Shown piece by piece: positions 1-64,000 of a DNA stretch of 64,000 nucleotides. Numbering within the stretch: the first letter of the stretch is position 1; each line of letters starts with the position of its first letter. The translations under genes were made by a program, and so were the position numbers. The stretch comes from Gemmatimonadota bacterium. Its GTDB lineage: Bacteria; Gemmatimonadota; Gemmatimonadetes; Gemmatimonadales; Gemmatimonadaceae. The notes beneath the pieces were generated by a model. The model was not told where the DNA came from. It did no database searches and saw nothing but the letters and a program-made list of their open reading frames with translations. The stretch is from the NCBI GenBank assembly GCA_028287235.1, contig JAQBQB010000020.1, positions 62,001 to 126,000 on the forward strand, read 5' to 3'.

Positions 1-429
1 GCGTGCGTCGTCCTGCTGTTGGTGCGGAGAGAAGAATTTATCTTCCCCGCGCTGCTCGCCTACGTGCTCTACGGCGCGATCAAGTGGGTGATCATCGGCT
101 TCGTGGGACGCGTGAGCACGCCCGACGAAATCTTCTGGGACGACGACGGCAACGGCGGCGCGGAGCTGGTGCCGTTGCCGCGAGCCGAGCGCAGGCCGGC
201 GCCGGCGCGCCAGCCAGTCATCGGCACCGCGGCAACGCCAGACGTACGTGAACCGCGCACCGCCGAGCTAATTCCCGGTGAGCCGCGCGGTGAACGCGCT
301 GAACGCGGCGACGACGCCGAGCGCGCGCGTCGCAAGCGCCGGCGTCGCGGCAATCGCGGCACCCGCCCGCCCGGATCCACGCCCCCCGGACCCACTCTTC
401 CCGATACGCCGACAGGATCTTCCGAATGA
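1..429 (+). CDS. C-terminal part of an integral membrane protein (possibly PssA-like), cut by window edge
   Basis: The frame is open from base 1, so the gene begins upstream. The visible part opens with hydrophobic segments (VVLLLV, then FIFPALLAYVLYGAIKWVII), then turns into a hydrophilic tail rich in Arg, Pro and Glu with a basic RRKRRRR stretch. The membrane part resembles the last helices of CDP-diacylglycerol-serine phosphatidyltransferases, but the catalytic CDP-alcohol motif would lie outside the window, so this identity is only a guess. Its stop overlaps the purS start (ATGA), so it is probably co-transcribed with the purine genes. Confidence 0.55.
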   Translation, partial: ACVVLLLVRREEFIFPALLAYVLYGAIKWVIIGFVGRVSTPDEIFWDDDGNGGAELVPLPRAERRPAPARQPVIGTAATPDVREPRTAELIPGEPRGERAERGDDAERARRKRRRRGNRGTRPPGSTPPGPTLPDTPTGSSE

Positions 430-683
430 GCCGATTTCGTATTGCCGTACATATCACGCCCCGCCGCGGGATTCTCGATCCGCAGGGAAAGACCGTTGCC
501 GACGCGCTGCACACGCTCGGCTTCAGCACCGTGCGCGACGTCCACGTTGGGCGCCACGTGATCGTCGAGGTGGACGCCGGCACCGCGGACTCGGCTACGG
601 CGCTCACGCGAGAGATGTGTGAGAAGCTCCTGGCGAACCCGGTCACCGAAGACTACGAGATCGCGAGCGTGGAGGGAGCATGA
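426..683 (+). CDS. purS: Phosphoribosylformylglycinamidine synthase subunit PurS
   Basis: A protein of 85 residues, the usual size for PurS. It is the small structural subunit that joins PurL and PurQ in the enzyme making FGAM from FGAR, ATP and glutamine (fourth step of de novo purine synthesis, cytoplasm). It has the family pattern: a beta strand at the start ([19 protein letters not shown]), the [10 protein letters not shown] segment and a [11 protein letters not shown] strand. The start overlaps the upstream stop by 4 bases and the end overlaps purQ by 4, which suggests translational coupling. Confidence 0.95.
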
Positions 684-1372
684 GATTCGGCATCGTGACC
701 TTTCCCGGATCGAACTGCGACTACGACGCGTACCAGGCCGTGGTCGAGACGATCGGCGAGGAGGCCGTGTACCTCTGGCACAAGGATCACGACCTGAAGC
801 AGAGCGACGTGATCATTCTGCCCGGCGGATTCAGCTACGGCGACTATCTCCGCGCCGGCGCGATCGCGCGCTTCAGCCCCGTGATGCAGGACGTCATCGC
901 CTTCGCCAAGCGCGGCGGACCGGTGCTCGCGATCTGCAACGGCTTTCAGATCGCCTGTGAAGCGGGACTGCTGCCCGGCGCCCTGCTGCGAAACGCGAGC
1001 CTCAAGTACATCTGCGAGTTCGTGCGCATTCGCGTAGAGTCGAACGACACCACCTTCACGAATCGATACGCGGTCGGTGACATCATGCGCGTGCCGATCG
1101 CCCATGGCGACGGACGGTACACCGCCGACGACGAGACGCTGAACCGCCTCGAGGGCGACGGACGCGTGGTGTTCCGCTACGCCGGCGGGCCGGCCGACGC
1201 CGACGAGTGGTGGAGCCCGAACGGTGCCATGCGCGCCATCGCCGGAATCGTCAACGAGACCGGCAACGTGCTGGGCATGATGCCGCATCCGGAACGCGCC
1301 GTCGATTCGCTGCTGGGCTCCGATGACGGGCTCCGCGTTTTCGAGTCGATGTTGGCGCGCATTGGGGTTTAG
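680..1372 (+). CDS. purQ: FGAM synthase glutaminase subunit PurQ
   Basis: A protein of 230 residues, a class I glutamine amidotransferase that releases ammonia from glutamine for PurL. The nucleophile Cys86 lies in [11 protein letters not shown]. The catalytic His203 and Glu205 lie in [10 protein letters not shown]. The N-terminus [14 protein letters not shown] is typical of PurQ. The ATG overlaps the purS stop. With purS and the nearby purL this makes the three-part FGAM synthase rather than the long one-chain PurL of enterobacteria. Confidence 0.97.
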
Positions 1373-1381
1373 GAGATTGTC

Positions 1382-1759
1382 ATGAGTACTCTGTTTGTCA
1401 CCCTCTTCGCGGCGCTGCTCGTCGCCTCGCCGGTCGCCGCGCAGCAGCCTGCCACGATCGATCCCGGCATGACCCGCGCGCAAGTCGTCGCCAGGCTCGG
1501 CGAGCCGCTCTCGTCCCGGGCGTTCGACGGCTTCACGTACCTGCTCTACAAGAACGGCTGTGAAAAGAAGTGCGGCATGAACGACCTCGTGGTGCTCGAC
1601 AGCGGGAAAGTGGTGGACGCGGTGTTTCGCGCACCCGGCCGCCGATACACCGGCACCAGCAGCTCGCCCCGCATGATCTCCATGGCCGACGCCAAGCGCG
1701 ATGCCAATCGCGACGCCAAGCACGCGCCTCCTGCTCCCTTGAAAAAGCCAAATCCCTGA
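1382..1759 (+). CDS. Secreted BamE/SmpA-like small protein of unknown role
   Basis: A protein of 125 residues with a clear Sec signal peptide (hydrophobic [17 protein letters not shown], likely cleaved after AQA/AA near residue 21) and no lipobox Cys. The mature part starts with [15 protein letters not shown], the helix-turn typical of the BamE/SmpA/OmlA fold, followed by strands ending near residue 80 and a low-complexity basic, Pro-rich tail. Two Cys residues (NGCEKKCGM) could form a disulfide. The gene sits between purQ and purL (stop and start share the A of TGATG), an odd place for an envelope protein. I cannot say whether it helps outer-membrane assembly. Confidence 0.8.
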
Positions 1760-4044
1760 TGCAACGACTACACAGCGTCGAGCCGCGCCCCGGCGATCCG
1801 GCGATCACGCCGGCGCTCATCGCCGAACACGGGTTGACGGTTGACGAGTTCGATAAGCTCCTCGCCATGCTCGGCCGTGAGCCCACGTTCACCGAGCTCG
1901 GGATCGTCAGCGCGCTCTGGAGCGAGCACTGCTCGTACAAGCATTCGCGTCCTCTGCTCCGTACGCTGCCCACCGATGCGCCGTACGTGCTGCAAGGCCC
2001 CGGCGAGAATGCCGGCGTCATCTCGATCGGCGACGGACTGGCCATCGCGTTCAAGATCGAGTCGCACAACCACCCGTCGGCGGTCGAGCCGTACCAGGGC
2101 GCCGCGACGGGCGTGGGCGGAATTCTGCGCGACGTGTTCACCATGGGCGCGCGGCCCATCGCGATGCTCAACTCGCTCCGCTTCGGATCGCTCGACTCGG
2201 CGCGCGTGCGCTATCTGTTCGCCGGCGTCGTGAAGGGAATTGGCGACTACGGCAACTGCGTCGGCATTCCGACCGTGGCGGGGGAGGTGGCGTTCGATCC
2301 GTCGTACGAGGGGAATCCGCTCGTCAACGCAATGTGCGTCGGGCTGCTGCACGAGAACGAGCTCATTCGCGCCGTCGCGCAGGGCGTCGGCAATCCGATC
2401 ATCGCCGTGGGGGCGCGCACGGGCCGCGACGGGATCAACGGCGCCTCGTTCGCGTCGGAGGATCTCTCCGCGGAGAGCGAGGCCAAGCGGCCGCGCGTGC
2501 AGGTGGGCGATCCGTTCACCGAAAAGCTGCTCCTCGAGGCGAGCCTCGAGCTGATCCGCAGCGGCGCCATCGTCGCCATTCAGGACATGGGCGCGGCCGG
2601 CCTCACGTCGTCGTCGGCCGAGATGGCCGCGCGCGGCGACGTCGGCGTCACGATCGACGTCACGAAGGTGCCGGTGCGCGAAGAAGGAATGACGCCCTAC
2701 GAGATCCTGCTCAGCGAGTCGCAGGAGCGAATGCTCGTCGTCGCCAAGCAGGGGCGCGAGAACGAAGTCACCGCCATTCTCGAGAAGTGGGACCTCACCG
2801 CCGCGGTCATCGGCGAGGTCATCGCCGAGCCGGTGTATCGCGTCACGGAGGGCGATCGTGTCGTAGCTGAGTTCCCCGGAATTCGGCTGGTCACCGATTG
2901 TCCCGTCTACACGCCCGAGGCCTACGAGAGCGCCGAGGTCGTGCGGCTGCGCGCGATCGACGTGAGCCAGGTCGCCGAGCTTCCTGAAGAGCGCGACCCG
3001 CTCTGGACGCTCAAGGAGCTGCTGTCGTCGCCCACGATCGCCGCGAAGACGTGGGTGCACCGCCAGTACGACACCACGGTGCGCACGAACACCGTGATTG
3101 GCCCCGGCGGCGACGCCGCGGTGGTGCGCATTCGCGGCACCGAGCGCGCACTCGCGATGAAGACCGACTGCAACGGGCGCTACGTCTATCTCGACCCGCG
3201 CGTCGGCGCGCAGATCGCCGTGTGCGAGGCGGCGCGCAATGTCGCGTGCACCGGCGGCCGGCCCATGGCCATCACGAACAATCTCAACTTCGGCAACCCG
3301 AAGCGTCCCGAGGTGTACTTCCAGCTGCGCGAAGCGGTACGGGGCATGGGCGAGGCCTGTCGCGCGCTCGGCACGCCGGTCACCGGCGGCAACGTCTCGC
3401 TGTACAACGAGAACCCAACCGGCGCCGTGTATCCCACGCCGGTCGTCGGCATGGTGGGACTCATCGACTCGATCGCGCACATCACGCGCTCGCACTTCCA
3501 GGAGGAGCACGACGTCATCGTTCTTCTCGGCGAGCCGGATCGAAACATTGGCGGCAGCGAGTATCTGTCGCGCATTCACGGAATGGTGGCTGGTCCGCCG
3601 CCCGCCTGCGATCTCGACGGCGAGCGCGCGCTCATCGACGCACTCGTCGAAGCGATTCAAGGCGGGGTCGTTCGCTCGGCGCACGATTGCAGCGACGGCG
3701 GTCTCGCGGTCGCACTCGCCGAGTGCTGCATCATGGACCGCGGCGCCCAACGCGGCGCGACGGTCGACTTGAAGCACTGGCGCGAGCTTCCCGCGCGCGC
3801 GTTGCTGTTCGGCGAAGCGCAGGGTCGCGTGGTGATCTCGACGAACATGCCCGACACCGTGCTCAGCATCGCGAAGAACCATGGCGTGCCGGGACGGATC
3901 ATAGGGCAGGTCGGCGCGCTTGATGCCCCGTTGCACATTACGACAGTGGCGAACGAGCTCTCCGCGCCATTGGCCAAGCTCGACGAAGCGTACCACGAGG
4001 CGATTCCGCGCATCATGTCGCGCGCCGCCGTCGTGTCCCCGTAG
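1759..4044 (+). CDS. purL: FGAM synthase large subunit PurL
   Basis: A protein of 761 residues, the size of the short PurL that works with PurS and PurQ. It is the ATP-dependent synthetase of the complex. Landmarks are [12 protein letters not shown] near residue 55, the ATP/FGAR-binding ESHNHPS at 101-107, GDYGNC(V)GIPTVAGE in the first AIRS-like half, and [16 protein letters not shown] and [14 protein letters not shown] in the second half. The frame is open further upstream. I take ATG 1759 because it overlaps the previous stop and the next residues match the family N-terminus (MQRLHSVEP). Confidence 0.97.
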
Positions 4045-4076
4045 TCATCGTAGTCCCATAGCGAGAAACGATATTC

Positions 4077-5459
4077 ATGTGTGGCATATTCGGCGTACAC
4101 GGCCATCCTGACGCGAACCAGCTCGCGCAGCTCGGCCTGTACTCGCTTCAGCACCGCGGCCAGGAGTCGGTCGGCGTGGTCTCGATCGACCCCGCCGGCA
4201 ACGCGCGCGCCGTGCGCAACATGGGCACGCTGTCCGACAGCCTGGCGCAGGATCTCGCCAAGCTCCCGCCGGGCGTCGCCGCCGTGGGACACACGCGCTA
4301 CAGCACGTCCGGCTCATCCACGATCGAGAATGCGCAGCCCGTGCTCGCCCGCTCGAAGGGTGGTTACATCACGCTCGCGCACAACGGCAACATCATCAAC
4401 GCCGCCGAGCTGCGCATGGAGCTCGAGGAGCAAGGATCGATCTTCGCGTCGACGAACGACTCCGAGGTGATCGTCCACCGCCTCGCGCGCTCCAACGCGG
4501 CGACACCGGCCGAACGTCTCGCCGACGCGCTGCAGGGCGTCGAGGGTGCGTACAGCCTGATCGTCAACATGGGCGACACGCTTCTCGCGGCGCGCGATCC
4601 ACGCGGCTGGCGGCCGCTCGCCATGGGCAAGCTCGGCGACGCGACCGTGTTCGCCTCGGAGACCTGTGCGCTCGACATCATCGGCGCGACGACCGTGCGC
4701 GACGTGGAGCCGGGCGAGATCATCGCCGTGAACAACACGGGCATGGTTTCGACGCACCCGTTGCCGACGCGCGAGCTGCACCGATGCGTGTTCGAGTTCG
4801 TGTATTTCGCGCGGCCGGACAGCCGCGTCTACGGCGGCTCGGTCGACCGGGCGCGTCGCGCGCTGGGCAAGCAGCTCGCCCGCGAGCATCCCGCGCCCAC
4901 CGCCGAATTGGTGTTCAGCGTGCCCGACTCGTCGAACTCCGCGGCACTCGGCTTCGCCGAGCAGAGTGGCTTGCCGTATGAGCTGGCGCTCATTCGCAAT
5001 CACTACGTGGGCCGCACGTTCATTCAGCCAACGCAGGCCGGGCGCGACGCGAAGGTCAAGGTGAAGTACAACCCCGTGCGCGAAGTGCTCGAGGGCAAGA
5101 GCGTCGTCATGGTGGACGACTCCGTCGTCCGCGGCACGACCACCCGCGGCCTTGTGGCGCTCGTCCGCGCCGCCGGCGCGCGCGAAGTGCACCTCCGCAT
5201 CAGCTCTCCGCCGGTGACCGGACCATGCTACTACGGCATCGACACCCCGTCTCGTGAGGAGCTGATCGCGGCGAACTACACCATCCCGGAGATCGCCACG
5301 CATCTCGGCGTGGACAGCCTCGGTTACCTGTCGCTCGACGGCATGCTCGGATCGGTCCCTGATGGCCCGCACGGCTTTTGCCATGCATGCTTCTCCGGCG
5401 ACTACCCCACGCCGCCACCCACGGATCCGGACAAGCTGCGCTTCGGCTGCGGGTGTTGA
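4077..5459 (+). CDS. purF: Amidophosphoribosyltransferase
   Basis: A protein of 460 residues that makes phosphoribosylamine from PRPP and glutamine, the first committed step of purine synthesis. Met is followed at once by the nucleophile Cys2 (MCGIFGV), with no propeptide visible. The N-terminal Ntn-glutaminase has LYSLQHRGQES and TRYSTSG. The C-terminal PRPP loop is VVMVDDSVVRGTTTRG near residue 345. Cysteines near 236 (HRCVFEF), 382 (GPCYYG), 435 and 438 (CHACFSG) match the four 4Fe-4S ligands of the B. subtilis-type enzyme, so an oxygen-sensitive cluster is likely. It lies 32 bases after purL. Confidence 0.97.
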   Translation: MCGIFGVHGHPDANQLAQLGLYSLQHRGQESVGVVSIDPAGNARAVRNMGTLSDSLAQDLAKLPPGVAAVGHTRYSTSGSSTIENAQPVLARSKGGYITLAHNGNIINAAELRMELEEQGSIFASTNDSEVIVHRLARSNAATPAERLADALQGVEGAYSLIVNMGDTLLAARDPRGWRPLAMGKLGDATVFASETCALDIIGATTVRDVEPGEIIAVNNTGMVSTHPLPTRELHRCVFEFVYFARPDSRVYGGSVDRARRALGKQLAREHPAPTAELVFSVPDSSNSAALGFAEQSGLPYELALIRNHYVGRTFIQPTQAGRDAKVKVKYNPVREVLEGKSVVMVDDSVVRGTTTRGLVALVRAAGAREVHLRISSPPVTGPCYYGIDTPSREELIAANYTIPEIATHLGVDSLGYLSLDGMLGSVPDGPHGFCHACFSGDYPTPPPTDPDKLRFGCGC

Positions 5460-5487
5460 GCGCGGGAAGCGGGACGGAGTGAGGGGG

Positions 5488-5511
5488 AAGCGGGACCACC
5501 GCGTCCCGCTT
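5488..5511 (+). terminator. Hairpin after purF, possible weak terminator
   Basis: A perfect 9-bp stem (AAGCGGGAC / GTCCCGCTT) with a CACCGC loop lies inside a larger GC-rich inverted repeat spanning about 5462-5535. No T-run follows, so read-through into ppdK is likely. Confidence 0.35.
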
Positions 5512-5549
5512 GCCGCCCCCCTCGCCTGCTTCCCTCTTCCCAGTCCCGC

Positions 5550-8240
5550 ATGAATCAGTCGGTCTACTTCTTCGGCGGCGGTACCGCCGAAGGCACGAAG
5601 GACATGAAGGCCGTCCTCGGCGGCAAGGGCGCGAACCTCGCCGAGATGACGAACCTCGGCGTGCCGGTGCCGCCGGGATTCACGATCGGCTGCGCGATCT
5701 GCATCGACTACCTGCGCGATCGCACCGTGCCCGACGCGCTTCGCCACGAAGTCGAAGAGTCGTTGCGCCGCCTGGAAAAAGTCACCGAGAAGGGGTTCGG
5801 CGATCCGCACCATCCCCTGCTCGTCTCCGTGCGCTCGGGCGCACCGGTGTCGATGCCCGGTATGATGGAGACGATTCTCAACCTCGGGTTGAACGACCGC
5901 ACCGTGCAGGGCCTGGCGCGCGCCAGTGGTAACCAGCGCTTCGCCTACGACTCGTACCGGCGGTTCATCCAGATGTATGGCGACGTCGTGCTGGGCGTGC
6001 CGTTCGCGCAGTTCGAGCATTTGCTCGGCGCCAAGCGGCTCACCGCGGGCGTGAAGAGCGACTCCGAGCTCGACGAGCAAACGCTCCGCAATCTCGTGGA
6101 GGAGTACAAGTCGCTCGTCCGCGCCACCACGGGGCACGACTTCCCCATGGATCCCACGATCCAGCTGTGGGGCGCCATCGAGGCCGTGTGGCGCTCGTGG
6201 ACGCTCAAGAAGGCCGTCGACTATCGCAAGGTGAACGGCATCGCCGACACGCTCGGCACCGGCGTGAACGTCGTGTCGATGGTGTTCGGAAATCTCGGCG
6301 AGGACTCGGGCACCGGCGTCGCGTTCACGCGCGATCCGTCGACCGGCGAGAAGAAGTTCTACGGCGAGTTTCTCGTCAACGCCCAGGGCGAAGACGTCGT
6401 CGCCGGCATCCGCACGCCGCTCAGCATCGACGAGATGTCGAGCCGCCTGCCCGAGGCCTACGACGAGCTACGCCTCACCGAGCAGCGGCTCGAGCAGCAC
6501 TTCCGCGACATGCAGGACATCGAGTTCACCGTGGAGCGCGGGCGGCTCTATCTCCTGCAGACGCGCACGGGCAAACGCACCGCGGCCGCGGCCGTGCGCA
6601 TTGCCACCGAGATGGTCGATGAAGGGATCATCGATACGGCAACCGCCGTGCTGCGCGTCGCTCCGGAGCAGCTCGATCAACTGCTGCATCCTGTCATCGA
6701 CAGCGGCGTGCGGGCCGTGCCGCTGTGCACCGGATTGCCGGCGAGCCCCGGCGCGGCGAGCGGCGTGGTGGTGTTCGACCCCGACGTCGCGGTCCATCGC
6801 GCCGCGGGCGGCGAGCAGGTGATTCTCGTTCGCGACGAGACGACGCCCGAGGACTTTCACGGCATCGTCGCCGCGCGGGCCGTGCTCACCGCTCGAGGTG
6901 GCATGACGAGCCACGCGGCCGTCGTAGCGCGCGGCATGGGTAAGTGCGCCGTCGTCGGCTGCCGGGAGATCCACGTCGATCTCGACCACCGCCGCTTCAG
7001 TGTTGGCGAGACGAACGTGGCCGAGGGCGACTGGATCACCGTCGACGGCGCCACGGGCAAGGTCTACCTGGGCGACCTTCCAACCGTGCCAAGCGAGGTG
7101 GTGCAGGTCATTCGCGGCACTCGCGCTCCTGCGTCGGCGCCCGCCTACCAGGCCTTCGCGCGCCTGCTCGGCTGGGCCGACGGCGTGCGCCGGCTCAAGG
7201 TTCGGGCGAATGCCGACACGCCGAACGACGCTCGCGTGGCGCGCGGGTTCGGTGCGGAAGGCATTGGCTTGTGCCGTACCGAGCACATGTTTTTCGAGGG
7301 CGAACGGATCACCGCCATGCGCGAGATGATCGTGGCGCGTGACGAAGGCGGTCGCCGGCGGGCGCTCGCCAAGCTCCTGCCCATGCAGCGCGCCGATTTC
7401 GAGGGAATCTTCGAGGCCATGGACGGGTTGCCGGTAACGATCAGGCTGCTCGACCCGCCGCTGCACGAGTTCCTGCCCCACGGCGGGGAGGAGAGCAAGC
7501 TGCTGGCTCGAACTCTGGGCCTGCCGAGGGCCGACCTGGCTCGTATTGTGGAATCTTTGCGCGAAACGAACCCCATGTTGGGCCATCGGGGGTGCCGGCT
7601 GGGTATTACCTATCCGGAGATCACCGAGATGCAGGGCCGCGCAATCTTCGAAGCTGCAGTTCGGGCGAAACGAAGAGGCATAGATGTACGTCCTGAGATC
7701 ATGATCCCGTTGGTGGCCGTGGTTGCCGAGTTCGACAACCAGCGGTCCATCTTGGAGCGTGTCGCCCAGGAAGTCCTGGGCGGCATGGGCGAGGAGGTGG
7801 CCTACACGATCGGCACCATGATCGAGCTTCCGCGCGCCGCTCTGACGGCTGACGAGATCGCCAAGTCGGCCGAGTTCTTTTCCTTTGGCACCAATGATTT
7901 AACCCAAACGACCTTCGGCCTCAGTCGAGACGATGCTGGCCGATTCCTACCGAATTACGTAGATCGTGGTATACTTCCCGACGATCCGTTCCAGGTGCTT
8001 GATCGGAATGGAGTTGGCAAGCTGATTGGATTTGCCGTATCTGCCGGTCGGAGCGTCCGCCCTGAACTGAAGGTGGGTATCTGCGGAGAACATGGCGGCG
8101 AACCGCGCTCTGTGAAATTCTGCCACACGATCGGCCTCGACTACGTCTCCTGCTCTCCCTACCGAGTCCCAATCGCCCGCTTAGCCGCAGCCCATGCCGC
8201 TCTTGAATCCACCGCTCCAGACAAAGCGCGCTCGTCGTAG
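5550..8240 (+). CDS. ppdK: Pyruvate, phosphate dikinase
   Basis: A protein of 896 residues, the normal length. It interconverts pyruvate, ATP and phosphate with PEP, AMP and pyrophosphate. The N-terminal nucleotide-binding domain starts GGKGANLAEMTNLG and contains SVRSGAPVSMPGMM. The swivelling phospho-His is His455 in GGMTSHAAVVARG. The C-terminal PEP-binding barrel has EGIGLCRTEHMF, FGTNDLTQTTFG and the catalytic Cys845 in GICGEHGG. Four domains are intact. It follows purF by 90 bases and may share the transcript, though no metabolic reason is evident. Confidence 0.97.
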   Translation: MNQSVYFFGGGTAEGTKDMKAVLGGKGANLAEMTNLGVPVPPGFTIGCAICIDYLRDRTVPDALRHEVEESLRRLEKVTEKGFGDPHHPLLVSVRSGAPVSMPGMMETILNLGLNDRTVQGLARASGNQRFAYDSYRRFIQMYGDVVLGVPFAQFEHLLGAKRLTAGVKSDSELDEQTLRNLVEEYKSLVRATTGHDFPMDPTIQLWGAIEAVWRSWTLKKAVDYRKVNGIADTLGTGVNVVSMVFGNLGEDSGTGVAFTRDPSTGEKKFYGEFLVNAQGEDVVAGIRTPLSIDEMSSRLPEAYDELRLTEQRLEQHFRDMQDIEFTVERGRLYLLQTRTGKRTAAAAVRIATEMVDEGIIDTATAVLRVAPEQLDQLLHPVIDSGVRAVPLCTGLPASPGAASGVVVFDPDVAVHRAAGGEQVILVRDETTPEDFHGIVAARAVLTARGGMTSHAAVVARGMGKCAVVGCREIHVDLDHRRFSVGETNVAEGDWITVDGATGKVYLGDLPTVPSEVVQVIRGTRAPASAPAYQAFARLLGWADGVRRLKVRANADTPNDARVARGFGAEGIGLCRTEHMFFEGERITAMREMIVARDEGGRRRALAKLLPMQRADFEGIFEAMDGLPVTIRLLDPPLHEFLPHGGEESKLLARTLGLPRADLARIVESLRETNPMLGHRGCRLGITYPEITEMQGRAIFEAAVRAKRRGIDVRPEIMIPLVAVVAEFDNQRSILERVAQEVLGGMGEEVAYTIGTMIELPRAALTADEIAKSAEFFSFGTNDLTQTTFGLSRDDAGRFLPNYVDRGILPDDPFQVLDRNGVGKLIGFAVSAGRSVRPELKVGICGEHGGEPRSVKFCHTIGLDYVSCSPYRVPIARLAAAHAALESTAPDKARSS

Positions 8241-9414
8241 CCATCCCGCCCTGCCCCAGCTTCCGCCGCTTCCGTTGAGCCGCGACGAGCGCTCACTCCG
8301 GATCGCGCTGGTCACGGAGTACTACTATCCGCACCTGGGCGGGGTCTGCGAGCACGTACACTTCTTCGCGCGCGAAGCACGCCGCCGCGGACACCATGTC
8401 GACGTGATCACGTCGCACATTCCGGGCGCTGAAGAGCAGCCGCACGTCATTCGAATCGGGCGCAGCCAGCCGGTCTACGCCAACGGCTCACAGGCGCGCA
8501 TCACCATCGGCTGGAACATTCGCCGGGAGATGCGCCGCGTGCTCCGTGAAGGGCGGTACGACGTCGTACATGTCCATTCGCCGCTCACGCCGGTGCTGCC
8601 CATTCTCGCGATCGAAGAGGCGGACTGTCCGGTCGTCGGCACGTTCCACACGTATTTCGACCGCTCGCTCGGCTACACGATCGGCAATCGCTTTTTTCAG
8701 AAGCGGCTGGACATGCTCAGCGCGGCGATCGCGGTGTCGCACAGCACCACCGTCGCCCTCAATCGCTACTTCGAGGCCGACTGGCAGATCATCCCGAACG
8801 GCATCGACACGGACGTCTTCCACCCCAGCGCGCCGCCGCCGCCCGGGCTCACGAAAGACGTGCCGACGATTCTCTTTCTCGGGCGCTTCGATCCCCGCAA
8901 CGGGCTCACCACCCTCATCGATTCCTTTCAGCGCGTGAAGGGACGCGGGAACCGCGGCCGCCAGGCGCGCCTCGTCGTCGTCGGCGACGGGCCGTTGCGC
9001 GAGCACTACTACAAGCAGGCCAAGGGCGACAAGGACATCGTCTTCGTGGGATCGATACTGGAGGGGCGGCCGAGTTATTACGCCCATAGCTCCGTGTACG
9101 CGTGCCCCACGACGAAGGCGTCGTTCGGCATCACGCTGCTCGAGTCGATGGCGTGCGAGACGCCGGTGGTGTGCTCCGACATTCTGGGCTTCCGGGACGT
9201 GGTGGTGGACGGACGTGAAGCGCTGATGCACCCGTGCGGCAATCGCGACGCGCTCGCCGACCAGCTCGTGCGCGTGCTCGACGACGAAGGCCTCGCCATT
9301 CAGCTCGGCACCACGGGGCGTCAGAACTCTCTGGAATACTCGTGGGCCCGTGTCACGTCTCGGGTGCTCGACGTGTATCAGAACGTCCTCGGTAACGTCG
9401 CAGCCAGCGCATGA
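8194..9414 (+). CDS. GT4-family glycosyltransferase
   Basis: Up to 406 residues with the GT-B fold of the PimA/PimB-like GT4 family. The N-terminal Rossmann half opens with RIALVTEYYYPHLGGVCEHV (the glycine-rich acceptor loop). The C-terminal half has ILFLGRFDPRNGL and the donor-binding ASFGITLLESMACETPVV with the E-x7-E pattern. The product may be a glycolipid or polysaccharide, but the substrate cannot be read from sequence. The ATG at 8194 lies inside ppdK (47-base overlap) and has no clear ribosome-binding site. A later TTG near 8275 (LSRDERSLRIALV) is an alternative. The next gene overlaps by 4 bases. Confidence 0.9.
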   Translation: MPLLNPPLQTKRARRSHPALPQLPPLPLSRDERSLRIALVTEYYYPHLGGVCEHVHFFAREARRRGHHVDVITSHIPGAEEQPHVIRIGRSQPVYANGSQARITIGWNIRREMRRVLREGRYDVVHVHSPLTPVLPILAIEEADCPVVGTFHTYFDRSLGYTIGNRFFQKRLDMLSAAIAVSHSTTVALNRYFEADWQIIPNGIDTDVFHPSAPPPPGLTKDVPTILFLGRFDPRNGLTTLIDSFQRVKGRGNRGRQARLVVVGDGPLREHYYKQAKGDKDIVFVGSILEGRPSYYAHSSVYACPTTKASFGITLLESMACETPVVCSDILGFRDVVVDGREALMHPCGNRDALADQLVRVLDDEGLAIQLGTTGRQNSLEYSWARVTSRVLDVYQNVLGNVAASA

Positions 9415-10109
9415 TGCTCGGCCTCAGCGCCGCGGCCGCCCTCGCCGGCGCCGCGGCGCATGGCGCCTTTCATCGCAACAGCCCCATCTTCGGCCGCCCC
9501 ATCACGCGCCTCCGCACGTCGGGGCCTGCTGATCGCGCCGTGGCGCTCACGTTCGACGACGGCCCCAATCCCGACGCGACGCCGCTCATCCTCGACGCAC
9601 TCGGCGCGCGCGGCGTGCGCGCGACGTTCTTCATCCTGGGGCGCCACGCCGAGCGCTGGCCGGAGCTCGTGAAGCGCGTCGCCGACGAAGGGCACGCGAT
9701 CGGCAACCACGGCTACTACCATCGCAAGCTGCATCTCAAGTCGCCCGCCTACGTCCGCAACGACCTGACGCTGGGCACCGAGATGATCGAGCGTGCGTCG
9801 GGCGTGCATCCGCGGTTGTTTCGGGCGCCGCACGGCTTTCGCAGCCCGTGGGTCACGTCGATCGCGCGGTCGCTCGGCCAGCGCACCGTGGGGTGGTCGC
9901 TCGGCGTATGGGATTCCGATCGTCCCGGGGTGGAGGTCATCGCCGACCGAACGGTGGAGGGCGCACATCCCGGCTCGATCTTGCTCCTACATGATGGAGA
10001 CGGCTACGATGCAGCGGGCGATCGGATGCAAACGGCACGGGCAGTGCCTCTGATCGTCGATCGCTTGCTCGCGAAGGACTATCGGTTCGACCTCTTCGAC
10101 CCCGCATGA
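9411..10109 (+). CDS. Polysaccharide deacetylase (NodB domain, CE4)
   Basis: A protein of 232 residues. A short hydrophobic N-terminus (GLSAAAALAGAAA) may be a signal or anchor. The NodB domain has all the metal-site motifs: TFDDGPNPD (motif 1, catalytic base Asp and metal Asp), HAIGNHGYYH (motif 2, the two His ligands), RAPHGFRSPW (motif 3) and a late LLHDGDG (motif 5). It likely removes acetyl groups from an N-acetylated sugar outside the cytoplasm. It overlaps the GT4 gene and the next gene by 4 bases each, so the three are probably one operon. Confidence 0.93.
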   Translation: MMLGLSAAAALAGAAAHGAFHRNSPIFGRPITRLRTSGPADRAVALTFDDGPNPDATPLILDALGARGVRATFFILGRHAERWPELVKRVADEGHAIGNHGYYHRKLHLKSPAYVRNDLTLGTEMIERASGVHPRLFRAPHGFRSPWVTSIARSLGQRTVGWSLGVWDSDRPGVEVIADRTVEGAHPGSILLLHDGDGYDAAGDRMQTARAVPLIVDRLLAKDYRFDLFDPA

Positions 10110-11140
10110 AAAAGAAATCCGGATTGCTGCGAATCGCGCTCAGCCTGTTGATCATCGCCGGCTTGGTGCGCTTCGCCATGACGGTCAACTGGCATTCGAC
10201 CTGGCACACGATCACCGCGGCGGATCGGACGATCCTTCTCGCCGCCGCGGCCGTGAACCTGCTGTCGCTGGCGATCAAAGCGGTTCGCTGGTGGGTTTTT
10301 CTGCGGCCGGTGGGTGCGAATTCACTCGGTCTCGCCCTCAAGGCGACGTTCGCCGGCGCGGGGCTCAACAACATTCTCGTCGCGAACGGCGGCGAAGCCG
10401 CGCGCGTCATCTTCGTGGCCCGAGCCGCGCACGTGCAGAGCGCCAAGGTGCTCGCCACGCTCGCGCTCGAGCGCTTTTTCGAGTTGATCGGCTACATCGT
10501 CCTACTCGCGCTCTCGGTGTCGTTCCTCGATCTGCCGGCGTCGCTCACCCGGTGGAAGCCCGTCGCCTGGGCGGCGCTGGTTGGTGTGATCGCACTGATG
10601 GTGTTTCTGGTCCGCCGCCCCGAGCGCGCCGAAGCCGTGGCGGCGGTGACCGTGGTCGGATGGCGCGCTCGCTTCACGGCGTACATGAAGCACTTCATGC
10701 ACACCATTGGCGGCATCTCGACCGGGCCGCGGTTCATCGTCGCGTTGGTGCTCTCCGTGGGTGTCTGGGCGCTGCAGGTGTGGACGTACAGCCTCACGGC
10801 GCATGCGGCGCACTTCGACCTACCGATGGTCGGCACCGTTGCGGCGATCCTGCTGGTGAACCTCGGTTTCGCTGCCCGTCTCACGCCGGGCAACGTCGGC
10901 GTATTTCAGGGCATGTACGCACTGGCCGCGGCGGGTTTTGGTCTCGACAAGAACGAGTCGATCGCGGTCGCGTTTCTGATTCAGGCGCAGCAGATCATCC
11001 CGGTAACGCTCCTCGGTGTCGCGCTGGCGCCGGAGTTCATCTTCAAGCGGAAGCAGGCGGTCAGGAAAGAGGACACAGGGCTCGACCTCCATGATCGGGC
11101 GGACACGGCCAAGGTTAAGCGCGATTTGACTGGCGACTGA
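10106..11140 (+). CDS. Flippase-like integral membrane protein (LPG synthase TM / AglD family)
   Basis: A protein of 344 residues with about eight hydrophobic segments, of the lysylphosphatidylglycerol-synthase transmembrane family (UPF0104). Characteristic stretches are FAGAGLNNILVANGGEAARV near residue 90, ALERFFELIGYIVLLA, and a late RLTPGNVGVFQGMYA, the family's most conserved loop. It lacks the cytosolic tRNA-dependent synthetase domain, so it is not MprF. Members of this type are thought to move or tether lipid-linked sugars. The neighbours (GT4, deacetylase) support a glycolipid role. The C-terminus is hydrophilic and basic. Confidence 0.88.
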   Translation: MKKKSGLLRIALSLLIIAGLVRFAMTVNWHSTWHTITAADRTILLAAAAVNLLSLAIKAVRWWVFLRPVGANSLGLALKATFAGAGLNNILVANGGEAARVIFVARAAHVQSAKVLATLALERFFELIGYIVLLALSVSFLDLPASLTRWKPVAWAALVGVIALMVFLVRRPERAEAVAAVTVVGWRARFTAYMKHFMHTIGGISTGPRFIVALVLSVGVWALQVWTYSLTAHAAHFDLPMVGTVAAILLVNLGFAARLTPGNVGVFQGMYALAAAGFGLDKNESIAVAFLIQAQQIIPVTLLGVALAPEFIFKRKQAVRKEDTGLDLHDRADTAKVKRDLTGD

Positions 11141-11190
11141 GTCTCCAGTGCCCTGCTGCCTGGGATGAGGATACGGGATGGAATTCGAAT

Positions 11191-11216
11191 CGGGGTCGGG
11201 CTGTCGCACGACCCCG
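11191..11216 (+). terminator. Probable terminator of the envelope operon
   Basis: A perfect 8-bp stem CGGGGTCG / CGACCCCG with a 10-base loop lies 50 bases after the flippase-like gene and is followed by the T-rich TGTTGTTCCT. Confidence 0.55.
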
Positions 11217-11290
11217 TGTTGTTCCTATCGTCCTGCTCCCAGCACCCAGTGAACAGGAGTGCCCGGGTCGCGGGACCGACCGTATTAGCA

Positions 11291-11327
11291 CAAAAAACAA
11301 CGGCCCAGGCATGGAGCCTGAGCCGTT
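11291..11327 (-). terminator. Rho-independent terminator of ssrA
   Basis: Read on the minus strand, AACGGC(T)CAGGC pairs with GCCTG(G)GCCGTT around a short loop, and a run of six T follows directly (A-run at 11292-11297). It begins 6 bases after the mature 3' end of the tmRNA. Confidence 0.88.
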
Positions 11328-11333
11328 ACTACA

Positions 11334-11689
11334 TGGAGGCGCCGGGAATTGAACCCGGGTCCGAGAATAGATCCACCACAGCCACTACGTGCGTAGTCCG
11401 CCCTTAGATGTTTCCGCGCGCTGGTTGGCAGACGACCCACTCGCGGATAAGCCCTCTTTACTTCGCCAATACGCCGAAGGCGCACGTACCAGCTAGCCCA
11501 GATTTGCGATACCCAAAAAGCCGCCCCGGGCGGGCTTCCTCTTGGGCACTTGCGGGCCTAACTAAAAGTTAGGCGGCAAGGGCGAAGTTGTTGTTCGCAG
11601 TTGGAATTTTGTCGAGTGTTTAACCAGGTTCCCGACGACCTGAGCACGCAGCCACAGCTTCACTTACCCCGTCGAAGCCAGTCGCCCCC
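11334..11689 (-). ncRNA. ssrA: Transfer-messenger RNA (tmRNA)
   Basis: One-piece tmRNA of about 356 nt that rescues stalled ribosomes and tags their products for proteolysis. The 5' end GGGGGCG pairs with 3' CGCCTCC across all seven acceptor positions (one G-U). A discriminator A follows and CCA is not encoded. The conserved CTTCGACGGGG lies at the 5' side and the T-arm CCGGG-TTCAATT-CCCGG at the 3' side. The tag frame runs from GCG at 11598 to TAA at 11569 and encodes ANNNFALAA, ending in the protease signal ALAA. The TAA sits in a small hairpin (GCCTAAC/GTTAGGC), as usual. Pseudoknot hairpins fill the rest. Confidence 0.95.
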
Positions 11690-11698
11690 TCACCTTTG

Positions 11699-11726
11699 AA
11701 TGTAGTCGGTTCACGCCCAAAATCAA
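11699..11726 (-). promoter_or_regulatory. Sigma-70-type promoter of ssrA
   Basis: On the minus strand TTGATT, a 16-base spacer and TACATT are followed 9 bases later by the tmRNA 5' end, the expected distance to a transcription start. Confidence 0.65.
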
Positions 11727-11748
11727 CTGCGAATCGCGCGGGACGGCC

Positions 11749-13428
11749 TCAGCGGCGAGATTTGTAAAGCTCTGGGGTTACATGACTTGCCTGAATGACC
11801 TTCACGCAGTTTCTCCCAGATGCCTTCGCCTCGTACAGCGCTTTGTCCGACGCCAGGAGCAACCAATCGCCATACGGCACCGGATCCGGATAAGTCGCCA
11901 CCCCGAACGACGCCGTGAGCGGGATGCGCTCACCGCCGTGCGTCGCCGGCCTCGTTTCGAGCGTGATCCGGAGCCGCTCGGCGAGCTCTACGGCTCCCTG
12001 CTGCGACGTCTGCGGCAGTAGAACGGCGATCTCTTCCCCGCCGTACCGGGCGCACAGGTCTACCGTCCGGACAGCGTCGCCCAGCACTTGGGCAACGTGC
12101 TTGAGCACCGTGTCGCCCGCCTCGTGGCCGTGCCGGTCGTTCACGTCCTTGAAGTGGTCGAGGTCGACCAGGATCAGCGAGCACGTGCCGCCAAAACGGT
12201 CGGTCTCCGCCACCACGCGCTTGAGCTGCTCGTCGAAATGCCGGCGGTTGGCGAGCCCCGTGAGCGAGTCGGTCCGCGCGCGCCGGCTCACCTCCTCGAT
12301 CTCCCACCCGATCTCCAACGGCCCGCGCGCGACGGCGGCCAATAGCCCGATGTTCCGCGCCTCGTGCTGCGAGATGTCCCCCGCCCCCAGCCCTTCCACG
12401 ATCAGCGCGCCGATCGTCTGATCGCCGCTCAGCACCGGAATCACGGCCACCGATCCGACCACGCGCGGCAGACCGCCGTATGGACAGTGCTCCGCGGTCT
12501 CGGCCTCCGCGTCTTCGAGGACGATCGGCAACTGCTCCACGCAGGCGCGCCCCACGAGCGAGTCCGCGGTGACGTGAAACCCCGGCTCGATGTCGGCGCT
12601 CTGCGAGATGGCCTGCACCATTCCGTGCCGCTCGGCCGCGTTCCATCGGACGAGCCCCGCAATGGGAGCCGACGTCACGTCGCGCGCCGTGTCGCACAGC
12701 GCCTGCGCCAGCTTCTCCGCCGTGCGATGTCCATGCAACCGCTGCACGGCGTCGAGCAGCGCCTGGCTCTGGCGCATGTGCCGGCCGTATTCGCGGCGCA
12801 GGTCGAAGAGCTGAATGAGACTCGCCACCTGCGCGGCGAAGCGGGGCAGCCAGGCGCGCGCCGAGTCGCGGTCGAGACGCAGGCCTTCGCGTGCGCTCAC
12901 GGTGAGCACGCCGTAGAGCGACACCGCGCCGTTGACCGGCGCGGCCGCGAGCATCGGCGCGCCGTCGACGTCGCCGGCGAACTGCACCGTGCTCTCCTCG
13001 GCGCTCCACTTCACGAGTGGCGCCCAAGCGCGCGCGTCGAAGAAGGCTGGGCGCGATTCACCCTCGGTGGACCACGCGCTGGGCACCAGCGTCTGCCGGG
13101 CTTCGACCCAGCGCCAGAAGATCGCTTCGTCGGCGCTCGTGAGATCGCGGATGTCGCGCAGCGAGCGGTCGAGCACCTCGAGGTCGATCGCCGCTTCGCG
13201 CGACTCGAACACCTGCTGCACGTCGCGGCGCAGCGCCGCGGACTTGGCGGGCGTCAGGCGGGACAGCGCGGCGGACGCGAGATGCGCCTCGACGCGCGTC
13301 ACGGGCGCGCGTTCGGAACCGTCCGTGCGCGCGCGCCGCGCCCACAGGCGCAACACGCCCCAACTGGCGACCGCGCCGGCCGCGGCGGAGAGCACCGTGC
13401 GCAGCATGTGAGAGTCCGTGACGATCAT
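11749..13428 (-). CDS. Diguanylate cyclase with GAF-like sensor region
   Basis: A protein of 559 residues expected to make cyclic di-GMP from two GTP. An N-terminal hydrophobic stretch (VLSAAAGAVASWGVLRLWA) probably anchors it in the membrane. Residues about 40-200 are an unassigned helical/sensor region, and residues about 230-370 look like a GAF domain (VGSVAVIPVLSGDQTIGALIVEGLG). The C-terminal GGDEF domain starts DSLTGLANRRHFD and has an intact active site GGEEI near residue 463, so it should be active. The inhibitory RxxD site is not obvious. The start is uncertain: MLRTVLSAAAG seven codons later is possible. No target gene is adjacent. Confidence 0.92.
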   Translation of the reverse strand: MIVTDSHMLRTVLSAAAGAVASWGVLRLWARRARTDGSERAPVTRVEAHLASAALSRLTPAKSAALRRDVQQVFESREAAIDLEVLDRSLRDIRDLTSADEAIFWRWVEARQTLVPSAWSTEGESRPAFFDARAWAPLVKWSAEESTVQFAGDVDGAPMLAAAPVNGAVSLYGVLTVSAREGLRLDRDSARAWLPRFAAQVASLIQLFDLRREYGRHMRQSQALLDAVQRLHGHRTAEKLAQALCDTARDVTSAPIAGLVRWNAAERHGMVQAISQSADIEPGFHVTADSLVGRACVEQLPIVLEDAEAETAEHCPYGGLPRVVGSVAVIPVLSGDQTIGALIVEGLGAGDISQHEARNIGLLAAVARGPLEIGWEIEEVSRRARTDSLTGLANRRHFDEQLKRVVAETDRFGGTCSLILVDLDHFKDVNDRHGHEAGDTVLKHVAQVLGDAVRTVDLCARYGGEEIAVLLPQTSQQGAVELAERLRITLETRPATHGGERIPLTASFGVATYPDPVPYGDWLLLASDKALYEAKASGRNCVKVIQASHVTPELYKSRR

Positions 13429-13435
13429 GCCCGAA

Positions 13436-13594
13436 TTGTCATCCTGAGCGCAGCGTTGGGATCCAGAGGCGTTGCATCCTGAGCGGCACGGTTGTCATCC
13501 TGAGCGCAGCGAAGGATCGCTTCGCGTGTCAAGGCGATCCTTCGGTCGCTGTCGCTCCCTCAGGATGACAGCGCAACCGCGCTCCCTCAGGATG
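13436..13594 (-). repeat. Cluster of CATCCTGAGCG palindromic repeats (copy 1)
   Basis: Three forward units (TCATCCTGAGCGCAGCG and variants at about 13438, 13476 and 13497) and two inverted units (CCCTCAGGATG) surround a GGATCG...CGATCC core. They can fold into a long stem. The cluster fills the spacer between larB and the diguanylate cyclase and runs a few bases into the larB 3' end. The same family recurs at 41779, 42560 and 43800. Confidence 0.85.
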
Positions 13595-14345
13595 CCCGCG
13601 AATGCGTGATGCGCGACGCGGCCACGGCCGCGCCGAAGCCATTGTCGATGTTTACGACCGTCACTCCGGCCGCGCAACTGTTCAGCATCGCGAGCAACGG
13701 CGCCACACCCTGAAACGCCGCGCCGTAGCCGACGCTCGTCGGAACCGCGATGACCGGCGCGCTCACGAGTCCTCCGACGACCGACGGCAGCGCGCCATCC
13801 ATACCGGCGATGACGATCACCACGGCCGCCGATGCCAACTCATCGCGCCGAGCCAGGACACGATGGATGCCGGCGACGCCTACGTCTGTGATCCGCACCA
13901 CGCAATTGCCGAGTGCGGTGAGCGTGACCGCCGCCTCTTCGGCGACCGGCAGGTCGCTCGTCCCGGCGGTGATCACGGCAACCGTTCCTGACCCCGCCGG
14001 CGGTGGCTGCTGCCCCGCCAGATGCGCCGTGCGCGCCACCGTGTTGATCTCGATGTCGGGAAACGTGGCGCGCAAACTTTCGCCGGCCTCGGCCGAGATG
14101 CGCGTCACGAGCAACCCGTCGCCGTGCGCGGCGATCCGCTCGGCGATGGCGCAGATCTGCTCCGGTGTCTTGCCGGCGCCGTATATGACTTCTGGAAAGC
14201 CCTGGCGCAGCGCGCGGTGGTGGTCGATCGTGGCGAACGCCAGCGACTCGGCCGGCTCGAAGGCCAGCGCGTCGAGCGCGTTGCCCACGTCGAGCGCTCC
14301 GTTCGCCACCTGCTGGAGCAGATCGCGAACGTGCTCACGCTTCAT
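13587..14345 (-). CDS. larB: LarB, AIR-carboxylase-like enzyme of nickel-pincer cofactor synthesis
   Basis: A protein of 252 residues. LarB carboxylates and hydrolyses nicotinic acid adenine dinucleotide, the first step towards the nickel-pincer cofactor of lactate racemase-type enzymes. The C-terminal half is PurE-like (TAGTSDLPVAEEAAVTL, DVGVAGIHR, VVIAGMDGALPSVVGGL, VPTSVGYGAAFQGV). The N-terminal half has the usual EVIYGAGKTPEQI. Its start overlaps the dusB stop by 4 bases. Its partners larC and larE are not in this window. Confidence 0.93.
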   Translation of the reverse strand: MKREHVRDLLQQVANGALDVGNALDALAFEPAESLAFATIDHHRALRQGFPEVIYGAGKTPEQICAIAERIAAHGDGLLVTRISAEAGESLRATFPDIEINTVARTAHLAGQQPPPAGSGTVAVITAGTSDLPVAEEAAVTLTALGNCVVRITDVGVAGIHRVLARRDELASAAVVIVIAGMDGALPSVVGGLVSAPVIAVPTSVGYGAAFQGVAPLLAMLNSCAAGVTVVNIDNGFGAAVAASRITHSRAS

Positions 14346-15376
14346 ACCTCGGCCGTCTCCAGTGGCTCGGCGTCGAGGCCGGGCGCGTCAGCGAGATATC
14401 GCTCGCGGTTCTGCAGATAGTCGGCGAAGATCCCTTCCACCTCTCCGAGCGTCATCACGGCGTGCAGCTTCTTGCGCAGCTCGGCCGAGCCGGGCAGCCC
14501 CTTCACGTACCAGCCGAGGTGCTTGCGGAACTCGATCGCCGCGCCGCGGCGATCGGGCTCGTAGTCGTTGGCCATGCCCGCGTGCTCGAGCGCGATCGCA
14601 AAGCGCTCCTCGATGCTCGGAGCGGCGCGCATGGGCCGGCCCTCGAGCAGGTCGCGCGTCTGGTCGAAGATCCACGGTTGGCCAAACGAGCCGCGCGCGA
14701 TCATCACGCCGGCGCACTGCGTCTCCTGCCACATGCGGTAGGCGTCGTGCGGCGTCTTGATGTCGCCGTTGCCGAGCACGGGGATCTCGAGCGCCTGGAC
14801 CACGGCGGCGATCTCGTCCCAATGTGCATGCCCCGAGTACATCTGCGTTCGCGTACGCGGGTGCAGCGCGAGCACGCGTACGCCGGCGTCCTGGCAGCGT
14901 AACGCGATCGTGACGGGATCGCGCATCTCCTCGTTCCATCCGCTGCGGATCTTGCACGTCACCGGGAGCGACGTGCTCCGCGACACGGCGCGAATGACGT
15001 CTTGCACGAGATTGAGATCCTTCAAACACCCCGAGCCGCCATTGCGCTTCACGACTTTCTTGACGGGGCAGCCGAAGTTGATGTCGATGAACTCGGGCGC
15101 GAACACGTCGGTGACGAACGCCGCGGCTTCGCCCATCGCCTGTGGGTCGCCGCCAAAGATCTGCACGCCAATGGGCCGCTCGTCGGCGCCGAAACGGAGC
15201 TTGCTGATCGTGGCTTCGTTCTCGCGACGGATCCCTTCGGCCGACAGGAATTCCGTGACGACGACGTCCGCTCCAAACCGGCGGCACAGCCGGCGGAATG
15301 GCGACTCCGACACTCCCGCCATGGGCGCGAGGTAGAGTGGAACGCCGGCGTGCAGCGGGAACGGAAAGCGTTTCAT
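14342..15376 (-). CDS. dusB: tRNA-dihydrouridine synthase (DusB-like)
   Basis: A protein of 344 residues, an FMN enzyme that reduces uridines in the tRNA D-loop. Family marks are LAPMAGVSESPFRRL at the start, FIDINFGCPVKK, the catalytic Cys near residue 117 in NGGSGCLK, VTCKIRSGW, LHPRTRTQMYSG and VLGNGDI. The ATG is preceded by a good site (TTGAAGG). It is divergent from the EIIA-like gene and coupled to larB by an ATGA overlap. The DusB subtype is inferred from overall similarity; another Dus subclass is possible. Confidence 0.93.
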   Translation of the reverse strand: MKRFPFPLHAGVPLYLAPMAGVSESPFRRLCRRFGADVVVTEFLSAEGIRRENEATISKLRFGADERPIGVQIFGGDPQAMGEAAAFVTDVFAPEFIDINFGCPVKKVVKRNGGSGCLKDLNLVQDVIRAVSRSTSLPVTCKIRSGWNEEMRDPVTIALRCQDAGVRVLALHPRTRTQMYSGHAHWDEIAAVVQALEIPVLGNGDIKTPHDAYRMWQETQCAGVMIARGSFGQPWIFDQTRDLLEGRPMRAAPSIEERFAIALEHAGMANDYEPDRRGAAIEFRKHLGWYVKGLPGSAELRKKLHAVMTLGEVEGIFADYLQNRERYLADAPGLDAEPLETAEV

Positions 15377-15420
15377 TCCTTCAAGTTAAGAGACAAGCGA
15401 AGTGCAAGCAACATCAGCAT

Positions 15421-15449
15421 TTGACACACGTTGGCAGGGTTTGTAGGTT
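15421..15449 (+). promoter_or_regulatory. Sigma-70-type promoter of the EIIA-Ntr-like gene
   Basis: TTGACA at 15421, a 17-base spacer and TAGGTT at 15444 lie 27 bases before the ATG. The -35 box is perfect and the -10 box is weak. Confidence 0.6.
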
Positions 15450-15475
15450 GCCAGACGACAACCTGTGGAATCAAG

Positions 15476-15928
15476 ATGGAACTGCGCGAATTTTTCAGCG
15501 AAGACGCAATCAAGCTCGACCTTGCCGGCACGACGAAGGACGACATCCTTCGCGAGCTCATCGGCCTTCTCAAGCTCGACGAGAAGTCGGAAGGCATGCT
15601 GTTCAAGATGCTCAAGCGCCGGGAGAACCTCGGCTCGACGGGAATCGGCCGAGGCATCGCCATTCCCCATTGCCGATCGCTCGTCGTCAACAAGCTGCGC
15701 GTGGCGTTCGGCCGAAAGAAGGAGGGCGTGGACTTCAAGGCGATCGACGAGAAGCCTGTCCATTTCTTCTTCTTGATCGTCGCACCGCCATTAGAGGTCT
15801 CGAATCAGTATTTGCCGGTGCTCGGCAAAATTGCGCAGTTCAGCAAGGAGTCCGACGTCCCGGCGCGCCTGCTCGAGATCACCGAGCCCAAGCAGTTCCT
15901 GGCGCTGCTCGAAGAAAAGGGCGTCTAA
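15476..15928 (+). CDS. PTS EIIA-type phosphocarrier (PtsN-like)
   Basis: A protein of 150 residues, the size of a free-standing EIIA of the fructose/mannitol/nitrogen family. The phosphorylated residue is His65 in GIAIPHCRS, preceded by GSTGIGRG as in PtsN. The C-terminus ends in the usual helix KQFLALLEEKG. No EIIB or EIIC is nearby, which fits a regulatory rather than a sugar-transport role. The ATG at 15476 is chosen over an upstream start because it follows the promoter and matches the family N-terminus (MELREFFSEDAIKLDL). Confidence 0.9.
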   Translation: MELREFFSEDAIKLDLAGTTKDDILRELIGLLKLDEKSEGMLFKMLKRRENLGSTGIGRGIAIPHCRSLVVNKLRVAFGRKKEGVDFKAIDEKPVHFFFLIVAPPLEVSNQYLPVLGKIAQFSKESDVPARLLEITEPKQFLALLEEKGV

Positions 15929-15942
15929 CGCCAATCGCGGCT

Positions 15943-16160
15943 GCTTGAACAGCGTTAGCACGGACTGCACCGACACGGCACGGACACGACACAGACAGGC
16001 CGCACGCCGCTCGGGCAGCACGGTGTAGCGTCCCGTGCGGCTGTCCCAAAGAAAAGGTCGTCCGGGCTCGTGGCGATCGGGGCTGTCATCGCGCACGAGC
16101 TCTGCGCCGTTTCCGTGTCGTGTCCGTGCACTGCCGGTGCAGTCCGTGCTAGCGCTGTCT
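15943..16160. repeat. Inverted-repeat element, copy 1 (about 215 bp)
   Basis: Arms at 15949-15992 and 16115-16158 are inverted copies matching at 40 of 44 positions (ACAGCG, TAGCACGGACTGCACC, CACGGACACGACAC). The core is about 120 bp with no gene. A second, partly deleted copy lies in the opposite orientation at 36868-37009. It fills the spacer between two convergent genes. Confidence 0.8.
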
Positions 16161-16183
16161 CTGATCCGCATGCCGTCCGATCC

Positions 16184-17116
16184 TCACGCCCTCCAAGCCA
16201 CCCACATGGCGAGCAGCACGAGCGCCGGGATCGTGGCCGCGAAGTAGAGTGCGCCAATGCCGACCTCCTTGATCAGCGTGGCGCCGAACGAGCCGCCATA
16301 CACGTGGCGCAGCGACCGATGTGTGTAGAACGGTAGCCAGAGCACGAGCACCGCGACGCCGACGATGGTGGACGTCAGGACGGAGTGCGTGTATTTCGTC
16401 AGCGCCGTGAGCGTGAGCGCCGCGAACGCGAACGCATGCAAATGCAGCGCATAGAACAAGTGCTCGGCGTACCGCCGCTTGCGATAGAAGACCGCGAGGA
16501 TCCCGGCGAAGACCGGGAGCAGCACGAACAACGCCTTGGGAATCGAGCTGAAGACCTCGGCCTGAAGCCCGGCGGGGTCCTTCATCATGCGGCGAATCAC
16601 CGGCCGCAGCGGACCCGGCGCGGTCTCGACCTTCGCGGCAATCTCCTTCCGCTCGGCGTCGGTCAGGTTTTTGTTGGTCGCCGCGCCGGCGATGTTTTCC
16701 CTCGCGCCGTTCTTTCCGGACAGTGTGACCGCGACGTCGAGGTTCCTGTGCGGCGCCGACGCCGCGAGCAGGAAATAGAGCACGCTGCACCAGAGGTACA
16801 ACCGCACCGGCGAAATGAACTTCGCGCGCTTCCCCTCGAGGAATTCGACGGTGAGCTGGCCGGGGCGCAGCACGAGAAGTCGCATCGTGTCGGCGATCTT
16901 GCCGTCCCAGCCCGAGAGCTCGGCGAATGCTTCTCCGCCGAGCTGCGCGAGCGATGGATGCGGCGGTACGGCGCGCTGTCCGCACGCCGAGCAAAAGGGA
17001 CCGCTCAGCGCCGATGAACAGTTGAGGCACGTCGTTGCCCACGCGGGCAGTTCCGCGGGCCGCGGCGGGTCGAGCGCTACGCGGGCATCCGTCCTGGTGG
17101 TGGCCTGCATCCACAC
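16184..17116 (-). CDS. DUF3667-type membrane protein with zinc ribbon
   Basis: A protein of 310 residues. The N-terminal part has a four-Cys ribbon (CLNCSSAL then FCSACGQR, residues about 31-48), followed by WDGKIADTMRLL, LRPGQLTVEFLEGKRAKFISP and about five hydrophobic helices. This order is the DUF3667 family pattern. Its function is unknown and it probably sits in the inner membrane. It ends the leftward run, 15 bases after guaA, so it may be co-transcribed with it. A charged stretch between the first and second helices (GKNGARENIAG) is likely a loop. Confidence 0.8.
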   Translation of the reverse strand: MWMQATTRTDARVALDPPRPAELPAWATTCLNCSSALSGPFCSACGQRAVPPHPSLAQLGGEAFAELSGWDGKIADTMRLLVLRPGQLTVEFLEGKRAKFISPVRLYLWCSVLYFLLAASAPHRNLDVAVTLSGKNGARENIAGAATNKNLTDAERKEIAAKVETAPGPLRPVIRRMMKDPAGLQAEVFSSIPKALFVLLPVFAGILAVFYRKRRYAEHLFYALHLHAFAFAALTLTALTKYTHSVLTSTIVGVAVLVLWLPFYTHRSLRHVYGGSFGATLIKEVGIGALYFAATIPALVLLAMWVAWRA

Positions 17117-17131
17117 CTCACGGTCATTCCC

Positions 17132-18676
<1,545 letters not shown>

Positions 18677-18724
18677 CGTATTTCCATGCGCATTAACGGC
18701 GCAGTCCGAGAAATCGAATACTCT

Positions 18725-18772
18725 AGTTCACTGGTCCCTGTTCTGAGTACTCAGAACAGGGACCAGTGAACT
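18725..18772. repeat. Perfect 48-bp palindrome
   Basis: Two 24-base arms without spacer, centred between 18748 and 18749 (left arm AGTTCACTGGTCCCTGTTCT GAGT). CTCT on the left and AGAG on the right extend the symmetry with a two-base bulge. It lies between the YfcE-like gene and guaA, both leftward. No T-run follows on either strand. Confidence 0.97.
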
Positions 18773-18845
18773 AAAGAGGTAGGTCGCGCGACAATCGCAA
18801 TTGATGAAATAGCAAGTCAGCGACTCAGTGGAGCCGGAGCCGTTC

Positions 18846-19355
18846 TCAGTATTTCCACTCCGCCGTAGCCAGCGTCAAGAACTCCACCTGCCGCGAATCG
18901 AGATCGAGCAGCGCGGCCGACGGCGTGCCGTAGATCCAGCCGCATCCCTCGCCCGGGTTCACGATCAGCGAGTCGCCGCGGGTCTTCATCTCCTGCTGGT
19001 GCGTATGCCCGTGGATCACGATCTCGTGTGCGTCGATCGAGCGCTGGTGGACTTCGCCGATGTCGTGCACGAGCAGAATGCGGCGGCCGCCGATCTCGAA
19101 GCTGTGCGGCGACTCGAACAGCTCCGTGCCGAAGCCCGACTGCGCGCGCGACAGCAAGCCCTCGCGATCGCCGTCGTTCTTGCCGAACACGCCGGCCAGC
19201 GAGATGTGCGCATCCTCGAACGCCTTGAGCGCGAAGGGTGAGCAGTAGTCGCCGGCGTGCAGGATCATCCCGGCGCCGGCGGCCTGCATCTGCCGCACGA
19301 GCTCGGCGATCGCCGGCAAACGATCGTGCGTGTCAGCCATCAGTCCAATGCGCAT
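18846..19355 (-). CDS. YfcE/MJ0936-type metallophosphoesterase
   Basis: A protein of 169 residues with the compact metal-dependent phosphodiesterase fold. The ligand set is complete: ADTHD (Asp, His), LHAGDY (Asp), GKNDGD (Asn), VHDIGEVH and IHGHTHQQ (His, His). This size and order fit the YfcE family, which acts on phosphodiesters in vitro; the natural substrate is unknown. The start is fixed by ATG 19355 with a strong site (GGAGGGG) and overlaps the lysA stop by one base. Confidence 0.92.
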   Translation of the reverse strand: MRIGLMADTHDRLPAIAELVRQMQAAGAGMILHAGDYCSPFALKAFEDAHISLAGVFGKNDGDREGLLSRAQSGFGTELFESPHSFEIGGRRILLVHDIGEVHQRSIDAHEIVIHGHTHQQEMKTRGDSLIVNPGEGCGWIYGTPSAALLDLDSRQVEFLTLATAEWKY

Positions 19356-20641
19356 CAGTTCCCCTCCCTCCACTCCGGTTGGGCGATCTCGAGTCGGAGC
19401 AAGTCGTCGTACGTCTCGCGCGCCGTGACCACCGCGTATCGATCGCCGTCGACCAGCACTTCGGCCGGACGCTGCCGGCTGTTGTAATTCGACGCCATCA
19501 CGTATCCATACGCGCCGACGTCGCACACCACCAGATACTCTCCCGGCTGTATGTCGTCCAGCTCGCGATCGAGTGCGAGGAAATCGCCGCTCTCGCACAC
19601 CGGGCCCACGACGTCGACCGTCTTGGTCTCGGCGCCCTCGTGCATCGCGACGATCTTGTGGTACGCACCGTAGTGCGACGGCCGCAGCAGCTCCGTCATT
19701 CCCGCGTCGGCGACGACGTAATCCTTGCCGCCGCTCCGCTTGCGGTACAACACCTGAGTCACGAGCGCCGCCGCGTTGCCGATGATGAACCGGCCCGGCT
19801 CCATGATGAGCTGCAAGCCGGTGTCGGCCACCGTCGGCAGCACGAGCTCGGCGAATCGCCGAAGGTCGGGCGGCTCTTCGGTGTCGTAGCGCACGCCCAG
19901 GCCGCCGCCGATGTCGAGATACTCGAGCGTGTCGATGCCGCGCTTCTGCAATTCCGCGAAGATCGACGCGAGCCGCTCCGTGCCCTCGCGGTACGGATCG
20001 ATGCGCGAGAGCTGTGAGCCCAGGTGCATGTCGAGTCCCACGAGGTCGACGTTCGCCAATCCCGCCGTGACTTCCGCGACGTGGATTACTTCGTCGTACG
20101 GAATGCCGAACTTGTGTCCCTTTCCGCCGGTCTTGATGTACTCGTGCGGCGAGTCGAGTGTGACCTCGGGATTCACGCGCAGCGATACGCGCGCGGTGAT
20201 CCCGCGATGGCGCGCCAGGCGGTCGATGATCAGGACCTCGGCCTCGCTTTCGGCGTTGATCAGCAGCACACCCGCGTCGAGCGCTTCGGCGAGCTCGCGC
20301 TCGGTCTTGCCTACTCCGCCGAAGATGATGTCGTCCGGCGCGAAGCCGGCGCGCAATGCGCGATGCAACTCGCCCCCCGACACGACGTCCACGCCCGCCC
20401 CGAGGTCGCGCAGCAGCTTGAGAACGGCCGCATTCGAGCTGGCCTTCAGTGTGTAATGCACGCGATGCGGCACCGGCGAGAGCATGCGATCGAGCAGCTC
20501 GTACCGGTCGCGAATCGTCGCCGCGCTGTAGACGTACACGGGCGTACCGACTTCGCGGGCGATTCGCTCCAGCGAAACGCCCTCGCATTGCAATACGCCG
20601 CCCACACGGGCAAAGCCGGTGGTCAGTACGCTCTGGCCCAT
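19355..20641 (-). CDS. lysA: Diaminopimelate decarboxylase
   Basis: A protein of 428 residues, a fold-type III PLP enzyme making lysine from meso-diaminopimelate. The PLP Lys lies in HYTLKASSN, the phosphate loop around [23 protein letters not shown] carries the substrate Arg, and CESGDFLA has the Cys from the partner subunit. The frame is open far upstream. ATG 20641 is chosen because the [13 protein letters not shown] region then sits at the normal distance. It overlaps the proS end by 19 bases. Confidence 0.95.
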
Positions 20642-22092
20642 ACGGCCTCGGCGGTCGATGGGCGTCCACACTTGAGGCAGTTGGCCGGCGCTTCGGCCGA
20701 GCGGAATTCTTCGTCGGGCAACACGCGAATCGTCGCCTTGGTTTCCTCCTTGATCTGCGCCTCGCACTCCGCGCCGCCGCACCACCCGGCGTAGACGAAG
20801 CCGCCCTTGCCCTCCATCAGCTCCTTGAAGTCGCCGTAGCTGATCGTGTGGCGTACGCTGTTCGCTTCGCGGCGCTCGCGCGCCGCGATGAGCATGTCGT
20901 CCTGAATGCGCATCAACAGCTCGTTGACCTCTTCGCCGATCGCGTTGAGCGACACGGGCCGCTTCTCGCGCGTATCGCGGCGCACCAGAACAGCCTCGTT
21001 CTTCGCGAGGTCGCGGGGGCCGAGCTCCATGCGGAGCGGCACGCCGCGCAGCTCCCACTCGTAGTACTTGGCGCCCGGCTTCATGCCGTCGCGCGTATCG
21101 ACGTGGACGCGGAGACGGCCGGGCTCACGGCGCTCCCAGTCGTGCAGCATCTCGACGACGCGGTCCGCGGCCTCGAGCATCTGCGCGCGCTCATCGTCGG
21201 TCTTGTAGATCGGCACGATCACCAGCTCGATCGGCGCGAGGAGCGGCGGCGTGCGCAGTCCGTTGTCGTCGGCGTGCGTCATCACGAGCCCGCCGATGAG
21301 CCGCGTCGACACGCCCCAGCTCGTGTTCCAAGCATGCTCGATGCCGCCATGCTCCGCCTGGAACTTCAGGTCGAACGCCTTGGCGAAATTCTGGCCGAGG
21401 TTGTGCGACGTGCCCGCCTGCAGCGCCTTGTTGTCCTGCATCATCGCTTCGCACGAGTAGGTGCGCAGCGCGCCGGCGAACCGCTCGGAGTTCGACTTGA
21501 GGCCCGTGATGACCGGCATGGCCATGTGGCCTTCCATGAAATCGCTGTACACGCCGAGCATGCGGCGCGCTTCCTCTTCCGCCTCGTCGTGCGTCGTGTG
21601 CGCGGTGTGGCCTTCCTGCCAGAGGAACTCGAGCGTGCGCAGGAAGAGCCGGGTGCGCATCTCCCAGCGCACGACGTTCGCCCACTGGTTGATGAGCAGC
21701 GGCAGGTCGCGATAGCTCTGCACCCACTTGGCGAACATCGAGTAGATGATCGTCTCCGACGTGGGGCGAATGATCAGCGGCTCGTCGAGCTTCTTGCCGC
21801 CGCCGTGCGTCACGACGGCGACTTCCGGCGCGAACCCCTCGACGTGCTCCGCCTCCTTCGCGAGGTAGCTCTGGGGAATGAGCAGCGGGAAATACGCGTT
21901 CTGGTGGCCCGTCGCCTTGAACATGTCGTCGAGCGTGCGCTGCATGCGCTCCCAGATGCCGTAGCCGTTGGGGCGAATGACCATGCAGCCGCGCACCGGC
22001 GAGTAGTCGGCGAGCTCCGCGCGCAGGACCACCTCGTTGTACCAGGCGCTGAAGTCCGCGGCGCGGGTCGTGAGCTTTTTGTCGTCAGCCAT
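20623..22092 (-). CDS. proS: Prolyl-tRNA synthetase, eukaryote/archaeal-type
   Basis: A protein of 489 residues that charges tRNA-Pro. It is the short type without the bacterial INS editing domain. Motif 1 is near [14 protein letters not shown], motif 2 is [12 protein letters not shown], and [10 protein letters not shown] and [14 protein letters not shown] are family marks. The C-terminal extension has a CGGAECE / CLKCGR four-Cys zinc site and ends in a Tyr (WARAY), typical of this type. The start at 22092 gives the family N-terminus ([19 protein letters not shown]). Confidence 0.95.
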
Positions 22093-22115
22093 TGAGAATT
22101 GAAGCGATGAGAAAA

Positions 22116-23393
22116 CTATAAATCGGCGTCGGCGAGCAGGCGGTCCCACTCCGGCGGCGGGGCCGGGTTCCACGAATGGCGGGTGGTCACGTTGTCGTCG
22201 GCCGGATCGTGAAGCGTCAGAACGAACGAGGCGTTCGCCGCCTTCGCGGCTTTGACTTGCTTCATGAGCTGCTGATCGCGCAACGCGTATTCCACGCTCA
22301 CGCCGTTCCGGCGGAGCGCGGTCGCCGCACGCCGCACCGCGTGGCTCGTGCTGGGCGACTCCGTCGCGATCCACACCTGCGGTCCCTCCGACCGTTCCGG
22401 CAACAGCCCGCGATCGCGCAGCAGCTCCGCGAGCACCACGTCGCCCATGCCGAAGCCCAACGCGGGCATGTCCACGCCGCCAAGCGACTGCAGCAAATTG
22501 TCGTACCGGCCGCCGCCGCAGATGGCGCGCAGCTCGCCCTTCGCGTCGAAGAGCTCGAACACGATGCCCGTATAGTACGCCAGACCGCGCACGATCTTGA
22601 GATCGATCGTCACCCAGTCGAGCACGTCGAGCCCCTCGAGACAGCCGAAGTAGCGGCGGAAATCGGCGAGCAGCGTCTGTACCTCGGGCGAGCCGCCGAA
22701 CTGGCGCTCGATCTCGTCGAGCGTCACGTCGCCCATGAGCGCCAACAGCCCGTCGATCGAGTCGGGCGTCATGCCGAGCGCCGCGAGCTTCTCGCGCGAC
22801 ACGTCGCGCGGCTGGCGATCGAGCTTGTCGATGACGCCGAACACTGCCGGCGTCTGCTCGTCGCTCACCCCGAGCGCGGCGAGCATCGCGCGCAGCAGCC
22901 GGCGGTCGGACACGCGGGCGCGCACGTCGCTCGACGACAGACCGCAGGCGCGCATGATCTCGATCGCGACCGCGAGGAGCTCGGCGTCGGCCGTGACGTC
23001 GGCTTCGCCGAGGATGTCGACGTTGAGCTGGAAGTGCTCGCGAAGGCGGCCGCGCTGCTGGCGCTCGTAGCGAAAGAGCTGCGGCACCGAGAACCAGCGC
23101 ACCGGCTTGCGCAGCGCGTTCGCTCGCGCCGCGGCCATGCGCGCCAGCGTGGGCGTCATCTCCGGACGGAGCGCGACCTCGCGGCCACCCTTGTCGGTGA
23201 AGTTGTACAGCTGGCCTACGATCTCGTCGCCGCTCTTCTTCGTGTACAGGTCGAGCGGTTCCAGCGGCGGTCCGTCGTACTCGACGAACGCGAACCGGCG
23301 CGCGACATCGCGCCAGATGCCCATGACGTGGGCACGCTCGGCGAACTGTTCTGGATAGAAATCACGAAAACCGGGAAGGGCGGCCTGGGCCAT
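22116..23393 (-). CDS. hisS: Histidyl-tRNA synthetase
   Basis: A protein of 425 residues, a class II synthetase. Motif 2 is [17 protein letters not shown]; the His-adenylate pocket includes [13 protein letters not shown] and [16 protein letters not shown], and the glycine-rich motif 3 is [12 protein letters not shown]. The anticodon-binding domain fills the last 90 residues. RGLAYY instead of the common RGLDYY marks a divergent HisRS branch. Because the catalytic Arg is present and no his-operon genes are near, I prefer HisS to the regulatory HisZ. Confidence 0.9.
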
Positions 23394-23402
23394 CCGCTAA
23401 AA

Positions 23403-24700
23403 TTACCCGGCGAGCGGTGACACCTGCAACAGCGACATTGCGTCGCCGACAGTGTGAAACGACCCGGTGACGAGCACCGTCGCCGCATTCGCCTGCGCCC
23501 GATCGAGCGCGGCACCGAAATCCTCGATGCGTTCGACGGTGAGCCCGAGTCCGCGAGCGAACGCCTCCGCCTCGGCGAGATCCCACGCGCGGCTCGCCGG
23601 CGCCGTCGGCGCCATGGTGAGAATGAAGCGCGACGCCATGCGACTGAGCACGCGAATCATCGAGCGCCAGTCCTTGTCGCGGAGAACGCAGAGCACCACG
23701 GTGATCGGCATCGGCGGCGCCACCGCGGTCATGGTCTGCGCGAGCACCTCGGCGCCCGCCGCGTTGTGCGCCACGTCGAAGATCCACCGCCCCACGTGCT
23801 GGAACCGCCCTGGAATGCGCACGCGGTCGAGATGCCGGGCCGCCTCCTCGGGATCGACCGCGTACGGCGCGCCGGCCGCGTCGAGCATGAGCAGCGAGAA
23901 CCCCAGGTTCGCGATCTGGTGGCGGCCCGTGAGCGGCGTGTGGAGACTCGTCTGGCGGCCGCGCCAGCTGAGCTTCGCGGTGGTCCCCGCGTCGTCGACT
24001 CTGATGTTCTCGAGACTCATCTCGTCGGCGACGACGCGCACGGGCGACGCACCCGCGTCCATCGCGCGCGCGGCCAGCAGCGCGCGGATTCGTGCGTCGC
24101 GCTCGCCGATGATCGCCGGGCGTCCCGCCTTGAAGATTCCGGCCTTCTCGCCGGCGATCTCCTCGAGCGTGTTGCCGAGATATTCGGTGTGGTCCAGCCC
24201 GATCGACGTGACGCCGGCGACGAGTGGCGTCACGACGTTCGTCGAGTCCAACCGCCCTCCCAGCCCCGCCTCGACGATGGCGATGTCGGTGCCCGCGCGC
24301 GCGAAGTACTCGAAGGCCATGGCCGTGGTGGCCTCGAAGAAGCTGGCTTCGAGCTCCTCGATCAACGGCATGCGGCGCGCGATGAACTCGACCACGTCTT
24401 CGCCCGGGATAGGCACGCCGGCCACCGTCATGCGCTCGCGAAAGTCGACGAGGTGCGGAGACGTATAGGTCGCGACGCGAAGCCCTTTGGCGGTGAGCAG
24501 CGCCGACATAGTGGCGACGCTGCTTCCCTTCCCGTTCGTGCCCGCGACGTGGATGACGGGATACGCAAGATGCGGGTTGCCGAGGTGCTCCAGCAAGCTG
24601 GCCGTGCGCTCGAGCCCGAATTTGAATCCACCGGTCGTTCGCCCGAACAGATAGTCGAGCGCGTCCTGGTAGCCGGCGAGCGAGTCGATGGTCCCCACGG

Positions 24701-24716
<16 letters not shown>
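23403..24716 (-). CDS. folC: Folylpolyglutamate / dihydrofolate synthase
   Basis: A protein of 437 residues that adds glutamate to folates and probably also makes dihydrofolate. The P-loop is HVAGTNGKGSSVA. It is followed by YTSPHLVDFRERM, the folate-binding EASFFEATTAMAF and GLGGRLDSTNVV. The linker and C-terminal Mur-ligase-like half have GRFQHVGRWIFDVAHN and LCVLRDKDW. The start overlaps the accD end by 16 bases, the usual accD-folC pairing. Confidence 0.95.
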
Positions 24717-25567
<851 letters not shown>

Positions 25568-25637
25568 TCGCGCAATTTGGGGAGGACGGGCGGCTGAGGC
25601 TAGGGCTTGCCGGCTGCTTCGCTCCGCGTATGACCGA

Positions 25638-26897
25638 TCAAACTCGCAACGGCCCCGTCTTCCCCCCTCGCCCCTCGCTCGACACCCGAGCGAGCACCCC
25701 GATCGCCAGCCAGCACGACAGCATGAAGGATCCGCCGTAGCTGAAGAACGGCAGCGGAATGCCGGTGATGGGCATGACGTTGAGCGTCATTCCCACGTTC
25801 TCGAGCACGTGCGTGAACCAGCTCGCGAGCAGTCCGAACGCCACGAGACTGCTGAAGGAATCGTTGGCGCGCTCCGAGATACGAATCACCCGGAGAAAGA
25901 GAAACAGGAAGAGCGCGAGCGCGATCGTGACGCCGATGAACCCGAGTTCCTCGCCGACCACCGCGAAGATGAAATCGGTGTACTGCTCCGGCAGGAATGC
26001 GAGGCGCTTCTGCGGACCATGGAGATAGCCGCGGCCCAGCCATCCCCCGGAGCCGATCGCGACTTGCGACTGGATGACGTGATAGCCGCTGCCGCGCGGG
26101 TCCACCGACGGATCGAGGAAGACCTTCAGGCGGTTCTGGCGATACGGCTTCATGTGCTCCCACAGGAGCGGGCCCACGATGCCCATCATCACGTTCGCGG
26201 CGACGACGAACAGTCCTTCGCCGAGGAACGGCTTGTACCAGAGCACGAGCGCCAACAGCAGCAGGAACCACGCGCCCCAGATCCGCGAGTCGAAGCCGAG
26301 AATGAGGCTGATCACCGGACTGGCGAGGAGCACCAACAGCTGCCACGACACGCCGGCCCAGAAGAGCATGGCGAAAAAGATTCCCACGAACACGATCGAC
26401 GTGCCCAGGTCTCCCTGCGCCATGATCAGGAGCAGCGGCACGCCCGCCACGAGCATCGGCTTCCACAGCTCGATCATCGACCGCGGCGCGATGCGATTCT
26501 GCGAGAGCACGCGCGCCAGCATCAGCACCACGCTGAGCTTCGCGAATTCGGCCGGCTGGCCAAGACGGTGTCCGCCGATCGTCAGCCAACCGGTGGTGCT
26601 CGTCGCCGTTCCGGCGCCTGAGCCGAGACCGGCGAGCAGCGCCGCGAGAAGGAGGATCGTCAACGCGTACAGCGGCACCGTCATCCACTCGATCAACCGC
26701 ACCGACGCGCGGCTCACCGAGAACGCCGCGATGATGCCGATCACGAGCCACATGGCCTGCGACCGGTAGGCCGTCGCCGCCACGGTCTTCACGTCCGTCT
26801 GCCCGGCCGAGAATACGATCGCCAGTCCGTACAGCGAGAGCACGACGGCGACGATGACGAGCGGAAGATCGATGTTGATGCGACGTGTCGTCGACAT
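25638..26897 (-). CDS. rodA: Peptidoglycan glycosyltransferase RodA (SEDS)
   Basis: A protein of 419 residues with about ten membrane helices. It polymerises glycan strands for side-wall growth together with PBP2. Family marks are PAEFAKLSVVLMLARVLS, MAQGDLGTSIVF (with the catalytic Asp of the SEDS cavity), GSGYHVIQSQVAIGSGG, FLPEQYTDFIFAVVGEELGF and the late MPITGIPLPFFSYGGSFM. The start ATG 26897 shares one base with the mrdA stop, which fixes it. It is the last gene of the shape cluster. Confidence 0.96.
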   Translation of the reverse strand: MSTTRRINIDLPLVIVAVVLSLYGLAIVFSAGQTDVKTVAATAYRSQAMWLVIGIIAAFSVSRASVRLIEWMTVPLYALTILLLAALLAGLGSGAGTATSTTGWLTIGGHRLGQPAEFAKLSVVLMLARVLSQNRIAPRSMIELWKPMLVAGVPLLLIMAQGDLGTSIVFVGIFFAMLFWAGVSWQLLVLLASPVISLILGFDSRIWGAWFLLLLALVLWYKPFLGEGLFVVAANVMMGIVGPLLWEHMKPYRQNRLKVFLDPSVDPRGSGYHVIQSQVAIGSGGWLGRGYLHGPQKRLAFLPEQYTDFIFAVVGEELGFIGVTIALALFLFLFLRVIRISERANDSFSSLVAFGLLASWFTHVLENVGMTLNVMPITGIPLPFFSYGGSFMLSCWLAIGVLARVSSEGRGGKTGPLRV

Positions 26898-28690
26898 CAG
26901 CCGGTATTGATGATGGTGTTGTTGACGCGCGTATGCAGGTAGTGCGCGATGATCGCCGTGGCGTAGTGCGCCGAGCCCGACCCTTCGAACGTGACGTTCG
27001 GAATCATCACGACCACCACGATCTTGGGATCTTCGGCCGGCGCCATGCCGGCGAACCAGGCGTAGTAGAGGGGCTTCCCGTCTTTGCTGAACCGCATCGT
27101 CTGCGCGGTGCCGGTCTTGCCGGCGATGTTGACGCCCTGAATCGCCGACGCGGCGGCCGTTCCACCGGCTGCGACCACGCCCATCATCGCCTTGCGCAGT
27201 TGCAGGAGCTGATCGGCCGACAGGTTCACGAGCTTGCTCTTTTGGGGCGGCCCGCGGCGGATCTGCGGAATGGGCTCGTTGCCGTCGGTGGCGAGCGCGC
27301 TGTAGAACTTCGCCATGTTGACGACGGTCTGCGAGTTGTCGCCCTGGCCGATCGAGAGATTCAGCTCTTGTGCGCCGGCGGTCCAGCCTTTCACGCCGAA
27401 CTTCTGATTGAAGTACGCGGGAACGCTCGTCGGGAAGATCGGGCGCTTCTCTTCGGGAAGGTCGATGCCCGCGCGCTTGTCGAAGCCGAGGGAGATCCCT
27501 CCGGCCACGAGACGCGTGAGGCCGATCTTCTGCCCGAGCTGATAGAAATAGACGTCGCACGACTGCGCGATGGCGCTGGCGAGGCTCAAGCTGCCGTGGC
27601 CTTCTTTCTTCCAGCAATGCCACGTGCGATTGCCGAAGTAGTAGTAGCCGTTGCACGCGGTCGGCATGTGCGAGTCGAACGTGATCACGCTGTCTTCGAG
27701 ACCGATCACCGACGTCGCGAGCTTGAAGGTCGACCCGGGAGCGTACTGTCCCTGCACGGCCTTGTTGTAGAGCGGCTGCCGCGGATCGGTGCGCAACGAA
27801 TCGTAGTACGCGCTCGACACGCCGCCCACAAAGCGGTTCGGATCGATCGCGGGTGAGCTGTAGAGCGCGAGGATCTCGCCGGTTTGCGGAATGATCGCCA
27901 CGGCCGCACCGGCGGTCGAGTCGCCGAACAGGCCGTGGACGTATTCCTGCAGATCGATGTCGATGTTCGTGTAGAGCGGCGGCCCTTCCTGGGGCGTCAC
28001 GTCTTCGCGCGTGCGCCCGTTCGGAACGATGCGATTGCGCGCATCGACTTCCACGAACTGAACGCCTTCTCGGCCGCGCAGCTCCTTCTCGTATTGCTTC
28101 TCGAGCCCCTGCTTTCCAATGAGCTGGCCGGCCTTGTAGCCGGCGCCCGCGAGGTTCGCCAACTCGCCTTCGCTGATCTCGCTCACGTAGCCGGAGAACG
28201 CACCCACGGCCTGACCGTCGGGATAGATGCGCTTCGGCGACGACTGCACGATCAAGCTCGGAAACTCCATGCGGTGCTCCTCGAGCACCGACACCGCGTC
28301 GAACGACGCGTCCTGGAGGATCACCGTGGGCCGGGTGCGATCGCGCCGAAAGCGCTTGATCGCATCCTCGATCTGCTTGTTGGTGAGGTTGAGCGTGACG
28401 CGCAGACGGTCCATCGTGGCGCGCAGCGTGTCCTCGTTCTGCGCCAGCAGCGTCACCGAATACCCCACCACGTTTTCGGCGATCGGCTTGTTGTTCCGGT
28501 CGAGAATCTTGCCGCGGGGCGCCGCCGTGGGAATCTGCCGGAGCCGGTTCTCCTCCGACTGCAGCGAATACTGCTGGTTGCGCAGCACCTGCGCGCGGAA
28601 GAACGCGCTGAGCAGAAACACCAGCACGCCACACACGACAAAGCTCGCCGCCCGTCCGCGGCGGACGACGTCGTTGGGATGAAAGCTCAC
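26897..28690 (-). CDS. mrdA: Penicillin-binding protein 2 (elongasome transpeptidase)
   Basis: A protein of 597 residues that cross-links peptidoglycan with RodA. One N-terminal membrane anchor (SFVVCGVLVFLLSAFF) is followed by a dimerisation/pedestal region starting PRGKILDRNNKPIAENVVG. The transpeptidase domain has the active Ser in GSTFK near residue 318, SCD as the second motif (common in PBP2, in place of SxN), and KTG in AGKTGTAQ near residue 523. All catalytic parts are intact. Confidence 0.96.
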   Translation of the reverse strand: MSFHPNDVVRRGRAASFVVCGVLVFLLSAFFRAQVLRNQQYSLQSEENRLRQIPTAAPRGKILDRNNKPIAENVVGYSVTLLAQNEDTLRATMDRLRVTLNLTNKQIEDAIKRFRRDRTRPTVILQDASFDAVSVLEEHRMEFPSLIVQSSPKRIYPDGQAVGAFSGYVSEISEGELANLAGAGYKAGQLIGKQGLEKQYEKELRGREGVQFVEVDARNRIVPNGRTREDVTPQEGPPLYTNIDIDLQEYVHGLFGDSTAGAAVAIIPQTGEILALYSSPAIDPNRFVGGVSSAYYDSLRTDPRQPLYNKAVQGQYAPGSTFKLATSVIGLEDSVITFDSHMPTACNGYYYFGNRTWHCWKKEGHGSLSLASAIAQSCDVYFYQLGQKIGLTRLVAGGISLGFDKRAGIDLPEEKRPIFPTSVPAYFNQKFGVKGWTAGAQELNLSIGQGDNSQTVVNMAKFYSALATDGNEPIPQIRRGPPQKSKLVNLSADQLLQLRKAMMGVVAAGGTAAASAIQGVNIAGKTGTAQTMRFSKDGKPLYYAWFAGMAPAEDPKIVVVVMIPNVTFEGSGSAHYATAIIAHYLHTRVNNTIINTG

Positions 28691-28700
28691 GTTGAAACGC

Positions 28701-29189
28701 TCACGCCGTTCGCACTTCCATCAGCGGTTTCAAGATCGACAACGCGATCACGCCAGCCACGGCGGTCACCGCCGCTGAGAGCGGCGACCACACGAAGAGC
28801 TGCATCGCGAGCTCGGCGCCATGCGACCGATGGCCGACGAGCAGAAAGATCAGATCGAATACCCACTTGGCGAGAAACAGGAAAAACCCGTTCAACGCCA
28901 GATTGTCCGCGAAGAACACGGCCTTCAACCACGAGGCCGAAAAGCCGACGACCGCCATGCCGAGCGCGGCCGCGCCGAACCCGCTGGCCGCGAGCGAATC
29001 GGCCACCAGGCCGAGCACGAACCCGTACACCGCGGCCGCGCCGGGTCGCATGCGCACCGACCCCAGGAGCAGCGCCACGATCAGGAAGTCGATTGACGCC
29101 CGCCAAGCGAGCAAGGGCCGGAGCGTGTAGTGCAAAACGATCAGAATCGCGCAGACGAGGATCGTCCGCACGGCGCCGGTCCAGTTCAT
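28701..29189 (-). CDS. mreD: Rod shape-determining protein MreD
   Basis: A protein of 162 residues with five to six hydrophobic helices, of the size and pattern of MreD, a membrane part of the elongasome. The stretch GAAAVYGFVLGLVADSLA matches the conserved GLLxD region, here with VADSLA. The start overlaps the mreC stop by 4 bases and mrdA follows after 10 bases. The family is weakly conserved, so the call rests partly on position between mreC and mrdA. Confidence 0.9.
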   Translation of the reverse strand: MNWTGAVRTILVCAILIVLHYTLRPLLAWRASIDFLIVALLLGSVRMRPGAAAVYGFVLGLVADSLAASGFGAAALGMAVVGFSASWLKAVFFADNLALNGFFLFLAKWVFDLIFLLVGHRSHGAELAMQLFVWSPLSAAVTAVAGVIALSILKPLMEVRTA

Positions 29190-30382
29190 GGGCGAGGCTT
29201 TCGGGTAGTATCGGGGCGAATGGAGTCACGGCGGACGCGCGTGGTATCGCGCGGCGAAACGATGGGCCTCGGTGGCGTTGGTGCTGCCGGTGTTACCCCC
29301 GGGGCCGGACGACGGTTCAACGCCGCCGTGTCACGCACGACTGGTGCCGCTTGGCCTGGTGCCCCTTGTACCGGCGCGGCCTGTACGCCGAGCGCACGCT
29401 TCACGGAGTCGATCGTGGCGCGCCTCACCGAGTCGAGGGCTGCCTGCCGCGCCTGTGCCTCGAGAACCGCCGACTGTCGGGCAATCGAGTCTCCCGCCGC
29501 GGCGATGCGTTTGGCCGCCGAGTCGGCGTTCACCGCCGCGCCCCAGACGTTCCCGACGCCCTGCGTGACCCGCTGCGCCGTCAACACGAGCACCGTGGTC
29601 ACGCGCGACGGCGTCACGGTGGGGCGAAGCAGATACGTGCGCGTCCACACTTCCGCCGTCTTGAGCTCCTGCACCACGCTGCCAATGGCGATGCCGCGTG
29701 GATACGTGCCGCCCAGCCCCGAGGTGTACAGCACCGTGCCGGGCTTGAGGTTCACCCGCGTGGGCACGCCGCGCAGCTCGAGCATGTACGCGTCGCCACC
29801 CGCGCCGCGCGACGCATGCGGATACACGATCCCGAACGCCGCGCCGTCCGCCGACATGGCGCTGGCCCGGAAATCGGGATGCGTGTACAGGATCGCGATG
29901 CTCATCGTGGGGTCGGCATTCTGGATCGTGCCCACCAACCCCTCGGGGGCCACGACCGGGCTGTATCGCTTGATGCCCGCGGTGCTGCCCGCGGTGAGCG
30001 TCATGGTCCGAACGACGTCTTCGCTGGGCTCCGTGCTATGCAGCGCCTCGGCGGGCACGAACCCCCACTCGAGACGGGTGCCGAGCCCGATGACCCGCCG
30101 CAACTGATCGTTCTCGAGCTGCAGCGCCTGGGCCTTGATGGCGCGCAACGCCACCGAGTCGGCGACGATCCGCCGCTGCTCCGCCGACACCCAGGCGGAG
30201 CGCCACCGCTCGGCGCCAGCCTGCAGGCTCACGAGTGGGGCGACCACCGTGCGCCGAAGCGCGCTGGCGATCGGCTCGCGGTCAACCGCCGGCAACACGA
30301 CGGCGACGAGGGACAGAACAACGCAGCCGGCCAACAGGCCGGCGTCGATGCGGCTACTCAAGCGTGCTGCGTTCGCCACCAC
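29186..30382 (-). CDS. mreC: Rod shape-determining protein MreC with Pro-rich tail
   Basis: A protein of 398 residues: one N-terminal membrane helix (AGLLAGCVVLSLVAVVLPA), a coiled coil at about 60-95 (QRRIVADSVALRAIKAQAL), then the periplasmic beta-barrel pair (SPVVAPEGLVGTIQN, LKPGTVLYTSGLGGTYPRGI). From about residue 280 there is a long low-complexity tail rich in Ala, Pro, Arg and Thr, which typical MreC proteins lack. It forms the periplasmic scaffold linking MreB to PBP2 and RodA. Confidence 0.94.
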   Translation of the reverse strand: MVANAARLSSRIDAGLLAGCVVLSLVAVVLPAVDREPIASALRRTVVAPLVSLQAGAERWRSAWVSAEQRRIVADSVALRAIKAQALQLENDQLRRVIGLGTRLEWGFVPAEALHSTEPSEDVVRTMTLTAGSTAGIKRYSPVVAPEGLVGTIQNADPTMSIAILYTHPDFRASAMSADGAAFGIVYPHASRGAGGDAYMLELRGVPTRVNLKPGTVLYTSGLGGTYPRGIAIGSVVQELKTAEVWTRTYLLRPTVTPSRVTTVLVLTAQRVTQGVGNVWGAAVNADSAAKRIAAAGDSIARQSAVLEAQARQAALDSVRRATIDSVKRALGVQAAPVQGAPGQAAPVVRDTAALNRRPAPGVTPAAPTPPRPIVSPRDTTRVRRDSIRPDTTRKPRP

Positions 30383-30387
30383 TTACC

Positions 30388-31425
30388 TCACGTGCTCAGG
30401 ACCGACCAGTACTTTTCCTCGTCGTCCAGAATTCGCCCGGTGCCGCGAACGACACACGTGAGCGGATCTTCGTCGACGTGAATGGGGAGACTCGTCTCCT
30501 GGCTGAGCAGCAAATCGAGGCCCCGAATGAGCGCGCCGCCTCCGGTCATGACGATACCGCGATCGACGATGTCACTTGCAAGTTCCGGGGGAGTGATTTC
30601 CAGCGCGCGACGCACCGCGTCGACGATCTGCTGGATGGGCTCCTGAATCGCCTCGCGAATTTCGCTCGAGTGCACGCGCACGGTCTTCGGGATGCCGGAG
30701 ACGAGGTCGCGTCCCTTCACTTCCATCTCGCGCTCGTCGCCGACGGGGGCCGCGGAGCCGATGTTGATCTTGATCTGCTCGGCGGTCGGTTCGCCAATGA
30801 GCAAATTGTAATTCTTGCGCATGAACTGCACGATCGACGTGTCGAGCTCGTCGCCGCCGGTGCGGATCGAGGTGTCGCTGACGATGCCCGACAGCGCTAT
30901 GACGGCGATCTCCGTGGTGCCGCCGCCGATGTCGATCACCATGTTGCCGGTCGGTGTCTCGACGGGGAGGCCCACGCCGATCGCCGCGGCCATCGGCTCC
31001 GCCACCATGAACACTTCCTTCGCGCCGGCGCCCAATGCGGAATCTCGCACGGCGCGCTTTTCTACTTCTGTGATGCCGGACGGCACGCAGACGATGACGC
31101 GCGGCTTCACCTTGAAGACGTGGTTCTCGATGATCAGCGTGAGAAAATAGCGGAGCATCTTCTCGGTGACGTCGAAGTCGGCGATGACGCCGTCCTTCAT
31201 CGGTCGGACGGCGATCACACCGTCGGGCGTGCGGCCGAGCATGCGCTTCGCTTCGAGGCCGACTCCTTTGATCTTCTTCGTCTCCCGGTCGATCGCGACG
31301 ACGGAGGGCTCGTTGAGAACGATGCCCTCACCCTTCACGTAAATGAGGGTGTTCGCGGTGCCGAGGTCGACACCTATCGCGTTCGCAGGGAAAAGCGATC
31401 CCGGTTTGAAGAAAGGCCAGCGCAT
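30388..31425 (-). CDS. mreB: Cell-shape actin homologue MreB
   Basis: A protein of 345 residues, exactly the usual length when started at ATG 31425. Its filaments under the membrane guide rod-shaped wall growth. Actin-fold motifs are [16 protein letters not shown] (phosphate 1), [14 protein letters not shown] (phosphate 2), the connecting [13 protein letters not shown], and the adenosine motif [12 protein letters not shown]. The MreB start [12 protein letters not shown] follows a short amphipathic MRWPFF, a likely membrane-binding segment. The longer open frame upstream ([10 protein letters not shown]) does not match the family. Confidence 0.97.
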
Positions 31426-31497
31426 CCAGTCCTGGAGAGTCGTTCTTGGAGCTGTAAACCGGCGCGTCGTCGCGCGAACACCGGGCAAACAGCGGTT

Positions 31498-31526
31498 AAC
31501 CTAGAGAGCTAATGGCGTCACTACAA
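31498..31526 (-). promoter_or_regulatory. Candidate promoter of the mreB operon
   Basis: On the minus strand TTGTAG, a 17-base spacer and TAGGTT lie about 73 bases before the mreB ATG. Both boxes are imperfect; the -10 box equals that of the EIIA-like gene. Confidence 0.4.
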
Positions 31527-31616
31527 GATATTGAGGCACCGTAACCTACGCTATGTCCAGCTCGGGGCCGGTCGCTCGTCGCCCGTCGCATTTCAGCCGT
31601 TGTCATGGTATGCCAA

Positions 31617-31639
31617 AGGGCGCCGAACTTCGGCGCCCT
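31617..31639 (-). terminator. Terminator hairpin after ald
   Basis: A perfect 10-bp stem AGGGCGCCGA / TCGGCGCCCT with a 3-base loop lies about 62 bases downstream of the ald stop. Only a short TTGG follows on the minus strand. Confidence 0.6.
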
Positions 31640-31701
31640 CCGTCACAAATACAGCCAAACAGCCGCCTGCCAACAGCCAGCCAACAGCCAACCGGCGGCT
31701 A

Positions 31702-32817
31702 CTACGCGACGAACGTGCCGGGATCCTCGTACTTCATCCCGAACGCCTCGGCCACGCCCGGATAGGTCACGTGTCCTTCGACGATGTTGAGGCCTTTGAG
31801 CAACGCCGGGTTGTCCTTGAGCGCCTTCTTCCACCCCTTGTTCGCCAGTTGGAGCGCGTACGGCAAGGTCGCGTTGGTCAGCGCCAGCGTCGAGGTCCGG
31901 GGCACGCCACCGGGCATGTTCGCCACGCCGTAGTGGATGATGCCGTCCACCACGTACGTCGGGTTCTCGTGAGTGGTCGCGTGAATCGTCTCGACGCAGC
32001 CGCCCTGATCGATCGCCACGTCCACGATCACAGATCCGAGCTGCATCGTCTTCAGGTCTTCCTTGCGAATGAGCTTCGGGGCCTTGGCGCCCGGGATCAG
32101 CACGCCGCCGATCACGAGATCCGCCGTCGCAATCTGCTCGAGGATGTTGTGGCGGTTCGAGTAAATCATCACACAGTTCGCCGGCATGACGTCCGAGAGG
32201 TAGCGCAGGCGCTCCAGCGAGAGGTCGAGAATCGTGACCTTGGCGCCCATGCCGGCCGCCATCTTCGCTGCGTTGATGCCCACGATGCCGCCGCCAAGAA
32301 TCACGACCTTGGCCGGCGCCACGCCCGGCACGCCGCCCAGCAGCACGCCGCGGCCGCCGTACAGCTTCTCGAGATACTTGGCGCCTTCCTGCACCGCCAT
32401 GCGGCCGGCGACTTCGGACATCGGCGTGAGCAGCGGGAGCTCACGGCTGGGCAGCTCCACCGTCTCGTACGCCACGCAGATCGCGCCGCTGTCGATGTGC
32501 GCCTTGGTGAGCTTCTCGTCCGCCGCGAAATGGAAGTAGGTGAAGATGAGCTGCCCCTTCTTCATGTGGGGCCACTCCTTCTCGATCGGCTCCTTCACCT
32601 TCATGATCATGTCGCTGTCGCGCCACGTCGTGGCGGCGTCGGGCGCGATCTTCGCGCCGACAGCGGTATAGTCTTCGTCCGCAAAGCCGCTGCCCAATCC
32701 GGCACCGGTCTCGACGAGCACCGAATGTCCGGCGGCGACGAGCGACTCCGCGCCCGCGGGCACGAGCGCAATGCGGTTCTCGTTGGTCTTGATCTCTTTC
32801 GGAACGCCGATCTTCAT
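31702..32817 (-). CDS. ald: Alanine dehydrogenase
   Basis: A protein of 371 residues, the standard length. It oxidises L-alanine with NAD to pyruvate and ammonia, or the reverse. The N-terminus MKIGVPKEIKTNENRIAL holds the substrate Arg, MKVKEPIEKEW the catalytic Lys region, and FTYFHFAAD the conserved His. The Rossmann fold VVILGGGIVGINAAKMAAG is intact, as is the late HYGVANMPGGVPRTST. The open frame extends 15 codons further upstream, but ATG 32817 fits the family. It stands as a single gene with its own terminator. Confidence 0.97.
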   Translation of the reverse strand: MKIGVPKEIKTNENRIALVPAGAESLVAAGHSVLVETGAGLGSGFADEDYTAVGAKIAPDAATTWRDSDMIMKVKEPIEKEWPHMKKGQLIFTYFHFAADEKLTKAHIDSGAICVAYETVELPSRELPLLTPMSEVAGRMAVQEGAKYLEKLYGGRGVLLGGVPGVAPAKVVILGGGIVGINAAKMAAGMGAKVTILDLSLERLRYLSDVMPANCVMIYSNRHNILEQIATADLVIGGVLIPGAKAPKLIRKEDLKTMQLGSVIVDVAIDQGGCVETIHATTHENPTYVVDGIIHYGVANMPGGVPRTSTLALTNATLPYALQLANKGWKKALKDNPALLKGLNIVEGHVTYPGVAEAFGMKYEDPGTFVA

Positions 32818-32891
32818 TTGACTTGATGGCTGAGTGGTTGATCGTCGGTAGAGCGGTCCCACGGTGGAACGGTACAGCGAGTGGAAAGTAA

Positions 32892-34160
32892 TCAGCCCAG
32901 CTCTTTGGGTCCGAGACTCAGCACCGTCATCTGGTCCGGGTCGAAGAACTCGCGGGCCGAGCGAGCGATGTCCTCGACGGAGATCGAATCGATCAAGGCG
33001 AGCAGCTCGTCCAACGTGCGGTAGGGCTCGCCGTACAGCTCCACCGAGGCGGCGCGGTACATGCGCGACGACACGCTCTCGAGCGACAGGGTCACCTGCC
33101 CCTTGAGCTGCTGGCGGCCCATCGCCACTTCGTCGGCCGGCAGCCCTTCATCGACCACTTTGCGAAGCTCTCCGCGAATGGCGTCGAGCGCCGCGCCCGC
33201 CGATTCGGGGGCGGTGGCCACGTACACGCCGTGCATCCCGGCGTCGGCGTGGAATGAGGAATACGTGAACACCGAGTACGCCAGGCCAAGCTCCTCGCGC
33301 ACGCGCTGAAAGAGGCGCGAGCTCATGCCGCCGCCCAACAGCATGCTGAGAAGCAACAGCGGGAAACGGCGCGGATCGCCATGCGCCACGGCCGTGGTTC
33401 CGGCCACGATGTGCGTCTGCGCGCCCTCGCGGTGAACATGCTTGATACTGGGCGGCTCGCGGTGCGGCGGCGTGGACACCAGCGGCGTCATGTCGCCCGG
33501 TGCCGCGTCGAGCCAACCGGTAGCCGCGAGGATGTCGAGCAGCCGATCGTGCTCCACGTTGCCCGACGCGCCGATCACGAGCTGGCCCGGATGATAGGCC
33601 CGCGCATGCAGCTCGCGCAGCTCACGCACGCCGAGCTTGTTCACCGTGTCGCGCGTGCCGAGGATCGAATAGCCGTACGGATGCGCGCCCCAGAGCGCCT
33701 CGTTGTGCAGCTCGAACACGAGGTCGTCGGGGGTGTCGTCCACCATCCCGATCTCCTCGAGAATCACCTTTCGCTCTAGGACGAGATCGGTCTTCTTGAG
33801 CGTGGGATGCAACACGATGTCGCCGATGACGTCGGCGGCGTCGCGCAGATGCTCGTCGAGCACGCGCCCCTGGTAGACCGTGTGCTCGCGTGAGGTGTAC
33901 GCGTCGAGCGAGCCGCCCAATGCCTCGAGCGACAGCGCGATCTGATGCGCGCTGCGCCGCTCGGTGCCCTTGAACACCATGTGCTCGAGCAGGTGCGACA
34001 CGCCCATGCGCTCGCGGGTTTCGTGCAGCGACGCCGCGCGCACCCATGCCCCAAAGGCAACCGACCGTACTCCCGGCATGTGCTCCGAGAGTACGGTCAG
34101 TCCATTCGGTAGAACGGTACGACGTAGCGCTGCGTCAGCGGCGATCAGTCCGGTGCTCAC
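32892..34160 (-). CDS. M16 zinc peptidase (processing-peptidase-like)
   Basis: A protein of 422 residues, the short bacterial M16 type related to mitochondrial processing peptidase beta and PqqL. The inverted zinc motif HLLEH lies at about residues 56-60, and the third ligand Glu is expected in the helix about 75 residues later (LVFELHNEALWG). The second, inactive half has LGGGMSSRLFQRVREELGLAYSV, the family's R/Y substrate-binding segment. No signal peptide is seen, so it is probably cytoplasmic. It follows pnp by 11 bases, a pairing seen in many bacteria. Confidence 0.93.
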   Translation of the reverse strand: MSTGLIAADAALRRTVLPNGLTVLSEHMPGVRSVAFGAWVRAASLHETRERMGVSHLLEHMVFKGTERRSAHQIALSLEALGGSLDAYTSREHTVYQGRVLDEHLRDAADVIGDIVLHPTLKKTDLVLERKVILEEIGMVDDTPDDLVFELHNEALWGAHPYGYSILGTRDTVNKLGVRELRELHARAYHPGQLVIGASGNVEHDRLLDILAATGWLDAAPGDMTPLVSTPPHREPPSIKHVHREGAQTHIVAGTTAVAHGDPRRFPLLLLSMLLGGGMSSRLFQRVREELGLAYSVFTYSSFHADAGMHGVYVATAPESAGAALDAIRGELRKVVDEGLPADEVAMGRQQLKGQVTLSLESVSSRMYRAASVELYGEPYRTLDELLALIDSISVEDIARSAREFFDPDQMTVLSLGPKELG

Positions 34161-34171
34161 TGCGCGCCCGG

Positions 34172-36397
34172 TTAGCGGCGCGAGCGCTCTCCGCCACCAC
34201 CACGACGGGGCGGACGGCCGCCGCGGTCACCGCCGCCGCCTTCACGAGGCGGACGGTCGCCGCCGCCTTCACCACCGCCCGTGCTGGGCTCTTCCGGCGG
34301 CATGCCTTCGGGGCGCGGGATGAGCGCCTTCATGGACAGACGCAGACGGCCACGCTCGTCGCGATCGATGAGCTTGACCTTCACGCGGTCGCCCTTCTTG
34401 ACCACGTCCTCGGTCTTTTCCGTGCGCTCGTGGCGCATTTCGGAAATGTGCACGAGGCCTTCGGTGCCCGGCATGATCTCGACGAACGCGCCGAACGGCG
34501 TCGTGGTCTTCACCATGCCCTCGTACGTCTCGCCCACGATCGGCTCGGCGGTCAGCGCCATGACCATCTGGCGCGCGCGCTCCATCGACTCTCCGCCCAC
34601 GGCCGCGATCGTGACCATGCCGCTGTCGTCCACCGACAGCTCGGCCCCGGTCTCGTCCTGGATGCCGCGGATCGTCTTGCCCTTGGGTCCGATCAGGTCG
34701 CCGATCTTCTCGGGGCTGATCATGACCGTCACGATGCGCGGAGCGTACGGCGACATCTCGGTGCGCGGCGACTGCAGCGCCTTGTCCATCTCGCCGAGAA
34801 TGTGCAGACGGCCTTCCTTCGCCTGCGCCAGCGCTTCCTTCATGATCGAGAGGTCGAGCCCTTCGATCTTGATGTCCATCTGGATCGACGTGATGCCGGC
34901 GCGCGTGCCCGCCACCTTGAAGTCCATGTCGCCGAGGTGGTCTTCGGTGCCAAGGATGTCGGTGAGGATCGCGTACTTCTTCCCTTCCTTGATCAGGCCC
35001 ATGGCGACGCCGGCCACCGCGCCGCGCATCGGAACGCCCGCGTCGAACAGCGCGAGCGAGCCGCCGCAGACGGAGGCCATCGACGACGAGCCGTTCGACT
35101 CGAGGACGTCGGACACGATGCGAATCGTGTACGGGAATTCCTCGAACGCCGGCAGCACGCCCTGGAGCGCGCGCTCGGCGAGATTGCCGTGGCCGATCTC
35201 GCGGCGGGAGGTGCCGCGCATCGGACGAACTTCACCCGTGGAGAACGGGGGGAAGTTGTAGTGGAGCATGAACGACTTGGTGGTCTCCTGCGCTTCGTCG
35301 ATCGAGTCGAGGCGCTGGACGTCGTTTGCGGTGCCGAGCGTCGCGGCGACGAGCGCCTGCGTCTGGCCACGCGTGAACAGACTCGATCCGTGCGCGCGCG
35401 GAAGCACGGTGGTGTCGATCGAGATGGGACGCACTTCGTTCGGCTTGCGGCCGTCCACGCGAAGCCCGGTGTTCAACACCTGGCCGCGCAACGTGTGGTA
35501 CTCGACGTCGCCGAGGAGGTTACCGATGTCCTTCGAGTTGTCCGGGAAGTCGGCGAGCAGCTGCTCGGCGATCTCCTTCTTGACGCGCTCCACGGCCTCG
35601 ATGCGGCCGTGCTTGTCCTTCAGATTGATCGCTTCCTCGATCTTGCCTTCGGCGAGCTTCTTGACCTTGACCTCGAGACCGGCCGGCGGCTCGGCCTTGG
35701 TCCACGCCATCTTCTTGGGGCGGCCGTCCATCTGCTTGAGGAGCTCGTCCTGGATGCCGATGAGCTCCTTGATGCCCTTCTGCGCGACGGTGATCGCTTC
35801 GATGACGTCGGCTTCCTGCACCTCGAGCGCGCCGCCCTCGACCATGACGATCGAGTCCTGCGAGCCGGCGACGACGAGCTCCATGTCGCTGTAGGCGAGC
35901 TGCTGGAAGGTGGGGTTGAGGACCCACTTGTCCTGGATGCGTCCCACGCGCACGGCGGCGATGGGCGCGGAGAACGGAATCTTCGACGCGTTCAGCGCGA
36001 ACGAGGCGGCGACGAGCGCGAGCACGTCGGCGTCGTTCTCCTGATCCGCGGAGATGACGTAGATGAACACCTGGACTTCGTTCTTGAAGCCCTCGGGGAA
36101 CAGCGGACGGATGGAGCGGTCGATGATCCGGGCCGACAGGATCTCGTTGTCGCTCGGGCGTCCTTCCCGCTTGATGAAGCCGCCCGGAATCTTGCCGGCG
36201 GCGTAGGTCTTCTCGCGGTACTCGACGAGGAGCGGGAAGAACGGGAGGGGGCTCTGCGTATCACTGACCGTGACTGCCGCGAGCACCATGGTGTCGCCGA
36301 ATTGCACGACGGCCGATCCGGAAGCCTGCTTGGCCATGCGGCCCGTCTCGATGACGAGCTTCCGCCCTGCAAACGTCTTCTCAACGCGTTGCATCAT
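34172..36397 (-). CDS. pnp: Polynucleotide phosphorylase
   Basis: A protein of 741 residues. It degrades RNA 3' to 5' with phosphate and takes part in RNA turnover. Two RNase PH domains are joined by an all-alpha linker: the first has GDTMVLAAVT, FIKREGRPSDNEIL and DRSIRPLFP; the second has RGQTQALVAATLGT and MDFKVAGTRAGITSIQMDIK. A KH domain (IGDLIGPKGKTIRGIQ) and an S1 domain (GMVKTTTPFGAFVEI) follow. The last 35 residues are a Gly/Arg/Pro tail. Start 36397 or the adjacent ATG 36394 both fit. Confidence 0.96.
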   Translation of the reverse strand: MMQRVEKTFAGRKLVIETGRMAKQASGSAVVQFGDTMVLAAVTVSDTQSPLPFFPLLVEYREKTYAAGKIPGGFIKREGRPSDNEILSARIIDRSIRPLFPEGFKNEVQVFIYVISADQENDADVLALVAASFALNASKIPFSAPIAAVRVGRIQDKWVLNPTFQQLAYSDMELVVAGSQDSIVMVEGGALEVQEADVIEAITVAQKGIKELIGIQDELLKQMDGRPKKMAWTKAEPPAGLEVKVKKLAEGKIEEAINLKDKHGRIEAVERVKKEIAEQLLADFPDNSKDIGNLLGDVEYHTLRGQVLNTGLRVDGRKPNEVRPISIDTTVLPRAHGSSLFTRGQTQALVAATLGTANDVQRLDSIDEAQETTKSFMLHYNFPPFSTGEVRPMRGTSRREIGHGNLAERALQGVLPAFEEFPYTIRIVSDVLESNGSSSMASVCGGSLALFDAGVPMRGAVAGVAMGLIKEGKKYAILTDILGTEDHLGDMDFKVAGTRAGITSIQMDIKIEGLDLSIMKEALAQAKEGRLHILGEMDKALQSPRTEMSPYAPRIVTVMISPEKIGDLIGPKGKTIRGIQDETGAELSVDDSGMVTIAAVGGESMERARQMVMALTAEPIVGETYEGMVKTTTPFGAFVEIMPGTEGLVHISEMRHERTEKTEDVVKKGDRVKVKLIDRDERGRLRLSMKALIPRPEGMPPEEPSTGGGEGGGDRPPREGGGGDRGGRPPRRGGGGERSRR

Positions 36398-36422
36398 TGC
36401 TTGGGTGCCTGTATGGGAATAC

Positions 36423-36456
36423 AAAACGCGCGGGTCGCAACCATTGCGCCCGCGCG
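36423..36456 (-). terminator. Terminator/hairpin between rpsO and pnp
   Basis: On the minus strand CGCGCGGG pairs with CCCGCGCG (outer 8 bp) and CGCAA with TTGCG (inner 5 bp, one-base bulge). TTTTGT follows directly. It probably ends part of the rpsO transcripts, as the rpsO terminator does in E. coli, leaving the rest to reach pnp. Confidence 0.75.
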
Positions 36457-36473
36457 ATCATGCTCATGCGCGA

Positions 36474-36734
36474 CTAGTACCGGAGACCCAGGTCCTTGAT
36501 GATCTGGCGGTAGCCGTCGACATCGGTTCGCTTCATGTAATTGAGAAGCCGGCGACGCTGTCCGTTCATCTTCAGAAGGCCACGGCGCCCGTGGTGATCC
36601 TTCTTGTGGATGCGGAAATGCTCCGTCAGATACTTGATGCGCTCAGAGAGAAGCGCGACCTGCACGCGGGTCGACCCGCTGTCGGTCTCGTGCGTCTGAT
36701 ACTTCGCGACCGTGCTCGTGTTATCGAAAGCCAT
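36474..36734 (-). CDS. rpsO: 30S ribosomal protein S15
   Basis: A protein of 86 residues when started at ATG 36734, preceded by a GAGGA site; the longer open frame upstream is not S15. S15 binds the central domain of 16S rRNA early in 30S assembly. Typical stretches are [37 protein letters not shown] and [10 protein letters not shown]. It is followed by a terminator and then pnp. Confidence 0.97.
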
Positions 36735-36796
36735 GCCCTGGGGTTCCTCGCCAATTTTGGCGGCGTACGAAGTGCGGATTTTGTGGGTAGCTGTGG

Positions 36797-36825
36797 ATTT
36801 TAGCTGATTACTAAGGCCATGTAAA
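36797..36825 (-). promoter_or_regulatory. Sigma-70-type promoter of rpsO-pnp
   Basis: On the minus strand TTTACA, a 17-base spacer and TAAAAT. The predicted start lies near 36790, leaving a leader of about 55 bases before rpsO. Confidence 0.7.
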
Positions 36826-36867
36826 GGGGGCACTTAGCACGCAATAGTCCCAGTGCTGCGCCGGCGG

Positions 36868-37009
36868 GCTCGAACAGCGTTAGCACGGACTGCACGGACA
36901 CGGAACGGGCACAACACGGAAACGGCGCTGAACTCGTGCACGCTTACTCTTCCGATCGCGGCCGTAGCGCGATGTGGCTCCGTGTCTTGTCCGTGCCAAT
37001 GCTGTTTCG
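36868..37009. repeat. Inverted-repeat element, copy 2 (about 140 bp)
   Basis: Arms at 36874-36917 and 36981-37004 (ACAGCGTTAGCACGGACTGC; right arm GTGTCTTGTCCGTGCC...GCTGT). It is the same element as at 15943 but in the opposite orientation: its reverse complement shares GCACGAG-TC-GCGCCGTTTCCGTG with copy 1. The far arm has lost about 20 bases. It lies between the rpsO promoter and the rseP end. Confidence 0.75.
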
Positions 37010-37017
37010 CTCTCGCC

Positions 37018-38451
37018 CTACGCCCCGAACAGCTTCCCCACCCAACCGAACAACTTCACGAACCCCGCCCGCGTGTCGTTGTACATCACGATCGCGAACA
37101 GCAGCGCGATCGCGAACAGCCCGAAGCGCAGGATGTACTCCCGCGTCCGCATGCTGAACGGGCTGCCCTTGGCCGACTCGAGCACGTTGATCAGGATCTG
37201 CCCGCCGTCCAGAATGGGGATGGGAAGCAGGTTGAGCACAGCCACGTTAATGCTCAGCAGCGCAATGAGATAGAAAAGTTCATCAACGCCGTTTCTCGCG
37301 GCCGTCACCGCGGCGCGCGTGATCGCGATCGGACCCCCGAGCTGCTTGACCGACTGCTGGCCGGAGCCAATGTCGTGCAGGACTTTGAACACCGCGCCGG
37401 CGTTGCTCGCCGTCATCCGCATGCCGGCCGACACCGCCTCGCCGAACGGAAGCGTTTCCCGGTGCGACGGATCGCGCGTGCCGGCGCCGATCTTTCCGAC
37501 GGTCTTCGGAGTGCCGCTGGCCGCGTCGGGCTCCTGCACCGCCTTCGGCGTGGCGACGAGCGTATCGGTGGCCGCACCGCGCCGGATGACGAAGGTCACC
37601 GGCCGCCCCGGCGAGGCACCCACCTGGTTGACCATGTCGATCCACGAGCGAACGGGCAGACCCGCCACGCTCACGATCGAATCGCCGTGCTGAAAGCCGG
37701 CGACCGCCGCGGGCTCGCCAGGGAACACGGTGTCGATCACCGGCGGCAGGTAGTACACCACGGCATCGGCGACCGTCTCGGCCGTGGCGCCGTTGCGCCC
37801 CAGCGGCACCGTGACCTGGCCGCGCTGCGTCGCGAGCGTCACGCTGTTCGTGCTCGTCAGGATGCCCTTTCGCACGTCGTTCCAGGTGCGGACGGGCGTG
37901 CCGTTCACGGCCCGAATCGTATCGCCCGACTGCAGCTGCGCCAGCTCGGGCGCGCTCGCCGCGGCATGCACGCCTCCCACGACGGTCGACGGGTAGACGA
38001 CCTGCCCATAGTGGAACGCCAGCCCGGTCGCGACGACGATCGCCAGCAGCGCGTTCATGACGACGCCGGCGATCATGATGAAGATGCGCGCCGGCAGCGA
38101 CTTGCTCTCGAACCAACGATCCTCGGGCACCGGCTTGGGCCCGAACGGAATCATCGCGTCCGGATCGTAGCCGGGGTCGGTCGCCTTCTTCGCCGACTCT
38201 TCCTCGGCGCCGCCTTCCAGGAACGCCGCCTCGGCGTCGTGGCGCGACGCCATCCGCACGTAGCCACCGAGCGGAAGCGCCGCGAGCACGTACTCCGTCT
38301 CGCCGCGTCGAAAGCGTATGAGCGACGGGCCGAAGCCGATCGAGAAGCGCGGGGCGTAGACGCCCATGGCTTTCGCGGCCAGGAAATGTCCGAGCTCGTG
38401 AACGAAGATGACGAGCCCAAAGACCAGAATTGGAGCGAGAATCGCTAGCAT
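37018..38451 (-). CDS. rseP: Site-2 protease RseP (M50)
   Basis: A protein of 477 residues, an inner-membrane zinc protease that cuts anti-sigma factors and leftover signal peptides. The zinc motif HELGH lies at residues 19-23 in the first helix. Two PDZ domains fill about residues 160-330 (QSGDTIRAVNGTPV and QHGDSIVSVAGLPV). The second zinc motif is in NLLPIPILDGGQ. It is longer than the E. coli form because of inserts near 70-110 and in the second PDZ. The start overlaps the dxr end by 7 bases. Confidence 0.95.
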   Translation of the reverse strand: MLAILAPILVFGLVIFVHELGHFLAAKAMGVYAPRFSIGFGPSLIRFRRGETEYVLAALPLGGYVRMASRHDAEAAFLEGGAEEESAKKATDPGYDPDAMIPFGPKPVPEDRWFESKSLPARIFIMIAGVVMNALLAIVVATGLAFHYGQVVYPSTVVGGVHAAASAPELAQLQSGDTIRAVNGTPVRTWNDVRKGILTSTNSVTLATQRGQVTVPLGRNGATAETVADAVVYYLPPVIDTVFPGEPAAVAGFQHGDSIVSVAGLPVRSWIDMVNQVGASPGRPVTFVIRRGAATDTLVATPKAVQEPDAASGTPKTVGKIGAGTRDPSHRETLPFGEAVSAGMRMTASNAGAVFKVLHDIGSGQQSVKQLGGPIAITRAAVTAARNGVDELFYLIALLSINVAVLNLLPIPILDGGQILINVLESAKGSPFSMRTREYILRFGLFAIALLFAIVMYNDTRAGFVKLFGWVGKLFGA

Positions 38452-39608
38452 TCGAACCGGTGCTGAACGTGACGGCGCGCGGCGGCGTCGGCGGCGAGAA
38501 TCGCCTCGCGGCTGCCCCCGGGTGCATCGCCCAACGCATCCAGGGCGCCCGCAATCGCTACGCCGATGTCGCCGAAGCGGATGCGTCCTTCGAGAAACAG
38601 GGCCACCGCCATCTCATTGGCGGCGTTGAACACGGCAGGCGCTGCCCCGCCCTTCTTTCCCGCCTCCACCCCGAGCGCGAACGCCTGGAACTGCTCGGAT
38701 CGTACGGGCTCGAACGTCAAAGGTGACAGGGCAACGGGATCGAATCGAGGTACCCCACTGTCGGGCACGCGGTCCGGGTGCGTCAGCGCGTACAGCACCG
38801 GCAGCTCCATGCTCGGCACACCGAGCTGGGCCAGCACGCTTCCGTCGACGAACTCCACGAACGAATGCACCACGCTTTGCGGGTGCACCACCACTTCGAT
38901 GCGGTCGTACGGGATACCGAACAGGAAGTGCGCCTCGATCACCTCGAGCGCCTTGTTCGCCAGCGTGGCGCTATCCACGGTGATCTTCCGGCCCATCTGC
39001 CACGTCGGGTGGCGCAGCGCGTCCGCGAGCGTCGCCGACTCGAGGCGCTCGGCGCTCCATTCGCGAAACGGTCCGCCGGACGCGGTGATGATCACCCGCC
39101 GCACCTCCACGCCCGGCCGGCCGGTGATGCACTGCAGAATGGCGCTGTGCTCGCTGTCGACGGGAATGATCTCCCCGCCCCCGCTGGCGCACGCCGCGGT
39201 GACGAGCTCGCCCGCCATGACCAGCGTCTCCTTGTTCGCCAGCGCAACGCGCTTGCCCTTGGACAGCGCGGCCAGCGTGGCGTCGAGACCCGCCGCGCCC
39301 ACCACGGCGTTGATCACGATGTCGACGTCGTCGCGCCCCGCCGCCTCGACCAGGCATTCCGGGCCGACGCTCCAGGGCGGGTGCGGCTCGGTGCCGTTCT
39401 GCACGATGCCGACGAACGACGGCTTGAACTCCGCCGCCTGCGCCGTGAGCAGCGCCGCGTTGTTGAACGCGGTCAGCGCCTTGACGCGAAACCGGTCGCT
39501 CTGGCGGCCGAGCACGCGCAACGCGGTGGTGCCGATCGATCCCGTGGACCCGAGGATCGCGACTCCCAACGGCGCGCGCGGATCGCGCGGCGTTCCGCGC
39601 ACGCTCAC
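38445..39608 (-). CDS. dxr: 1-Deoxy-D-xylulose 5-phosphate reductoisomerase
   Basis: A protein of 387 residues making MEP in the non-mevalonate isoprenoid pathway. NADPH loop GSTGSIGTTALRVL near residue 17; metal ligands in VDSEHSAIFQ-like IPVDSEHSAILQ; the flexible lid SGGPFREW; and MGRKITVDSATLANK. The open frame runs far upstream, but GTG 39608 overlaps the cdsA stop (GTGA) and gives the normal length. Confidence 0.95.
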   Translation of the reverse strand: MSVRGTPRDPRAPLGVAILGSTGSIGTTALRVLGRQSDRFRVKALTAFNNAALLTAQAAEFKPSFVGIVQNGTEPHPPWSVGPECLVEAAGRDDVDIVINAVVGAAGLDATLAALSKGKRVALANKETLVMAGELVTAACASGGGEIIPVDSEHSAILQCITGRPGVEVRRVIITASGGPFREWSAERLESATLADALRHPTWQMGRKITVDSATLANKALEVIEAHFLFGIPYDRIEVVVHPQSVVHSFVEFVDGSVLAQLGVPSMELPVLYALTHPDRVPDSGVPRFDPVALSPLTFEPVRSEQFQAFALGVEAGKKGGAAPAVFNAANEMAVALFLEGRIRFGDIGVAIAGALDALGDAPGGSREAILAADAAARRHVQHRFEC

Positions 39609-40507
39609 GTCGGTGCCCAGGTCAGCATGGGGCCGAGCACCACGTATGCGACGGGCAGCACGAACAACAGGCTGTCGAAGCGATCGAGAATGCCGCCGTG
39701 CCCCGGAATGATGTGCGAGCTGTCCTTCACGCCCGCCTCTCGCTTGAGCAACGACTCCGCGAGATCGCCCACCTGCGCGGCCACGCTCACGAGCGCGCCG
39801 AAGCCGAGCACGCCCATGGGCGGCCAGCGGAAATCGAGATTCGATGCGGGATGGAGCACGAAGTGAGTATACGCCCACGCCACCAACATGCTCGCCAGAA
39901 GCCCGCCCACGGACCCTTCAATCGTCTTTCCGGGGCTCACGGAGGGAATCAGCTTGTGCCGTCCCATCGTGCGGCCCACGGCATATGCGCCGATGTCCGA
40001 CGCCCACGTGAGCAGCACGGGCAGCAACAGCAGCAGTCCACCCGACGACACCGAATACGCACGTCCGCCAAGCGTGAGTGCCGCTGGCGCGAAGGCGTAC
40101 TCGTGATAGCGGATGGCGTAGCCGAAGCTCAGCATGCCGCCGGTGTACGCGGCGCCGAACGCCGTGACGGCGACAGCGCTGAGCGGCTTGCCGTCGACGC
40201 CGCGCATCCAGATGGAGAGCGCGAGAAGCGCCAGGAGGACGACCGCGATGAGCGACGTCGCGCCGACCGCCGCGTCGGGCTTGATGACCTTCACAAACAG
40301 CGGAATCAGGCCGGCGATGACGACGCCGACGTCGTCGAGCGGCGTGAGCCCCGACGCGCGCGCGATGCGGAACAGCTCCCAGGCGCCCAGCGCTGACGCG
40401 ATGGCGAGGAGGCCCGCGAGGGGCCACCCTCCATACAGCAGGATCGCGATCGCGATCGGGGCGCCAATCACCCCGACGGCGACGCGCTTCGTGAGCTCTG
40501 AGCTCAC
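39605..40507 (-). CDS. cdsA: Phosphatidate cytidylyltransferase
   Basis: A protein of 300 residues with about eight membrane helices that makes CDP-diacylglycerol for phospholipid synthesis. The C-terminal signature is clear: SVAAQVGDLAESLLKRE followed by KDSSHIIPGHGGILDRFDS. GRHKLIPSVSPGKTIEGSVGG also matches the family. It overlaps frr and dxr by 4 bases each. The usual uppS is missing between frr and cdsA. Confidence 0.95.
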   Translation of the reverse strand: MSSELTKRVAVGVIGAPIAIAILLYGGWPLAGLLAIASALGAWELFRIARASGLTPLDDVGVVIAGLIPLFVKVIKPDAAVGATSLIAVVLLALLALSIWMRGVDGKPLSAVAVTAFGAAYTGGMLSFGYAIRYHEYAFAPAALTLGGRAYSVSSGGLLLLLPVLLTWASDIGAYAVGRTMGRHKLIPSVSPGKTIEGSVGGLLASMLVAWAYTHFVLHPASNLDFRWPPMGVLGFGALVSVAAQVGDLAESLLKREAGVKDSSHIIPGHGGILDRFDSLLFVLPVAYVVLGPMLTWAPT

Positions 40508-41058
40508 ACTTCCATGATCTCGGCTTCCTTCGCCTTGATCAGGTCGTCGATCTTGTGGATGAAGTCGTCGTGCAACTTCTGCACGTCCTTCTCGCCGTGC
40601 TTCACGTCGTCTTCCGAGACGCCCGTGAGCTTCTTGAAGCCGTCGCGCGCCTGGGTGCGCGCGTGACGAACGGCCACCTTGCCGTCTTCGGCGTACTTGT
40701 GCACGAGCTTCACGAGCTCTTTGCGGCGCTGCTCGTTCATCGACGGCAGCGGCACACGAATGATCGCGCCCTGCGCGCTCGGCTCGAGGCCGAGCCCGGA
40801 ATCGCGGATGGCCTTCTCCACGATCTTGAGCTGCCCCTTGTCGAACGGCGTCACGATGATGACGCGCGGCTCGGGCGCGTTGATCGTCGCCACTTGGTTG
40901 AGGGCCATCAGCTGTCCGTACGCCTCGACCTTGACGCTGTCGAGCATGCTCGGCGAGGCCTTGCCCGAACGGACGGAGGAGAACTCGTGCTTCACGTGCG
41001 CGATGTCTTTGTCCATCGCGGCGCGAGCGTCCTTGAGGATCTGTTGAATATTGCTCAT
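40504..41058 (-). CDS. frr: Ribosome recycling factor
   Basis: A protein of 184 residues, the standard length. With EF-G it splits the ribosome after termination. Typical stretches are [43 protein letters not shown] and [11 protein letters not shown]. It is coupled to pyrH and cdsA by 4-base overlaps. Confidence 0.97.
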
Positions 41059-41768
41059 CGAACCAGGGTGCCGACGCGCTCGCCGCGGACTGCCGCCACG
41101 ATCGCGCCCGGGTGGTGGATGTTGAGAACGATCAGCGGCAGCGAGTTTTCGCGGCAGAGCGTGATGGCGGTCTGGTCGATCACCTTGAGCTCTTCCATGA
41201 TCACGTCGCGGAAACTGATCTCTTCGTACAGCTTGGCATTCGGGTCGCGCTTGGGATCGGCCGAGTACACGCCGTCGACGCTCGTGGCCTTGATGATGAC
41301 GTTCGCCTTGATCTGGATGGCGCGCAACACCGCGGCGGTATCGGTGGAAAAATAGGGGTTCCCGGTGCCCGCCGCGAAGATGACCGTCCGCTCCTTCTCG
41401 AGGTGGCGGATGGCGCGGCGCCGGATGTACGGCTCGGCGATCTCTTCCATGCGGATCGCCGTCATGACGCGGGTATCGATGCCCTTCCGCTCGAGGACGT
41501 CCTGCACGGCGAGCGCGTTGATCACGGTGCCGAGCATGCCCATGTAATCTGCGGCGACGCGGTCCATTCCCGTCTTCGACAGGAGTGAACCGCGCACGAT
41601 GTTTCCGCCACCGATCACCAGGCCGAGCGAGACTCCGGTCTCCTTCAGCCGCACGACTTCGTCCGCCAGCTTGTCGACGACGTCGAAGTCGTACCCGAAT
41701 CCCCTCTCTCCGGCGAGGGCTTCGCCGGAGAGCTTGAGCAGGATGCGAGGGTATTTCAGATCTGTCAT
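41055..41768 (-). CDS. pyrH: UMP kinase
   Basis: A protein of 237 residues that phosphorylates UMP. Marks are [16 protein letters not shown] (phosphate loop), [46 protein letters not shown] and [18 protein letters not shown] 41768 fits the family. The frame stays open for 30 more codons upstream only because repeat units happen to be read through ([15 protein letters not shown]), so that longer start is rejected. Confidence 0.97.
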
Positions 41769-41778
41769 ATGGATTGTG

Positions 41779-41895
41779 TCATCCCGAGCGTAGCGACCGG
41801 TGTCATCCCGAGCGTAGCGACCGGTGTCATCCTGAGCGAAGCGAAGGATCGCTCGCAACGGATACCCATCCGTCGTTCGCTTCGCTCAGGCTGAC
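41779..41895 (-). repeat. CATCC-GAGCG repeat cluster (copy 2)
   Basis: Two 22-base tandem units GTGTCATCCCGAGCGTAGCG, then a GTCATCCTGAGCGAAGCGAAG unit reading into GATCG, and an inverted CTTCGCTCAGG unit near 41880. It fills the tsf-pyrH spacer and could form a stem in the transcript. Confidence 0.85.
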
Positions 41896-41899
41896 GAAC

Positions 41900-42493
41900 C
41901 TACTCACCCAGCTGGTAGCGTACGAAGCGGCGCACCTGCACGTTCTCGCCCGTCTTCGCCGACACTTCCTTCACGAGATCGCCGATGGTCTTCTTGGGAT
42001 CGCGCACCCAGACCTGGTGCATCAGCGCGACGTCCTTGTAGAAGGCCTGAATCTTTCCTTCGACGATCTTCTCGATCATGTGCTCGGGCTTGCCTTCGGC
42101 CTTGACCTGCTCGACGAAGATACGGCGCTCGGAGTCGACCTTCTCCTGCGGTACCTGGTCCTTGTCGACGGCGACAGGAGCCGCGGCGGCGATGTGCTCG
42201 GCGAGCGTCTTGCCGAGCTGCTGGAAGTCGTCCGTGCGCGCGACGAAGTCGGTCTCGCAGTTCAGCTCCACCAGCACGGCGATCTTGCCGTTGTGGTGGA
42301 GGTAGCTCGCGATCACGCCTTCCTTGGCCTGGCGGCCGGCACGCTTGTCGGCCTTCGCGGCGCCGGTGGAGCGGAGGTGCTCGACCGCTTTGTCGAGATC
42401 GCCGTTGGTCGCTTCGAGCGCGTTCTTGCAATCCATCATGCCGGCGCCGGTGCGCTCACGCAGCGCGGCCACATCTTTCGCAGTAATAGCCAT
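41900..42493 (-). CDS. tsf: Elongation factor Ts (short form)
   Basis: A protein of 197 residues, the nucleotide-exchange factor for EF-Tu. The N-terminal UBA-like part has LRERTGAGMMDCKNALEA, and the core has YLHHNGKIAVLVELNCETDFVART with the TDFV exchange motif. It is about 80-90 residues shorter than the E. coli form and carries one core subdomain, like the Thermus and cyanobacterial short types. A hairpin precedes the gene. Confidence 0.96.
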   Translation of the reverse strand: MAITAKDVAALRERTGAGMMDCKNALEATNGDLDKAVEHLRSTGAAKADKRAGRQAKEGVIASYLHHNGKIAVLVELNCETDFVARTDDFQQLGKTLAEHIAAAAPVAVDKDQVPQEKVDSERRIFVEQVKAEGKPEHMIEKIVEGKIQAFYKDVALMHQVWVRDPKKTIGDLVKEVSAKTGENVQVRRFVRYQLGE

Positions 42494-42524
42494 TGCTCGA
42501 TTCCAGCCTACGGTTTCGTGGAAA

Positions 42525-42551
42525 CGCCGCCGGGCAGTGTGTCCGGCGGCG
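42525..42551 (-). terminator. Hairpin in the tsf leader
   Basis: A perfect 9-bp stem CGCCGCCGG / CCGGCGGCG with a 9-base loop, followed on the minus strand by TTTCC. It lies 32 bases before tsf and could be a partial terminator or attenuator for rpsB read-through. Confidence 0.5.
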
Positions 42552-42559
42552 TGTCATCC

Positions 42560-42725
42560 TTTCAGTTTGTCACCCTTTTTGTCATCCTGAGCGTCAGTTT
42601 GTCATCCTGAGCGAAGCGTGTCATCCTGAGCGAAGCGTGTCATCCTGAGCGAAGCGAAGGATCGCTTTCCAAGTGAGCCGATCCTTCGGTCGCTACCGCT
42701 CCCTCAGGATGACACGCTTCGCTCA
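42560..42725 (-). repeat. CATCCTGAGCG repeat cluster (copy 3)
   Basis: Four forward units, the last three in near-perfect tandem with a period of 22 bases (GTCATCCTGAGCGAAGCGT), then GATCG...CGATCC and an inverted CCCTCAGGATGAC. The inverted end pairs with the last forward unit into a long stem-loop. It fills most of the rpsB-tsf spacer. Confidence 0.88.
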
Positions 42726-42751
42726 TAACGACGCCGTGCTCAGGACAACAG

Positions 42752-43711
42752 TTACTCGGCGTCCGCTCCGCCTTCAACCGCCGCATCACCGGTATCACCG
42801 GCGTCACCAGCATCAGCTGCCTCTCCGCCTTCCGGCGCTTCGCCGTCGGGACGGTTCAAACGGGCGGCGATTGCTTCCGGCTTGGCGCGACGGCGGCGCG
42901 GACGGCGCTTGCGCTTCTTGTCCTCGTCACCACCGGCCGGCTCGGCACCACGGTCGGAGCTGTAGGTGTAGCTCTCGCCCTCTTCGGTCTCTTCACGCGC
43001 CGGCGCTTCGCGGCGGGCTTCGACGATGGCGTCGGCGATCGCGCGCGTCACCAGCTCGACCGAGCGAATCGCGTCGTCGTTGCCGGCGATCGGCACGGTG
43101 ATGAGATCCGGGTCGGCGTTCGTGTCGACGATGGCAACGATGGGAATCTTGAGCTTGTTGCCCTCGTTGACGCCGATGCGCTCCTTCTTCGAGTCCACGA
43201 TGAACATCAGGCCCGGGAGGCGCGTCATGCTGCGAATGCCGTTCAAGTATTTCGAGAGCTTCTCGCGCTCGCGGCGGAGCATGAGCTGCTCTTTCTTGGT
43301 GTAGTTCTCGAAGTCGCCGCCCTCTTCACCGCCGGCCTCGAGCTCCTTCATGCGCTTGACCTGCTTCTTCACCGTCTGGTAGTTGGTGAGCAAGCCGCCC
43401 AGCCACCGCTCGGTGATGAACAGCGCGCCGGCGCGCTCGGCTTCCGCGCGCACGATACCCGACACCTGCGGCTTCGTGCAGACGAACAGCACGTTCTCGC
43501 CGCGGAGGATGACGTCGCGCGCCAGCTTCTGCGCGACTTCGATCTGCCGAAGGGTCTTCTGGAGGTCGATGATGTGGATCCCGTTGCGCTCCGCGAAAAT
43601 GAAGCGGCGCATCTTGGGATTCCAACGACGGGTCTGGTGCCCGAAGTGCACGCCGGCGGCGAGGAGAGCCTCGAGCGTGGGCGTGCCGGTGGTGGACTGC
43701 TGATCTGCCAT
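42752..43711 (-). CDS. rpsB: 30S ribosomal protein S2 with long charged tail
   Basis: A protein of 319 residues when started at ATG 43711. Residues 1-240 are normal S2 (LEALLAAGVHFGHQTRRWNP, MRRFIFAERNGIHIIDLQKT, ITERWLGGLLTNY, LPGLMFIVDSKKE, IPIVAIVDTNADPD). The remaining 80 residues are an added tail: an acidic start, a basic core (KKRKRRPRRRRAK), then an Ala/Gly/Asp/Glu end. Ordinary bacterial S2 ends near residue 240-255. Confidence 0.96.
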   Translation of the reverse strand: MADQQSTTGTPTLEALLAAGVHFGHQTRRWNPKMRRFIFAERNGIHIIDLQKTLRQIEVAQKLARDVILRGENVLFVCTKPQVSGIVRAEAERAGALFITERWLGGLLTNYQTVKKQVKRMKELEAGGEEGGDFENYTKKEQLMLRREREKLSKYLNGIRSMTRLPGLMFIVDSKKERIGVNEGNKLKIPIVAIVDTNADPDLITVPIAGNDDAIRSVELVTRAIADAIVEARREAPAREETEEGESYTYSSDRGAEPAGGDEDKKRKRRPRRRRAKPEAIAARLNRPDGEAPEGGEAADAGDAGDTGDAAVEGGADAE

Positions 43712-43799
43712 GGTAGAACGAACCTCGAGTTGGTTTTGAACGTCGGCCGCCGTCATTGTCCGATTCACCGGTTTCCCGGCACCGAATCGAGACTCGAGC

Positions 43800-43888
43800 G
43801 ACCTGAGAGATGTGCTGCTCTCAGGATGATTGGGTTCAGGATGTTCCTATCATCCCGACCCCAATTATCCTGAGCCCTGCGAAGCGCG
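43800..43888 (-). repeat. Decayed copies of the CATCCTGAGCG repeat
   Basis: Partial units (CTCAGGATGATTGGG, TTCAGGATG, TATCATCCCGACC, TTATCCTGAGC) lie between rpsI and rpsB. A short hairpin, CGAAGCG / CGCTTCG, spans the rpsI stop and may help end the rplM-rpsI transcript. Confidence 0.6.
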
Positions 43889-44284
43889 CTAGCGCTTCGA
43901 GAACTGGAACCGCTTACGAGCCTTCGGACGACCCGGCTTCTTACGCTCGACAGCGCGTGCGTCGCGCGTGAGGAGGCCGAGCCCGCGGAGCTTGACGCGA
44001 TGGGCCTCGTCGATCATGACGAGAGCACGCGCCACGGCGAGGCGCAGCGCGCCGGCCTGACCCGTGTTGCCGCCGCCGTCGACGTTCGCCTTCACGTCGT
44101 AGCGCCCGAGCATGTCGGTCGCCACGAACGGCTGCTGAATCGACGAGACGTGCGAGGGACGCGGGAAGTAGTCGCCGAGCGTGCGCCCGTTCACGTCCCA
44201 CTTGCCGGAGCCCGGCTTGATGTACACGCGGCACACCGCTTCTTTGCGGCGGCCGATCGCATGAATGGTCTGAGTGTCGGCCAT
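43889..44284 (-). CDS. rpsI: 30S ribosomal protein S9
   Basis: A protein of 131 residues. S9 contacts P-site tRNA through its C-terminal tail. The N-terminus has AIGRRKEAVCRVYIKPG, the middle NVDGGGNTGQAGALRLAVAR, and the C-terminus ends KKPGRPKARKRFQFSKR with the invariant final Lys-Arg. It follows rplM by 3 bases, the universal pair. Confidence 0.97.
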   Translation of the reverse strand: MADTQTIHAIGRRKEAVCRVYIKPGSGKWDVNGRTLGDYFPRPSHVSSIQQPFVATDMLGRYDVKANVDGGGNTGQAGALRLAVARALVMIDEAHRVKLRGLGLLTRDARAVERKKPGRPKARKRFQFSKR

Positions 44285-44287
44285 GGA

Positions 44288-44734
44288 TTACTTCTCGCTC
44301 TTGGTGAAGGACAACGTCTTGGGCTGCTGCGCGACGTGCGGGTGCTCGGCGGTGGCGTACACGCGAAGCTTGCGACGCAACACCTGACGTCCCAGAGCGG
44401 TCTTCGGCAGCATGCCGTAGACGGCCTTCTCGATCACACGCTCGGGATGCTTGGCGATCATGGTCTTGAACGGCGTGAACCGCTCGTGGCCCATGTAGCC
44501 CGTGTGATGGAAGTACTCTTTCTGCTCGGCCTTGCGGCCGGTGACCTTCACCTTCGACGCGTTGATCACGATGACGTTGTCACCGGTATCCATGTGCGGC
44601 GTGAAGATGGGCTTGTGCTTGCCGCGGATGATCCGGGCGACTTCGGTGGCGAGACGTCCGAGCACCATCCCTTCGGCATCGACAATGAACCAGGTCTGTT
44701 CAATGTCGCTCGGCGTTGCGGAAAACGTTTTCAT
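44288..44734 (-). CDS. rplM: 50S ribosomal protein L13
   Basis: A protein of 148 residues from ATG 44734. L13 is an early 23S rRNA-binding protein. Typical stretches are [53 protein letters not shown] and [11 protein letters not shown]. It is first in the L13-S9 transcript and has a strong promoter about 90 bases upstream. Confidence 0.97.
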
Positions 44735-44826
44735 GGACGAACCAAACAAAGTGGGTCCTGCGCCTCACCGGTGCGTGATGCAACCCGGGTCTCGGCAGCC
44801 ATCGAAGGCATTTGTGACAGACTCGC

Positions 44827-44855
44827 AAGATAGATAAGGACTTAGGGGCTGTCAA
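44827..44855 (-). promoter_or_regulatory. Sigma-70-type promoter of rplM-rpsI
   Basis: On the minus strand TTGACA, exactly 17 bases and TATCTT: the best promoter match in the window. It leaves a leader of about 85 bases before rplM. I see no clear ribosomal-protein binding structure in it. Confidence 0.8.
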
Positions 44856-44957
44856 CGGATCCACTTTCCACACGTTCCAGCCCGGAACGGGCCGTCGGTT
44901 CTGAAGCAGCCGGGCTAGTCTACTTCCATTTGTGTCGAACGATCCGGTCCACCAAGA

Positions 44958-44996
44958 CGAGCGACCTGCTCGGCGGTTCGCCGGGCAGGTCGCTCG
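44958..44996 (-). terminator. Large hairpin after the porin gene
   Basis: Outer perfect 12-bp stem CGAGCGACCTGC / GCAGGTCGCTCG and inner 5-bp CGGCG / CGCCG with a 3-base loop, separated by one mismatch. It sits 45 bases past the porin stop. There is no T-run, so it may work with Rho or only stabilise the mRNA end. Confidence 0.6.
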
Positions 44997-45040
44997 CACG
45001 TCCAAGCTGGGTTCTGGAAACCGAGGACGAGACCAGCAGG

Positions 45041-46366
45041 TTAGAAGTTCACCACGAAATGCAGAAACATCGTCGTCGCCTGCGGTGTCGGCTTGACGTT
45101 CGTGCCGGTCGGCGTCGGGAAGTTGGTCGGCGACTGATTCTGATAGTCCGCCGTGAAGGTCATCCGCTGGTTCACGTCCCACGATGCGCCGAGCACGTAG
45201 AAGTTGTACGCGGGCGTCGTTCCCGCATAGCCGGCCGCGTTGGGAATGCTCGACGACGGGTCCGTGTTCGGAGTCCAGTGATCCCAGCGCGCCACGATGC
45301 TGAACGGCGACTTCTGGGTCTTGTCGAACAGCTCGAGCGGACGAACGAAGACGAATCCGTCGATGAGCCGGCCCGTGGAATCGTGCACCACACGCGGGCT
45401 GGCGGCCGTGTTCCCGCCGTTGTCGCTCGCGTCCGTTCGCTGCGCGAAATCACCACCGAGGCTGAACCGGCAGCGGCCGCCGTTTCGGAAGTCGCACGAC
45501 GAGGTGTCCTTGATCGCCGCGAAGATGCCGTAGCGATCGCGCTTCAGACCGTCGGTGATCGCCCCGTTGGTGCCGGGTCCCACCTGGCCCGTGCCGCCGG
45601 ATTGGAACGCGCTCGCGTTGTAGCCCTTGTACACCCACGGAGTGATCGTGAGGTATCTGATGACGTTGGTCATCGTGGGCTGATTCGCGAAGGGCGTCAG
45701 GCTCGCGCGGAGGCCGAAGTCCTTGAAGCGATTGTTGGCAACGCCTTGACCCGTAGTTCCGGGGTTGTCGTACGAGGAGTAGCCGGAGCCGTTGGTGACG
45801 GTTCCATAAATCTCGCCCCACTTGTTGCCGAGCGTCATGAGTGCGGCGGCGCCGGCATCGGAGGACGAGAAGAAGCCGTTCTTCTCGATGCCCGTCTGTT
45901 GGAGATACCGCGGCCAAAACGATTCCTCGTGATCGATGAGGACCGTGTGCAGAAGGCCGATGCGGCCGGTGAGGCTCGAGCCGGCGCCGAACTCGTTACG
46001 CAGGCCCGTGTAGTCGAGGTAGGCGTACTTCAGCCGCACCACCCAGCCCTGATAGTACGGGTTCTGCGCGGGATTCGTGTTCTGAAAGATGTCCGTCGTC
46101 ACACGAACCGACCCGTTGTCGCCGGCAGGCATGCGATACGTGAGGTACACGCGATCGAGGTTGAACGCGTTCGGGTTCGAGCCGCCAAGCTGAGCCTTCG
46201 AGGCCGAGTCGGTTTTGTAGCCGAAGCTGCCGAAGATCGTTCCGGAGAAACCAAACCCGGGTGTTGCCGGGGCCGGCGCGGTAGGCGCTTGCTGCGCGAA
46301 GCCGAGTGCTGGGGCGATCGTGATCGCGGCACCGACGGCGATCAGTCGCATGGAGCGAGAGGTCAT
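45041..46366 (-). CDS. Outer-membrane porin, probably phosphate-related
   Basis: A protein of 441 residues starting at ATG 46366. A signal peptide (MRLIAVGAAITIAPALGFA) is followed by an Ala/Pro linker and a long series of amphipathic strands, ending in a Phe (FLHFVVNF), the beta-barrel assembly signal. Sequence such as FGFSGTIFGSFGYKT and DRVYLTYRMPAG suits a 14-18 strand porin. The phosphate role is inferred from its place beside pstS and a Pho-box-like repeat in its promoter. The Cys pair CDFRNGGRC may form a loop disulfide. Confidence 0.82.
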   Translation of the reverse strand: MTSRSMRLIAVGAAITIAPALGFAQQAPTAPAPATPGFGFSGTIFGSFGYKTDSASKAQLGGSNPNAFNLDRVYLTYRMPAGDNGSVRVTTDIFQNTNPAQNPYYQGWVVRLKYAYLDYTGLRNEFGAGSSLTGRIGLLHTVLIDHEESFWPRYLQQTGIEKNGFFSSSDAGAAALMTLGNKWGEIYGTVTNGSGYSSYDNPGTTGQGVANNRFKDFGLRASLTPFANQPTMTNVIRYLTITPWVYKGYNASAFQSGGTGQVGPGTNGAITDGLKRDRYGIFAAIKDTSSCDFRNGGRCRFSLGGDFAQRTDASDNGGNTAASPRVVHDSTGRLIDGFVFVRPLELFDKTQKSPFSIVARWDHWTPNTDPSSSIPNAAGYAGTTPAYNFYVLGASWDVNQRMTFTADYQNQSPTNFPTPTGTNVKPTPQATTMFLHFVVNF

Positions 46367-46483
46367 GGAGAGCCGTGGAAGATTAGAAGAGGGAGGAGCT
46401 GGTCGTGACGGGTCCGGCGTTACCCGGCCTGTCACGGGCGACGGAAGGGTGACGGAAACCGGTCGCGATTTTCCCACGGGCCG

Positions 46484-46499
46484 GTAACGGCGGTGTAAC
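46484..46499 (-). promoter_or_regulatory. Pho-box-like repeat upstream of the porin gene
   Basis: On the minus strand GTTAC-N6-GTTAC (11-base period), about 118 bases before the porin start. The same arrangement occurs before both pstS genes. Confidence 0.55.
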
Positions 46500-46529
46500 G
46501 CGGGCGGAAAATGGCGCTAAGAAACGACA

Positions 46530-46554
46530 ATGCCGGCGAAGGTATCGCCGGCAT
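46530..46554 (-). terminator. Terminator hairpin after pstS
   Basis: A perfect 10-bp stem ATGCCGGCGA / TCGCCGGCAT with a 5-base loop, 29 bases after the pstS stop, followed by TTGTCGTTTCTT on the minus strand. Confidence 0.65.
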
Positions 46555-46582
46555 CATCAGCATGCAGAGCCAGCCTCGCCCG

Positions 46583-47623
46583 TTATTTCGACGCGACGTT
46601 CTTCACCATCTGCAACCGCTTGTCGAGCATCACGACGACGTTCTTCGGGAGCGGCGCATAGTCGAGGCCAGCGGCATCCGCTTCGCCGTCATGGATCGCC
46701 CACTTGATGAAGTCGATCAGCTTCTTTCCCTTCACGGGATCGGGCTGCGTCTCGGAGACGAGCAGGTACGTGAACGAGGCGATCGGATATGCGCCCTTCG
46801 CGGCCGCGTTCACGATCGACACGCGGAAGTCCGTGTTGGCCGGGAGCTTCGCCGCCGCGCCGGCGGCCGCTTCGGTCACCGACTCGATGCTCGGCAGCAC
46901 ATACGCGCCCGACGCATTCTTCATCGCGGCGTACGGCAGCTTGTTCTGGCGCGCGTATGCGAGCTCGACGTAGCCAATCGCCCCCGGCGTCTGCTTCACC
47001 TGGCCGGCGACGCCGGCGTTCTGCGCGCCGCCGAGGCCAACGGGCCACTGCACGTCCTTCGCCTTGCCCGGTCCCGCTTTCCACGCGGAGCTGACGTCGC
47101 TCAGGTAGTCCGTGAAGATGTAGGTGGTGCCGCTGCCATCCGTGCGGTGCACGACGAGGATGTCCTTGTTCGGAAGCGCCACGCCCTGGTTCACCGCGGC
47201 GATCTCCGGCGCGTTCCACTTCGTGATCTTGCCGAGGTAGATGTCGGCAAGCACGGAGCCGGTCAGATTCAGCGGCTTCGAGACTTCGGGGAGATTGTAC
47301 GTCACGACCACGGCGCCGAGCACGGTCGGAATATGGAAGGCGGGCGTCTTGAGCTTCGCCATTTCGGCGTCGCTCATCGGCGCGTCGGATCCGGCGAAGT
47401 CGACCGTTCCTTCGGTCAACGCCTTGATGCCGCCGCCCGAGCCGTTCGCCTGATAGTTGATCTGGACGCCGGTCTTCGCGGCGTAGTCGTGGAACCACTT
47501 CGAATAGATCGGATACGGGAAGGTCGCGCCGGCGCCGGTCAAATCCTGAGCGGCCGCGGGAGTGGCGGCCATCACGGCGCCGATCGCGGCCAGGCCGACG
47601 AACTTCGAAACGCGTGCGATCAC
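46583..47623 (-). CDS. pstS: Periplasmic phosphate-binding protein PstS (soluble)
   Basis: A protein of 346 residues that captures phosphate in the periplasm for the Pst ABC importer. A signal peptide ends in TPAAAQ, then LTGAGATFPYPIYSKW, the PstS N-terminal phosphate loop. The other phosphate-binding segments are present: FAGSDAPMSD, VVHRTDGSGTTYIFTDYL and QTPGAIGYVELAYA. GTG start with a good AGGAG site. It points away from the second pstS and shares its control region. Confidence 0.96.
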   Translation of the reverse strand: MIARVSKFVGLAAIGAVMAATPAAAQDLTGAGATFPYPIYSKWFHDYAAKTGVQINYQANGSGGGIKALTEGTVDFAGSDAPMSDAEMAKLKTPAFHIPTVLGAVVVTYNLPEVSKPLNLTGSVLADIYLGKITKWNAPEIAAVNQGVALPNKDILVVHRTDGSGTTYIFTDYLSDVSSAWKAGPGKAKDVQWPVGLGGAQNAGVAGQVKQTPGAIGYVELAYARQNKLPYAAMKNASGAYVLPSIESVTEAAAGAAAKLPANTDFRVSIVNAAAKGAYPIASFTYLLVSETQPDPVKGKKLIDFIKWAIHDGEADAAGLDYAPLPKNVVVMLDKRLQMVKNVASK

Positions 47624-47693
47624 GTGGTGCTCCTGTATGGGGTGTTGGAGCCCTGAAATTCGATGCGGCGCGTAAAGGACCTGTGGGACTCGT

Positions 47694-47709
47694 GTAACGC
47701 TTGGGTCAC
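47694..47709 (-). promoter_or_regulatory. Pho-box-like repeat upstream of the leftward pstS
   Basis: On the minus strand GTGAC-N6-GTTAC, 11-base period, about 70 bases before the GTG start. One unit differs from the consensus by one base. Confidence 0.5.
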
Positions 47710-47750
47710 TGCGCTGGACGCCTGGGTCCGCCGGCTATTGCCAGGGCGCC

Positions 47751-47776
47751 GTTACGTCGTTGTTACATGACGTTAC
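47751..47776 (+). promoter_or_regulatory. Pho-box-like triple repeat upstream of the rightward pst operon
   Basis: GTTAC at 47751, 47762 and 47772 (spacings 11 and 10), about 75-100 bases before the GTG of pstS. The helical period matches known PhoB and PhoP boxes. Confidence 0.6.
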
Positions 47777-47850
47777 CAAGACAGTTGCACTCTCCGGCGA
47801 GCATTCAGGCTGTTGGGCATCGTGACCACCCTTTGCGCTCGGAGAACCTC

Positions 47851-48933
47851 GTGACTCGTTGGCCCATTCTCGCCGCCGTGCTCGCCACTTGGGCATGCTC
47901 CTCCGATTCGTCGAAGAAGGGATCGGCGGACACGTCGCATGCAGCTGCCGCGACGAGCACCACCAGCGGAGCAGACCTCACCGGCGCCGGTGCCACGTTC
48001 CCGAAGCCGATTTACGACAAGTGGTTTCACGACTACGCCGCCAAGACCGGCGTGAAGATCAACTATCAAGCGAACGGCTCGGGCGCCGGCATCCGGCAGC
48101 TGTCCGACGAGACCGTCGACTTCGGCGCTAGTGACGCACCGATGAGCGACAGCGAGATGGCCAAGGCGAAGGGCGGGCCGATCATGCACATCCCCACGGT
48201 CATCGGGGTCGTGGCGATCAGCTACAATCTCCCGGGCGTCAGGCAGCCGCTGAAGCTCACCGGCGGTCTGATCGCCGACATCTTCCTCGGCAAGATCACC
48301 AAGTGGAACGATCAGCGAATCGCCGCGGTCAACCAAGGCGTGACGCTGCCCGCGTCGGACATTCTCGTGGTGCATCGCTCCGAGGGCAGCGGCACGACGT
48401 ACATCTTCAGCGACTACCTGAGCGCCGTGAGTCCCGCGTGGAAGAGCGGCCCGGGCAAAGGAAAGGAGCTGCAGTGGCCCGTGGGATTGGGCGGCCAAGG
48501 CAACCCCGGCGTCGCCGGCCAGGTGAAGCAGACGCCGGGCGCGATCGGCTACGTCGAGCTGGCGTACGTGAAGCAGAACAACCTCAGCGCCGCGCTGCTT
48601 CAAAATGCCGCGGGCCAGTTCGTCGCGCCCTCGGCGGCGTCGGCCACCGCGGCGGCCGAGGCCGCGAAGCTTCCTCCCAACACCGACTATCGCGTCTCGA
48701 TCGTGAACGCGCCCGGCGCGGCGGCGTATCCCATCGCGTCGTTCACATATCTGCTCGTCTACAAGAACCAGCCCGACGCCACCAAGGCGAAGAAGCTCAC
48801 CGATTTCATTCGCTGGGCGCTCGCCGACGGTGAGAAGGACGCGTCCGCGCTCGACTACGCGCCGCTTCCCGGCGTGCTCGTTTCTCGGCTGATGACGCGT
48901 CTCGACTCCATCGCGCCGGGGCCCGCGCGGTGA
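47851..48933 (+). CDS. pstS: Phosphate-binding protein PstS, probable lipoprotein
   Basis: A protein of 360 residues from GTG 47851 (GGAG site 6 bases before). The short hydrophobic start (RWPILAAVLATWAC) ends at Cys16 followed by SSDSSKKG, a probable but imperfect lipobox, then a Ser/Ala linker. From LTGAGATFPKPIYDKW on, it is close to the leftward PstS along its whole length, with the same phosphate loops (FGASDAPMSD, VVHRSEGSGTTYIFSDYL). It opens the operon with pstC (GTGA overlap). Confidence 0.94.
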   Translation: MTRWPILAAVLATWACSSDSSKKGSADTSHAAAATSTTSGADLTGAGATFPKPIYDKWFHDYAAKTGVKINYQANGSGAGIRQLSDETVDFGASDAPMSDSEMAKAKGGPIMHIPTVIGVVAISYNLPGVRQPLKLTGGLIADIFLGKITKWNDQRIAAVNQGVTLPASDILVVHRSEGSGTTYIFSDYLSAVSPAWKSGPGKGKELQWPVGLGGQGNPGVAGQVKQTPGAIGYVELAYVKQNNLSAALLQNAAGQFVAPSAASATAAAEAAKLPPNTDYRVSIVNAPGAAAYPIASFTYLLVYKNQPDATKAKKLTDFIRWALADGEKDASALDYAPLPGVLVSRLMTRLDSIAPGPAR

Positions 48934-49916
48934 CCGAGGCGTCCGCCGCGCCGATCACTCCGCCAACAGCGGCGCGAAAAGCCGCCGTTCGTATAGAAGG
49001 CCGTTCGATGGGCGATCGCGCGTATCGGTGGATCACGACCGGCTTCGCGCTCGTCATTCCGGTGCTGCTGGGGTTGATCGCGATCAGCGTGTTCTCCGCC
49101 GGCTGGCCCGCACTGCACAAGTTCGGGCTGGGCTTCTTCACCTCGAGTGATTGGGACCCGGTCAACGAGAAATTCGGCGCCGCGCCGGCGATCTTCGGCA
49201 CCATCGTGTCGTCGGCCATCGCTCTCATCATCGCGACGCCGCTCGCCATCGGCGTTGCCGTGTTCCTCTCGGAGTTCGCGCCGCGATGGGTGCGCCAGCC
49301 GATCGCGTTCCTCGTCGATCTGCTGGCCGCCATTCCGAGCGTCGTCTACGGCTTGTGGGGCATCCTCGTGCTCGTGCCCTTTCTGCGCACGTACGTCATG
49401 CCGTTCTTCAAGGAAACGCTGCACCTCGGCGACACGCCGCTGTTCGCCGGTGCGGCCTATGGCCCAAGCATGCTCGCGGCGGGATCGATCCTCGCGATCA
49501 TGGTGCTCCCCTTCATCTCGGCCGTCACACGTGAAGTGCTGCTCGCCGTACCGCGCTCGCAGCGCGAAGCGGCGCTCGCGCTCGGGGCAACGCGGTGGGA
49601 GATGATCTGGGACGCCGTGCTGCCCTATGCGCGTTCCGGCATCATCGGCGGCGTCATTCTCGGACTCGGCCGCGCACTCGGCGAAACGATGGCCGTCACC
49701 ATGGTGATCGGCAACCGGCACGAGATCTCCGCATCGCTCTTCGCTCCCGGTTACACCATGGCGTCGCAGATCGCGAACGAGTTCAGCGAAGCGACCACCG
49801 ATCTCCATGTCTCTTCTCTCATGGCGGTGGGCGCCGGATTGTTCGTCATCACCGTGATCGTCAACGTCATCGCGCGCTGGTTGGTTTGGCGCATGGGGCG
49901 GAATCAGGTCGCATGA
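48930..49916 (+). CDS. pstC: Phosphate ABC permease PstC
   Basis: A protein of 328 residues with six helices, one half of the phosphate channel. The EAA loop that contacts PstB is REAALALGATRWEMIWDAVLP. Other marks are VFLSEFAPRWVRQP, LAAIPSVVYGLWGI and GLGRALGETMAVTMVIGN. A soluble N-terminal stretch of about 30 residues precedes the first helix. It overlaps pstS and pstA by 4 bases. Confidence 0.96.
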   Translation: MTEASAAPITPPTAARKAAVRIEGRSMGDRAYRWITTGFALVIPVLLGLIAISVFSAGWPALHKFGLGFFTSSDWDPVNEKFGAAPAIFGTIVSSAIALIIATPLAIGVAVFLSEFAPRWVRQPIAFLVDLLAAIPSVVYGLWGILVLVPFLRTYVMPFFKETLHLGDTPLFAGAAYGPSMLAAGSILAIMVLPFISAVTREVLLAVPRSQREAALALGATRWEMIWDAVLPYARSGIIGGVILGLGRALGETMAVTMVIGNRHEISASLFAPGYTMASQIANEFSEATTDLHVSSLMAVGAGLFVITVIVNVIARWLVWRMGRNQVA

Positions 49917-50845
49917 CCTCCGCATCGCCAACCGTTCCCGCACCGCGACGCCCCGCGTCGAGCCGCTCGTACCGCGACATGCTCGCGACGAGCACGGCGC
50001 GCACGCTCGCACGGCGCCGGGTGAAAAGCTTCATCATGATCGCGTTGACGTACGTCGCCGCGCTCATCGCGACGCTGCCCCTGCTCTTGATCCTCTGGCA
50101 TCTCGCCGCGCAAGGCGCGAGCAGCGTCAACTGGAATTTCTTCACCAAAATGCCCGCGCCGGCGGGCGAGGCTGGGGGCGGCATGGCAAACGCCATCGTC
50201 GGCACCGGCATGCTCGTCTTGATTGCGTCGGCGATCGGGCTCCCCATCGGCGTGGGAGCGGGTCTGTTTCTCGCCGAGCAGCGCGGCGCCAAGCTCGCCA
50301 CGGCAATTCGCTTCCTGTCCGACGTGCTCAACGGACTGCCGTCCATCGTGATGGGCATCTTCGCCTGGCAGCTCTTGGTGCGGCCCTTCAAGCACTTCTC
50401 GGCGCTGGCGGGCGGTATCGCGCTCGGGGCGATGATGATCCCGCTCGTGACGCGGACCACGGAGGAGATGATTCGCCTCGTGCCCGTGTCCATGCGCGAA
50501 GCGGCGCTCGCTCTCGGCTACACCAAGTGGCGGACCTCGTTGAGCGTCGTGCTTCGCACCGCGCTTCCCGGCATCGTCACCGGCGCGCTCGTCGCCGTGG
50601 CGCGCATCGCGGGCGAGACCGCGCCGCTCATCTTCACGGCCCTTGGAAACCAATTCTGGTCGGTTTCCCCCACGCAGCCGATCGCCGCGCTGCCCATGCA
50701 GATTTACACCTATGCCCTCGCTCCCTACGACGACTGGCACGCACAGGCCTGGGCGGGCGCCCTCGTCCTCATCGGACTCGTCCTCATCATCAGCCTCATC
50801 GCACGGTACGTCACCCGTTCGCGGTTCGGGCTCGGCGGCGACTGA
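49913..50845 (+). CDS. pstA: Phosphate ABC permease PstA
   Basis: A protein of 310 residues, the second half of the channel. EAA loop REAALALGYTKWRTSLSVVLR; further marks LPIGVGAGLFLAEQ, DVLNGLPSIVMGIFAWQ and AGETAPLIFTALGNQFW. The Arg-rich N-terminus (ARTLARRRVKS) leads into helix 1. The start at 49913 is fixed by the ATGA overlap with pstC. Confidence 0.96.
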   Translation: MTSASPTVPAPRRPASSRSYRDMLATSTARTLARRRVKSFIMIALTYVAALIATLPLLLILWHLAAQGASSVNWNFFTKMPAPAGEAGGGMANAIVGTGMLVLIASAIGLPIGVGAGLFLAEQRGAKLATAIRFLSDVLNGLPSIVMGIFAWQLLVRPFKHFSALAGGIALGAMMIPLVTRTTEEMIRLVPVSMREAALALGYTKWRTSLSVVLRTALPGIVTGALVAVARIAGETAPLIFTALGNQFWSVSPTQPIAALPMQIYTYALAPYDDWHAQAWAGALVLIGLVLIISLIARYVTRSRFGLGGD

Positions 50846-50864
50846 CCGTGAGGTACCGATTCCC

Positions 50865-51710
50865 ATGGCCACTGCTCGAGCCGAAGTGCTCGACTCCGCT
50901 GCGCAGCCGATGACCGAGACGCCCGTGCGCGCCACCGCGACCACCCCGGTGTGCCTCGCGGTCGAATCGCTCGACGCGTACTTCGGCGCGACGCGCGTCG
51001 TGCGCGGCGTCTCGTTCGGCGTGCAGACCGGGCAGGTGACGGCGATCATCGGTCCGTCGGGCTGCGGCAAGTCGACGCTGCTCCGCTGCCTCAACCGCAT
51101 GCACGAGACGATTCCCGGCGCGCGCGTCGAGGGCGAAGTGCGGTTCGACGGACGCGACATCTACGATCCCGCCGTGAGCGCGATCGGCGTGCGGCGGCAC
51201 ATCGGCATGGTGTTCCAGCGCCCGACGCCCTTCCCTACGATGTCGATTCGCGACAACGTCGCCGCGGGACTGAAGATTCTGCCGCGCGACCAGCGCCCGT
51301 CGAAGCGAGAGACCGACGACATCGTCGAGCACGCGCTGCGCCGCACCGCGCTCTGGGACGAAGTGCACGATCGTCTCAACGCCAGCGCGGTCGCCCTATC
51401 GGGCGGCCAGCAACAGCGGCTGTGCATCGCCCGCGCGCTCGCGACGTCGCCGACGGTGCTGCTGCTCGACGAGCCGACGGCATCGCTCGATCCGCTCAGC
51501 ACGCAGCGCATCGAGGAGCTCGTGTACGAGCTCCGCTCGGAGGTCACGATCATCATCGTGACGCACAACATGCAGCAGGCCGCCCGCATATCCGACCGCA
51601 CCGCGTTCATGCTCGCCGGCGAGCTGGTCGAGTACGCGCCGACCAACGCGATGTTCACGGCGCCGCGCGATCCGCGCACCGAGGCCTACGTCACGGGACG
51701 ATTTGGATGA
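50865..51710 (+). CDS. pstB: Phosphate ABC ATPase PstB, first copy
   Basis: A protein of 281 residues from ATG 50865; a start at MTETPV 15 codons later is possible. Walker [11 protein letters not shown]-loop [17 protein letters not shown], signature LSGGQQQRL, Walker [13 protein letters not shown] and the switch His in IIVTHNMQQ are all intact. The Q-loop with PTPFPTMSI resembles actinobacterial-type PstB more than the classical one. It is followed at once by a second pstB. Confidence 0.94.
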
Positions 51711-52507
51711 CCGCGGCACTCGTCGAACGTCCGAACGCCGCAACCGATGCGCCGCGCGGGTTGGTGAGCGCGGAGCACTTCTCGTTCTGGTACGGGGAGA
51801 AGCAGGCGTTGTTCGACATCTCGCTCACCGCGGCGCCGAGGAGCGTCACCGCGCTCATTGGCCCGTCGGGTTGCGGCAAGTCGACCTTCCTGCGCTCGAT
51901 CAACCGCATGAACGCGCTGTTGCCCGGCGTCCGCCACGAGGGGGCGATCTGCCTCGACGAGACCGACGTCTACAGCCGCGAGATGGACCCCGTCGCGCTG
52001 CGCCGCCGCGTCGGCATGGTCTTTCAGCGCTGGAATCCCTTTCCCAAGTCGATCTACGACAACGTCGCCTACGGCCCGCGCGTCAACGGCATTCGGAACC
52101 GCGCCGATCTCGACGCGATCGTGGAGTCGGCGTTGCAACGTGCCGCGCTCTGGGAGGAAGTGAAGGACCGCCTGCGTGAGAGCGCGCTGGGATTGTCGGG
52201 CGGACAGCAGCAGCGGCTCTGCATCGCGAGAGCGCTGGCGAACGAGCCCGAGGTGCTGCTGCTCGACGAGCCGGCCAGCGCCCTGGATCCGTTGGCCACG
52301 CAAAAGGTCGAGGAGCTCCTCTATGAGCTCAAGCGCGAGTTGACGATCATCATCGTGACGCACAATCTGCAGCAGGCGGGACGAGTGTCCGACGTCACCG
52401 CATTCTTCTATCTGGGCCAGCTCGTCGAAGTCGGTCCGACCGATCGCATGTTCACGAGCCCGGTCAACGACCGTACCGAGGCATACATCACCGGGAGATT
52501 CGGATGA
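51707..52507 (+). CDS. pstB: Phosphate ABC ATPase PstB, second copy
   Basis: A protein of 266 residues. Walker [12 protein letters not shown]-loop [21 protein letters not shown] (classical PstB form), signature LSGGQQQRL, Walker [13 protein letters not shown] and switch IIVTHNLQQ. It overlaps both neighbours by 4 bases. It shares roughly half its residues with the first copy, so the two are not a recent duplication. They could form a heterodimer or alternate. Confidence 0.95.
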
Positions 52508-53205
52508 CACCCTCCGCGTCCGATACGACCACCGTCGGTTTTCGGCATTTCCACGACCAGCTCGCGCACCTCAAGCAGCGGCTGCTCGACATGTCGGACC
52601 TCGCCACGTCCCTGCTCGATCTTTCCGTGGACGCCCTGTTGAGCCGCGACGTGAACATGGCGGAAGCCGTGGTCACGGGCGACCGCGATCTCGACGCGCT
52701 CGAGCTCGAGGTGGAGGATCAGGCGATCGGCCTCCTCGCTCTCCAGCAGCCGATGGCGCGCGACCTTCGCTTCATCATCGCGGCGATCAAGGTCTCGAAC
52801 GATCTGGAGCGAGTCGGCGACCACGCAGTGAACATCGCCCAGAGCGCGCAGCGCATCGCGCAGTCGAGCACGATCATCACACCGGACCCGGAGATTGGCG
52901 ACATGGCCCGCCGGGCCAGGAAGATGCTGCGCGACAGCCTCACCGCGTTCGTGCGCGCCGACGGCGCGCTGGGCCGCGAGGTCTGCCGCGCCGACGACGA
53001 GGTGGATGCCATGCACAACTCCGTGTTCCGCATCCTCGTGACGCACATGATGGAAGACGCGCGCACCATTACGCCGTCGCTCGAGCTGTTACTCGTGAGC
53101 CGCAACCTGGAGCGCGTGGCCGATCTGGCGACCAACATCGGTGAGGACGCGGTGTTCCTCGCCGAGGGGAAGCAGATCAAGCATCACGCGGAGGACTTGG
53201 GGTAG
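52504..53205 (+). CDS. phoU: Phosphate transport regulator PhoU
   Basis: A protein of 233 residues, all helical with two PhoU repeats. It links Pst activity to the PhoR sensor and limits uptake. Metal-binding motifs E/DxxxD are present in each half ([16 protein letters not shown] and [15 protein letters not shown]). [26 protein letters not shown] and [23 protein letters not shown] are the classic signatures. It is last in the operon. No phoR or phoB lies in the window. Confidence 0.96.
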
Positions 53206-53292
53206 GTACGGGAGTCGGCGACTCGGCGCGGAGCTGGAGCGCGTCGTCGGCACGACCGTCCGAGCCGAGCTCGCATGCGGCCCGACGCGGGT

Positions 53293-54060
53293 GCCGAGCG
53301 AAGTTGGGGCGGTGATGAGAGGACTTGAATCGACGCCGAGCGGACTTTGCTCGCTGCCGAGCGGACTTTACCCGTTGCCGAGGCGACTCTCCACCTCGCC
53401 GAGCTGAGCGTCCCCTTCGGCGAGGCCACCGTCACTGCCACCGAAGGCAATCGTACGAGTGGGCCTCGACGGGCGCCACCAAGCGTGGCTCGAGCGCCAC
53501 CAACGCGTGACGTAGCCGGTTGAGACACCGATGGAACTGCCACCGGCGGCGAGCGGACCGGTCACGTTGGTCGATGTCAGCGCCACCAAGGCGGAGACGA
53601 ACCGGCGCGCGTAGGGAGCCAGGCGCCACCATCGCTGAGTGGAGCGCCACCGCCGCGTAGCTGATCACCACCGGCGTGCAACTGATCCGGCGAGTTGCAC
53701 GACTCAGCGCCACCTCAACGCGACGTCACCGCCACCGACCGATGGCCGACTACCATCAGCGCACGGCCGACCAGGAGCAACGGATGACGTCATCGGGAGC
53801 GTTGCACGATGACATCAGCACCAACGGCGATGTCATCGCCACCGGCGCGCGGACGACTAGCACCATCGCGGAGCGTACCCGTCGCATTGCACGAACCGAC
53901 CGGATGTCGTGCGTGAATGGACCCGACGCATTGCATGCAGCGACCGCCACCAGCGCCGAGTCGACCGGCACCGGCGGCGAACGTATGCCCACCAACCCGG
54001 AGGGCATCCCCACCAACCCGCGTCGCGCGGCCACCATCCAGCGGGGCGGCGCACACGCCG
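53293..54060. repeat. Decayed 21-bp-periodic repeat region
   Basis: Eight 21-base units run head to tail from 53293 to 53460 (for example GCCGAGCGGACTTTGCTCGC T and GCCGAGCGGACTTTACCCGT T at 53335 and 53356). Further on GCCACC recurs at 53475, 53496, 53539, 53582, 53625, 53646, 53709, 53731, 53838, 53946 and 54030, that is, at spacings of 21 or near-multiples of it. No convincing gene spans it. Translations show degenerate heptapeptides on both strands (minus-strand S-A/P-L-V-A type; plus-strand A-T type) broken by stops and shifts. The rest of 53206-54357 holds nothing else I recognise. Confidence 0.75.
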
Positions 54061-54357
54061 GATGGGCGCTTTGCACCGCGCTGCACACCTCTGAGGAGAC
54101 AGCAGACTGCAAATCGCGCATCGCGAACGCTGACCTGCCCCTGACGCCGGAGTTTCAGCCGCTCCGAACTACATTGGACGGCGATCACGTGCCCGGTCGT
54201 TCCCGACGGTAGCACGAAGTTCACCCGTGCTGTGTCTTGCACCGCCGACGAGACTCTGAGAATCAGCGTCAGGTCAGGGGTTTGGCCACCACACTGTCCG
54301 TGCCAGGGTTTGACTTGCGCAAGACACTCGCTCACGTGGTACCTTTCTCCACCTACC

Positions 54358-54756
54358 ATGCACCGCCGCCCTTCCATCCTGCTTCGCGCGACTCGCGCGC
54401 TCACAGCTCTCATCACCGTGTGGTGTCTGGGCTGTACGGGCTATGAGCCGCTGCTCAGCACACTCCTCGGCGAATCGGCCGGCGGAATGATGGCGTGCGG
54501 ATCCGTCATGGGAACGGCGGCGTCGGACGCGGTGTCACCGGCCGGTCACGGAACGAATCAGGCCGCCGTGTCCGATGCAGCGCAGTCGAATCACTCTTTC
54601 GATTGTGGCTGCGGCTCGTGTCACGCCGCCGCCCCGACGCAACCCATCGGTCGGGCGCCGTCCTCACTTCCGCTCGTGCTCGCGCAGCACGAGCCCTCCG
54701 AGCCGGCCAGCCTTTCGCGCGCCCCGCTGATCCCACCGCCTCAAATCGCGGTCTGA
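54358..54756 (+). CDS. Small exported Cys-rich protein of the metal-resistance locus
   Basis: A protein of 132 residues from ATG 54358. A basic N-terminus and hydrophobic helix (ALTALITVWCLGC) suggest export, perhaps as a lipoprotein at the second Cys. The mature part has little order, with one Cys/His cluster (FDCGCGSCHA, residues about 81-89) fit to bind a soft metal. Met- and His-containing stretches (GGMMACGSVMG, PAGHG) add possible ligands. I do not recognise the family. Its place before the efflux genes suggests a metal-binding role. Confidence 0.6.
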   Translation: MHRRPSILLRATRALTALITVWCLGCTGYEPLLSTLLGESAGGMMACGSVMGTAASDAVSPAGHGTNQAAVSDAAQSNHSFDCGCGSCHAAAPTQPIGRAPSSLPLVLAQHEPSEPASLSRAPLIPPPQIAV

Positions 54757-54877
54757 CAGGCAACGTGTGTCCATGAGCGTCGGCTTCGGCTGACGCGGCG
54801 CCGTACCTGTTCTGTGCACACGATCGCGCCGCGCGAATGCGCGCCGGTCAATCCGCCGCATTCGACCGCACTCACTC

Positions 54878-56236
54878 ATGAACCATCATTCGTCGTTCCC
54901 GCTCGCGCGGCTCCCACGGCGTGCGTCGCGGCTCATCGCGATCGCTGCAGTCACCGCGTTACTGGTCTGTCCAGTCCACGCCGCCTCCTCGCAGGAGACC
55001 GGGTCCGCCGGCGCGGGGCTCACGCTGCGCGCGCTGCTCGACTCCGTGCGCAACGGCCACCCGTCCATTCGCGCGGCTGAGAGCCGAGTGAGGGCGGCCG
55101 AAGGAAGCCGCGTCACGGCGCGGGCGTTCGGCAATCCCGTTCTCGGCTACCAAGTCGACCAAACTCCCTTCCCCGGCGGTCGTCCACTCCCCGGCATCGA
55201 CCGCCAGGCGGTGACGACGGCGACGCTTCCGCTCGAGGGCCTCTACCAACGTGGTCCGCGCGTGGCGCGCGGCAACGCCCAGGTCCGCGCCGCCGAAGCA
55301 GATGCGATGGTCGTGCGGCAGCGAGTCGCACTGGACGCCGCCACCGCGTATTTCCGCGCCGCCATCGACCAGGTTCAATTGGCAACTACGCGCGACCTGG
55401 TGGGTTGGCTCGACACGGTGGTCGCTTACAACCGCTCGCGCGTGACCGAAGGCGTTACGTCCGAGGCCGATCTGATTCGGTCGGAGCTGGAACGCGACCG
55501 CATGACCGCGGAAGCCGGCATGCAGGCCGCCGAGCTCGCGCAAGCGCGGGCATCGCTCACGGCGTTTTTGTCGGATTCTCCCGCGCCAGTGGGGAGCGCC
55601 CTGGTGGCCGTCGACGGGATGCCCTTTTCCCTTCCGGCCGATGCCCCCGTGACATCTGCGCTCGAGCGACGCCCCGACGTCCGTGCGGGACGTGAGCGAG
55701 TGACGGCGGCGACGGCGAACGTCGCCGCAGAGCGCGCGATGACCTTTCGCCAACTCGGCGCGACGATCGGTACGATGCGGATGTCCGGCACCACGTCGAT
55801 GATCGCCGGCATCAGTCTTCCCGTGCCGCTCTTCGATCCCAACCGTGGCGAGATCCAGCGCGCGAACGCGGAGCGCGACGCGGCGCTGTTCGATCTCGCC
55901 GCGCAGGAGCGCACCGCGAACGCCGAGCTGCGCGGCGCGTACGATGCAGCGCGCCTGCTCACTGATCGCGCCGAGCCCCTCGCCCGCCGCGACTCCAACA
56001 GCTTCCTCGCGCGCGCCGAAGAATCTCGGCGCATCGCGCTTGGCGCCTACCGAGAGGGCGCCGTACCGCTGCTTCAGGTCATCGACGCCGCGCGAACGTG
56101 GGCCGACGTCCGGCTCACCTACTACCGCACCATCTTCGCCCAGCAGCAGAGCGTCCTCGCGCTCATCGTCGCGCAAGGCCTCGACCTCTACAGCGCGCTT
56201 CCCGCGCTCGCCACTCCTGGAGATCTCCGCCGATGA
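54878..56236 (+). CDS. Outer-membrane efflux channel (CzcC-like, TolC family)
   Basis: A protein of 452 residues. A signal peptide (IAIAAVTALLVCPVHAAS) precedes two long helical repeats typical of the OEP fold (LRALLDSVRNGHPSIRAAES, then ISLPVPLFDPNRGEIQRANAER in the second half). It forms the outer-membrane exit of a tripartite metal pump with the next two genes. The stop overlaps the next start (ATGA). Confidence 0.92.
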   Translation: MNHHSSFPLARLPRRASRLIAIAAVTALLVCPVHAASSQETGSAGAGLTLRALLDSVRNGHPSIRAAESRVRAAEGSRVTARAFGNPVLGYQVDQTPFPGGRPLPGIDRQAVTTATLPLEGLYQRGPRVARGNAQVRAAEADAMVVRQRVALDAATAYFRAAIDQVQLATTRDLVGWLDTVVAYNRSRVTEGVTSEADLIRSELERDRMTAEAGMQAAELAQARASLTAFLSDSPAPVGSALVAVDGMPFSLPADAPVTSALERRPDVRAGRERVTAATANVAAERAMTFRQLGATIGTMRMSGTTSMIAGISLPVPLFDPNRGEIQRANAERDAALFDLAAQERTANAELRGAYDAARLLTDRAEPLARRDSNSFLARAEESRRIALGAYREGAVPLLQVIDAARTWADVRLTYYRTIFAQQQSVLALIVAQGLDLYSALPALATPGDLRR

Positions 56237-57462
56237 AACGTTCTTCGATCGTCCTCGGCGTTTCGCTGGGCGCGATGGCATTCGCAACTGCGTGCGGCAA
56301 GCGCGATACGAAGCCGCCCCCCATGCCCGACATGCCGGGCATGGGGGGTATGGCTCGAGACGCCAAGCCATCAGCCGATACCTCCGCCCACGTCACCTTC
56401 ACCGCCGCGCAGATTCAGCACGGCGGCGTGATATGGGGGCCAGTCGCCGTCGGTACGGCTTCCGGCACAGCCACCGTGCCGGGCGAAGTCACACCGAACG
56501 AAGACAGGACCGCGCGGCTCGGCGCTCCGGCGCGTGGTCGCGTCGTGAGCGTTTCCATACGACCGGGAGACCGCGTGAGCGCCGGTCAGCCACTGGTGAC
56601 GCTGCAAAGCCCGGAGGCCGGCACGGCGCAGTCCGACGTGGCCAAGGCCGACGCCGAGGTCGCGTCGCGAAAAGCGGAAGCGCAGTACGCGGCGAGTGCG
56701 CGCGGCCGGGCCGAACGCCTGCTCGCGCTCAAGGCAATTCCGCGCCAGGACGTCGAGCGCGCGGTCGCCGATGACGATCACGCGCGCGCGGCGTTGGCGC
56801 AGGCCGAAGCGGAAGCGCGCCGCGCGCGCTCGACCGCGGCGCAACTGAGCGCGGGCGGTGCAAGCGGCGAGATCGTTCTACGGGCCCCGGCCGCCGGCCT
56901 CGTCCTCACCCGCACTGCCGTTCCGGGCGTCGTCGTCGAAGCGGGAGCTCCGCTCGTCGTGATCACCGATCCAGCGAACCTCTGGCTCACGATCAACGCA
57001 CCCGAGCAGATGGCCGCGCTTTTCCACCGTGGCGGGCACATTCGGTTCAGCGTCCCGGCCTTTCCAACGGATACCTTCGCCGCGACTGTCGACGCCGTCG
57101 GCGCCGGCCTCGACCCGGAGACGCGTACGCTCGGCGTGCGAGCCGTCATCGCCAACGCAGGCCGGCTCAAGCCGCAGATGCTCGCGTCGGTCGTCGTCGA
57201 CGGCGGCGGAACCGCGGCCGCCGCGTTGGTGCCCGAAGCCGCCGTTCAGACCATCCAGGGTAAATCGTACGTCTTTCTCGCGCACCCTGACGGCAAAGGC
57301 GGAGCGCGCTTCGACCGTCGGGAAGTCGTGCTCGGCACGCGAAGCGGTGGACGCGTCGCGGTGCTTCGAGGTTTGGCCGCCGGCGACGTCGTCGTGACTG
57401 CCGGGGCGTTCGCCGTCAAGGCGGAGCTCCAGAAGGCGACCATGCCCAAGATGGAGATGTGA
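56233..57462 (+). CDS. Periplasmic adaptor of metal efflux pump (CzcB/CusB-like)
   Basis: A protein of 409 residues. Lipoprotein signal (AMAFATAC, Cys19), then a Met-rich stretch (MPDMPGMGGM) as in copper/silver adaptors. Lipoyl halves are ARGRVVSVSIRPGDRVSAG and VLRAP-like EIVLRAPAAGLVL. They flank an alpha-helical hairpin (about 140-215). Beta-barrel and membrane-proximal domains follow. It bridges the inner-membrane pump and the outer channel. The Met-rich part hints at Cu or Ag, but the Czc-type neighbours leave Zn, Co or Cd open. Confidence 0.92.
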   Translation: MKRSSIVLGVSLGAMAFATACGKRDTKPPPMPDMPGMGGMARDAKPSADTSAHVTFTAAQIQHGGVIWGPVAVGTASGTATVPGEVTPNEDRTARLGAPARGRVVSVSIRPGDRVSAGQPLVTLQSPEAGTAQSDVAKADAEVASRKAEAQYAASARGRAERLLALKAIPRQDVERAVADDDHARAALAQAEAEARRARSTAAQLSAGGASGEIVLRAPAAGLVLTRTAVPGVVVEAGAPLVVITDPANLWLTINAPEQMAALFHRGGHIRFSVPAFPTDTFAATVDAVGAGLDPETRTLGVRAVIANAGRLKPQMLASVVVDGGGTAAAALVPEAAVQTIQGKSYVFLAHPDGKGGARFDRREVVLGTRSGGRVAVLRGLAAGDVVVTAGAFAVKAELQKATMPKMEM

Positions 57463-57463
57463 C

Positions 57464-60400
57464 ATGGCCGCCCTCATCGAATGGCTCATTTCCAGATCTA
57501 TCAAGCACCGCGCGGTCATCGTTGCCGCGACATTGCTTCTCGCCATTGCCGGCAGCTGGGCGTTTGCGACGCTTACCACGGACGCCTTTCCCGACCTGAC
57601 GCCGAACCAGGTCATCGTCATGACCACCGCGGTCGGATTGTCGCCGGTCGAAGCCGAGCAGGAGCTCAGCTACCCTCTGGAAGTGGCGATGCTCGGGTTG
57701 CCGCGCACGAACGAGGTTCGATCGATCTCCAAGGCGGGCCTCTCCGTGGTCACTGTCACCTTCGACGACGATGTAGATCTCTATTTCGCGCGGGCGCAGG
57801 TGCAGCAGCGAATGCTCGACGCCATGTCTCAGCTCCCGCCCGGAGCGCAGCCGATGCTCGGTCCCCCCGCGACGGCGATGGGCGAAGTGTTCGAGTACCT
57901 CGTCGAGAAGGACTCGGCGTCCGCCGCCGACAGCCTTGACCTCGTGAACCTCACGAACCTCCAGGAATACACCATCAAGCCGCTGCTTCGCACCGTGCCT
58001 GGCGTCGCGGACGTCAACACATGGGGCGGCATGCCGCAGCAATTCCAGGTGAACGCCGACCCGTCGAAGCTCGCCGGCTATGGCATCACGCTCCACGACG
58101 TCGAGACCGCGCTCGCCAACAACAACGCGAACTTCGGCGGCGGATACATCGAGGATCGCAGCGAGCGGCTCACGCTGCGCGGGCTCGGACGCGTCGCGGA
58201 TACCGCCGACATCGCGAACGTCGTGCTGGCGACGCGCGGCGCCACACCGGTTCGCGTGCGCGACGTCGCGTCGGTAACGGTGACGTCGCAGCTCCGGTAC
58301 GGCGCGGTCACGCGCGACGGTAAAGGCGAGGCGCTGTCCGCGGTCATTCTCATGCTCAAGGGCGCGAACGGCCGAGAGGTCGTCGATCGTGTCACGAAGC
58401 GCCTCGAGGAGATCACGCCGCTGCTTCCGAAAGGCGTGCACCTGCGGCCCTTCTACAATCAGGGCGAGGTCGTGCAGCGCACCACGCATACGGTCTTTCG
58501 CAACTTGATCGAAGGCGCGCTGCTCGTCATCGCCATTCTGTTCTTGTTCTTGCGCAGCGCACGCGCTTCACTCCTCACTGCGTCGGTCATTCCGCTGTCG
58601 CTGCTCGCCGCGTTCCTCGCCATGAAGCGCTTTGGCCTCTCGGCGAATCTCATGAGCCTCGGCGCGCTCGACTTCGGCCTGATCGTCGACGCCTCCGTCG
58701 TGATGGTCGAGAACTTCGTGCGGCGACTTCACGAGGAGCACGGAATCGAGGGAGACCGCCGGGATTTGCTGCGCCGCGCGGCGTTCGAGGTCGGACGTCC
58801 CATCGTGTTCGGTGTGGCGATCATCATCGCCGTCTACATTCCAATCTTCACGTTGGAAGGGATCGAAGGTCGGATGTTTCGGCCGATGGCGTTCACCGTA
58901 TGCGCCGCGGTCCTGGGCTCACTCGTGTTGGCGTTGACGTACGTTCCGGCGGTGGCGTCGTACGTCTTTGCCGCTCGCGCGGGCAACGGCGAGGGCGAAG
59001 TCCACGAGGACGCGCGGTGGTTTGCGGCGTTGCGCGCGCGCTACGTTCGCAGCCTCGTCTGGGCCCTCGCCAACCGCCGTGTAGTCGTCGGTGGCGCGGT
59101 CGCGCTGCTGGCCGTCGCACTTGCGTCGGTGCCATACCTCGGCACGGAGTTCATGCCCAAGCTCGACGAGGGATATATGCTCATCGAGTCACGCCGAATT
59201 CCAAGCGTGTCGCTCGCGCAGGGCATGGCCATCTCGAGCGACGTGGAGCGCACGCTCGAGCGCTTTCCGGAAGTACAGAGAGTCGTGACCAACCTCGGCC
59301 GTCCGCAGGAGGCCACCGAGACGATGGCCCTCAACCAAGCCGACGTGTACGTGATGTTCAATCCCAAATCGCAATGGCGTGCACGTTCGTTGGACGAGCT
59401 GATCCCACGAATGGACTCCGCCCTCGCCGAGATCCCGGGACTCGACTACGACTTCAGCGCGCCGATGGCGATGCGGTTGGACGAAGTCGTCTCGGGCGTG
59501 AAGACGCAGCTCGGCATCAAGATCTATGGCGACAGCTTGCCGCTCCTCCAGCAGAAGGCCGACGAGATCCTCCGCGTCGTGCAAGGAGTCGAGGGCGCCG
59601 AGGATGCGTCGGTTGGCGTGAGCGCCGGCGCGATGCAGCTCGAGGTGGACGTCGACCGCACGGCGATTGCTCGCTACGGGCTCAACGTCGCTGACGTCCG
59701 CGAGGCCGTCGAGACGGGAATCGGCGGGACGGCGGCCACGCAGGTCATCGACGGGCGCCGGCGTTTTCCCGTCGTCGTACGCCTGGCAGCGTCGTACCGA
59801 TCGACTCCCGACGCGGTGGGCAGCACGCTCATTCGCACGCCCGCGGGCGGGACCGTCACCCTGTCGCAAGTGGCGCGGGTAAACACCGTGGAAGGGCCGG
59901 AGGTCGTCAACCACGAGAACGGCCGGCGGTACGTCGTCGTGCAGAGCAACGTTCGTGGCCGCGACCTCGGCGGCTTCGTGGCAGACGTACGTCGGGCCGT
60001 CTCGGCGAATGTCTCGATGCCAGACGGATACTACGTCACGTACGGCGGCCAGTTCGAAAACCAAGCGCGCGCCACCAGGCGGTTGGCACTCATCGTGCCG
60101 CTGGTGTTCCTCTTGATCGCCGGTTTGCTCTATGCAAGTTTCGGATCGGTGCGCCACGCGCTGCTGGTGATGCTCAATGTTCCGTTCGCCCTCGTCGGCG
60201 GCATCGCGGCGCTTTGGCTTCGCGGCATCCATCTGAATCTGAGCGCCTCCGTCGGATTCATCGCACTGTTTGGTGTGGCGGTGCTCAACGGTGTCGTGCT
60301 CATCGCCTACATCAACCAGCTTCGATCCGACGGGCAGTCGTTGAACGACGCCGTACGGAATGGTGCGGACGTGCGCCTCCGGCCTGTGCTCATGACCGCA

Positions 60401-60589
60401 CTCGTGGCGTCGGTTGGTTTCATTCCGATGGCGATCTCGACGAGCAGCGGCGCAGAAGTCCAACGACCGCTGGCGACGGTGGTGATCGGCGGTTTGGTGT
60501 CGGCGACCTTTCTGACGTTGCTCGTCCTGCCTACGGTATACACGTGGGCCGAAGAGCGGGCCGCACGGCCACAGGGCCGGGCATCATGA
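57464..60589 (+). CDS. Heavy-metal RND efflux pump (CzcA/CusA-like)
   Basis: A protein of 1041 residues with the RND plan: helix 1, a large periplasmic loop, helices 2-6, a second loop, helices 8-12. HME family marks: TTDAFPDLTPNQVIVMT, SYPLEVAMLGLP and SKAGLSVVTVTF. In helix 4, GALDFGLIVDASVVMVEN carries the acidic residues of the proton relay. It exports metal ions using the proton gradient. The metal cannot be assigned from this sequence alone. It starts one base after the adaptor stop. Confidence 0.95.
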   Translation: MAALIEWLISRSIKHRAVIVAATLLLAIAGSWAFATLTTDAFPDLTPNQVIVMTTAVGLSPVEAEQELSYPLEVAMLGLPRTNEVRSISKAGLSVVTVTFDDDVDLYFARAQVQQRMLDAMSQLPPGAQPMLGPPATAMGEVFEYLVEKDSASAADSLDLVNLTNLQEYTIKPLLRTVPGVADVNTWGGMPQQFQVNADPSKLAGYGITLHDVETALANNNANFGGGYIEDRSERLTLRGLGRVADTADIANVVLATRGATPVRVRDVASVTVTSQLRYGAVTRDGKGEALSAVILMLKGANGREVVDRVTKRLEEITPLLPKGVHLRPFYNQGEVVQRTTHTVFRNLIEGALLVIAILFLFLRSARASLLTASVIPLSLLAAFLAMKRFGLSANLMSLGALDFGLIVDASVVMVENFVRRLHEEHGIEGDRRDLLRRAAFEVGRPIVFGVAIIIAVYIPIFTLEGIEGRMFRPMAFTVCAAVLGSLVLALTYVPAVASYVFAARAGNGEGEVHEDARWFAALRARYVRSLVWALANRRVVVGGAVALLAVALASVPYLGTEFMPKLDEGYMLIESRRIPSVSLAQGMAISSDVERTLERFPEVQRVVTNLGRPQEATETMALNQADVYVMFNPKSQWRARSLDELIPRMDSALAEIPGLDYDFSAPMAMRLDEVVSGVKTQLGIKIYGDSLPLLQQKADEILRVVQGVEGAEDASVGVSAGAMQLEVDVDRTAIARYGLNVADVREAVETGIGGTAATQVIDGRRRFPVVVRLAASYRSTPDAVGSTLIRTPAGGTVTLSQVARVNTVEGPEVVNHENGRRYVVVQSNVRGRDLGGFVADVRRAVSANVSMPDGYYVTYGGQFENQARATRRLALIVPLVFLLIAGLLYASFGSVRHALLVMLNVPFALVGGIAALWLRGIHLNLSASVGFIALFGVAVLNGVVLIAYINQLRSDGQSLNDAVRNGADVRLRPVLMTALVASVGFIPMAISTSSGAEVQRPLATVVIGGLVSATFLTLLVLPTVYTWAEERAARPQGRAS

Positions 60590-61224
60590 ACGCCTCGCTA
60601 CCGGCGGCTGCCGCCGATCGTGCCGCCCTGGTGCGGCGCGGACAACTCGTGTCCCGCATTACACTCCTGTACAATTCTGGCGAGGGCGTAGCGGCGATCG
60701 TCACGGGAATGCTTGCGGGAAGCGTGGCACTCGTCGGATTCGGCATCGACAGCGTCATCGAAGTGGTCTCGAGCGGTGCGGCACTGTGGCGACTGCGGTC
60801 GGACGTCGACGAAGCTCGTCGGGAACGTGCCGAACGGGTTTCGCTCCGGATCATCGGCGGTTGTTTCGCCGCCCTCGCCATTTACATCGCGCTCGATGCC
60901 GCTCACGCACTCGTGACGCATGAGGCGCCGGCGAAGACGATCGCCGGGATCATCGTCGCGGCGCTGTCCGTGGTCATCATGCCGATGCTCGCTCGCGCCA
61001 AGCGACAAGTCGCCACTGCCCTCGGCAGCCGCGCACTCCAGGCCGACGCGACGCAGACGGACTTGTGCATGTATTTGTCCGCCATCGCGCTCGGTGGATT
61101 GTTGCTGAACGCGCTCTTCGGCTGGTGGTGGGCCGATCCCGTCGCCGGCTTGGTCATGACGCCGATCATTGCCCGCGAGGGACTCGAGGGGCTGCGCGGC
61201 GAACGCGCCTGCAAGGGCTGCTGA
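60586..61224 (+). CDS. CDF-like cation transporter, short
   Basis: A protein of 212 residues with six predicted helices and no C-terminal cytoplasmic domain, close to TMEM163-like and short CDF proteins. The first metal-site region is GFGIDSVIEVVSS (Asp and Glu in helix 2) and the second ADATQTDLCMY (helix 5). The C-terminus ends CKGC, a possible metal-binding pair. The ATG overlaps the RND stop, so it belongs to the efflux operon. It probably moves a divalent metal across the inner membrane to feed the pump. Confidence 0.85.
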   Translation: MNASLPAAAADRAALVRRGQLVSRITLLYNSGEGVAAIVTGMLAGSVALVGFGIDSVIEVVSSGAALWRLRSDVDEARRERAERVSLRIIGGCFAALAIYIALDAAHALVTHEAPAKTIAGIIVAALSVVIMPMLARAKRQVATALGSRALQADATQTDLCMYLSAIALGGLLLNALFGWWWADPVAGLVMTPIIAREGLEGLRGERACKGC

Positions 61225-61309
61225 ACAGTCAGTTCGATTGCGAGCTTGGACAACTCGGCATCGATCTGCGCGCCAAAGTCGATGTCGGACATCGTTTCGT
61301 CTCTCATCG

Positions 61310-63340
61310 TCAAACCCGCGCCCACCGCAACGAGACCGCGTTCAACGCAACGACGATGGAGGACATCGACATCAACAGCGCGGACACCGCGGGCTGAAGC
61401 GACCAGCCAAGCGAATGGTAGAACACACCGGCGGCCACCGGGATCGCGAGCAGGTTGTAGACGCTCGCCCACGCGAGGTTCTGCTTCATCTTCCGAACCG
61501 TCGCCTTGCTCAGCCGGATGGCTTTGGCAATGTCGCTCGGATCGGACCGCATCAGAACGACACGCGCGGCCTGCGCGGCAACGTCGGTCCCCGCACCGAT
61601 CGCGATCCCGATGTCCGCTTGCGCCAGCGCGGGCGCGTCGTTGACCCCGTCGCCTACCATCGCGACCACTTGTCCCGCCTGCTGAAGACGCTGGACGTGC
61701 GCCGCCTTCTCCTCCGGCCGCACCTCGGCGAACACTTTCTGTATTCCAACCTCGCGCGCCACCCGCTCGGCCGTCCCCTGAGTGTCGCCGCTGATCAACA
61801 CCGGCTCGATCCCCATCGCTTTCAAGTCGGCGATCGCGGCGCGGCTCGACGGCCGAACCGCATCGGCGACTCCGAGTACGCCGAGCACCACGCCGCCCTT
61901 CGCGACGAAGACGAGTGATCGGCCGGCTCCGGCAAGGCGCTCCGCGACTTCCTGCGCCGTGCCGGCCGCAACGCCCTTGTCCGCCAGCAACGCCGCGTTT
62001 CCGACGAGCACCTCTTGGCCATCGAGGCGGCCGCGTAGTCCCTTGCCGGGAATGTTTTCGACGTCCGACGCCTTCGCGATGGTGAGCTTGCGATCGTTCG
62101 CCGCGCGAACCGTCGCCGCCGATAGCGGGTGAGTCGAGGACGACGAGAGTGCCGCGGCAATCCTCAACAAATCGTCCGGCCGAACATCGCCGACGGGTTC
62201 AACCTCGGTCACCGTGGGCGCGCCTATCGTCAGCGTTCCTGTTTTGTCGAGCACGATCGTTCGTATGCGGCTCATGCCTTCGAGTGTCGCGGCGTCCTTG
62301 ATGAGAATGTTGCGCTTGGCGGCGAGTCCTGTGCTCACCGCCACCGCGGTCGGAGTCGCAAGCCCAAGTGCATCGGGACACGCGATCACGATCGCCGAGA
62401 TGGCAAAGGTCAACGCCGTGAGAAACGGAGCGTGCGCCAAGACTTTCCAACCGATGAACGTGGCGACGCCCGCACCCACCGCGACGATGACGAGCACCGC
62501 CGCGGCACGGTCGGCGAGTCGCTGACCCGGGGCCTTGGAATTCTGCGCGCGCTCGACGAGGCTGGCGATCTGCGCCAGCACCGTGTCGCTTCCGACTTTG
62601 GTTGCGCGAGCGAGGACCGCGCCACTCACGTTGATCGCGCCGCCAATGACCGGCTCGCCTGGGCGCTTGTGCACAGGCGCGCTTTCACCGGTGATGAGCG
62701 CTTCATCGACCTCGGTCTCGCCCTCGATGACTTCCCCGTCAACCGGAATCTTCTCGCCTGGGAGCATCCGAAGCACGTCCCCCACCGCGACGGCACCCGT
62801 CGGAACCATTTCCTCGCGGCCGTCGCGGACGACGCGTGCCTGAGGAGGAACGAGATCGAACAGTGCGTGCAGCGCGTCGGATGTGCCGCGGCGCGACTTC
62901 ATCTCCATCCAGTGCCCGAACAACACGAAGGTGACGAGCATCGCGGCCGCTTCGTAGTACGCGACCGGATAGCCGATGATCGTCAGATAAACGCTGCTCA
63001 GATACGCCGCGAGCACGCCAACGGCAATGAGCACCGACATGTCGAGCGCGCGGTGTCGGAGTACGCTGGCGGCTCCCGAGATGAATATCCAACCGCACCA
63101 GAACACCACCGGCGTGGCGAGCACCAGCCCGATCCAGCTCGCCGCGCGAGAGTGAACCGGCATTCGAAGCCCGGGGACGTGACCGGCCATGATCGCGAGC
63201 GGAATCGTCAGAGCAAGCGCCACCCAGAAGCGCCGGCGCATGTCCGCCTCCATCGCCTTAGCCATTGATGGTTCGCTCATCATGGCCGCGTGGTCGTGCG
63301 TCGTCATGGCTCGCATGTGCGCCTCCATCGAATCCATCAC
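61310..63340 (-). CDS. P1B-type metal ATPase with CPD motif
   Basis: Up to 676 residues (GTG 63340, or ATG 63337). The N-terminus is Met/His-rich (MEAHMRAMTTHDHAAMM) instead of holding a CxxC domain, as in CopB-like pumps. Parts seen: TGESAPVHK actuator loop, DKTGTLT with the phosphorylated Asp, STHPLS (HP motif), GDGVNDAPALAQAD hinge. The helix-6 motif reads CPDALGLATP, with Cys near residue 321; CPC or CPH is usual. Likely a Cu-type exporter, but the metal is uncertain. It is convergent with the efflux operon. Confidence 0.93.
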   Translation of the reverse strand: MMDSMEAHMRAMTTHDHAAMMSEPSMAKAMEADMRRRFWVALALTIPLAIMAGHVPGLRMPVHSRAASWIGLVLATPVVFWCGWIFISGAASVLRHRALDMSVLIAVGVLAAYLSSVYLTIIGYPVAYYEAAAMLVTFVLFGHWMEMKSRRGTSDALHALFDLVPPQARVVRDGREEMVPTGAVAVGDVLRMLPGEKIPVDGEVIEGETEVDEALITGESAPVHKRPGEPVIGGAINVSGAVLARATKVGSDTVLAQIASLVERAQNSKAPGQRLADRAAAVLVIVAVGAGVATFIGWKVLAHAPFLTALTFAISAIVIACPDALGLATPTAVAVSTGLAAKRNILIKDAATLEGMSRIRTIVLDKTGTLTIGAPTVTEVEPVGDVRPDDLLRIAAALSSSSTHPLSAATVRAANDRKLTIAKASDVENIPGKGLRGRLDGQEVLVGNAALLADKGVAAGTAQEVAERLAGAGRSLVFVAKGGVVLGVLGVADAVRPSSRAAIADLKAMGIEPVLISGDTQGTAERVAREVGIQKVFAEVRPEEKAAHVQRLQQAGQVVAMVGDGVNDAPALAQADIGIAIGAGTDVAAQAARVVLMRSDPSDIAKAIRLSKATVRKMKQNLAWASVYNLLAIPVAAGVFYHSLGWSLQPAVSALLMSMSSIVVALNAVSLRWARV

Positions 63341-63365
63341 CCCACTGAGCGGCCTGCCCCGAGAA

Positions 63366-64000
63366 TTACTTCGGCACCGTCACGATCGCGATCCACTTCC
63401 CATTGGGGCTCACCGCGAGACGGCTGATCTCCGTGAGACCCGCCGCGCTGAGATCGGCGGCATCGGACCACGCACTGTCGCCGCTGTGCCAGAACAACAA
63501 CTTCGATCCCGACGCCGTGAGCACGAGGTCGTTGCTCGCCCACGCAATGTCCTGCGAGCCGCGCGGCAGCGCGATCAAGTCGCGTGACGCACGCGCCGGC
63601 CAACGCATGGCGGCGAGCACGGACGCCGAGTCGACGGTGTGCACGTACGAGAACCCACTCCGGTCCGGCAGCGGCGCGAGTGAGCGGCCGATGTTGCGCG
63701 CCAACGTGTCGGACCGCCCCGTGCGCACGTCAGTGTGCACCAGCGCGTTCGGCCGGCCGAGGACGAAGAGCGCGAGATTGTTCGCGTCGATCCAGGCGTG
63801 ATACCCTACCGGCTTGAGCGCCGCGATCACGATTCTCGGATGGCTCCCGTCGAGCGCAAAGCTCCACAGCCGCTGCGTGGAATCCTTCTCCACGCGGATC
63901 ACCGAGAACCGCTTTCCGCCGGGCATTACCGTCGCCGAGTACTCACTTTCCGGCGTCGACGTGACGCGTGTCGTCGCCTTCGTCGTGAGATCGTAGCGGT
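63366..64000 (-). CDS. C-terminal part of a PD40/TolB-like beta-propeller protein, cut by window edge
   Basis: The frame is open to the window edge, so the N-terminus lies beyond 64000. About 211 residues are visible, with repeated blades (LWSFALDGSHPRIVI, AWIDANNLALFVLG, RSGFSYVHTVDSAS, DIAWASNDLVLTASG, RLAVSPNGKWIAIVTV). This is the WD40-like PD40 pattern of TolB-type periplasmic proteins. The role is unknown. It ends 26 bases before the P-type ATPase on the same strand, so they may be co-transcribed. Confidence 0.75.
   Translation of the reverse strand, partial: RYDLTTKATTRVTSTPESEYSATVMPGGKRFSVIRVEKDSTQRLWSFALDGSHPRIVIAALKPVGYHAWIDANNLALFVLGRPNALVHTDVRTGRSDTLARNIGRSLAPLPDRSGFSYVHTVDSASVLAAMRWPARASRDLIALPRGSQDIAWASNDLVLTASGSKLLFWHSGDSAWSDAADLSAAGLTEISRLAVSPNGKWIAIVTVPK

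Follow-up and report, generated by a model that had tools for sequence, protein, structure and literature searches.

The DNA analysed here (the window) is a 64-kb stretch of contig 26 of a 5.73-Mb Gemmatimonadaceae genome (G000). Within it, phoU ends at 53205 and the next plausible gene, beside an outer-membrane/RND efflux cluster (PF02321, PF00873), begins at 54361. The gene-free gap of 1.15 kb between them (53206-54360), for which no Rfam match was obtained at E up to 1, agrees with the gene-poor character that an earlier sequence-only reading had attributed to the region. The gap contains a 21-bp repeat array of 764 bp (Table 1). Compared with dinucleotide shuffles, lag-21 identity is 0.61 over 53293-53460 (z=9.7) and 0.43 over 53460-54060 (z=7.2), and for the whole gap (z=9.1) the autocorrelation is the strongest 21-periodicity anywhere in the window. 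Two of the checks named in the sequence-only reading, autocorrelation and Tandem Repeats Finder (TRF), bore out the period, the latter calling 21-bp arrays at 53317-53382, 53647-53687, and 53941-53980.

The regularity is less strict than had been described. Units were said to follow each other at exactly 21 bases from 53293 to 53460, and this holds from 53293 to ~53418 only. Beyond this point GCCACC does recur at spacings related to 21 bp, as claimed (53425, 53437, 53475, 53496, 53539, 53582, 53625, 53646, 53709, 53731, 53838, 53946, and 54030), but the steps range from 12 to 108 bp (12, 38, 21, 43, 43, 43, 21, 63, 22, 107, 108, and 84), which indicates that the phase of the array drifts. The array also holds a perfect inverted repeat (CGATGACATC-N12-GATGTCATCG, 53807-53838). 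Elsewhere in the window, tandem repeats of 24 bp (GTGTCATCCCGAGCGTAGCGACCG, 41776-41844) and 19 bp (TGTCATCCTGAGCGAAGCG, 42580-42656) apparently represent a single dispersed TGTCATCC-GAGCG repeat in variant forms.

Table 1. Features of the array locus (window positions).
Feature	Position	Strand	Basis
phoU, flanking gene (context, outside the array)	52504..53205	+	PF01895, E=1.6e-45
Whole 21-bp array, ~36 unit lengths; core GCCACC on +, GGTGGC on -	53293..54056	+	Autocorrelation, motif positions, TRF, alignment to contig-23 copy
Six exactly spaced 21-bp units, mostly of GCCGAGCGGACTT-N8 type, without in-phase CCACC core	53293..53418	+	Sequence, TRF, alignment
13 GCCACC cores with 21-bp-related but drifting spacing	53425..54038	+	Motif positions, phase analysis
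Part best conserved relative to the contig-23 paralogous array, roughly 85% identical, one 22-bp unit indel	53666..54053	+	Alignment
Flanking short ORF with signal-like N-terminus, head of efflux cluster (context)	54361..54756	+	ORF; sub-threshold DUF2946 match, E=0.055

The genome carries four arrays of one unit family, all of them intergenic, on contigs 26 (the window), 23, 16, and 4. The contig-23 copy, found by DNA search, is 76% identical to the window array over 768 columns (75-76%) and shows the GCCGAGCGGACTT-N8 unit variant at the corresponding end. Pattern and profile scans of the genome yielded the contig-16 and contig-4 arrays and nothing further that was convincing. These two have a common 21-bp unit, GGTGGC-NNT-CGNCTCNNCGNT on one strand, in which the same positions are conserved (r=0.68), and the window and contig-23 arrays share its core. 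Unit identity within arrays is about the same as that between arrays (about 0.58-0.64), and stepwise phase drift is seen in the contig-26, contig-16, and contig-4 arrays. A hairpin with a 10-bp stem lies shortly before the contig-4 array (L037, 7661-7700).

The array is not a conserved feature downstream of phoU, a candidate that was dropped, as no 21-bp array follows phoU in the congeners compared. There, ORFs read by eye and without family search are found instead (polyphosphate-kinase-like, histidine-kinase-like, and others), none being an intact repeat gene, so that the original observation stands. Similarly, the three genes beside the contig-16 array are kept in one congener, where the array is absent. 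The window unit pattern did not rise above control in 59 relatives or in 395 genomes of the phylum, and a search of the GTDB collection with its strict form was negative. Three single-site matches of the unit pattern occur in viral contigs. A plasmid or phage origin was discarded: a Variovorax plasmid match is an unrelated glycine-rich gene, and no viral or plasmid relative was found for the array-linked protein described below.

Among the 21-bp patterns in the scan of 395 genomes, two long arrays in genomes G150 and G113 were conspicuous. Several congeneric genomes hold relatives of the G150 array in which the flanks are conserved and the units mostly cannot be aligned, and it is with the conserved flank that a gene for a protein of ~215 aa begins. 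Such arrays, ~0.2-1.2 kb long, lie upstream of and divergent from this gene, the array start being a median of 93 bp (~90 bp) from the gene start. Among 53 distinct genes, the top period was 21 or 42 bp in the upstream kilobase of 40 and in the downstream kilobase of 4. Since some of these loci had been found through their arrays, linkage was retested on 36 genes obtained by protein search, and at a threshold of 0.15 a 21-bp array was present upstream of 28 and downstream of 5 (Wilcoxon p=6e-8). In 242 control kilobases, 15% exceeded 0.15 (about the downstream rate), 0.8% exceeded 0.20, and none exceeded 0.30; most upstream regions of array-linked genes exceed 0.20, and the majority of the linked arrays lie above these two higher levels. 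The protein family is present in 36 of the 395 phylum genomes with up to eight matches each, including four in G000; the arrays at these four genes are weak and clear only on contig 22. The named contigs carrying the family, which were drawn from the narrower family alignment (A3) and not from the diverse one (A4), belong to Gemmatimonadaceae, together with one contig labelled Deltaproteobacteria (L285, WYAZ01000036.1). The latter has both the gene and an upstream 21-bp array, reflecting either misbinning or transfer.

The array-linked protein is modelled as an all-helical bundle, two of whose helices are 54-57 residues long (pLDDT 88, pTM 0.62). Neither alignment of the family (A3, A4) gave a significant Pfam or NCBIfam match, searches of PDB and PHROG gave no match of note, and no viral or plasmid relative was found. 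The same was true for anti-phage defence in PADLOC (best E=0.026, for one member of 37). Structure comparison returned no match above generic long helices, with a best E of 0.55 in Foldseek and a best Z of 9.8 in VIA-align (rmsd 3.1, 179 aligned), the latter a value that long helices commonly give. In genus g23, most elements whose gene is intact terminate in a long hairpin, the stem of which differs by locus while complementarity is kept; hairpins of ~53-79 bp were recorded at the array end of L218, L219, L190, L214-L216, L265, L266, and L276. Stems that are complementary yet different at most loci point to a conserved structure. At L190, L214-L216, L218, L219, L265, and L276, the array-linked gene is followed by a DUF2188 gene (PF09954, 2.3e-13) and, after that, by a short ORF without family assignment. 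As these eight loci are all in genus g23, DUF2188 was rejected as a constant partner.

Unit sequence in the gene-linked class turns over completely between copies with near-identical genes. In genome G112, two copies have genes that are 95.3% identical and heads that are 94.3% identical, and their arrays are 51% identical (shuffled control 48.5%). A single unit motif common to all arrays was rejected as well: the motif obtained is weak and comes mostly from one genus, and the window unit does not match it (p=0.74 and 0.79). Together, these comparisons demonstrate linkage of the arrays to a protein gene, a fixed period, and complete unit turnover. Phase does not drift in L190 and L264 and hardly does so in L242 and L281, although phase changes are also seen in some gene-linked arrays (L218, L262, and L265). 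Several gene-linked arrays of relatives keep a single exact phase over 450-950 bp; against this standard, the window array and two of its sisters drift, and the term decayed used in the sequence-only reading is appropriate. A literature search that covered few subscription journals returned no description of such arrays or of the protein, and array and gene together look like an undescribed DNA-array-plus-protein module. Arrays of 21-22 bp beside helical proteins may also occur in Bacteroidetes.

Two origins had been offered for the window repeat, namely, a dead repeat-protein gene or a phased non-coding array, and the comparison with the contig-23 copy supports the second and not the first. 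Mismatches fall equally on the three codon positions (0.275/0.244/0.240 overall; 19/117, 18/116, and 16/117 where the alignment is reliable), transitions are about as frequent as transversions (102 vs 91), gaps measure 1, 3, 4, and 22 bp, and stops are found in every frame of both copies, including all six frames of the window array, as had been noted. The window array thus has neither the open frame nor the codon-like substitution of a heptapeptide-repeat gene, and it has been non-coding since the duplication, the period that this comparison covers, earlier times being outside its reach. It is highly improbable that the array is what remains of such a gene, e.g., for a left-handed beta-roll or an adhesin-like repeat, and this origin was rejected on the codon-position and frame tests. 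The heptads reported on both strands are real and appear in all frames of the window array, but they are no independent line of evidence, as a 21-bp repeat of any kind yields heptads whichever of the six frames is read. In a relative, L190, the array ORF (2375-3250) varies least at second codon positions and is picked up by PF21300, the profile of the grass antifreeze beta-roll (4.6e-10); a profile match by a simple heptad repeat says little, however, and this one is probably a by-product of the 21-bp period. About half of the 34 gene-linked arrays of at least 300 bp are without an open frame in any of the six, and the G113 array has stops in its heptad frame.

An ordinary decayed minisatellite, produced by slippage, then duplicated and dispersed without any link to a protein and separate from the gene-linked arrays, is an unlikely but more serious alternative. 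It accords with the mismatch between the window units and the motif of the array-linked family, with the lack of a family gene at three of the four array loci in G000, and with congeners that have neither array nor matching unit. Local slippage products would not be expected to show equal unit identity within and between arrays or the same conserved positions on contigs 16 and 4, and the window period is that of the gene-linked class. Moreover, the contig-4 array lies 0.6 kb from the ORF of a diverged family gene (hmmsearch 1.7e-8; hhalign 4.5e-6), an adjacency with an estimated chance probability of roughly 0.5%, although the homology is remote and the array is 3' of the gene rather than on the usual 5' side. 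Very unlikely, too, is a helically phased region that still functions in protein binding and has its core GGTGGC on the minus strand, e.g., a nucleoid or recombination signal. Among units of the contig-16 array the core carries 2.0 bits versus 0.01 for the linkers, and in the reliably aligned part of the contig-26/contig-23 comparison the CCACC core is more conserved than the rest, if weakly so (1/35 mismatches vs 52/315 elsewhere; p=0.04 when defined by contig 26 and 0.06-0.12 by other definitions), so the array could still be under constraint. In the middle stretch, low CCACC mismatch is partly circular, since the copies are probably paired there unit-to-unit out of register. GNTGGTGG, which resembles Chi octamers, is over-represented in the window (23 vs 6.35 expected), but codon use may explain this excess, and the array itself accounts for six of the 23 sites; a Chi-like signal was set aside as an explanation, the excess being only suggestive. 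A binding region is also at odds with the species-restricted unit pattern, the drifted phase, and the lack of a known binding partner.

The window array rather probably represents a dispersed, non-coding type of 21-bp array, of which it would be a solo copy in decay; gene-linked versions of this type occur in the same family and order. We infer its membership of the class from the period, the similar length, the sister array beside a diverged family gene, and the solo arrays of another genus, g23, where L211, L213, and L217 are solo or gene-remnant arrays. It resembles the gene-linked arrays of Gemmatimonadaceae (L190, L218, and L264) in period, in a length within ~0.2-1.2 kb, in being non-coding and dispersed, and in having locus-specific units, and it differs from them in having no gene, no phase lock, and a unit of its own. 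No array-linked family gene lies within 8 kb, the position ~90 bp upstream of such a gene is accordingly not occupied, and the constant phase of the gene-linked class is missing. The stepwise drift makes the window array a probable relic rather than a member.

The class shares features with several known systems. Bacterial minisatellites (VNTR loci) are likewise tandem arrays of degenerate units without a product, whereas in the 21-bp class the period is fixed, a partner gene is present, and units turn over between loci that are nearly identical. In plasmid partition sites and iterons, as here, a small protein gene adjoins phased direct repeats, but the protein there reads a repeat sequence that is conserved; the unit sequence of the 21-bp class is not, and no NTPase or Rep gene was recognised next to its arrays. 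CRISPR and TIGR arrays also combine a repeat array of locus-specific content with a protein gene. The 21-bp arrays, in contrast, lack unique spacers between constant repeats, their units being alike within an array, and their partner gave no PADLOC match of note.

Since the unit sequence turns over while the period and the protein are conserved, DNA geometry or the length of the phased array would be what is read, either by the partner protein or by a complex nucleated at the conserved head by its start codon. Near-identical proteins beside unrelated units make recognition of the period or DNA shape more plausible than recognition of the unit sequence. The geometry in question would be a site on the same helix face every two helical turns, not a fixed sequence. 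A role at the RNA level is also conceivable. Unequal recombination may make the arrays grow and homogenise, and after loss of the gene they would lose phase; the window copy, if a relic, would have no present function. It is conceivable, though still somewhat doubtful, that Gemmatimonadaceae and their order harbour a genetic element of a new kind. In it, a satellite-like array would keep its 21-bp period while its sequence turns over completely, together with a conserved helical protein that reads the periodic geometry rather than the sequence, and the window array would be a derelict copy.

For annotation, these arrays call for caution, as they give rise to spurious heptapeptide ORFs and false beta-roll matches. 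Where a conserved protein is accompanied by repeats that keep their period but not their sequence, the pattern is that of satellite DNA read by its geometry, which would be unusual in bacteria. If this reading is true, gene-free stretches with a 21-bp period in these organisms would be remnants of an array-plus-protein module that is absent from the libraries searched, and not failed genes.
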